DNA from: Flavobacteriales bacterium
Lineage (GTDB): Bacteria > Bacteroidota > Bacteroidia > Flavobacteriales_D > Sanyastnellaceae
NCBI GenBank assembly: GCA_030828175.1
Contig: JAURDB010000011.1
Coordinates: 1-34,340 of the forward strand
Direction of reading: 5' to 3'
DNA length: 34,340 nt
This document shows positions 1 through 34,340 of the stretch, piece after piece. The first letter of the stretch is position 1. Every line of letters starts with the position of its first letter. A program made the translations under genes and the position numbers. Below the pieces are notes generated by a model, which was not told the origin of the DNA, ran no database searches, and was given only the letters and a program-made list of their open reading frames with translations.

Positions 1-93
1 GGTGGATTGGCCCGAGGCACTTGGGTGCGATGCAAAACAAGCCACAACAGTGACCATCATAAACCGGGTCCCAGGAAATCGCATTTTCGTCAT
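1..93 (-). CDS. N-terminus of an exported protein (partial, runs off left edge)
   Basis: This 31-codon fragment is not in the ORF track because it has no stop inside the window. Its ATG overlaps the TGA of coaX as ATGA, so it is very probably the next gene of the same operon and translationally coupled. The visible residues look like a signal peptide: basic residues (MTKMRF), a hydrophobic core (MMVTVVACFA) and a small-residue cleavage zone (SASGQ). The product is therefore probably periplasmic or outer-membrane. In Bacteroidota coaX is often followed by an outer-membrane protein gene, which would fit, but too little is visible to name the family. Confidence 0.7.
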   Translation of the reverse strand, partial: MTKMRFPGTRFMMVTVVACFASHPSASGQST

Positions 94-872
94 GTCTTGG
101 ACTCTTTCAGCAAAAGGGCTCCCCCTCGAAGCACCAGGTTCGGGTCTGCGAAAGTCTGCCATCCCCCCAAACCTGCAAAATGTTCCGCGTCTCCTCCCGT
201 GAGGATGACTTCGGCATCTTCGGCGAATTCCATCAGACCCCTGGCCACAGCTTGAACAGCGTGAAGGGATGCCCATGGGATTCCCGCACGGATGGCGGCT
301 TCTGTATCGGTGCCAAGGGCACCGTCAGGCCCAGGCGATATGTTCCATCGGTTGGCATCGTCCGGTTGTATTTCGGGCAGTCCGGCTCGCCGCATCGATG
401 ACGCTTGAAGGCGCAGTCCGGGAAGGATGGCTCCCCCCTTCCAAGCGCCCTTGGAAAGGAGGTCTACCGTAATGCAGGTCCCTGCGTCGATGATGACAAA
501 ACTTCCCCCGGGGCGCCGGTGGTGGCACGCCGCCGCTGCCGCAATCCGATCGGACCCCGGTTGTCCACTTCGGTATTCAATCCGAAACGGTACCCTTGAC
601 CAAGGGTCGAGCGGCAAACACTCGGATCGATGGACGTTGAAAGCCGCGCAGACAAGGTTCAGCCAGTCTTTCGGGGCAGCGGGGGGATTTGGGCGATTCA
701 GCCGATGGCAACTTTCAAAATGCCACGATGTCCATGGGCCTTCCGGCGCCCAGGAATCTGGCCCGATGTCGGACATCCTGTTCCACGCAACGTCGGAAAC
801 ATCTTGGATCTCGCCTTCATTTACGGCGGCATATTTCAAACGGGTCCCACCGGGGTCAAGCAACAATTTCAC
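90..872 (-). CDS. coaX: Type III pantothenate kinase
   Basis: The 260-residue protein matches the length and motif order of CoaX, which phosphorylates pantothenate in the first step of coenzyme A synthesis in the cytoplasm. Visible ASKHA-fold motifs are the N-terminal phosphate loop LLLDPGGTRLK, the substrate-side GSDRIAA, the second phosphate motif IDAGTCITVD with GGAILPGL just after it, and a late adenosine motif ILTGGDA. The first loop reads DPGGT where the family usually has D-x-G-N-T; the catalytic Asp is kept but the Asn is Gly. The ATG overlaps the stop of gldE-gldD as ATGA, and the gene after it overlaps in the same way. The identification rests on motifs only; the Gly substitution could affect activity but the rest is intact. 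Confidence 0.9.
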   Translation of the reverse strand: MKLLLDPGGTRLKYAAVNEGEIQDVSDVAWNRMSDIGPDSWAPEGPWTSWHFESCHRLNRPNPPAAPKDWLNLVCAAFNVHRSECLPLDPWSRVPFRIEYRSGQPGSDRIAAAAACHHRRPGGSFVIIDAGTCITVDLLSKGAWKGGAILPGLRLQASSMRRAGLPEIQPDDANRWNISPGPDGALGTDTEAAIRAGIPWASLHAVQAVARGLMEFAEDAEVILTGGDAEHFAGLGGWQTFADPNLVLRGGALLLKESKT

Positions 873-2773
873 TTCCAGCTGAGGTTGGCCATGAAGTAGT
901 CGAGGTCGGCGTCGATTCTTTCCACCACGGGGGCCAAGGAATCGCCGTTCGGTCGCACTTCAAAATAGAGGGCTCCGCGCACGAATCGATCGCTTCCGTC
1001 GGTGCAGAGGAACTGAATGGGACTGGCGGCATCTCCGGCCAAAGCCCACTTCACTGCCATCCCTCCGGACTCGTATTCCCGATGGCTGACTTGAATGGCA
1101 TCGGCTTTGACCTCGTGTTCATAGGCGAGCTGAAAGGCATCCTCGACCACGGGTTCCAGCTGGACAGCTCCAGCGTACGTGCAATGCACCCTCGCCTTGT
1201 AGTCGGGATAGACCAGGTTGAACCAGCAACTGTCGGGAGGAAACTCCTGAACAGGTTCTACCCAAGCCGATTGCGACACCCCAATGGCGAGCGGGCATGG
1301 TAGCTCGACACTGCGGTAGCTCGTATCGTGCAATGCGATTCGGAAATAGCCTTTGGGACGCGGTACGGGCGTTGGTCCATTACAGGACAGGAGCATGCCG
1401 GAGCAAGCAAGAAGAAGCGCAGCCAATCCTGCGCTGTTTCTTCCCTTGTTTGGAAACGACCGGGTTTTGGAGGGTGAGGGGTCTTCTCCCTGGGGCAGAC
1501 GGCGGACTTTGACCTGGAGCACCCGTCTCCGGTCCACCGCTTCTGCGACCAATTGAACACCAGCATGTTCCAATGTCTCACCGGGCTTTGGCAAACGTGC
1601 GAGTTGTTCCACCACGAAGCCGCCGAGTGTATCGCTCTCTCCTTTCGCTGCTTCAAATGCACCGCCATCCAATTCCATGATGCGATAGACATCCACCAGG
1701 GCAGTCTTCCCTTGGAATGCCACAGTGTCCTCATCGATGCGGGAGTAGAAAACATCCTCGTCGTCGAATTCGTCGGAAATGTCCCCGACAATTTCTTCGA
1801 TGACATCCTCCAATGTGACAATCCCGCTGGTGCCTCCATATTCATCCACCACCACGGCGAGGTGGACCTTCATGGCTTGAAAGTCGCGCAGCAAATCGTC
1901 GATCATACGGTTTTCAGGCACGAAAAACGGTTGGCGCAGCAAGGTGTTCCACCCGAAGTCCTCTTCGTTGCGATAGGGCAATAGGTCCTTGGCGTAGAGA
2001 ATGCCCCGAATCTGGTCCAGGCCTTCCTCATAGACGGGAACGCGGCTGAAACCCGATTCCGCGAGGGTGGCCTTGAGATCGGCCCAAGGCATGTTGAACG
2101 GAATGGCAGTTACATCGGTTCGGGGCCGCATGATTTGCTTGACATCCTTGCTTCCGAAATTGACGATGCCGCTCAGAATCCGGTTTTCTTCCTCCGTCCT
2201 GTCTTCTGAATCGGTGACGTTGACAGCGTGCTCCAAATCTTCCACCGAAAGTTCAGTGGAGGATTCCCCTTTCGGCGAGAACCAGTCGGCCATGGCGTTC
2301 AATGGCATCCAGATGGGGCGCAATATGCCTTTGGCCAAAGTGAGGGGGCGGGCCATCCGACCTGCCAGGACCAGAGGGTTCCGGTTGGCATACACCTTGG
2401 GCAGCACCTCGCCGAAGAGCACGATGAGAAAAGTGACGCCGAAAACATGCAGCAAGGTTCCCAATACGGGTGGAAGGGTTGTCAGCCCGTGCTGCATGAT
2501 GACCGTCGAGAGCAGAATGATGAGGATGTTGACGGAGTTGTTGAGGACCAGGATGGTGGCCAGCAGCTGTCGTGCTCCCTGCTCGGCATCGGGAGTGTTC
2601 AGAAGCTGGAGCACCAGCTTGGAACGGGCGTCATCTGTTTCCTCCAGCGCTTGCCTGTCCTGTGGACTCATGGAAAAAAAGGCGATTTCACTCCCCGAGA
2701 TGAATGCGCTGGCTACCAGAAGAAGCAAGGAAGCGATGGATGCAATCCACAAAAGGGAGTCCGAGAGGTCCAT
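869..2773 (-). CDS. gldE-gldD: GldE-GldD fusion: CNNM/CorC-type membrane protein joined to gliding lipoprotein
   Basis: One open frame of 634 codons contains two proteins normally encoded separately. Residues 1-426 are GldE: a DUF21/CNNM membrane domain with hydrophobic segments near 7-28, 71-95 and 100-130, two CBS motifs (QIMRPRTDV; VVVDEYGGTSGIVTLEDVIE) and a CorC/HlyC domain ending at VRRL. After a 20-residue basic linker comes a hydrophobic stretch (about 447-463) ending in a lipobox, MLLSC (Cys464), followed by PRPKGYFRI, the usual start of mature GldD, and a full-length GldD domain to the end. GldD is needed for gliding and type IX secretion in Flavobacterium, and GldE is reported to support GldD. 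The ORF track start at 2914 lies inside ssb; ATG 2773, four bases after the ssb stop, gives the normal GldE N-terminus. No stop or obvious ATG separates the two halves. Confidence 0.88.
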   Translation of the reverse strand: MDLSDSLLWIASIASLLLLVASAFISGSEIAFFSMSPQDRQALEETDDARSKLVLQLLNTPDAEQGARQLLATILVLNNSVNILIILLSTVIMQHGLTTLPPVLGTLLHVFGVTFLIVLFGEVLPKVYANRNPLVLAGRMARPLTLAKGILRPIWMPLNAMADWFSPKGESSTELSVEDLEHAVNVTDSEDRTEEENRILSGIVNFGSKDVKQIMRPRTDVTAIPFNMPWADLKATLAESGFSRVPVYEEGLDQIRGILYAKDLLPYRNEEDFGWNTLLRQPFFVPENRMIDDLLRDFQAMKVHLAVVVDEYGGTSGIVTLEDVIEEIVGDISDEFDDEDVFYSRIDEDTVAFQGKTALVDVYRIMELDGGAFEAAKGESDTLGGFVVEQLARLPKPGETLEHAGVQLVAEAVDRRRVLQVKVRRLPQGEDPSPSKTRSFPNKGRNSAGLAALLLACSGMLLSCNGPTPVPRPKGYFRIALHDTSYRSVELPCPLAIGVSQSAWVEPVQEFPPDSCWFNLVYPDYKARVHCTYAGAVQLEPVVEDAFQLAYEHEVKADAIQVSHREYESGGMAVKWALAGDAASPIQFLCTDGSDRFVRGALYFEVRPNGDSLAPVVERIDADLDYFMANLSWK

Positions 2774-2777
2774 TCGC

Positions 2778-3197
2778 TCAGAAGGGAAGGGAGGAAGCGT
2801 CGATCGGGTAGGGCCCTTTGAGCGGCTCCGAGTCTGTTGCCGATGGCGGACCAGGTGCTTTGTCAGATCGCGGGGTGAGCAGTTCGAGCCTGTCCGCCAC
2901 GACTTCTGTGGCACGGTGTTCTACGCCATCTCCGTCTTGCCAGCTGCGGGTGCGCAATCTTCCTTCTATGTACACCTTGTGGCCCGTTTCGAGGCAGCCT
3001 TCGGCAAATTCCGCCAGTTCCCTCCACAAAACTACTTGATGCCACTCTGTTCTTTCCCGCTGGGTTCCTGAGGCATCTCGGTAGCGCTCCGAGGTGGCCA
3101 AGGACAGTTTGCACAAGGCCTGACCGGACTCCAACCACCGCAAGGCGGGAGGTTTCCCTAGGTGGCCGATCAGCATGACCTTGTTCAATCCTGGCAT
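2778..3197 (-). CDS. ssb: Single-stranded DNA-binding protein
   Basis: This is a 139-residue SSB with one OB fold (about residues 1-105), recognisable from NKVMLIGHLGK at the start and the EWHQVVLW and GHKVYIEGRLRTRSW core strands. SSB coats single-stranded DNA in replication and repair and recruits partners through its C-terminal tip. I chose ATG 3197 (MPGLNKVML) because family members begin there; the track start at 3239 adds 14 unsupported residues. The tail is short and ends IDASSLPF. The hydrophobic end is kept but most of the acidic residues usual in the DDDIPF-type tip are missing. It lies between mutY and gldE with short gaps, as in other Bacteroidota. It may be a second, operon-specific SSB rather than the replicative one. 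Confidence 0.9.
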   Translation of the reverse strand: MPGLNKVMLIGHLGKPPALRWLESGQALCKLSLATSERYRDASGTQRERTEWHQVVLWRELAEFAEGCLETGHKVYIEGRLRTRSWQDGDGVEHRATEVVADRLELLTPRSDKAPGPPSATDSEPLKGPYPIDASSLPF

Positions 3198-3243
3198 GGG
3201 TGCAAAGTACCGAAGGAGGCCAATTTGGACCGCTCGCAAAACC

Positions 3244-4260
3244 TCAATTCTTCACAATCCATGACCGAAGCTCGGGTAGGACTTTGTCAATGATGCGGGG
3301 CCAGTTGGCATCGCCTTGCTCCACATTGACCCAACGGCCATGGCCTCGCTTGGCATCTGGTGCATCCTCTACCTTGAACCACGCCGTCATCTTTCTGTGG
3401 GTGAGTATGTGCTGCACGGGCCCGAAAGCATCCGGATGCGCGCCATCTGATTTGGGACCCATGACGCATGGAAAGGCCTCCAGCTGAGACCAAATGCCCT
3501 TTTCCGGTCGGGTTTCAACCCACCATTCCCATCGGCCTGAGCGGCTTTTCCTGAGCGGAATAAGGAACTGAACGTCCCATTCCAGGGGCGACTTTTTGGG
3601 TTGCTTGACAGGGCGCTGCATCTGTGTTCCGCGTTCTCGGGACAGGCATGATTCCGAGAGCGGACAGTTGAGGCAGTCGGGGGATTGAGGGGTACAGACC
3701 AGGGCTCCCAACTCCATCCAACCTTGATTGGAGTCCCCAGGAGCTTCCGTTGCCACGAGTTCCGCACAGAAAGCCTCGATGGCTTTTCTTCCAGCCTTGC
3801 GGTCCACGGGTTCAGCGATATCGAACAAGCGGGACATCACGCGTTGCACATTGCCATCGATGACCGGGATCGCCTCATGGAAGCAAATGCTGGCAATCGC
3901 AGCAGCGGTGTAGGGACCGATTCCAGGCAGGGCGGCCCATTCTTCCGCTTTCACAGGCAGCTGGCCGTTGCGTTCTGAAACGATGCGCTGTGCAGCCAAA
4001 TGGAGGTTCCGGGCCCGACTGTAGTAGCCGAGGCCCTTCCATAGGGACATGACTTGCTCGGTGGGGGCAGCTGCGAGATCTGCAACGGTGGGGAATGCGG
4101 AAAGGAACCGCTCCCAATACCCCTTGCCTTGTGCCACGCGCGTCTGCTGAAGGATGACTTCAGACAACCAAATGGAATATGGCTCGGGTGCTGCCCTCCA
4201 TGGAAGATCCCGGGCGTTTTCTCTGTACCAAGACAGCAGCTTTTGGGTTAGCGGGTGCAC
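3244..4260 (-). CDS. mutY: A/G-specific adenine DNA glycosylase
   Basis: MutY removes adenine mispaired with 8-oxoguanine, starting base-excision repair. The 338-residue protein shows the family signature in order: catalytic Glu in SEVILQQT, the helix-hairpin-helix LPGIGPYTAAA, catalytic Asp in VIDGNVQR, and the iron-sulfur cluster ligands spaced C-x6-C-x2-C-x5-C (CTPQSPDCLNCPLSESC). A C-terminal NUDIX-like domain that senses 8-oxoG follows, with LTHRKMTAWF. The start is GTG (4258-4260), giving MHPLTQKLLSWY, the normal N-terminus. It is the first gene of the minus-strand operon and diverges from the HU gene. No convincing promoter of its own is visible. Confidence 0.96.
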   Translation of the reverse strand: MHPLTQKLLSWYRENARDLPWRAAPEPYSIWLSEVILQQTRVAQGKGYWERFLSAFPTVADLAAAPTEQVMSLWKGLGYYSRARNLHLAAQRIVSERNGQLPVKAEEWAALPGIGPYTAAAIASICFHEAIPVIDGNVQRVMSRLFDIAEPVDRKAGRKAIEAFCAELVATEAPGDSNQGWMELGALVCTPQSPDCLNCPLSESCLSRERGTQMQRPVKQPKKSPLEWDVQFLIPLRKSRSGRWEWWVETRPEKGIWSQLEAFPCVMGPKSDGAHPDAFGPVQHILTHRKMTAWFKVEDAPDAKRGHGRWVNVEQGDANWPRIIDKVLPELRSWIVKN

Positions 4261-4299
4261 AGGGTGAAGGGTGTGGGATTAGCGATGGCAAGATGGGGA

Positions 4300-4330
4300 T
4301 GTGCAGTCTGCCTCTCATGTACTATTTTTG
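4300..4330 (+). promoter_or_regulatory. Bacteroidota-type promoter for the HU cluster
   Basis: The sequence reads TGTG, then exactly 19 bases, then TATTTTTG. The second element is a perfect match to the Bacteroidota -7 consensus TAnnTTTG and the spacing is the expected one; the first differs from TTTG by one base. Transcription would start near 4337, leaving a leader of about 50 bases before the HU ATG. Prediction only. Confidence 0.55.
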
Positions 4331-4386
4331 CCGGCCCATTCAATTGATTGAAACTCAAAGCATCCTGCAAGGTGACTGACAACAAG

Positions 4387-4677
4387 ATGACAAAGGCGGA
4401 CCTCGTGAGCCGCATTTCGGACAAGACAGGAATTGAACGACAGGACGTCCAGGCCACAGTAGAGGCATTCATGGAGTCCGTGAGGGATTCATTGGAAAGC
4501 GGACACAACGTGTACCTCCGCGGCTTTGGAAGCTTCGTGATCAAGCGCCGCGCCAAGAAAACCGGTCGGGACATCCTGAAGAACAAGACCATTGAGATTC
4601 CGGCCCACAACATTCCTTCCTTCAAGCCCGCCAAGAGCTTCATGGAAAATGTGAAGAGCAAGGTCTCAGCCAACTGA
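4387..4677 (+). CDS. HU/IHF-family DNA-binding protein
   Basis: This is a 96-residue histone-like protein that bends and compacts DNA as a dimer. Family marks are MTKADLVSRIS at the start, the GFGSF turn (VYLRGFGSFVIKRRA) leading into the basic DNA-binding arm, and IPSFKPAKSF near the end. The ORF track begins 13 codons upstream; ATG 4387 gives the canonical N-terminus. The TPR gene follows 14 bases after the stop, so the two are probably co-transcribed from the promoter at 4300-4330. Whether it acts more like HU or IHF cannot be told from sequence. Confidence 0.95.
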   Translation: MTKADLVSRISDKTGIERQDVQATVEAFMESVRDSLESGHNVYLRGFGSFVIKRRAKKTGRDILKNKTIEIPAHNIPSFKPAKSFMENVKSKVSAN

Positions 4678-4691
4678 TTTTCCAGCACTGC

Positions 4692-5312
4692 ATGTCTGAC
4701 AACCAGTCCAAAAACCTCACGCTGCCTCTGATCATCGGGGGATTGTGTGTGGTGTTGGCACTGCTCGTCTGGCAAGTGGTGCCACGCAGCCCAGAGGCCT
4801 ACAAGGAGGCATCCATTCCCACCACCTTGGAGGAGGTGGATTCGGATGACCCCGTACAGGCCGCGATTGACCAAGTCAACGGTCCGAATCCCATGGCGGG
4901 TATTCTGGCTCTGAAGGCTTTGGCCGAAGCAGAGCCGCCCAACGTGGATGCAGTGATGGAACTGGGGCGTTTCAGTATTCAATCCGGACAGTTCGACAAA
5001 GCACGTGAGCGCTTTGTACAGGCGATCGACCTGGCTCCCGAACGGTCCGAACCCCTGATCCAGTTGGGCATGCTGGAGCTGGACGGCGGAGCTCCCGCCG
5101 AGGCCCTGATTCATTTCGAGCGCGCGCTCGTGGTGGACAGTGCCGCCCACAACGCTTGGTTCTTCCAAGCGCAGTGCCACGAGCGCCTCGGGAATCCGGG
5201 CTTGGCGCTTGCGAGTTACAAGCGGTTCCTACCGCTGTCCCCGGATACCGTCATCGAGGAGGCGGTCCAACAACGGATCCTCTTGCTCGAACAACATTCA
5301 ACGAATTCATAA
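4692..5312 (+). CDS. Membrane-anchored TPR protein
   Basis: The 206-residue protein has a short polar N-terminus, one hydrophobic segment (about residues 10-29, LTLPLIIGGLCVVLALLVW) and then a helical region with tetratricopeptide repeats. The clearest repeats run about residues 85-190, with motifs such as AVMELGRFSIQSGQFDKARE and the next units starting at EPLIQLGMLELDGG and AWFFQAQCHERLGN. TPRs are protein-protein scaffolds, so it probably sits in the inner membrane and holds a partner in the periplasm. Topology and partner are unknown. It lies between HU and the tiny basic protein, an arrangement I recall as common in Bacteroidota near RNase G. No enzyme motif is visible. Confidence 0.85.
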   Translation: MSDNQSKNLTLPLIIGGLCVVLALLVWQVVPRSPEAYKEASIPTTLEEVDSDDPVQAAIDQVNGPNPMAGILALKALAEAEPPNVDAVMELGRFSIQSGQFDKARERFVQAIDLAPERSEPLIQLGMLELDGGAPAEALIHFERALVVDSAAHNAWFFQAQCHERLGNPGLALASYKRFLPLSPDTVIEEAVQQRILLLEQHSTNS

Positions 5313-5324
5313 AACCCCCTTCCC

Positions 5325-5417
5325 ATGCCTAGTGGAAAGAAGCGCAAGCGTCATAAGATGGCGGTGCACAAAAAGAAGAAGCGTCTACGTAAGAACCGTC
5401 ACAAGAAGAAGAAGTGA
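5325..5417 (+). CDS. 30-residue Lys/Arg-rich protein, AURKAIP1/COX24 (mS38)-like
   Basis: This small gene is below the ORF-track cutoff. It starts ATG CCT AGT GGA AAG, 12 bases after the TPR stop, and ends AAG TGA. Of 30 residues, 18 are Lys or Arg and 3 are His, beginning MPSGKKRKRHKM. That start is one I recognise from very short proteins in Bacteroidota annotated as AURKAIP1/COX24-domain, a family related to mitochondrial small-subunit protein mS38. A ribosome- or RNA-binding role is therefore likely, but is inferred from composition and recollection. Its place directly upstream of RNase G fits an RNA-related function. That this is a real gene is supported by its operon spacing and characteristic sequence. 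Confidence 0.82.
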   Translation: MPSGKKRKRHKMAVHKKKKRLRKNRHKKKK

Positions 5418-5439
5418 TCTTCATGGGCGTTGACGGGTC

Positions 5440-5455
5440 CTCCCTGAAGAGGGGG
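5440..5455 (+). promoter_or_regulatory. Small hairpin in the RNase G leader
   Basis: A six-pair stem (CTCCCT with AGGGGG, one T-G wobble) closes a GAAG tetraloop between the small basic gene and RNase G. No T-run follows, so it is not a standard terminator. A processing or autoregulatory site is possible, because RNase E controls its own leader in E. coli, but nothing here proves it. Confidence 0.25.
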
Positions 5456-5486
5456 TATTCCTGAAACCCCAATCATGTATTGACGC

Positions 5487-7034
5487 GTGAACATAGAACT
5501 GGTCATCAACAAGACCAAGTCCGGGTTGCGTATTGCCATGCTGGAGGACGGCCATTTGGTCGAACTCCACGAAGACAAAGGCAACCAGGATTATGCGGTC
5601 GGGGACATATACCTCGGTCGGGTCAAGAAGGTGCTGCCCAGTCTGAACGCGGGATTCGTGGACATAGGACATCCGAAGGATGCCTTCCTCCACTACCTGG
5701 ATTTGGGCCCGCAGTATCTGAGTTTTAAGACATATGCCCAGCGCTCCATCAAGGGGACGCAGTCGACGGCAGACCTCTCCAACTTCAAGAAGGAGAGCGA
5801 CATCGACAAAAAAGGCAATATGAAAGACGTGGTCTCCGCAAGCCAAAATGTGCTTGTGCAGGTCGCGAAAGAGGCCATCTCCACCAAAGGCCCCCGGCTC
5901 ACCGCCGAGGTCACCTTGGCAGGCAGGTACCTCGTGCTGGTGCCGTTTTCCAATAAAATCAGCATCAGCCAACGCATCCAGAAGGAAAGTGAGCGCAAGC
6001 GCCTGAGGGTGCTGCTGCAAAGCATCCGACCGGAAAACTGCGGAATCATCGTGCGGACCGTGGCCCAGGAAAAGGGCGCCGCAGATTTGCATTCCGACCT
6101 CGAGGAACTGAGCAACCGGTGGAAGGAATTGCACGCCAATCTGCGCAATGCAAAACCACGCCAGCGCGTCCTCGGTGAAATCAACAAGACGAGTTCGCTG
6201 TTGCGCGACCTCCTGACCCCCGATTTCTCCCAGATTCTCGTCAACGACCCGGACGTCGCCAATGAAGTCAGGGAGTTCCTGGCCGGCATTGCACCGGACA
6301 AGGTGGACATCGTCAAGGAGTCAAAGGCCAAGGATGTTTTTGACGACCGCGGGGTGCACCGCATGATCAAGGCGAGTTTTGGTCGGCAGGTCAACCTGCG
6401 GAGTGGGGCCTACCTCATCGTGGAGCACACCGAGGCCATGCACGTGATTGACGTGAATTCCGGTGGGCGGAAGGCCGGCGCAACCTCGCAGGAGGAGAAC
6501 GCCATTGCGACCAACCTCGAATGCGCGACCGAAATCGCGCGCCTACTCCGTCTTCGCGACATGGGCGGCATCATCTGCGTCGATTTCATCGACATGGGTG
6601 AGACCGGCAATCGACGTGAGTTGACTGAGGCCTTGCGCAAGGCCATGAAGCCCGACAAGGCCAAGCACAACGTGCTGGCGCCGAGTCGATTCGGAGTGGT
6701 GGAAATCACGCGTCAGCGGGTGCGTCCTGTCACCGATATCAAGACGTCAGAAGTCTGCCCCTCCTGCAATGGAACGGGCCAGGTGACGGCGAGCATCCTG
6801 GTGACGGATGGCATCGAGGCGGCGCTCCAGGCCGCGGCGGATCGCGGTTTGGGTCAAGTGACCCTGATGCTCCACCCCATGGTGGAGGCCTACATCACCA
6901 AGGGTTGGTGGAACAACCAGCTGAAGCGCTGGAAGAAGTCGTTCGGCTTGAAGATTGTGGTGGAGGCCAACTCATCCATGGAGTTGCTCGAGCACAACTT
7001 GTACGACAGTCAGGGCGAAGAAGTCACCCTTTGA
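5487..7034 (+). CDS. rng: Ribonuclease E/G family endoribonuclease
   Basis: This 515-residue endonuclease is the RNase G-sized form (catalytic part only, no long C-terminal scaffold). RNase E/G enzymes cut single-stranded AU-rich RNA in rRNA maturation and mRNA decay. An S1-like RNA-binding domain fills roughly residues 35-130 (DIYLGRVKKVLPSLNAGFVDIG). The magnesium-binding aspartates lie in HVIDVNSGG and CVDFIDMGE, and the zinc-link cysteines in CPSCNGTGQV. The start is GTG at 5487: an in-frame TGA lies two codons upstream, so no earlier start is possible, and residues MNIELVIN match the family. The last 11 bases overlap the convergent HD-domain gene. Confidence 0.95.
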   Translation: MNIELVINKTKSGLRIAMLEDGHLVELHEDKGNQDYAVGDIYLGRVKKVLPSLNAGFVDIGHPKDAFLHYLDLGPQYLSFKTYAQRSIKGTQSTADLSNFKKESDIDKKGNMKDVVSASQNVLVQVAKEAISTKGPRLTAEVTLAGRYLVLVPFSNKISISQRIQKESERKRLRVLLQSIRPENCGIIVRTVAQEKGAADLHSDLEELSNRWKELHANLRNAKPRQRVLGEINKTSSLLRDLLTPDFSQILVNDPDVANEVREFLAGIAPDKVDIVKESKAKDVFDDRGVHRMIKASFGRQVNLRSGAYLIVEHTEAMHVIDVNSGGRKAGATSQEENAIATNLECATEIARLLRLRDMGGIICVDFIDMGETGNRRELTEALRKAMKPDKAKHNVLAPSRFGVVEITRQRVRPVTDIKTSEVCPSCNGTGQVTASILVTDGIEAALQAAADRGLGQVTLMLHPMVEAYITKGWWNNQLKRWKKSFGLKIVVEANSSMELLEHNLYDSQGEEVTL

Positions 7035-8277
7035 CGGCATTCGGTCGGGGCGGTATTTCCTTGGGCCAAGCCAGGAAATGCCGCTCCACCGGCATGCTGA
7101 GCGCACTCAGATTCAGGTGATCTGATGCCGCGGCGACGTCGCGCACAGTGCCATTCTTGGAGAGTATGGCGATGCCATTGGAGGCGGTCGAGTACGCCCG
7201 ATTGTTGATGCGGTCGTGCAACACGAAATAGGAGGCATCTTCCATGGATAGTCCAAAGGCCTTGCTGACGGCCTCGAGACGTTCTGCAATGTCGTCCTGA
7301 TCAAAGGGGGCATCACGCAACTCGATCTTGAAAAGCCGGCGGTGGATGAGCCGTTGACACAATTGCGACAGCACGGGGTCCGGATGGTCCTGCCACGCCT
7401 TGATGCAACAGATCACGTCGTTGTCGTCGAGGGCACAGAAAGACCCGAGCACTTCTGGATCCGCCATGAAACGGGCGCGGTCCAGGTCCTCCTTCAAGAA
7501 GGGGGCGAGTGCAGGGGTGGACCAAACATCTTCACCTCTTCGGGCCAGTTCCCCGGCCCGTTCAAGGATGCGCATCATCATCCATTCGGCCGCGAGCACC
7601 GTCTTGTGCAAGTACACCTGCCAGTACATCAACCTGCGTGAGATGATGAACTTCTCAATGGAGTAAATGCCCTTCTCGTCCACTACCAGGCGTCCCTCGT
7701 GTACGTTGAGCATGCGGATGATGCGCTCAGAGCTGATCATGCCTTCGCTCACCCCCGTAAAGAAGCTGTCCCGACGGAGGTAGTCCATGCGGTCCATATC
7801 GAGTTGAGAAGACACCAGGTCGTGGAGGAACCCTTTGGGGTGGTGGTCATTGAATATCTCAATGGCCACATCGAGCATGCCATGGAATTGGGCATTCAGC
7901 TCATTCATGATGAGTGTGCTGATCTCTTCGTGGTGCACACCGCTGACGATGCTGTGTTCCAATGCATGACTGAAGGGACCGTGGCCTACATCGTGAAGGA
8001 GAATGGCGAGACAGGCCCCCCGATACTCTTCTTCGGTAATGCTGATGCCTTTCTCCCGCAACGAATCGAGGGCCTCCTGCATGAGGAACAAGGCGCCGAT
8101 GGCATGGTGAAATCGGTTGTGGACCGCACCTGGATATACGAGGTGACTCAGCCCGAGTTGGCTGATTCTGCGCAGTCGTTGCACCCAGGGATGATCGAGG
8201 ACCCGAGTGAAGTCCGCGTAACGCAGTTGAATGAATCCGTACACCGGATCGTTGAGCAGCTTGGGACTTGCAGCCAT
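7024..8277 (-). CDS. HD-domain phosphohydrolase, SAMHD1/dGTPase-like
   Basis: The 417-residue protein carries the metal-binding HD signature: first His in HNRFHHAIG, the HD pair in LLHDVGHGPFSH, and the later Asp in QLDMDRMDYLRRD. This arrangement matches the large HD-hydrolase group that includes dGTP triphosphohydrolases and SAMHD1, so a nucleotide phosphohydrolase is the best guess. The substrate cannot be fixed from sequence. Residues from about 200 onward form the helical C-terminal region usual in this group. It is divergent from porX with 77 bases between starts and overlaps the end of rng by 11 bases, so it has no room for a separate terminator. Confidence 0.88.
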   Translation of the reverse strand: MAASPKLLNDPVYGFIQLRYADFTRVLDHPWVQRLRRISQLGLSHLVYPGAVHNRFHHAIGALFLMQEALDSLREKGISITEEEYRGACLAILLHDVGHGPFSHALEHSIVSGVHHEEISTLIMNELNAQFHGMLDVAIEIFNDHHPKGFLHDLVSSQLDMDRMDYLRRDSFFTGVSEGMISSERIIRMLNVHEGRLVVDEKGIYSIEKFIISRRLMYWQVYLHKTVLAAEWMMMRILERAGELARRGEDVWSTPALAPFLKEDLDRARFMADPEVLGSFCALDDNDVICCIKAWQDHPDPVLSQLCQRLIHRRLFKIELRDAPFDQDDIAERLEAVSKAFGLSMEDASYFVLHDRINNRAYSTASNGIAILSKNGTVRDVAAASDHLNLSALSMPVERHFLAWPKEIPPRPNAVKG

Positions 8278-8354
8278 GGCCGAAATTTGGTGTCTTTATT
8301 TGCACCGGCACCGCCGGGATGAAATAATTCTGAGCAATCGCCATTGAAGCATTG

Positions 8355-9923
8355 ATGACGCGCACTCCCCACATCCTTTGGGCCGATGATGAGATCGACC
8401 TCTTGAAGCCGCACATCCTCTTTTTGGAGGGTAAGGGCTACGAAGTCACAGGTTTTACCGATGGCGCTTCATTGTTGGAGGCTTTGGAGGCGGACCGAAT
8501 CGTCGATGTGGTGTTTCTCGACGAGAACATGCCCGGCTTGACGGGTCTGGAGACCTTGCAGCGCATCAAGGAAAAGCGCCCCCACCTTCCGTGTGTGATG
8601 ATCACCAAGAGTGAAGAAGAACACATCATGGAAGAGGCCATCGGGTCCAAAATGGTGGATTACTTGATCAAGCCCCTGAATCCAAACCAAATCCTGCTTT
8701 CGCTGAAGAAAATCCTCGACGAGAAGCGCTTGGTGGGAGAGAAGGCGATGAGTGACTACCAGCGCGAATTCCGCGAGCTCGGAATGCGGCTGATGGACAG
8801 GCTGGGTCGGGAAGATTGGGAAGACATCTACAAACGATTGGTCCATTGGGACATCGAACTTTCTGCTTCAGGGGACCAAGGGATGGCGGAAGTCTTGAGA
8901 ATGCAGCGTGCTGATGCCAGCCGTCAATTCGCCAAATACGTCACTTCCCACTACGGAGACTGGTTGTCTGATTTGGATCGCTGCGGTTCCGAGGAGGACC
9001 CTTTGCTCGCTCCCCATGTGATGTCGGAATCTGTGAAGCCCATGCTGGAGCAGGGGAAGCGGATCCTCTTCGTCTTGATCGACAATTTCCGTTACGATCA
9101 ATGGCGTGCGTTGGGCCCCGCCCTCGCTGATGCTTGGCAGGTCCAATCCGAAAGAATGCACTGGAGCTTTTTGCCCACAGCGACCCAATACGCCCGAAAT
9201 GCCATGTTTGCAGGGATGGTTCCCCTTCGCATCTCGCAGGTTTACCCGCAGTGGTGGAAGGATGAGCAGGCACAGGGCTCAAAGAATGCGCACGAGGCAG
9301 ATCTCTTGGGAGCGCAATTGGATCGATGGGGCTTCAAGGGGAGCTGGGGATACCACAAGATCACGGACCTGGCTGCAGGCCGGAAATTGCTCGAGGATTT
9401 TCACCAGATCAAGGCACGGGACTTCACGGCTGTGGTCTTCAATTTTGTGGACATGCTCAGCCATGCCCGAACGGAGAGCGAGATCATCAAGGAACTCGCA
9501 GAGGACGAAGGTGCCTATCGGTCGTTGACCATGAGCTGGTTTGAGCACAGTCCCCTGCGCGAACTGCTTGAACGGGCGGCAGAGGAGGGCATGGAGGTCG
9601 TATTGACATCGGACCACGGAACGGTGCAGGTCGATAATCCCATTCGCGTGCAGGGCGAAAAGGAAGTCACAGACAATCCCAGATACAAGACCGGGCGCAA
9701 CCTTCGACACGACGACGATGTTTTCTCAGTGACGGATCCCGAGGCATTTGGATTGCCCAAGGCGCATCTCTCCAGCCGTTACATTTTTGCAATGGAACGA
9801 GATTTCATGGTTTACCCCAACAACTTCAACCGGTTTGTTCGGTACCTCACCGGTACATTCCAGCACGGCGGCATTTCCATGGAGGAGATGCTTGTTCCCT
9901 TGGTGCATTTGAAGCCGAGATGA
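8355..9923 (+). CDS. porX: PorX-type response regulator with PglZ/alkaline-phosphatase-like domain
   Basis: Residues 1-125 are a receiver domain: acidic pocket WADDE, phospho-acceptor Asp in VVFLDENMPG, switch residue in MITKSEE and Lys in LIKPLN. A helical linker (about 125-220) leads to a PglZ / alkaline-phosphatase-superfamily domain with metal-site motifs VLIDNFRYDQWR and TSDHGTVQV. This two-part structure is PorX, the partner of the PorY kinase, which controls type IX secretion genes in Bacteroidota and has phosphodiesterase activity. The ORF track starts at a TTG; ATG 8355 is preferred. It overlaps tsaE by ATGA. A possible weak promoter (TTTG-N22-TAATTCTG, 8299-8332) lies upstream. Confidence 0.94.
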   Translation: MTRTPHILWADDEIDLLKPHILFLEGKGYEVTGFTDGASLLEALEADRIVDVVFLDENMPGLTGLETLQRIKEKRPHLPCVMITKSEEEHIMEEAIGSKMVDYLIKPLNPNQILLSLKKILDEKRLVGEKAMSDYQREFRELGMRLMDRLGREDWEDIYKRLVHWDIELSASGDQGMAEVLRMQRADASRQFAKYVTSHYGDWLSDLDRCGSEEDPLLAPHVMSESVKPMLEQGKRILFVLIDNFRYDQWRALGPALADAWQVQSERMHWSFLPTATQYARNAMFAGMVPLRISQVYPQWWKDEQAQGSKNAHEADLLGAQLDRWGFKGSWGYHKITDLAAGRKLLEDFHQIKARDFTAVVFNFVDMLSHARTESEIIKELAEDEGAYRSLTMSWFEHSPLRELLERAAEEGMEVVLTSDHGTVQVDNPIRVQGEKEVTDNPRYKTGRNLRHDDDVFSVTDPEAFGLPKAHLSSRYIFAMERDFMVYPNNFNRFVRYLTGTFQHGGISMEEMLVPLVHLKPR

Positions 9924-10417
9924 CCCAAGATTTGCCCTCACCGGAATCGGTTCCGGGCGAAATGGGACGGTTGCGTTGCAACTGGCGTTCTGCGCCCTTC
10001 GGCTTGTCCCAATTGACCAAAGTCGCGTCTGCTTTTCGCGAACATGTGGATTGGGGAGATGTGGTGGCACTTCAGGCACCCATGGGAACTGGGAAAACGA
10101 CCTTTGTATCGGCCTTGGTCAAGGTCATTGGAGCCGTTGATGCGGCATCCAGTCCCACTTTTGCATTGTGTCAGGAGTATCCCATGACGGAGGGGAACCG
10201 CATTGTGCGCCACTTGGATTTGTATCGAATCGAGCACGAATCCGAGCTGACGAATCTCGGTTGGGATGAATTGATGGACGACCCCATGGCCTTGACCTTG
10301 GTGGAGTGGCCGGAACGGGCCGCAGACCATTTCCCAGAACACGCGATGTTGCTTAGGATTGAGCTTCAGCCCGATGGACTTCGCCTTGCTTCTTTGTGGG
10401 TGAGGGAATCCGTGTAA
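9920..10417 (+). CDS. tsaE: tRNA threonylcarbamoyladenosine biosynthesis ATPase TsaE
   Basis: TsaE is the ATPase that works with TsaB and TsaD to make t6A at position 37 of ANN-decoding tRNAs. The 165-residue protein has the Walker A motif APMGTGKTT, the conserved SSPTFALCQEY after it, the HLDLYRI motif and LVEWPER near the end, all typical of the family. An N-terminal extension of about 25 residues precedes the usual start, but the ATG overlapping the porX stop (ATGA) is the natural coupled start. Its position between porX and the alanine-dehydrogenase-like gene recurs in Bacteroidota, as far as I recall. Confidence 0.95.
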   Translation: MTQDLPSPESVPGEMGRLRCNWRSAPFGLSQLTKVASAFREHVDWGDVVALQAPMGTGKTTFVSALVKVIGAVDAASSPTFALCQEYPMTEGNRIVRHLDLYRIEHESELTNLGWDELMDDPMALTLVEWPERAADHFPEHAMLLRIELQPDGLRLASLWVRESV

Positions 10418-10444
10418 ATTCCCATCCGAACCCTACAACCAGTC

Positions 10445-11665
10445 GTGGAAACCAAGGAACGCATCCGCCGTTTGGCCTTTCAAGCGGCCCTCTCCCCCCA
10501 AGAAGAGATGCTGGCCGTACCCACCGGCGAGCAGGCCCTCCGCATTGGAATACCCAAGGAAATTGTTCTGCAGGAGCGCCGCGTGGCATTGGATCCGGAT
10601 GCCGTAGGCCTTTTGGTCGCCCATGGTCACGACGTTGTGGTAGAAACAGGGGCCGGGAAACATGCTCAATTCTCCGATTCGGATTACAGCGAAGCTGGAG
10701 CCCTCATTGCTCCGGATGCCAAATCGGTATACGAGAACGACATCATCCTGAAAGTCGCGCCTCCCCAAGAGGCGGAACTGGAGCACATGCGCGACCGCCA
10801 GACCATCTTCAGTGGTCTGCAGCTCGCCACCCACCCGGAGACCACCATCGAGAAGATGATGGACCGCAAGATCACGGCCGTTGCATGGGACTTCATGCGG
10901 GACCGGACCGGCATCTATCCCCTGGTGCGTGCCATGGGAGAGATTGCGGGTACGACCAGCATTCTCATCGCCGCGGAATACCTGGCCCATCCGGAGTTTG
11001 GCGATGGCAGCATGATGGGCGGCATGACGGGGGTTGCCCCTTCAGAAGTGGTCATCATCGGAGCGGGAACCGTGGGAGAGTTCGCCACCAGGGCCGCCAT
11101 CGGGCTGGGTGCCTCCGTGCGCGTCTTCGATTCGAATCCCTACCGTCTGCGCCGCCTCCGCGGAGAAATCGGAGGTCGATTGTGGACCAGTACGCTGCAC
11201 CCCAAGGTGCTCAAGGAGTCGCTTCGTGAGGCCAATGTGGTGATTGGTGCCGTGCGCCCGCATCAGGGCCGCACCCCGATGATCGTCACCGAAGACATGG
11301 TGCGGGACATGCGGGATGGCTCGGTCATCGTGGATGTCAGCATCGACAGTGGTGGATGTTTTGAAACTTCGCGGCTCACCAACCACCAGGAGCCCGTTTT
11401 CGTGGAGCATGGGGTCACGCATTACGGTGTGACCAACATCCCGAGCCGCGTGCCCCGCACAGCGAGCTTGGCCCTTTCCAACCAGCTTGGACCCATGCTG
11501 CAACAGGTAGGTGAAAGCGGAGGAATCGACCGGGACATCGAGATGAATCCGATGATCCGCAGCGGACTCTACCTCTACAGGGGCAATGTGGTCAACCGAG
11601 ACCTCGCCGAAGCTTTTGGCTGGCCCTTCAAGGACCTCAACCTCTTGCTGGCCACCATGGATTGA
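10445..11665 (+). CDS. ald: Alanine dehydrogenase / NAD(P) transhydrogenase-like protein
   Basis: The 406-residue protein has the two-domain fold of alanine dehydrogenase: an N-terminal substrate domain beginning RIGIPKEIVLQERRVAL and a Rossmann NAD-binding domain with VIIGAGTVGEFATRAA, then VDVSIDSGGCFE. Alanine dehydrogenase interconverts alanine and pyruvate using NAD. The substrate-binding Arg (ERRVAL), Lys (IILKVAPP) and late Asp are kept. The residue aligning with the catalytic His of the classic enzyme (FLHLA) is Gln here (SGLQLA). I recall the same change in other Bacteroidota copies. The true reaction is therefore uncertain. The start is GTG 10445; the extension before RIGIPKE is normal in the phylum's homologs. 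A strong terminator follows directly. Confidence 0.82.
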   Translation: METKERIRRLAFQAALSPQEEMLAVPTGEQALRIGIPKEIVLQERRVALDPDAVGLLVAHGHDVVVETGAGKHAQFSDSDYSEAGALIAPDAKSVYENDIILKVAPPQEAELEHMRDRQTIFSGLQLATHPETTIEKMMDRKITAVAWDFMRDRTGIYPLVRAMGEIAGTTSILIAAEYLAHPEFGDGSMMGGMTGVAPSEVVIIGAGTVGEFATRAAIGLGASVRVFDSNPYRLRRLRGEIGGRLWTSTLHPKVLKESLREANVVIGAVRPHQGRTPMIVTEDMVRDMRDGSVIVDVSIDSGGCFETSRLTNHQEPVFVEHGVTHYGVTNIPSRVPRTASLALSNQLGPMLQQVGESGGIDRDIEMNPMIRSGLYLYRGNVVNRDLAEAFGWPFKDLNLLLATMD

Positions 11666-11695
11666 GCCGCTTTGAGGTCGTGCAAAGTGGCTTTT
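11665..11695 (+). terminator. Intrinsic terminator after the porX-tsaE-ald operon
   Basis: GCCGCTTTG and CAAAGTGGC pair over nine positions with one G-T wobble, extended by one A-T pair, around an eight-base loop, and TTTT follows. The left arm begins at the last base of the ald stop codon. It sits in the 38-base gap between convergent ald and mutS. The T-run side matches plus-strand transcription. Confidence 0.75.
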
Positions 11696-11703
11696 GCCTG
11701 GCC

Positions 11704-14376
11704 TCAGCCGCCAACCCGCTTGCGGATCTCGTGCAATTTCAGCAGTGCCTCCACGGGCGTGAGCCGGTCGATGTCCAGCCCGAGCAAGTCTTCTTTGATG
11801 TCCTCCAGAACGGGATCATCGAGTTGGAAGAAGCTCATCTGCAAACCTTCTTCGGGCAGCGACGTGCCTTTCGAGTCACGGGAAGGGCCCGCAGGATTGC
11901 CGCGTTGCCCTCGTCCTGCGCCTTGGGATTCCAGGCCTTCCAGCACCTCCTCTGCCCTCCGCACAAGGGCGCCGGGCATGCCGGCCAATTTGGCGACGTG
12001 GATGCCAAAGCTGTGCTCGCTGCCGCCGGGGATGAGCTTCCGCAGGAAGATCACCTTGCCGTCGCGCTGCTCTACGCTGACGTTGGCGTTGTGGATGCGC
12101 GGAAAGCGGTCCGCCATCCGGTTGAGCTCGTGGTAGTGGGTGGCAAACAGGGTCTTGGCGCGGCACTTCGGGTGCTCGTGCAGAAACTCCGCGATGGCCC
12201 AGGCGATGCTGATGCCGTCATAGGTGCTGGTGCCCCGACCGATTTCATCCAGCAGCACGAGCGACCGATCCGAAAGGTTGTGCAGGATGGACGCCGTTTC
12301 GTTCATCTCCACCATGAAGGTGGATTCGCCCGCGCTCAGATTGTCTGAAGCGCCCACCCGTGTGAACACTTTGTCGACCACGCCCATGCGCACCGACCGG
12401 GCCGGTACGTAGGAACCCATTTGGGCCATCAGCGCGATGAGTGCGGTCTGGCGGAGCAGGGCACTCTTGCCCGACATGTTGGGGCCGGTGATCATCAGGA
12501 TTTGCCGGTGGTCGCGGTCGAGGGCGACATCGTTGGCCACATAGGACTCCCCCTCGGGAAGGCAGCGTTCGATGACGGGGTGGCGCCCCCCCACAATTTC
12601 CAGCTCGGCACCTTCCACCAATGTCGGCCGGGTGTATCCGTTGTCTTCTGCAACCTCGGCAAAGCCCAGAAGGAGGTCCAGGCCTGCCACGGCGCGGGCC
12701 GTGGCCTGCAGCACGGGCAGGAAGGGGTGCAGGGAAGTGACCAGTCGGGCAAAGGCCTCCCTCTCCACGACATCGAGGCGCTCTTCCGCGTTGAGGATGC
12801 GCTGCTCGAGTTCTTTGAGTTCGGGTGTGATGTAGCGTTCCGCCTGCGTCAAAGTCTGCTTGCGGATCCAGTCCTCGGGCACCTTGTCCTTGTGGGCGTG
12901 GCGCACCTCCAGGTAGTAGCCGAAGACGTTGTTGAAGGCAATCTTGAGGGAGGCGATCCCGGTCGCTTCCATTTCGCGCTGCCGGATGCCCTCGAGTTTG
13001 GACTTCCCATTGTCGCGGAGGTCGCGCAGCTCATCGAGTTCATCCACGACACCCGGGGCGATGGTGGCGCCTTTGCCGAGGACGCCGGGCGGGTCCTCCG
13101 TAAGCTCGCTGCGCAGACGTTCCAATGCGGCATCTGCCGGGTCGAGCCGACCCGCCCACCGTCCGATCACCGGGTCGTCCGAGCTGTCCACCATGAGCCG
13201 GAGCGCTTCGACGGCGGTCAAGGCGCGGCGCAGCCGGTCGAGCTCTGCAGGAGAAATCCGCACGGCAGCCGTCTTGGCCAACAGCCGCTCCAAATCGCCA
13301 ATCCGTCCGAGCTCGGCGATGAGGTCGGCCCGCATTTCCGGTTGGGCGAGGAAGGCGGCCACCGCTTCGTGGCGTTTGGCAATGCCCTCGGCTTCACACA
13401 GCGGTTGTGCAATCCAGCGGCGGAGCATCCGTGCACCCATGGGGGTCGCCGAGCGGTCGAGAATGTCCACGAGGGCCGTGCCTTCCGGATGGGTGGGCGC
13501 GAGCAGTTCCAGGTTGCGGATGGTGAATCCGTCCATGGCCACGTTGCGGCCCCATTCCACCCGCCCCAGCGAGGCGATGTGACCGAGGCGATCGTGTTTG
13601 GTGGTCCCTACGTAATGCAGGGCGGCTCCCGCTGCAATGATGGCCAGCGGCTGTCCTTCAAGGCCGAATCCCTTCAGTCCCTTCGTACCGAAATGACCTT
13701 CCAGGATTTCGCGCGCGAAATCTCCCTGCCACACCCAATCGTCCAGAGGAAAGCGGTATCCTGAAAGGTTGAGCGATTCAGGTTCGCCGTGCCTGAGGTG
13801 CAAGGTTTCTTTCGGACGGAAGGTCCGGAGCATGGGCGCAATTTCTTCCGGGGTGCCTTCTCCTGCGAGAAATTCGCCCGTGGAGACATCGAGGAAGGCC
13901 ACACCGGCTCTTTCCCGCTTGTTTGGACCGCGTCCCTCCAGGACGACGTGTACGGCGGCCAGCCAGTTGTTTTCGCGTGCCTCCAGCACCTGGTCGTTCA
14001 GGGCCACTCCTGGGGTGACCATCTCCGTGACCCCGCGCTTGACGATGGTCTTGGCGGTTTTCGGGTCTTCCAGTTGGTCACAAACGGCTACGCGATGACC
14101 GGCCCGGACCAGCTTGGGCAAGTAATTCTCGAGCGCGTGGTGAGGGAATCCCGCCAGCTCCACCTCGGAAGCGGCGCCATTTTTCCGTGCGGTCAGCACG
14201 ATGTTCAGCACCTTGGCAGCGGTCACCGCATCTTGTCCGAAGGTCTCGTAAAAGTCGCCCACCCGGAACAGCAAAAGCGCGTCGGGGTGCTGGGATTTGA
14301 CCCGGTTGTATTGGGCCATCAGGGGCGTTTCCTTGGCGCCCTTTTTCTTGGTGGATGTTGCCGCGGCCTTGGCCAT
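11704..14376 (-). CDS. mutS: DNA mismatch repair protein MutS
   Basis: MutS recognises mismatches and small loops and starts mismatch repair. The 890-residue length is normal. Visible elements are the mismatch-reading motif VGDFYETF (about residue 40), the Walker A loop GPNMSGKSALLRQ, Walker B LVLLDEIGRGTSTYDG, and FATHYHEL, followed by a C-terminal dimerisation region. A Lys/Ala-rich stretch of about 20 residues precedes the mismatch domain. The gene starts 7 bases after clpX and so probably belongs to the tig-clpP-clpX transcript. The opposite-strand ORFs of up to 447 codons listed here are shadows of its GC-rich codons. Confidence 0.97.
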   Translation of the reverse strand: MAKAAATSTKKKGAKETPLMAQYNRVKSQHPDALLLFRVGDFYETFGQDAVTAAKVLNIVLTARKNGAASEVELAGFPHHALENYLPKLVRAGHRVAVCDQLEDPKTAKTIVKRGVTEMVTPGVALNDQVLEARENNWLAAVHVVLEGRGPNKRERAGVAFLDVSTGEFLAGEGTPEEIAPMLRTFRPKETLHLRHGEPESLNLSGYRFPLDDWVWQGDFAREILEGHFGTKGLKGFGLEGQPLAIIAAGAALHYVGTTKHDRLGHIASLGRVEWGRNVAMDGFTIRNLELLAPTHPEGTALVDILDRSATPMGARMLRRWIAQPLCEAEGIAKRHEAVAAFLAQPEMRADLIAELGRIGDLERLLAKTAAVRISPAELDRLRRALTAVEALRLMVDSSDDPVIGRWAGRLDPADAALERLRSELTEDPPGVLGKGATIAPGVVDELDELRDLRDNGKSKLEGIRQREMEATGIASLKIAFNNVFGYYLEVRHAHKDKVPEDWIRKQTLTQAERYITPELKELEQRILNAEERLDVVEREAFARLVTSLHPFLPVLQATARAVAGLDLLLGFAEVAEDNGYTRPTLVEGAELEIVGGRHPVIERCLPEGESYVANDVALDRDHRQILMITGPNMSGKSALLRQTALIALMAQMGSYVPARSVRMGVVDKVFTRVGASDNLSAGESTFMVEMNETASILHNLSDRSLVLLDEIGRGTSTYDGISIAWAIAEFLHEHPKCRAKTLFATHYHELNRMADRFPRIHNANVSVEQRDGKVIFLRKLIPGGSEHSFGIHVAKLAGMPGALVRRAEEVLEGLESQGAGRGQRGNPAGPSRDSKGTSLPEEGLQMSFFQLDDPVLEDIKEDLLGLDIDRLTPVEALLKLHEIRKRVGG

Positions 14377-14383
14377 GGCGCGT

Positions 14384-15610
14384 TCAGGAAGCGACTTTCA
14401 GCCGACCCTGATCGCTGTCGTCGAATTGTTGACGGGCATATTCGCCGGTGACGCGCAGCTCATCGACCCCTTCCTTTCCCGGAAGTTCGAACATGGCGTC
14501 GCTCAGCACCGCTTCACAAATGCTGCGCAACCCGCGGGCGCCCAGCTTGCACTCCACCGCCTTTTCCACGATGAAATCGAGGGCGTCAGCATCGAATTGA
14601 AGGGCAATCCCATCCAGTTCAAACAGGCGCTGGTATTGCTTGATCAGCGCATTCTTGGGCTCGGTCAGAATGCGGCGCAGCGCATCCGGATCGAGCGGGT
14701 CGAGGTGCGTCAGCACGGGGAAGCGACCGATGAGCTCCGGAATGAGGCCGAAGCTCCGGAGGTCGGCCGGTGCAATGGCGGAGAGCAGGGTCTCGGGCCG
14801 GGTCTCTGCCCCTGTGTTGAATCCGATGCTCGATGTGGCAATGCGCCGCTCGATGTGCTGCTCGATGCCGTTGAACGCCCCGCCGCAGATGAAGAGGATG
14901 TTCCGGGTGTCGATGGAGATCAGCTTCTGCTCGGGGTGCTTTCGGCCGCCTTGTGGGGGTACATTGACCTCTGCACCTTCGAGCAACTTCAGCAATGCCT
15001 GCTGCACGCCCTCACCACTCACATCGCGGGTGATGGAAGGGTTGTCGCTCTTGCGGGCAATCTTGTCGATTTCGTCGATGAAAACGATGCCACGTTGCGC
15101 CTTGGCAACATCGTAATCGGCGGACTGGAGCAATCGGGAAAGCACACTCTCCACGTCTTCCCCCACATAGCCAGCTTCTGTCAGGATGGTGGCGTCGGCG
15201 ATGCAGAAAGGCACCTTCAACAGACGCGCGATGCTGCGCGCCAGCAACGTCTTGCCCGTTCCCGTTTCTCCGACCAGGACAATGTTGGACTTCTCAATCT
15301 CCACATCGTTTCCTTCCGCAGGGTGGGCGAGGCGCTTGTAGTGGTTGTAGACCGCGACGCTCAACGTGCGCTTCGCGTTTTCCTGACCGATGACGTATTC
15401 ATCGAGGAAGCGCTTGATGTCGGCGGGCCTTTCCAGCTGCAGGCTGGGATCGAATCCACCATCGCCATCTGAATGGCGTTCTTCCTTGACGATGGCGTCC
15501 GCCTGCTCAATGCAATGGTCGCAGATGTGGCCCGTCACCCCCGCGATGAGGATGTCGACTTCCGACTTCTTGCGTCCACAGAAGGAACAGTTGATTTCTC
15601 GATCCGCCAT
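14384..15610 (-). CDS. clpX: ATP-dependent Clp protease ATP-binding subunit ClpX
   Basis: ClpX unfolds tagged or specific substrates and feeds them into ClpP. The N-terminal zinc-binding domain has Cys at 8, 11, 30 and 33 ([14 protein letters not shown]). The AAA+ domain shows Walker [12 protein letters not shown], Walker [13 protein letters not shown], and the central region [14 protein letters not shown]. Length (408) is standard. It follows clpP with a 7-base gap and precedes mutS with the same gap, consistent with one transcript and matched expression of ClpX and ClpP. Confidence 0.97.
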
Positions 15611-15617
15611 GGTGTAA

Positions 15618-16304
15618 TCAGCCGGCCTTGCGCTCGAGCACCTCGTCGATCATGCCGTATTCCTTGGCTTCATCGGCGATCATCCAGTAGTCGCGGTCAC
15701 TGTCCTCCCACACTTTCTTGTAGTCCTGCCCGCTGTGGTGGGCGATGATTTTGTAGAGCTCTTCCTTGAGCTTGCCAATCTCCCGCGCCGTGATTTCAAT
15801 GTCGCTGGCCTGACCACGGGCACCACCCAAGGGCTGGTGAATCATGGTGCGGCTGTGCTTGAGGCCCGTCCGCTTGCCGGCAGCACCGGCACAGAGCAAC
15901 ACGGCCCCCATGGAGGCTGCCATGCCCGTGCAAATCGTCGCCACGTCGGGACGGATGTACTGCATGGTGTCATAGATGCCGAGGCCCGCATACACGCTGC
16001 CTCCGGGCGAGTTGATGTAGATCTGGATGTCCTTGGTGGGGTCCGTAGACTCCAGGAACAGCATCTGCGCCTGGATGATGTTGGCGATGTAGTCGTCCAC
16101 CCCGGTACCGAGGAAGATGATGCGGTCGGCCATCAGGCGGGAGAAGACGTCCACCTCGCGGAAGGGCATCTGTCGCTCCTCGATGACGGTCCGGGTCATG
16201 TTCTCGGGTCCGTGTACGGCGGAGATGTAGTCCTCAACGTGGTGGCTGGTGAAGCCGCGGTCCTTGACGGCGTACTTCAGGAATTCCTTTCGCGTGGTCA
16301 TCAT
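15618..16304 (-). CDS. clpP: ATP-dependent Clp protease proteolytic subunit ClpP
   Basis: ClpP forms the 14-subunit protease barrel that degrades proteins delivered by ClpX. The catalytic Ser lies in [11 protein letters not shown], the His in MIHQPLGG and the Asp in the following helix region (DRDYWM or nearby). [16 protein letters not shown] is also diagnostic. At 228 residues it is slightly longer than E. coli ClpP, the extra length being an N-terminal part before REVDVFSRL, which includes the usual propeptide region. Two adjacent ATG codons (16304, 16301) are equally possible starts. It lies between tig and clpX. Confidence 0.96.
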
Positions 16305-16351
16305 GAGTGCTGAAAGTTAGCCCCGGACGTCCACAAGGCCACGCACAATCT

Positions 16352-17707
16352 TCAGAGGGAACGGACGATTTCCATCCACTCTTCGTGGGAAACCTCCTTC
16401 TCCTTGATCTTGGCGAGTTCGCGGAGTTTGTCGATGGCCTTGCGCTCGTAAATCGATTCCGCCACCCGACGTACCTCCTTCTGTTCCGTCATCATCTGCG
16501 CGACCATGGGGTCGAGCTGCTCTGCCTCCAGGGGAATTCCGTATTGGGCGTACTGCGCCTTGATGGCGTTGCCCGCCTCGGCCTTGATCTCCTCTCCGTC
16601 CACTTCGATGTCGTACTCATCGATGAGGTGGTTCTGGATGATTTGCCACTTGATGCCCTTGGCGTACTCGGAGAATTCGTTTTCGATTTCCTCTGCGGTG
16701 ATCGGCTTTTCATTGGCCACTTGGATCCAACGCTTCAGGAAATCCTCGGGGAGAGGCGGGTTGAGCTTGTCCACCACTTCTTCGACGAACTTCCGGCGGA
16801 AGACGCGGTCTCCATCTCGCTCGAAGATGCGCTCGAGGTCCTCCTTGACCTTGGCCCGGAATCCCTCCTCATCGGACACCACATCCTCACCGAACAATTT
16901 GTCGTAGAGCTCCTCTCCGAGCTCCGCCGGCTCAATGTGGCGGATCTCCTTGACGGTGAAGCGCAACGGGCTCTTGAACGACTCGGCAGCCGGGCGCTCG
17001 ATGCCCAGCATGCGGGCGAGGTCATCGGCGTCCCTGGCCACCTTTCCGGCGTCCAGCACGACTTCGGCCTCTTTGACCACACCGACGAGTTTCGCCTTGG
17101 TCGCCTTGTCCTTGATTTCGGAAACGGAGATCGTACCCTCGTTCAGGACACCACCGGGTTTCACCTCCACACCATCCGCCTCGAGCTCAACGAATTCACC
17201 CACCACGAGGTCATCCTCGCCGGCGGTTTCGCACTCTGACATCTTGCCATAGCGCCTGCGCAGGTCACTGATCTGGTCGTCAATCAGGGCGCCGTCGATG
17301 CGCACCTTGTGGTTGACGAACTTGGTGAACCACCCGAATTTGATGTCCACCTTCGGGCTGAGACCGATGTCATACCGGAAGGTGAAGACTTCTGGCTTGT
17401 CCCAATTTCCGTCGCTGTCATTCTCGATGGTGGGGATGGGCTGGCCGAGCAAGCGCAGTTTCTGCTCGCGGATGTAGCCGTCGAGCCGCTCGCCGAGCAG
17501 CTTGTTCAACTCGTCTGCCAACACGGCCTTGCCGTATTGCTTGCGCACCAATTGGATGGGCACTTTGCCGGCGCGGAAGCCCGGCATTTTCACCTGCTTG
17601 CGGTATTCCTCCAAAATGCCGTCGACCTTTTCCTTGTAGTCTTCGGGGTGCACGGTAACGGTCAGAACGCCATTCAGCGCGTCCGTATTCTGTTGGGTGA
17701 TTTCCAT
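16352..17707 (-). CDS. tig: Trigger factor chaperone
   Basis: Trigger factor binds the ribosome exit site and shields nascent chains. The 451-residue protein has the N-terminal ribosome-binding domain with MPGFRAGKVPIQLVRKQYG, the region holding the ribosome-docking signature of the family (family form GFRxGKxP). A middle segment (about 150-250) occupies the place of the FKBP-type prolyl isomerase domain but looks weakly conserved. A long helical C-terminal chaperone domain ends at EEWMEIVRSL. The gene starts 30 bases after the tRNA-Leu 3' end on the same strand, and clpP follows after 47 bases. tig-clpP-clpX order is widespread in bacteria. Confidence 0.95.
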   Translation of the reverse strand: MEITQQNTDALNGVLTVTVHPEDYKEKVDGILEEYRKQVKMPGFRAGKVPIQLVRKQYGKAVLADELNKLLGERLDGYIREQKLRLLGQPIPTIENDSDGNWDKPEVFTFRYDIGLSPKVDIKFGWFTKFVNHKVRIDGALIDDQISDLRRRYGKMSECETAGEDDLVVGEFVELEADGVEVKPGGVLNEGTISVSEIKDKATKAKLVGVVKEAEVVLDAGKVARDADDLARMLGIERPAAESFKSPLRFTVKEIRHIEPAELGEELYDKLFGEDVVSDEEGFRAKVKEDLERIFERDGDRVFRRKFVEEVVDKLNPPLPEDFLKRWIQVANEKPITAEEIENEFSEYAKGIKWQIIQNHLIDEYDIEVDGEEIKAEAGNAIKAQYAQYGIPLEAEQLDPMVAQMMTEQKEVRRVAESIYERKAIDKLRELAKIKEKEVSHEEWMEIVRSL

Positions 17708-17737
17708 GTCTTTCTAACCTGACGGTCTCTATAAATG

Positions 17738-17819
17738 TGCGGGCGAAGGGACTCGAACCCCCACGCCTTGCGGCACCAGATCCTAAATCTGGCGTGTCTA
17801 CCAATTCCACCACGCCCGC
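17738..17819 (-). tRNA. tRNA-Leu (anticodon UAG)
   Basis: The minus strand folds into a complete class II cloverleaf of 82 bases. The acceptor stem is GCGGGCG with CGCCCGC and discriminator A. The D-arm is GGTGGAATTGGTAGACAC, and the anticodon stem CCAGA/TCTGG encloses the loop TTTAGGA, giving anticodon TAG (CUN leucine codons). A long variable arm (TGCCGCAAGGCGT) and the T-arm loop GTTCGAGTC follow. CCA is not encoded; the next bases are CAT. It is 30 bases upstream of tig and may be processed from the same transcript. Confidence 0.97.
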
Positions 17820-17827
17820 AGGGGGCG

Positions 17828-17858
17828 CGAAGATAGGCCGTACAATGACGTCGACGAA
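17828..17858 (-). promoter_or_regulatory. Promoter for tRNA-Leu and probably tig-clpP-clpX-mutS
   Basis: Read on the minus strand, TTCG is followed by exactly 19 bases and then TATCTTCG, ending 8 bases before the tRNA 5' end. This matches the Bacteroidota layout TTTG-N19-TAnnTTTG except that both elements have C for the third T. The position relative to the mature tRNA end is what an initiating promoter would need. Confidence 0.55.
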
Positions 17859-17905
17859 GCATGGGTTTACGTCCGTGAACACCATGTCGGCACAGGGGTG
17901 TGGGT

Positions 17906-18616
17906 ATGGAGATTCGGCAAATGGTTCTTCGCGTTTCACGGGTCTTGGCAGCCGTTTGGGTGCTGCTGCTGATGGGCTGTTCCTCTCGGTCCATTCACGG
18001 CCAGCAAAGGGTGTCGATGATGGCGCGTTTGGGCCCCACCGGAGTTTGGTCTGCAGGAGCCGCAGCAAGCGGAAAGAGCGACACATCCAGCAGGCGGGCG
18101 GAATGGAGGTCAAGCCTTGAGGTGGACCTGGCGGGATGGAGTCAAAGCGCCTTGATGACAGCCCTCACGGTGGCGAAGGGACTGGAGGTGGGGTTGGGCG
18201 TGAATGCGGCAAGAGGAGGTCCTGTGCAGTTGCTCTTGGGCGCGACTGATGGCACTTGCGGATGGCAAGTTGAGGCGCCGGCGATTCAGCCTGTGGCACA
18301 GCCTTGGGGACTGACCTGTTGGGGCGGGTGTCACATTGACTTCGTGGGTCGGTCCGGACTCTTTCAGGTGGAATGGAAGCCGGGCAACTTTCCGGAAGTA
18401 TGGCTCTCGTTGCTCACTTCGAGCGGGGAATGCACGTTGGGCAGCGGGGGGCTGTTTTGGACTTGGGTTTCGAGGAATTCGGACAGAATTCCCTGGAGGT
18501 TCAGCATAGGTGTGATGAGGGCGAATCTTCCATGGGCAGGCCTGGATTGGGGGGGTGAGGCGGGCATGGGACCGGATATGGGCCGCTGGATGGCATTGCA
18601 GTGGCTTCGCGGGTGA
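17906..18616 (+). CDS. Trp-rich exported lipoprotein, unknown function
   Basis: I do not recognise the family. The 236-residue product begins with a basic segment and hydrophobic core (VLAAVWVLLLMGCSS) containing a lipobox-like LMGC, so it is probably lipid-anchored; cleavage after IHGQ is an alternative. Tryptophan is unusually frequent, about 16 of 236 residues, and the mature part alternates glycine, aromatic and polar residues, as in beta-rich outer-membrane proteins. ATG 17906 is chosen over the track's GTG at 17900. Its stop overlaps the ATG of the next gene by one base (TGATG), so the two are coupled and probably work together. Only three Cys pairs at most occur in the mature part, and no enzyme motif is seen. 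Confidence 0.72.
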   Translation: MEIRQMVLRVSRVLAAVWVLLLMGCSSRSIHGQQRVSMMARLGPTGVWSAGAAASGKSDTSSRRAEWRSSLEVDLAGWSQSALMTALTVAKGLEVGLGVNAARGGPVQLLLGATDGTCGWQVEAPAIQPVAQPWGLTCWGGCHIDFVGRSGLFQVEWKPGNFPEVWLSLLTSSGECTLGSGGLFWTWVSRNSDRIPWRFSIGVMRANLPWAGLDWGGEAGMGPDMGRWMALQWLRG

Positions 18617-20268
18617 TGTGGAATGCAGTGGCATGGGCGGCCACATGGTCAACCCTTGTTGTCATCCTGCCCGCCGCCGGGCAGGAGGCATCTTTGTCAG
18701 GGTGGGAAGTGCCCCCCCTGACAGCTGAGGCGTGGGAGGCGGGCTGCTTGAACCGCGATGAGTTGGAGCGATTGACAAGGGCCATCTTGGACCGGCCTTC
18801 AGGGGCATGGACCCAACAGGAGATCGCGCAGATGCTGGATTCAACACGCACGGATCGCGTGCTTTCCTGCTTGTTGAACATGCCCGCTTGGAGGGCGTTT
18901 TTTGCCCAAGGGTTGCATGCCAAAGCCCCATCACAGGCATTGATTTCTACCATCCGTTGGGAGGCCGCGGCAGTCCCAATTCATGGAGGGTGGGACAGGT
19001 CCGGCCAATTCAGGCTGCGGTATGTCGCGCGTTCAGGTTTTCATGCGGGGTTTCGGAGCGTGTGGACCTTTGGGCGACCCTCCCTCAACGCTTGCCATTT
19101 GCATCTGCCGGTGGGCAGCAGCAGAATCTGGTTGGGAAATCTATCCGCCCGATTCGGACAAGGGCTTCTCCTGTGGACGCAAGGACCGTTCGATGCTTTG
19201 GGAGGCATGGAAGGCAGCCATCTCATCGGCAAGGGGCTTTCGGAGTCAATGGGGTTGCAAAGGGGAGTTGTGGAAGGCATCGGGTGGGAGCGAAGGGCCC
19301 ACTTGGGGCATCGGGGCATACAGTGGATCGTGTTGGGTCGTGGCTGGCCTGATGGATGCTGGTCTGCGGCCATGGGTGCGGGAAGGGCCAAATGGAAAGG
19401 GAGCTTGAGGATCATGCAGCGTCTGAATCACACCTGGGGTTGGGTATTGGGAAGCAACGGGAAATTCACCCACAAAGGCTGGAGTGGAAGATGGGCCGGG
19501 GCCTTGTTTTCAGGGGGATGGGACGGAAGGGTGAGCATTCTTCACACCTGGTCCAAGTCGTGGGAAGCTCACGCCACGGCCTTCAGGTCGGACCCGGACC
19601 ATCCAAAATGGTGGAATGGGGAAATGAGGGCAAGCGTTCCAGAGCAAGGAACCCTGCCTACCGTGCATTGGAATGCGGGGGTGAAATTTCAATCCTCTTG
19701 GAGCGGCTGGATGCGATGTTCTGTGGAATGGAGCGGACCGCCTCCGTTCAGACGCAGAAGGCGTTCTTCCTTTCGTCTGGAGCGAAAGGGACACCGTTTT
19801 GAGTTCCGGACAGATGAAGTCCCGCAAGGCGGTGAGGCTGCTTGGGCAAATGTCAACGAGGACATCGCATGGTCCCTGGGTTGGCGGCTCAACGGTGGAG
19901 AAGTATGGGGGGGCCTTTGTTTTTGGAGGTTTGAAGTGATTGCAGCGGGCCAGGGAGACCATCGGGGAGGAGCTGCGTCGCTCACACTTCGCACGAAGGG
20001 CCGCAAAGGCCATCGAATGCGCTTAGGGTTGGGCGAGTCATGGGGAGATTCGAAAGCCCCGATACGCTATGTCCATGGGTGGAACGGGAGACCGGCTGCC
20101 CCATTTTCTGGACAAACGGCGAGGATGTATCTGCATTGGTCCCATCGTTCAGGAAGGTGGAGTTTCAGCATCCGCTTGCGGATGTCCCCTTCGGAGCAAT
20201 GGGCCCAACCGACATTGCCGGCTTCGACCTTCCACGCGCTGCGGGTGGAATTCAGTCCAAACGTGTGA
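18616..20268 (+). CDS. Trp-rich exported protein, probable outer-membrane beta-barrel
   Basis: The 550-residue protein starts at ATG 18616 (the track's GTG at 18601 lies inside the previous gene) with a signal peptide ending ILPAAGQ. Residues about 35-85 are helical (LNRDELERLTRAILD), and the rest is a run of alternating strands rich in Gly, Ser and Trp (about 40 Trp in 550, near 7%). A motif GNLSARFGQGLLLWT resembles one I recall in a Bacteroidota family that joins an N-terminal helix-hairpin-helix-like region to a large barrel. That link is inference; the helical region here does not show a clear hairpin motif. An outer-membrane location is likely. It is translationally coupled to the preceding lipoprotein. 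Confidence 0.72.
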   Translation: MWNAVAWAATWSTLVVILPAAGQEASLSGWEVPPLTAEAWEAGCLNRDELERLTRAILDRPSGAWTQQEIAQMLDSTRTDRVLSCLLNMPAWRAFFAQGLHAKAPSQALISTIRWEAAAVPIHGGWDRSGQFRLRYVARSGFHAGFRSVWTFGRPSLNACHLHLPVGSSRIWLGNLSARFGQGLLLWTQGPFDALGGMEGSHLIGKGLSESMGLQRGVVEGIGWERRAHLGHRGIQWIVLGRGWPDGCWSAAMGAGRAKWKGSLRIMQRLNHTWGWVLGSNGKFTHKGWSGRWAGALFSGGWDGRVSILHTWSKSWEAHATAFRSDPDHPKWWNGEMRASVPEQGTLPTVHWNAGVKFQSSWSGWMRCSVEWSGPPPFRRRRRSSFRLERKGHRFEFRTDEVPQGGEAAWANVNEDIAWSLGWRLNGGEVWGGLCFWRFEVIAAGQGDHRGGAASLTLRTKGRKGHRMRLGLGESWGDSKAPIRYVHGWNGRPAAPFSGQTARMYLHWSHRSGRWSFSIRLRMSPSEQWAQPTLPASTFHALRVEFSPNV

Positions 20269-20341
20269 CCGCAGAGCATCGGTCAGCCGCTATATTGCCA
20301 TGCGCTGGCAAGGGCCGATGGTCCTTCATCAGTCATCCTCA

Positions 20342-20349
20342 TATTTTCG
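20342..20349 (+). promoter_or_regulatory. Possible -7 element before efp
   Basis: TATTTTCG lies five bases before the efp ATG and matches the TAnnTTCG form also seen before the tRNA and the glycosyltransferase. No TTTG-like element is found 19 bases upstream (TGGT instead). If used, the transcript would be almost leaderless. Confidence 0.3.
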
Positions 20350-20354
20350 ACCTC

Positions 20355-20921
20355 ATGGCTACGACATCCGATATCAAGAATGGACTCTGCCTCCGACACC
20401 AAGGAGGACTCTTCCAGGTTCTCGAATTCCTCCACAAGAAAACAGCGAGGGGAGCGGGCAATGTCTGGACGAAGATGAAAAACCTCGAGAACGGTAAGAT
20501 CATCGAGCACTCCTACAACACGGGAGCCAAAATCGATGTCATTCGGGTGGAGACGCGCGAATACACGTACCTGTATGAGGACGACATGGGTTACAACTTC
20601 ATGAATTCCGAGACGTTCGAGCAGCTACTGCTCGAAAAGTACCTGATCGACAATCCTCAATTCCTGCAGGATGAGATGAAGTGCCTGATTGTATTCCATG
20701 CAGAAGAGGAGCGCCCCCTGAGTGCTACGCTTCCAAGCCACATCGAGGCTGAAATCACGTACACTGAGCCCGGAGTCAAGGGCGACACCGCGACAAACAC
20801 CTTCAAGCCGGCCACCATCGATACCGGGGCAGAGGTTCGCGTGCCCTTGTTCATCAATACCGGTGATCGCATCAAGGTGGATACCCGCACAGGAGAATAT
20901 TCCGAACGGGTCAAGAAATAA
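20355..20921 (+). CDS. efp: Elongation factor P (Arg at the tip position)
   Basis: EF-P enters stalled ribosomes and helps form bonds at polyproline stretches. The 188-residue protein has the three-domain family pattern: an N-terminal KOW-like domain beginning MATTSDIKNGLCL, then DDMGYNFMNSETFEQ, and the EPGVKGDTATNTFKPATIDTG signature followed by VPLFINTGDRIKVDTRTG. The loop that touches the P-site tRNA, usually PGKG with a Lys at the tip in Bacteroidota, reads TARGAG, placing Arg there. Arg-type EF-P is known in Pseudomonas and relatives, where EarP adds rhamnose. The track ORF from 20040 is extended upstream; ATG 20355 is the normal start. The phosphatase gene follows after 6 bases. Confidence 0.95.
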   Translation: MATTSDIKNGLCLRHQGGLFQVLEFLHKKTARGAGNVWTKMKNLENGKIIEHSYNTGAKIDVIRVETREYTYLYEDDMGYNFMNSETFEQLLLEKYLIDNPQFLQDEMKCLIVFHAEEERPLSATLPSHIEAEITYTEPGVKGDTATNTFKPATIDTGAEVRVPLFINTGDRIKVDTRTGEYSERVKK

Positions 20922-20927
20922 GCCTGC

Positions 20928-22151
20928 ATGGCGGCTGACCTCAGGACCCAGAAGCGCTTGGAGCGCCTCCGGCAACAGGCGGACGCCCTGTTGGAGCTGA
21001 CCCAGGCCATCAACCGAATTGTGGAGGATGAGGTGCTGTTTGCTTTGTACCGCAAGATCCTCGAGGCCATGGGTGTGGGCAAACTGGCCTTGTTCACCCG
21101 CGGTCCGGAAGAGGTCGCTTGGGGCTGTCAAGTAGAATGGGGATATCCCACGCGGTTGCCGAAATTGGAGAACGCCAATGCCGTGCTTTCCGGGAAGGCC
21201 CATGCCATGGTGGCAGGCGATACGGAGGTTGAATTCGATTTGGCCATACCTGTTGAGCACGACGGCGATGTAATTGCGTACGTTGTGATGGGGGATCGAG
21301 AGGAAGGCCGAGGTATGAGCCCTTCCATTCGGTACGTTCGATTCATTACGACCCTGACCAACGTGCTGGTGGTGGCGTTGCGGAATCGCGCGTTGACGGC
21401 GGAGCGCATCCGAACGGCAGGTCTTGAACGCGAGCTGGCACTGGCCGGTGAAATGCAGTCCATGTTGTTGCCGGCAGTCCTCCCTCACGACGCGCATCGA
21501 ACGTTTGCTGCCCGATACCGCCCCCATCATCACGTGGGGGGAGATTACTATGATGCCGTACCCCTGAGCGATGGCCGGATGGCGATTGCCATGGCCGACG
21601 TCAGCGGCAAGGGAATGCCCGCGGCTTTCCTCATGTCCAACTTCCAAGCCCACCTTCACGCACAGCTCGAGCAGAACCCTGGAAACCTAGAATCCATGGT
21701 CAGGTCGTTGAATGAACGCGTATTCATCAGTGCGCGTGGTGAGCGGTTCATCACGTTGTTCCTCGCTGTCCATGACCCCGAAAGGGCGTGCATCACATAT
21801 GTCAACTGCGGACACAATCCCCCGCTGTTCGTGCCGGATAAAGGGCCAGGCACTTTTTTAGGGGAGGGCTGTCCTGGCTTGGGAATGCTGGACGCTTTGC
21901 CCATGGTGGGAGAAGGGACGCTGGACATCAGCGCGGGCTCCACCTTGGTTTGTTTTACCGATGGCTTGGTCGAACAAGAAAATGTCCGGGGAGAGGCATA
22001 CGGAGAACACCGCCTTCAGCAGCTCGTAGAAAACGAGAGAAAGTCCGGAGCGGAAGGGCTCAACGCGTCCATCATTGTCGATTGGGAGCAGCACCGTGGA
22101 TTGGCTGAACCCGCTGACGATACGGCACTTCTGACCATCCGTTTTTCTTGA
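20928..22151 (+). CDS. SpoIIE/RsbU-type PP2C serine phosphatase
   Basis: The 407-residue protein has a helical N-terminus (about 1-40), a GAF-like sensory segment (about 40-165), a linker coiled coil, and a C-terminal PP2C-type domain. The phosphatase metal motifs are VGGDYYDAV, MADVSGKGMPAAF, TDGLVEQ and PADDTALL. Relatives such as RsbU dephosphorylate anti-anti-sigma proteins in partner-switching pathways, so a signalling role is likely. Its target is not visible here: no STAS or HATPase kinase gene lies nearby. It follows efp by 6 bases. Its last 80 bases overlap the end of the convergent O-antigen-ligase-like gene. Confidence 0.9.
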   Translation: MAADLRTQKRLERLRQQADALLELTQAINRIVEDEVLFALYRKILEAMGVGKLALFTRGPEEVAWGCQVEWGYPTRLPKLENANAVLSGKAHAMVAGDTEVEFDLAIPVEHDGDVIAYVVMGDREEGRGMSPSIRYVRFITTLTNVLVVALRNRALTAERIRTAGLERELALAGEMQSMLLPAVLPHDAHRTFAARYRPHHHVGGDYYDAVPLSDGRMAIAMADVSGKGMPAAFLMSNFQAHLHAQLEQNPGNLESMVRSLNERVFISARGERFITLFLAVHDPERACITYVNCGHNPPLFVPDKGPGTFLGEGCPGLGMLDALPMVGEGTLDISAGSTLVCFTDGLVEQENVRGEAYGEHRLQQLVENERKSGAEGLNASIIVDWEQHRGLAEPADDTALLTIRFS

Positions 22152-23598
22152 TGTTCAAGTCGATGGCGACGAGGATGGCCATGAATCCCCAGAAGGGGGC
22201 ACTCGCTTTGTCCGTATCCAGGTAGTTGTTCAGCACCCCGTGGATGAAATAGGTCATCAGTCCGAGGTACAAGGACAACGCCCACCAGGAACGCCAGGGA
22301 TCGCGGTATCTGAGCACGCGGAAGGTCCGGAACCCCAGATGACAGCAGGCAAGGAGCAAACCGGCCACAATCAGCATGCCGGGCAATCCCTGTTCGGCCA
22401 AAGGCCCCAGGTATTCGCTGTGCGCATTGCCGCGGTCGGCATTGTTGGTCGAAATGATGGTTCGGTGTTCTGACCGCTGATGGGACGCATAGACGAATTG
22501 ATAGGTCCCCGGCCCCCAGCCTACGAAAGGACGCTCGCTCCATAGACTCAAAGCACAGGACCATCGATTGATGCGCTCGAGGTTGGAAGCATCACTGGAG
22601 ACGTTGCTGATGGACTCAACGTGCTCGGTCAGGTCATCGGATGAGTCCTGGTCATTTCGCTCCAGGGCAATCATCAGTTGGTCCCAGGAGAGCAGCAAGA
22701 GAGCGGTGCCCAAGACCCCTGTCACCAGCAAGGTCCGAAGTCTGACACCGAGCAGCATGAGGACCCCAAGTCCACCTGCTGCTGCCACCGAAACCCAAGC
22801 GGCCCGGGTGAATGAGAGAATCAAGCCCACCGTCAAAATGAAGGCCGCTGTGCCGATGCCAAGTTTGCCGATCGCCGATCGGTTGGGCCTGGCCAACAAG
22901 GCGATGACGGGGAAAAAGAACATGGCAAGTACCGCTCCATAGCTGGTGTGGTCTTTGAAAAAAGGGTCCATGACCCAGTGTCCAGCCTGTTTTTCGAATC
23001 CATAGCCTGCATGCCTGAACACAGTGTACCCAATCACGGCAAGCAGGGGCAAGAGGTACAACAGGACAAAATCCTCTTGGCGTCGCGCTCGTTTGAAAAT
23101 GGGCACGAGCAAGAAGAAGAACCCGACCACAAACCAAGCCCTGGCAATGGTGAATTTGAGGGAGACAATCGGGTCCCAAGACAACAAAGTGGTCATGGCC
23201 AGCCAGGCAAACATCAGCTGGATCCATCTTGATATGGGGTGCTTTTCGAGTGAGCGTTCCATGCTGATTCCGCGCAATCGGTCCAGTCCGAAAAGGAGCA
23301 ACAAACCAAACAGAATGGGCTCTGTTGGCAGGTAGAGCCCCACACCACCCACCGCCAGCTGCTCCAGGTTCAAACTCAAAGGGACGGTTGCCACCAGACC
23401 GAGCAACAGCAAATCACGACGAGACAGTGCCAACCCCACCACACCGATGGTGAGAGGGAGGGCTGCGATGGCATAATGGCCAAAAGCAATGGCCCCTCCG
23501 AGAACAACCGAAAAGCCGATGGCAACCACAGCTGTCCATCCGCCAAACCTCTGTTGCCCAGGGGGGGACTCCGTATGTGCCCCGGCGCTCCCGTTCAT
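22072..23598 (-). CDS. O-antigen ligase / Wzy-like polymerase membrane protein
   Basis: The 508-residue protein has about ten or more hydrophobic segments and the Wzy_C-type region: RPFVGWGPGTYQFVY, a periplasmic loop, then NAHSEYLGPLAEQGLPGML. These features identify the O-antigen ligase/polymerase superfamily, which joins or extends undecaprenyl-linked glycans at the periplasmic face. Ligase and polymerase cannot be separated by sequence alone; the neighbouring Wzz-like gene favours polymerisation. I chose ATG 23598, which overlaps the Wzz-like stop as ATGA; the track start at 23676 lies inside that gene. A soluble insertion rich in Asp/Ser (about 315-345) precedes the conserved loop. The 3' end overlaps the phosphatase gene. 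Confidence 0.87.
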   Translation of the reverse strand: MNGSAGAHTESPPGQQRFGGWTAVVAIGFSVVLGGAIAFGHYAIAALPLTIGVVGLALSRRDLLLLGLVATVPLSLNLEQLAVGGVGLYLPTEPILFGLLLLFGLDRLRGISMERSLEKHPISRWIQLMFAWLAMTTLLSWDPIVSLKFTIARAWFVVGFFFLLVPIFKRARRQEDFVLLYLLPLLAVIGYTVFRHAGYGFEKQAGHWVMDPFFKDHTSYGAVLAMFFFPVIALLARPNRSAIGKLGIGTAAFILTVGLILSFTRAAWVSVAAAGGLGVLMLLGVRLRTLLVTGVLGTALLLLSWDQLMIALERNDQDSSDDLTEHVESISNVSSDASNLERINRWSCALSLWSERPFVGWGPGTYQFVYASHQRSEHRTIISTNNADRGNAHSEYLGPLAEQGLPGMLIVAGLLLACCHLGFRTFRVLRYRDPWRSWWALSLYLGLMTYFIHGVLNNYLDTDKASAPFWGFMAILVAIDLNIKKNGWSEVPYRQRVQPIHGAAPNRQ

Positions 23599-24587
23599 CG
23601 GATGGCGTCGCGCATCAGGAGGAAGACCAGGCTGGACAACGCCACGGACAGCGCACCCATGACGGTAATCAGCCAACGCACCGGACGGGCTTTTTTGTCG
23701 GCTTCCGACGCTCGGTCCACCACAAATGCGGCTGGAATCTGGGACTCGGCATCGAGTTTGTTCAGATCGTAGCGCTTCTTGAGCACAGCTTCCTGCTCAT
23801 ACGCATCTTCCAACTTGGTGGTGAGCTGGTTGTACTCATTGGCAAAAGGAGCGAGTCGTTCCATTTTGCTCATGATGTTCTTGGCGCGGTCTTGCTGCCC
23901 TTCTGCCAGCGCTGTGGCATATTGCTCATTCAGGCCCTCAATCTGGATGGGGAAGTCGTAAACGCCTTCCCGGCGCAATTCGGCCAAGCGGCCTTCCATC
24001 TCTTCAATTTCGCGCTGGTTTTGACGCAACGAGCGTTCCGCATAATGGAAGGCCTCCTGAGCGCGGTCATTTCGGAGTTGGTTGGCGACCGAGTCCGTCA
24101 GTTGAGCGATGTCGTTAGCCATGTCGCGGGCCATTTTGGGGGCCTTGTCAAAGACGTCGATCTGAATCGAACCGTAGCGGGTGAGGTTCGCTCCTACTTT
24201 GCCGGAGTACATCTTGGTCATGGCGGCGCGAGACCCCGGCTCGCCTTTCGTGATTTCGTAATGGGACCACAGGTCGTATTTCTCAATTACCCGACGACGG
24301 ACGCGGTCCGAATTGAGGATTTGCAGCAGTCGCTCGGCATCTTCCGTCTCACCGTACGCCAGGATATCCTCGCGTTTGACATCTTCATAAAACTGGGCGC
24401 CAATGGACTGCTGTGGCAGGGCAAACAGCACGACGGAGGATTGAAATTCCGGTTCGATGAGAAAGGAGCCGGCAGCACTGGTCAAGGCTCCGATCAAGCC
24501 AGAAATGAACAGGACTTGGCGCCAATTCCAGACCTTTTGGAGCAGGGTGATATCGGGGCCGTATTCGGAGGAAGGAGTGTTTTCCAT
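23595..24587 (-). CDS. Wzz-like polysaccharide chain-length determinant
   Basis: The 330-residue protein has the Wzz pattern: a short cytoplasmic start, one membrane helix (VLFISGLIGALTSAAGSFLI, about 22-42), a long periplasmic helical region with coiled coil (about 175-285, for example REIEEMEGRLAELRREG), and a second membrane helix near the end (WLITVMGALSVALSSLVFLL). Wzz proteins set the length of chains made by Wzy. No bacterial tyrosine-kinase domain follows. ATG 24587 (MENTPSSEYG) is preferred over 24662, which reaches far into the intergenic space. The polymerase-like gene is coupled to it by ATGA. Confidence 0.88.
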   Translation of the reverse strand: MENTPSSEYGPDITLLQKVWNWRQVLFISGLIGALTSAAGSFLIEPEFQSSVVLFALPQQSIGAQFYEDVKREDILAYGETEDAERLLQILNSDRVRRRVIEKYDLWSHYEITKGEPGSRAAMTKMYSGKVGANLTRYGSIQIDVFDKAPKMARDMANDIAQLTDSVANQLRNDRAQEAFHYAERSLRQNQREIEEMEGRLAELRREGVYDFPIQIEGLNEQYATALAEGQQDRAKNIMSKMERLAPFANEYNQLTTKLEDAYEQEAVLKKRYDLNKLDAESQIPAAFVVDRASEADKKARPVRWLITVMGALSVALSSLVFLLMRDAIR

Positions 24588-24677
24588 CGATTGAAATCGT
24601 CTCGGTTGCGTTTCGGACGCAAGATGCACCGGACTCTCGGTCCAACGGCATTCGAGGCCCAACAGTATGCGGGGTCG

Positions 24678-24708
24678 CTTGAGTTTCTTTAGCGGGGTCG
24701 TAGTTTCG
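24678..24708 (+). promoter_or_regulatory. Promoter for the glycosyltransferase-rnhB pair
   Basis: CTTG, exactly 19 bases, then TAGTTTCG, ending four bases before the ATG. It fits the same layout as the tRNA and HU promoters with one mismatch in each element. Start of transcription would fall at or very near the start codon, so the mRNA may be leaderless. Confidence 0.45.
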
Positions 24709-24712
24709 TCTC

Positions 24713-25915
24713 ATGGCGGTGATGGCCATCAATACGCGTCTCGTCATTCCGGGAAAACTCGATGGCATTGGCTGGTTCACCCTGGAGACGGTGCAACGGA
24801 TCACGGCCAATCACCCGGAGCACCAATTCCACCTTCTTTTCGACCGAACCCCTCCCGAGGATTTGTTTCCCGGTGACAATGTCCATTGCCATTGGCTTTG
24901 GCCACCAGCGCGCCGTCCATTCCTGCAGGATTTGTGGTTCGATTACAGCGTCACAAGGTGCCTTCGCAGCATCGGTGCCGATCTGTTTCTGTCGACCGAT
25001 GGTTTTCTCAGCACCCGGACCCCGGTCCCCCAAGTGGTCGTTCAGCACGATTTGAACTTTGAGCACCATCCAGAATGGCTTCCAAACGGCGTTGCTCAGC
25101 ACTACCTGAAACGCTTTCCGGACGCTGCACGCAGGGCCCTTCGCGTGGCCACGGTCAGCGCATTCAGCGCCCAGGACATCCACGAGAGATACGGAGTAGG
25201 CCTCGATCGGATTGACGTGGTCCACAACGGGGCGGGAACGGCCTATCACACCTTGCCACTGGGGCTCGATGCAGGTTCCCGCGCGGAGGCGGTCCGAAGC
25301 CAATTCACCGACGGCCGGCCTTATTTCGTGTACGTGGGGACCCAGCACCCCCGAAAGAACCTCGACGGGTTGTTGGAGGCGTTCCAGAAGTATCGGGAAA
25401 GGGGAGGACAATGGGATTTGCTGCTCGTGGGGACCGCATTGTGGCGCCGACGAGGGTTTGATGCCCGCCGTGCATTGGGACAGTTGAACGATGGCGTCGC
25501 GAGCCACGTGCACCAATCGGGTTGGCTGCCGCAGGAAGAGTTGGCTCAAGTCCTGGCCACGGCAGGAGGCTTGGTTTTCATTCCATGGTTTGAAGGCTTC
25601 GGCATTCCCATGGTGGAGGCTTTTGCAGCCGGTACTCCTGTCATTCACAGCAACCGGACTTCATTGCCAGAGGTCGCCGATGGAGCGGGCCTGGAGGTGA
25701 ATCCAGGCGATTCCGCCGCGGTAGCCGAAGCGATGCTCAGGCTTGAAAATGAGCCCGCTTTGCGGCAGGCATTGATTGAGAAGGGACGAAACAGAGCGGA
25801 GGACTTCAGTTGGGAAAGGACGTCGCACTTGCTTTGGGAGTGCATGCAAAAAGCAGGAGGCGACATCGGGTTGGACTTGTGTACGACCATTCCCTCCGAA
25901 AAAGTCGGGGCGTGA
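24713..25915 (+). CDS. Glycosyltransferase family 4
   Basis: The 400-residue enzyme has the GT-B fold of family GT4, which moves a sugar from a nucleotide donor with retention. Visible marks are the second-domain entry YFVYVGTQHPRKNLDGLLEA and the E-x7-E motif in WFEGFGIPMVEAFAAGTPVI, where the second Glu contacts the donor, and NRTSLPEVADGAG after it. Sugar and acceptor cannot be told from sequence. It diverges from the Wzz/polymerase pair, so it probably adds a residue to the same surface glycan. A second Met three codons in (MAINTRLVIPG) is an alternative start. Its TGA overlaps the GTG of rnhB. Confidence 0.93.
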   Translation: MAVMAINTRLVIPGKLDGIGWFTLETVQRITANHPEHQFHLLFDRTPPEDLFPGDNVHCHWLWPPARRPFLQDLWFDYSVTRCLRSIGADLFLSTDGFLSTRTPVPQVVVQHDLNFEHHPEWLPNGVAQHYLKRFPDAARRALRVATVSAFSAQDIHERYGVGLDRIDVVHNGAGTAYHTLPLGLDAGSRAEAVRSQFTDGRPYFVYVGTQHPRKNLDGLLEAFQKYRERGGQWDLLLVGTALWRRRGFDARRALGQLNDGVASHVHQSGWLPQEELAQVLATAGGLVFIPWFEGFGIPMVEAFAAGTPVIHSNRTSLPEVADGAGLEVNPGDSAAVAEAMLRLENEPALRQALIEKGRNRAEDFSWERTSHLLWECMQKAGGDIGLDLCTTIPSEKVGA

Positions 25916-26520
25916 AGAAGTTGCGACGGCACGCCTTGAAAGGCCGCCTCGAAGCAGGGGTGGATGAGGCTGGCAGAGGCTGTCTTGCAGGACCCGTGAC
26001 GGCAGCAGCCGTGATTCCAGGCAAGGCTGGAGCAAGTTGGCTCAAGGAAGGACTCGATGACAGCAAGAAACTAACGCCAGAGGTGCGTCAACGCTTGCGG
26101 ACACGGATTGAGCAGGAAGCCCTTGCCTGGGCGGTGGGTTGGGCAACCGTGCAGGAAATTGAGGAGCTCAACATTCTCAATGCCACACATCTGGCCATGC
26201 ACCGGGCGGTGGATGCACTGACCACAAGGCCCGAATTCCTCCTCATCGATGGCAACCGGTTCAAGCCCCATGAGATCCCGCACAGCTGCGAAATCAAAGG
26301 CGACGGGCGATTTCTTTCGATAGCGGCGGCCAGCATACTGGCGAAAACGCACAGGGACGATCACATGCTCGCTCTTTCGGTAAACCACCCCGAGTATGGG
26401 TGGCCTCAAAACAAGGGATATCCAACGCGTTCGCATCGGGAAGCCATCCTGCGGTGGGGTTCCACAGCGATGCACCGGCGAACTTTCCGCGGTGCGCAAG
26501 GACGGTTATTTCAAGATTAA
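25912..26520 (+). CDS. rnhB: Ribonuclease HII
   Basis: RNase HII cuts RNA in RNA-DNA hybrids and removes ribonucleotides misplaced in DNA. The acidic active-site residues are in AGVDEAGRGCLAGPV, LLIDGNRF and AKTHRDD, and DDSKKLT is typical. The 202-residue length from GTG 25912 is normal; the track's start at 25810 lies in the glycosyltransferase gene and gives an unsupported 34-residue lead. The start and the upstream stop share GTGA, implying coupled translation with a glycosyltransferase, which is a chance-looking pairing. The gene ends 109 bases before the large surface protein. Confidence 0.95.
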   Translation: MKKLRRHALKGRLEAGVDEAGRGCLAGPVTAAAVIPGKAGASWLKEGLDDSKKLTPEVRQRLRTRIEQEALAWAVGWATVQEIEELNILNATHLAMHRAVDALTTRPEFLLIDGNRFKPHEIPHSCEIKGDGRFLSIAAASILAKTHRDDHMLALSVNHPEYGWPQNKGYPTRSHREAILRWGSTAMHRRTFRGAQGRLFQD

Positions 26521-26586
26521 GGACGAATTATCGCCCCCCATCTATTTATAGCGTTATGCTTCGGTTAATGCTTGGGTTCCGGCCCT

Positions 26587-26614
26587 TTTGTGGGCGGGAA
26601 CAAGTCTAATTTCG
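26587..26614 (+). promoter_or_regulatory. Weak promoter candidate for the large surface protein
   Basis: TTTG and TAATTTCG are separated by 16 bases rather than 19, ending 15 bases before the first plausible ATG. Both elements individually fit the local consensus. The short spacing makes this uncertain. Confidence 0.3.
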
Positions 26615-26629
26615 CCTTACCAAACCCAC

Positions 26630-29600
26630 ATGCAATACACCATGCGCGCATTACTTCTGGTCTTCTCGGCCCTCTTGACTTTCTCACTCTCCGCACAGAC
26701 GGCCTACCTGGCAATGTTGGCGGATCCCACTGATGATGCTTCGGCACGTTTCGTGAAGATTTCCAACAACTCGGGCGCTGACCTCGACCTCACCGGTTGG
26801 TACCTGCTGCGCTGGACCAATGCCAACCTCGATCCCACCGCGTCTTCCCAGTTCGATCTGGGCGCCTATGGCACGCTGTACGACACGGGATGCCTGTATG
26901 TGGCCGCCTCTGCGACCGGCTTCGAGGCCGCATATGGCTTCGCCCCTGACCTCGTGGCGGGAACCGGCGGTTCAGCAGACGGAAACGGCGACGACCAGCT
27001 TGCCCTGTACAATGCTGCGGGTGAAATCGTGGATTTCTTCGGTGTGATTGGAGAAGATGGCACCGATACCTGTCACGAATTCGAAGACGGCTATGCCCTT
27101 CGCAACACCACTGCCCCTGACGGAGAATTCTGGAACGGGGACAATTGGACCGTCTACAGCGATGCTTCCGCCGCCACAGGATGCTTCGACCACAATGCCG
27201 GGCAAGAGCAGACTGCCGCCCAAATCGCCGCCCTCGTATCCCAATGCGTCCTGGTCGGCGTTGAAATCGGAGGCTGTACCGACGAGACGGCCACCAACTA
27301 CAACGCCAACGCCACCTTTGACGACGGAAGCTGCACCTACCCCGTTGATGTGACCATCAGTGAGATACAGCAGGACATGGGCGCCGACGACAACGGCACA
27401 TTCAATGGCCAGGTGGTCAATGTGTACGGCATCGTCACTGGCGTCTATGGCAGCAACACTTCCATCCAAGACGGAACGGGCGCATGGAGCGGCATTTTTG
27501 TCTACGTAAATGGTGGCTTGCTCGACGCCAATGGCGTTCAGGTTGCATTGGGAGACAGTGTTTTGGTCAACGGAACCGTCGGCAGTTTCAGTGGGGGCAC
27601 CCAGCTGACTTCAGCGACCGCAACCATTCTCAACAGCGGCAATGCCTTGCCTGCACCGACTGTGCTTTCTACGGCAGATGCCAACCTCGAAGAATACGAG
27701 GGCGTGCTCTGTCAGGTCACCGGTACCATCACGGGTGAACTCAACAACTTCGGCGAGTTCACCATCGACGACGGCAGCGGCAACCACACGGTCGACGACC
27801 TCGGCTACGACGGTTACACGGACCAGGGCGCCATGCTCGGCGACAGCTATCGCGTCACCGGTGCCATCAACGGCGGATTCGGCAACAGCATTGAACCCCG
27901 TGACGCAGGCGACTTCCAGAAGCTGGGTTGCACCAACCCCGCCGCCGACAACTACGACGTGGCGGCGGTCATTGATGACGACAGCTGCAACATCGTGGAC
28001 GGCGCGATTGCCATTGCTACCATTCAACAGGGGCAAGCCCTGGATCCCCCGGTGTTCAATGACTCGCTGGTCACCATCAGCGGTATCGTCACCGGTGTTT
28101 ACGGCAGCCTCTTCAGCGTTCAGCAGGGACAGGGTGCTTACAGCGGCATCTTCGGCTTCAATCCGGAAGTTGCCGTCGCAGAGGGCGACTTCGTGAGCCT
28201 GACGGGTGTGATTTCCGAGTACTTCGAGCTCACCCAGATTCAGGGCGTGGGTGGCAATCCGATCGCCACGAGCATTTTGAGCCAAGGCAACGAACTGCCC
28301 GCAGCAGAGGTTCTCGGAACGGCTGCAGTCAATATGGAGGAGTGGGAAGGCGTTCTCGTGCAGACCACGGGTGTTGTGTCTTCACCCGATCTCGGAAACG
28401 GAGAGTGGGGCATCGACGACGCTTCCGGCGAAGTGCGCGTGGACGACCGCGGCTGGGATCACCAAGCGACCGGCGAGGTCGTCATCAACGCCCAATTCCA
28501 GGTCACGGCTCCGCTTCACTACAGCTTCGGCAACTTCAAGTTGATTCCGCGCGCTGAGGCCGATGTGTTGCTATACGGCTGCACCTTGCCCAACGCCGAC
28601 AACTACACCCCGGGCTCCGACATTGACGACGGATCCTGCACGGGCAGCGAGCCTTGCGACCTCTTCTTCAGCGAGGCCGCCGAGGGTTCCTCAAACAACA
28701 AGTACATCGAGGTCTACAACCCGACCAACAGCCCGGTCAGCCTGGCGCTGTACACCATCGCCAACCAGAGCAACGGTGCCAACAATACGGACACCATTGC
28801 CCAGGAGTGGGATTACTGGAACGACATCTTCCCGACCGGTGGTTCCCTCGGCCCGGGTGAGACCTTCCTCATCGTGCACCCCTCGGCCGCACCGGAATTG
28901 CTGGACAGTGCAGACGCCACCTGGGCCTTCATGTCCAACGGAGACGATGCTGTAGGCCTGATCTACAGTGCTACCGCTTCCTTCGGCAACGGCGGAGACT
29001 GGACCCTCATCGACGCGATCGGTGAGCCCTACGGTCTTGACCCCGGTTCCGCTTGGGACGTCGCTGGAACCACCAACGGTACGCAAGACCACACCATCCG
29101 TAGAAAGTCCAATGTCTCTTACGGTAACGGTGGAGACTGGGCCGCTTCCGCCGGCACTTCTCCGGAGGACAGCGAGTGGATTGTGCTCGACAGCGACTAC
29201 GCCCTGCTCAACGGTTTGGAGGGCTACAACAGCCATGAATTCAACGGACTTTGTGCCGCCGACTCTGAAGGATGTACCGATCCGCTGGCCTTGAACTACG
29301 ATCCCAATGCCACCGTGGACGACGGCAGCTGTCTGTTCATCCCCAATGTGACCATCCAGGAGATCAACCAGGGCCTTACCTCGGGCATCGTAACGACTTC
29401 CGGTATCGTGACCGGAGTCTACCTCACGGATGACGGTTCCTTCGGCAACCAGGCGGCCTTCACCATTCAGAATGGAACCGGTGCCTTCTCCGGTTACTGG
29501 GTCCGCGGTTCGAGTGCTACGCTCGAGTCCATCGGCAACGTCATGGTGGGCGATGAAGTGGAAATCACAGGTTCACCGGACAGCTGGTTCGGCAACGATT

Positions 29601-30943
29601 ACTTCCCCAACCCGACCATCAACATCATCTCCTCAGGCAATCCGCTTCCCGCGGCAGAGGTGCTCGCTTCGGGCGATGTCAACCTCGAGGAGTGGGAGGC
29701 AGTCCTCGTTTCGGTCACTGCGGAATGCGACAACCCCGACCTCGGATTTGCTGAGTGGTCCATCAACGATGGCAGTGGGGGTGCCCGTGTGAACGACCGT
29801 GCCTACGACGCGTTCGGCGCAGGCGTGGTCGAAGCCGGTCGCACCTACCGTGTGACGGCGCCGACGGGCTATGCCTACGGCAACTGGAAGATTGAGCCCC
29901 GCGACTCTACGGACGTGGTGCGTCTCGGTTGCACCGACCCGACCTTCCCGAACTATTGGTCCCTCGCCAACGAGGACGATGGCAGCTGTGCCAACATCCC
30001 CGGTTGCACGGACCCCGCTGCGGACAACTACAACCCCGCCGCGACCTCCGATGACGGCAGCTGTGTGATCACGGGCTGTACCGACGCTACGGCGTTGAAC
30101 TACAACCCCAACGCCACGGTGGAAGACAACACCACCTGCTACTACACGTTGCCGAACATCATCGTCAACGAGATCCACTACAATCCTTGTGACAACCAGG
30201 GTGGGGACTTCGATTGGGAGTTCGTCGAGTTCTACAATGCCGGTGACGAAGCCGACATCAGCGGATACGAAGTGTGGTTCGCCTTCTCCGACCCCACGTC
30301 CATCTCCTTGGCGATGACCTTCCCCGAAGGCACCATCATCCCGGCGGACAGCTACTTCCTTGTGGTGCCGGGCCTCGTTGCCCTGTCCAACTATGAGGCC
30401 ATGGGCATCACCACCTTCCTCATGGACAACGGCAACTGGGGCAACAGCGCCGGAACGGCCCAGCTCCAGGACGCCTATGGCAACATCGTGGATGCGGTCA
30501 CCTACGACGATGCAGCACCATGGCCCTCGCAGGAAATCAGCGTGCTCGGCAACGTGCTCGCAGCGAGCCCCGATGGAGGATGTGCTTCCCTCGAGCTCAT
30601 CATGACCGATTTGAACAACGACGACCCCGACAACTGGCAGGCCAGCTGGGTGGACAACGGCACCCCGGGTGCGGCCAACAGTTCGGCCTTCGGCTGCACG
30701 GACGGTGGGGCTTGCAACTACGATGCGGTCGCCCTCTTCGACGACGCCAGCTGCACGTACGACTGCATCGGATGTACCTACGAAGGGGCCAGCAACTATG
30801 ACGAGACGGCAACCATCGACGATGGCAGTTGCAGCCTCGACCTTGTCAACCCCTGCCCGACCGACCTCAACGGCGACGGCACGACCTCGGTGAGCGACCT
30901 GCTCATCCTGCTCGGTGCCTTCGCTACGGACTGCGCAGAGTAA
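26630..30943 (+). CDS. Large secreted modular protein: lamin-tail-like domains, OB-like modules, Cys repeats, dockerin-like end
   Basis: The 1437-residue protein starts with a signal peptide (MRALLLVFSALLTFSLSAQ); ATG 26642 is an equally good start. The order is: lamin-tail-like domain 1 (26693-27271), OB-like module 1 (27350-27925), OB-like module 2 (27995-28576), lamin-tail-like 2 (28640-29269; FSEAAEGSSNNKYIEVYN), OB-like module 3 (29342-29926), lamin-tail-like 3 (30140-30691; VNEIHYNP and WEFVEFYNAGD). Cys repeats stand at nearly every boundary. It ends in a DLNGDGTTSVSDLL motif. Such domains occur in surface adhesins and beside extracellular nucleases, but no nuclease or other catalytic motif is seen. 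No familiar type IX C-terminal sorting domain is visible. Codons ending in C are favoured more than in the flanking genes, a hint of high expression. Confidence 0.85.
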   Translation: MQYTMRALLLVFSALLTFSLSAQTAYLAMLADPTDDASARFVKISNNSGADLDLTGWYLLRWTNANLDPTASSQFDLGAYGTLYDTGCLYVAASATGFEAAYGFAPDLVAGTGGSADGNGDDQLALYNAAGEIVDFFGVIGEDGTDTCHEFEDGYALRNTTAPDGEFWNGDNWTVYSDASAATGCFDHNAGQEQTAAQIAALVSQCVLVGVEIGGCTDETATNYNANATFDDGSCTYPVDVTISEIQQDMGADDNGTFNGQVVNVYGIVTGVYGSNTSIQDGTGAWSGIFVYVNGGLLDANGVQVALGDSVLVNGTVGSFSGGTQLTSATATILNSGNALPAPTVLSTADANLEEYEGVLCQVTGTITGELNNFGEFTIDDGSGNHTVDDLGYDGYTDQGAMLGDSYRVTGAINGGFGNSIEPRDAGDFQKLGCTNPAADNYDVAAVIDDDSCNIVDGAIAIATIQQGQALDPPVFNDSLVTISGIVTGVYGSLFSVQQGQGAYSGIFGFNPEVAVAEGDFVSLTGVISEYFELTQIQGVGGNPIATSILSQGNELPAAEVLGTAAVNMEEWEGVLVQTTGVVSSPDLGNGEWGIDDASGEVRVDDRGWDHQATGEVVINAQFQVTAPLHYSFGNFKLIPRAEADVLLYGCTLPNADNYTPGSDIDDGSCTGSEPCDLFFSEAAEGSSNNKYIEVYNPTNSPVSLALYTIANQSNGANNTDTIAQEWDYWNDIFPTGGSLGPGETFLIVHPSAAPELLDSADATWAFMSNGDDAVGLIYSATASFGNGGDWTLIDAIGEPYGLDPGSAWDVAGTTNGTQDHTIRRKSNVSYGNGGDWAASAGTSPEDSEWIVLDSDYALLNGLEGYNSHEFNGLCAADSEGCTDPLALNYDPNATVDDGSCLFIPNVTIQEINQGLTSGIVTTSGIVTGVYLTDDGSFGNQAAFTIQNGTGAFSGYWVRGSSATLESIGNVMVGDEVEITGSPDSWFGNDYFPNPTINIISSGNPLPAAEVLASGDVNLEEWEAVLVSVTAECDNPDLGFAEWSINDGSGGARVNDRAYDAFGAGVVEAGRTYRVTAPTGYAYGNWKIEPRDSTDVVRLGCTDPTFPNYWSLANEDDGSCANIPGCTDPAADNYNPAATSDDGSCVITGCTDATALNYNPNATVEDNTTCYYTLPNIIVNEIHYNPCDNQGGDFDWEFVEFYNAGDEADISGYEVWFAFSDPTSISLAMTFPEGTIIPADSYFLVVPGLVALSNYEAMGITTFLMDNGNWGNSAGTAQLQDAYGNIVDAVTYDDAAPWPSQEISVLGNVLAASPDGGCASLELIMTDLNNDDPDNWQASWVDNGTPGAANSSAFGCTDGGACNYDAVALFDDASCTYDCIGCTYEGASNYDETATIDDGSCSLDLVNPCPTDLNGDGTTSVSDLLILLGAFATDCAE
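27272..30832 (+). repeat. Nine Cys-bounded 21-22-residue repeats inside the surface protein
   Basis: The pattern is G-C-T-x(5-6)-N-Y-x(7-8)-D-D-x-S-C with two Cys per unit. Units lie at 27272-27334, 27926-27988, 28577-28639, 29270-29332, 29927-29989, 30002-30064, 30074-30139 (one residue longer, ending DNTTC), 30692-30754 and 30770-30832. Six units are intact at every consensus position; unit 3 has GCTLP, unit 5 has FPNYW and unit 8 has GACNY and DDASC. The DD and D/N residues suggest calcium binding and the Cys pair a disulfide, by analogy with thrombospondin type 3-like repeats. They act as spacers between folded domains, with clusters of three and of two near the C-terminus. Confidence 0.9.
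27350..29926 (+). repeat. Three duplicated OB-like modules (about 190 residues each)
   Basis: Modules at 27350-27925, 27995-28576 and 29342-29926 share a start like TI-x-EI-x-Q or TIQQGQ, the motif GIVTGVY (near 27428, 28078 and 29398), a GTGAWSGIF / GQGAYSGIF / GTGAFSGYW strand, LPA-x-x-VL, and N-x-EE-[WY]-E-x-VL. Each seems to hold two small beta-barrels, as in the OB-fold domains found beside extracellular nucleases in Bacteroidota. Modules 2 and 3 look more alike than either does to module 1. Confidence 0.7.
30854..30943 (+). other. C-terminal dockerin-like / EF-hand motif
   Basis: The final 29 residues run CPTDLNGDGTTSVSDLLILL and then a short Gly-Ala-Phe segment with a closing Cys and AE. 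D-x-N-x-D-G is a calcium-binding loop and the SDLLILLG helix follows as in dockerin repeats. Only one such repeat is present, bounded by Cys. Similar endings are, as I recall, common on secreted proteins of this order. Confidence 0.7.
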
Positions 30944-30965
30944 TCGAAATCAGCCCAGAATACGG

Positions 30966-30999
30966 AAAGGCGGTGCACTGTGCATCGCCTTTCTTTTTT
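30966..30999 (+). terminator. Strong intrinsic terminator after the surface protein
   Basis: AAAGGCGGTGCA pairs with TGCATCGCCTTT over twelve positions with a single G-T wobble and a three-base loop (CTG), followed by CTTTTTT. It lies 22 bases after the stop codon and ends 29 bases before the next ATG. This is the clearest terminator in the window. Confidence 0.92.
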
Positions 31000-31028
31000 C
31001 GGAAATTCGCGCACCACGGCCACCTTTT

Positions 31029-32714
31029 ATGATCAGCCTTCTCCAAGTCTTGAACCTCCTGGGCGCATTGGGCCTCTTCATCTACGGCATGGTCGTGATG
31101 AGCGAGGCCATCCAGCGCCTCACAGGAGACCGCATGAGAAGGGCGGTGGGAAGGGTGACCCGCAAGCCGGAGCGGGCATACCTCGCGGGGCTTTCCCTTA
31201 CAGGCATCCTCCAATCGAGCAGCGCCATCTCGGTCATCGCAGTGAGCTTTGTCCAGGTGGGATTGCTGCGGTTGTCCGAGGCTTTCTTCTTCCTTTTGGG
31301 CGCCAATGTGGGTACGACGGTCACGGGTTGGCTCGTGGCCCTCACCTTGAGCAAGCCTTCTCTGGGCAGCCTCGCGTTGCCCTTGTTGACCCTGGCGTTG
31401 CCACTGTTGTTTTTTCGGCGTCGCAGAACGCGATCGTTGGGAGAAGCCATCATCGGCTTTGCCTTGATGTTCGTGGGACTGGGATTGCTCAAGGCCGGGG
31501 TTCCACCGATAACGGAAGCGGGCATGGCGGAGTTCTTGGACTTCATCAACGTGGGAGGCGTTGGAACTGTCCTCGGCGCAGTGGGCATAGGAGTGCTGGC
31601 CACCGCGGCATTGCAGAGTTCGTCGGCCGTACTCGCCTTGATCATCACCCTCGCAGCAGGCGGCATCGTCACCGAGACGATAGGAGCGGCCGTGGTTCTG
31701 GGGGCCAACATTGGCACCACTTCCACGGCCGTGTTGGCATCGCTCGTGCTCGGTAGGGAAGCGCGCAGGGCAGCGATGGCTCACGTTCTCATCAACCTAC
31801 TCGGTGCCATCCTGTTTTTGCCAGTGCTGACCCCTGCCTTGCATATGGTGCATTGGTTTCTGGAGCCCGGTGGTGATTTCATTGCGGATGTGGCCATCGT
31901 GCTGGCCTTGTTTCATACAATGTTCAACCTATTGGTAACCAGCATTTTTGGACTCTTCCCACGCCCTTTGCTTTGGCTGACCCGAAGGCTGATTCCGGGA
32001 GAAGGTGGACGCGAGTTTCGGACCCCCGTGGTGACCGTCAGTGCCATGGATGCCCCTGAATTACAGGTGCTCGAGGCCCAGCGCGAGGCCGAACATCATC
32101 ACGAGTTGAGCATTCGGATGATCCAAGGTTTGGTGAAAGTCATGAGCATTACAGATGCCATAAAGCGCCAGAGGGAGGAGGAGCGCCTGAAGGAACTGAA
32201 GATGTTGAGCGGACGGTATGAATCGGAGGTCAAGACGTTTCTCGAGCGGCTGGCGCGCAGCAAGACATCCGGCGCTACGTATCGTCAAGTGCAGTTTTTG
32301 CTTGAGTGGTGCACCGACATAGGGCAAACGGTTGAACTGATGCACGACTTCTTGGAGGTTCAGATGGAGCGGGAGCGCAATGAGGTCTTTTTTGCACCCA
32401 AGCAGAGGGCGAGATTGGTAGCCATGCTGGAAGAACTGCGTCAGGGCTTGGATGCCATGGCGGGGATGAATCATCCGGCACAACAGGGCAAGATTGTCAT
32501 CCGAGAACAGATCAGTCGCGTCGAACGTCACCTTGCAAGCGCCACGATTCTCCGGGAGCAAATGCGGACAAAACACCTCGAGGATTCCAGAAGAGGTCGG
32601 TATTCCGTCGAAAGCGGCAGAACATTCAATGAAATGGCCAACTTGTTGGAAGAGATAGGATTGCGAATGGGAATCCTCGTCTCGAAATACGAGATGATTT
32701 TCAGGGCTTCGTAA
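31029..32714 (+). CDS. Na/Pi cotransporter family protein with PhoU-like C-terminus
   Basis: The 561-residue protein has an N-terminal membrane half (about 1-320) with the duplicated QSS signature of the PNaS family: GILQSSSAISVI and AALQSSSAVLAL, each followed by a glycine-rich GAN-x-GTT motif (LGANVGTTVTG, LGANIGTTSTA). Such proteins move phosphate with sodium, or in some cases other ions. The C-terminal part (about 350-561) is a charged helical domain like PhoU, a probable regulator of the transport half. The track's start at 30915 is inside the previous gene; ATG 31029 gives MISLLQVLNLLG. Substrate is not certain. The last 14 bases overlap the convergent lipoprotein gene. Confidence 0.93.
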   Translation: MISLLQVLNLLGALGLFIYGMVVMSEAIQRLTGDRMRRAVGRVTRKPERAYLAGLSLTGILQSSSAISVIAVSFVQVGLLRLSEAFFFLLGANVGTTVTGWLVALTLSKPSLGSLALPLLTLALPLLFFRRRRTRSLGEAIIGFALMFVGLGLLKAGVPPITEAGMAEFLDFINVGGVGTVLGAVGIGVLATAALQSSSAVLALIITLAAGGIVTETIGAAVVLGANIGTTSTAVLASLVLGREARRAAMAHVLINLLGAILFLPVLTPALHMVHWFLEPGGDFIADVAIVLALFHTMFNLLVTSIFGLFPRPLLWLTRRLIPGEGGREFRTPVVTVSAMDAPELQVLEAQREAEHHHELSIRMIQGLVKVMSITDAIKRQREEERLKELKMLSGRYESEVKTFLERLARSKTSGATYRQVQFLLEWCTDIGQTVELMHDFLEVQMERERNEVFFAPKQRARLVAMLEELRQGLDAMAGMNHPAQQGKIVIREQISRVERHLASATILREQMRTKHLEDSRRGRYSVESGRTFNEMANLLEEIGLRMGILVSKYEMIFRAS

Positions 32715-33219
32715 CCAGGGCCGTCAGGAGCGTGTCGCTCGATTGGAGGTCCCGGTCCACGATGTGCACCGCAAAGCGAAGTGTATCCCAATCCGAAGTG
32801 AGGAAATATCGGGGCTCCAGGGCCACGGTGATGGTTCCACGTTGCGCCTTGTTTTGTCCGGTTGGGGCAATCAGGGGCGCTCGGTAATGGAAAGGGACTT
32901 GCCCGAGCTCAGGGTTCAGTTCAATGGTTACCCATTGGTCATCCCTCCATTCTTGGTAGGTACAGAAAACGTTGTGATGGAAAGGACAGGACGGACAGAA
33001 GGCCTCGGTGGTATCGGACTGCTCCAATCCGAAGTTTCCATCGCCATCCTCGAATCCCAGCAGAAGTGTTCCGGATTCTCCTTCAGTAATCAGGTCAATG
33101 GAGGTGAGTCTCGGTTCGGGTGGCAAGGAGACGGGAGGTTCGCAAGCCGAGAACAGCAAGGCCAACACCAAGACAACAAAACCACCATTGGGTAAGATGC
33201 AATTCAAATCCTTGCTCAC
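32701..33219 (-). CDS. Small lipoprotein of unknown function
   Basis: The 172-residue product has a signal sequence (GFVVLVLALLFSAC) with the lipobox FSAC, so it should be lipid-anchored in the envelope. The mature part carries GFEDGDGNFGL, a motif I have seen in uncharacterised Bacteroidota lipoproteins that may bind calcium, and a FCPSCPFH segment with two close cysteines. No function can be assigned. The start is GTG at 33219 (no ATG is in frame); TTG 33207 is an alternative. It is divergent from the acyl-protein synthetase with 30 bases between starts and overlaps the transporter gene at its 3' end. Confidence 0.75.
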   Translation of the reverse strand: MSKDLNCILPNGGFVVLVLALLFSACEPPVSLPPEPRLTSIDLITEGESGTLLLGFEDGDGNFGLEQSDTTEAFCPSCPFHHNVFCTYQEWRDDQWVTIELNPELGQVPFHYRAPLIAPTGQNKAQRGTITVALEPRYFLTSDWDTLRFAVHIVDRDLQSSDTLLTALVTKP

Positions 33220-33249
33220 GGTGGGAAATTAAGCCGCAATTTGCACCGG
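33220..33249. promoter_or_regulatory. 30-base divergent intergenic region
   Basis: Two divergent start codons are separated by only 30 bases, so promoters for either gene must overlap each other or lie within the opposite gene. TAATTTCC on the minus strand resembles a -7 element. The near-palindrome GCAATTTGC is the only other structure seen. Confidence 0.25.
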
Positions 33250-34340
33250 ATGTCAGACCGGGATTTCCCTTTGGATGATGTTGGGAGTCCAATGGGCTCC
33301 GAAGCGGGCAAGGCTTTGTGGAACCGGGTGGCGGATTTCATACTCGGCGGAGTCAAGGATTCCTTCGAAGGACTGGCATGGGACGTATTCCGTTTTCAAT
33401 ACGAGAACAACCCTATCTATCGTCAGTGGTGTCTTCACCTGGGTTGGAATGCGGAAAGATTGAGTGCCCCGGCCGATTGGCAGACCATTCCAGCCATGCC
33501 CGTCGAGGCGTTCAAATGGACAGACGTGCGCACCGAGGGTGTTGCGGATGTTTCCCCACCGCTTCACTTTCGCACCAGTGGAACCACAGGGGCCCAAGCC
33601 GGTATTCACCATGTTTTCACACCTGAATTGTACCGGCTTTCTGTGGTCCAGGGGTTTCGCTCGCAATTCGGTTCGCCAAGTGAGAAGGGGGCAGTGGTGC
33701 TCGGGTTGCTGCCTGGATATCTGGAACGACCCGACAGCAGTTTGGTCCACATGGTTCGCATGCTCAGGGAAGCAGGGTGGATGGAAGCAGGTGGAACGCT
33801 GGACGGTGGATTTTATCTCCGCGATTTCGAGGGGTTGTTCCGGGCGATGGAAGAGACCATGGAAGCCGGCCGCAAAGTGGTATTGATTGGGGTGACATGG
33901 GCGCTGGTGGACGCGGCGGAGGCATGGCGTCAATCCGGGCGCCTTCCCATGGGGAATCGGGCGCAGGTCTGTGTGACCGGTGGAATGAAGGGCAGGCGGG
34001 AAGAGTGGGTGGCGGAACGCGTCAGGTACACCTTGAAGACAGGGTTTGGCTTGGAGTCGGTCGGCGGCGAGTACGGCATGACCGAGTTGCTGAGTCAGGC
34101 ATGGTCCACCGAGAATGGAGTTTATCGGGCTCCCCCGTGGATGCGCATTCGGTTGCGTAGAACAGATGATCCGCTCTCGTTGGAGCCATCAGGGGCCACT
34201 GGGGGTGTAGATGTCGTAGACCTTGCGAACCTGGGCAGCTGCGCTTATTTGTCCACCCAGGATTTGGCCCGTCCATGCGGCCCTCATTCCGATGGTACAT
34301 CCTTTGAATTGCTGGGCAGATTCGACCGATCCGAGGTGAG
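33250..34340 (+). CDS. LuxE/PaaK-like acyl-protein synthetase (partial, runs off right edge)
   Basis: This frame is absent from the ORF track because no stop occurs before the window ends. It is open for 363 codons from ATG 33250 (MSDRDFPLDD). Residues about 110-118 read FRTSGTTGAQAG, the adenylate-forming P-loop, and GGEYGMTELLSQAW (about 275) is the conserved second motif. Adenylating enzymes of the LuxE/PaaK branch activate a carboxylic acid as AMP-ester and pass it to Cys or CoA. In Bacteroidota such genes are common singletons, usually labelled acyl transferase, with unknown substrate. The C-terminal domain is just beginning at the window edge. The track entries here at 33275, 33318, 33464 and 33777 are shadows. 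Confidence 0.88.
   Translation, partial: MSDRDFPLDDVGSPMGSEAGKALWNRVADFILGGVKDSFEGLAWDVFRFQYENNPIYRQWCLHLGWNAERLSAPADWQTIPAMPVEAFKWTDVRTEGVADVSPPLHFRTSGTTGAQAGIHHVFTPELYRLSVVQGFRSQFGSPSEKGAVVLGLLPGYLERPDSSLVHMVRMLREAGWMEAGGTLDGGFYLRDFEGLFRAMEETMEAGRKVVLIGVTWALVDAAEAWRQSGRLPMGNRAQVCVTGGMKGRREEWVAERVRYTLKTGFGLESVGGEYGMTELLSQAWSTENGVYRAPPWMRIRLRRTDDPLSLEPSGATGGVDVVDLANLGSCAYLSTQDLARPCGPHSDGTSFELLGRFDRSEV

Follow-up and report, generated by a model that had tools for sequence, protein, structure and literature searches.

The gldE-gldD reading frame and its surroundings

The window, meaning the whole 34,340-nucleotide stretch of DNA analysed here, is contig C22 of a 2.32-Mb draft metagenome assembly. 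It contains a compact set of genes, mutY - ssb - gldE/gldD - coaX, whose features are collected in Table 1. The first-pass annotation had described a single 634-codon frame at 869-2773 in which GldE is followed by GldD. That frame stands, with the correction that the gene lies on the minus strand, and translation of the minus-strand frame revealed no internal stop codons.

Both halves of the encoded protein are complete, as had been claimed. NCBIfam profile searches matched the GldE part to TIGR03520 over its full length (residues 16-424), with 499.8 bits against a curated cut-off of 376.05. The GldD part matched TIGR03512, also over its full length (residues 459-634), with 144.4 bits against a curated cut-off of 120. 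It also scored 146.3 bits against PF25593, for which the cut-off is 27. In Pfam terms, the GldE half comprises a CNNM domain (residues 14-196), two CBS domains and CorC_HlyC (345-426), and GldD_lipo covers residues 468-633. The true fusion of gldE and gldD in one reading frame is confirmed.

Partner genes of gliding and type IX secretion (T9SS) were found in the same genome, namely a GldJ match of 379 bits in the profile search, below its strict cut-off, 42 matches to T9SS tails, and PorX. The presence of GldJ and of many T9SS cargo tails in the genus argues that the machine is in use. PorX, a T9SS response regulator with a PglZ domain, is encoded in the window at 8352-9923 on the plus strand (NF052313, 728 bits), 5.6 kb from the fused gene. 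At 32701-33219 on the minus strand, the window also encodes a short predicted lipoprotein that contains LLFSACEPP and has no Pfam match.

Table 1. Features at the gldE-gldD locus, in window coordinates.
Feature	Position	Strand	Remarks
Fused gldE-gldD gene	869..2773	minus	634 codons + stop; ATG 2773-2771, stop 871-869
GldE part (CNNM transmembrane domain, CBS pair, CorC_HlyC)	1502..2728	minus	TIGR03520, ~500 bits
CorC_HlyC domain, residues 345-426, cytoplasmic end of GldE	1496..1741	minus	Pfam
Linker, residues 425-446 (22 residues)	1436..1501	minus	hypervariable, disordered in model, basic only in the window's species
Internal hydrophobic stretch, residues 447-463	1385..1435	minus	predicted helix 447-462
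TTG, residue 450, candidate internal start of the first-pass annotation	1424..1426	minus	not conserved, not credible
Internal lipobox LLSC with Cys464	1382..1393	minus	Cys present in all 15 fused proteins
Mature GldD domain, residues 465-634	872..1381	minus	Pfam/NCBIfam profiles; modelled alone
coaX, type III pantothenate kinase, downstream	90..872	minus	overlaps gldD stop codon (GTGA)
ssb, upstream	2778..3239	minus	ends 4 bases before the fused ATG
mutY, upstream	3244..4260	minus	neighbour gene

Distribution and origins of the fusion

gldE and gldD are described as separate genes in Flavobacterium johnsoniae and other Bacteroidota (Hunnicutt and McBride 2001, as cited in PMC9127263). Named Bacteroidota yielded 80 loci, and all 69 complete gldE/gldD pairs among them were separate, mostly overlapping or within a few bases of each other, in agreement with the starting premise that the two are normally separate neighbours. 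In the phylum sample, one of the 92 genomes with GldD above the cut-off carried the fusion, and this was the window's own genome. The order sample added one further fusion, G021, from another family. No fusion was found outside the genus among the 104 genomes of the family with GldD. The genus sample comprised 17 genomes, 16 of which have GldD. The first-pass annotation had proposed a search for the same fusion in relatives; this search recovered one open gldE-gldD frame, 634 to 743 codons long, in 14 of those 16, in addition to the independent case of G021. G156 and G150, the remaining two, have separate genes, one pair having a 4-base stop/start overlap and the other lying 4 bases apart, so the fusion is not essential.

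The source is a draft assembly (84% complete, 252 contigs), so that the junction might be suspected of being an artefact of assembly or sequencing, or part of a dead gene. We regard this as extremely improbable, as 14 genus assemblies agree and the frame stays open through a fast-changing linker. The ratio dN/dS in the fused genes was 0.03-0.08 for the GldE half and 0.04-0.16 for the GldD half, and about 0.3-2 for the linker, a short segment for which the estimate is noisy. Both halves are thus under strong purifying selection, which speaks against a dead gene, and the linker is nearly free. A frameshift introduced by assembly at the junction is ruled out for the genus by the agreement of the 14 independent assemblies. 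The fused state is a real and rare trait that marks the genus.

Trees of GldE and GldD split the genus into two groups. One holds G089, which is fused without a linker, and G156, whose genes are separate; the other is a clade of 14 members, made up of 13 fused ones and G150. The position of G150 differed between trees, at the base of the 13 fused members without support in one and among them in another, and its separate genes may reflect the ancestral condition, a split at a later point or an indel error. The gldD frame of G150 stays open from well before the gldE stop (L064, 4164-4310, plus strand), which makes a recent split or an indel error possible. By parsimony, the family tree requires four changes of fusion state with G021 included, and the AU test rejects a single clade holding every fusion of the genus. 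The result fits two origins within the genus and also one origin followed by two splits. For the genus as a whole, the grouping of G089 with G156 and the AU test rule out a single fusion event that was not followed by any split. G021 represents a separate origin, because its family mates are unfused and have a 4-base gldE/gldD overlap. Across Bacteroidota the two genes lie next to each other to begin with, in most cases with an overlap, and a small indel or the loss of a stop would therefore suffice to fuse them. The fusion probably arose in this way from an overlapping pair, either through a small indel or because the gldE stop was lost.

The junction and its internal lipobox

The hydrophobic stretch and the MLLSC motif with Cys464 that had been placed between the two halves were both found in the translated frame. 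In CNNM/CorC proteins the CBS/CorC part is cytoplasmic, and homologous structures are available (PDB 7m1t, 7cff and 4hg0). With this part in the cytoplasm, the next hydrophobic stretch would enter the membrane N-in and GldD would be periplasmic. The topology first proposed, with cytoplasmic CorC, an N-in segment and periplasmic GldD, is thus workable on the basis of what is known of CNNM/CorC proteins and of the homologous structures. In the AlphaFold2 model of the full-length protein, GldE and GldD are both folded, residues 429-447 form a disordered linker and residues 447-462 a helix. The input of the model was a ten-row alignment with nine relatives that have both genes in the same frame; for the sole purpose of aligning them, the stop between their genes was treated as a residue. 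The pTM of this model was 0.32, and we therefore make no claim on a GldE-GldD interface or contact. The best Foldseek match of GldD modelled alone (872-1381, minus strand; pLDDT 90) was a PsbP-like protein (PDB 8z9d chain P, E 4e-4, TM 0.45), a weak match to be taken as a lead only.

We compared the 15 fused proteins, including the independent fusion of G021. Between V421 and P471, Cys464 is the sole invariant column, and the -1 position of the lipobox is Gly or Ser in all 15. Of the 14 fused genus members, 13 have Gly at -1 and one has Ser, and the columns flanking these two positions vary, with an entropy of 1.3-3 bits. A conserved Cys preceded by Gly or Ser amid free variation points to a lipobox in use. 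The fused protein thus has the hydrophobic stretch, the lipobox with a small -1 residue and the Cys of a lipoprotein. The signal is not N-terminal, as it begins at about residue 447 of the frame.

The basic linker noted at the outset holds for the window's species, in which its net charge is +4, but it is not conserved. Among the fused members the net charge ranges from -6 to +4, which rules out a conserved basic linker as a topology signal. Ahead of the hydrophobic segment, the linkers of these proteins often carry a net charge close to zero or below it, in contrast with the positive n-region of a normal signal peptide, and this counts against cleavage by signal peptidase II (SPII). In the fused gene of G089 (L056, 3175-5058, plus strand) the linker is absent, and the hydrophobic stretch directly follows the last CorC strand.

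Ribosomes might also start near the hydrophobic stretch and thereby produce a separate pre-GldD, as the first-pass annotation had suggested from the TTG at residue 450. Some relatives do have ATG or TTG codons in the linker. However, no internal start is conserved across the fused members. In the window's gene this TTG is the only start-like codon 14 to 45 codons before the Cys, and it would yield a 14-residue signal without positive charge. The fused genes of G160 and G154 have no ATG, GTG or TTG in that interval, and in G080 the lone candidate is a GTG far upstream, which would leave a net-negative n-region. The lack of a plausible internal start in some fused species, including the window's, argues against re-initiation. 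It is disfavored as a general explanation for the fused genes, and we give it very little credence.

Probable processing of the fused protein and GldD anchoring in sister genera

We think it fairly probable that the fused gene yields one polytopic precursor, which receives a lipid and is cleaved by LspA (SPII) at an internal signal into GldE and a lipoprotein GldD. Translation would produce a single chain, the GldE part of which would insert like other CNNM/CorC proteins and leave its CBS and CorC domains on the cytoplasmic side. Next, the hydrophobic segment inside the chain would insert N-in and bring GldD to the periplasm, where Lgt would add diacylglycerol to Cys464 and LspA would cleave just before it. 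The outcome would be an ordinary GldE and a lipoprotein GldD, in a 1:1 ratio and made at the same place. The window's genome has an LspA gene, as do 16 of the 17 genomes of the genus. The literature searched contained no example of LspA acting on a signal located after a multi-spanning domain, which counts against this reading.

Six other genera of the family (g8, g10, g12, g16, g58 and g59) have a separate GldD that has lost the lipobox. It starts with a hydrophobic anchor that is typically aromatic-ended and, in most members, has 17-21 residues. Five lipobox changes were counted on the family tree. The loci for separate GldDs without a lipobox are L014, L020, L021, L024, L066-L069, L153-L156, L158 and L159, to which L161-L163, L171-L176 and L186-L188 are to be added; these proteins have a plain N-terminal membrane anchor although their family is named a lipoprotein.

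This pattern indicates that an unlipidated GldD anchored in the inner membrane is viable, and that the Cys is then lost. As the sister genera anchor GldD without it, the Cys is not needed for anchoring alone, and in the fused genus an unused Cys would be expected to drift. Its retention there speaks for continued lipidation and, in the simplest case, for a protein cut by LspA. A conserved Cys would also fit lipidation without cleavage. The main rival is a stable uncut fusion. GldE, a helix and GldD would then form a single inner-membrane protein of 70 kDa, whether Cys464 is lipidated or not, and GldD would work while tethered to GldE. In favor of this rival, the hydrophobic segment might cross the membrane, the uncleaved-looking N-terminal anchors of the sister genera indicate that tethering of GldD to the inner membrane is tolerated, and in the model a disordered tether and a short helix connect the two folded units. 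By itself, however, an uncut protein leaves unexplained why the Cys is strict and -1 is Gly/Ser while the surroundings vary freely, and the sister-genus anchors have lost this motif. We consider the uncut form unlikely, though a good deal less so than re-initiation. Among the three options initially put forward, the conserved Cys and -1 residue favor Lgt/LspA processing.

The conserved fusion ties GldE and GldD functionally. The first-pass annotation went further and saw in it support for a direct partnership. The functional link is supported, but this claim is too strong, given that the genes are already adjacent or overlapping and that a cut precursor is silent on lasting contact. The fusion adds to operon adjacency as evidence for the link and is not proof of a lasting complex. 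Together with the membrane-anchored GldD of the sister genera, it places the work of GldD at the inner membrane. Should cleavage at the internal lipobox take place, Lgt and LspA would accept a signal located after a multi-spanning domain, and lipoprotein predictors limited to the N terminus would miss such signals.

No report of a GldE-GldD fusion was found in the literature searched. The components are known, and the fused arrangement appears to be new. It shares with gldE and gldD of F. johnsoniae the two protein families, their order, their adjacency and the GldD lipobox. In F. johnsoniae and other Bacteroidota, however, there are two genes, mostly with an overlap of a few bases or nearly so, whereas here a single frame carries the lipoprotein signal internally. 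The CNNM/CorC transporters of the structures named above have the same CNNM domain, CBS pair and CorC domain, but they end after the cytoplasmic domain, and the fused protein continues with an extra membrane segment and a periplasmic domain. We lean towards a natural bacterial membrane polyprotein, in which a CNNM-type transporter and a lipoprotein would be made as one chain and separated by LspA at an internal lipobox, and which would have evolved two or three times from an overlapping gldE/gldD pair. An LspA-cut polyprotein would be notable if shown. The cytochrome b/c1 precursor FbcH of Bradyrhizobium also joins a polytopic membrane protein to an exported protein and is cut at an internal signal sequence. 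FbcH is cut by signal peptidase I, whereas the motif of the fused GldE-GldD is predicted to be of the signal peptidase II type.
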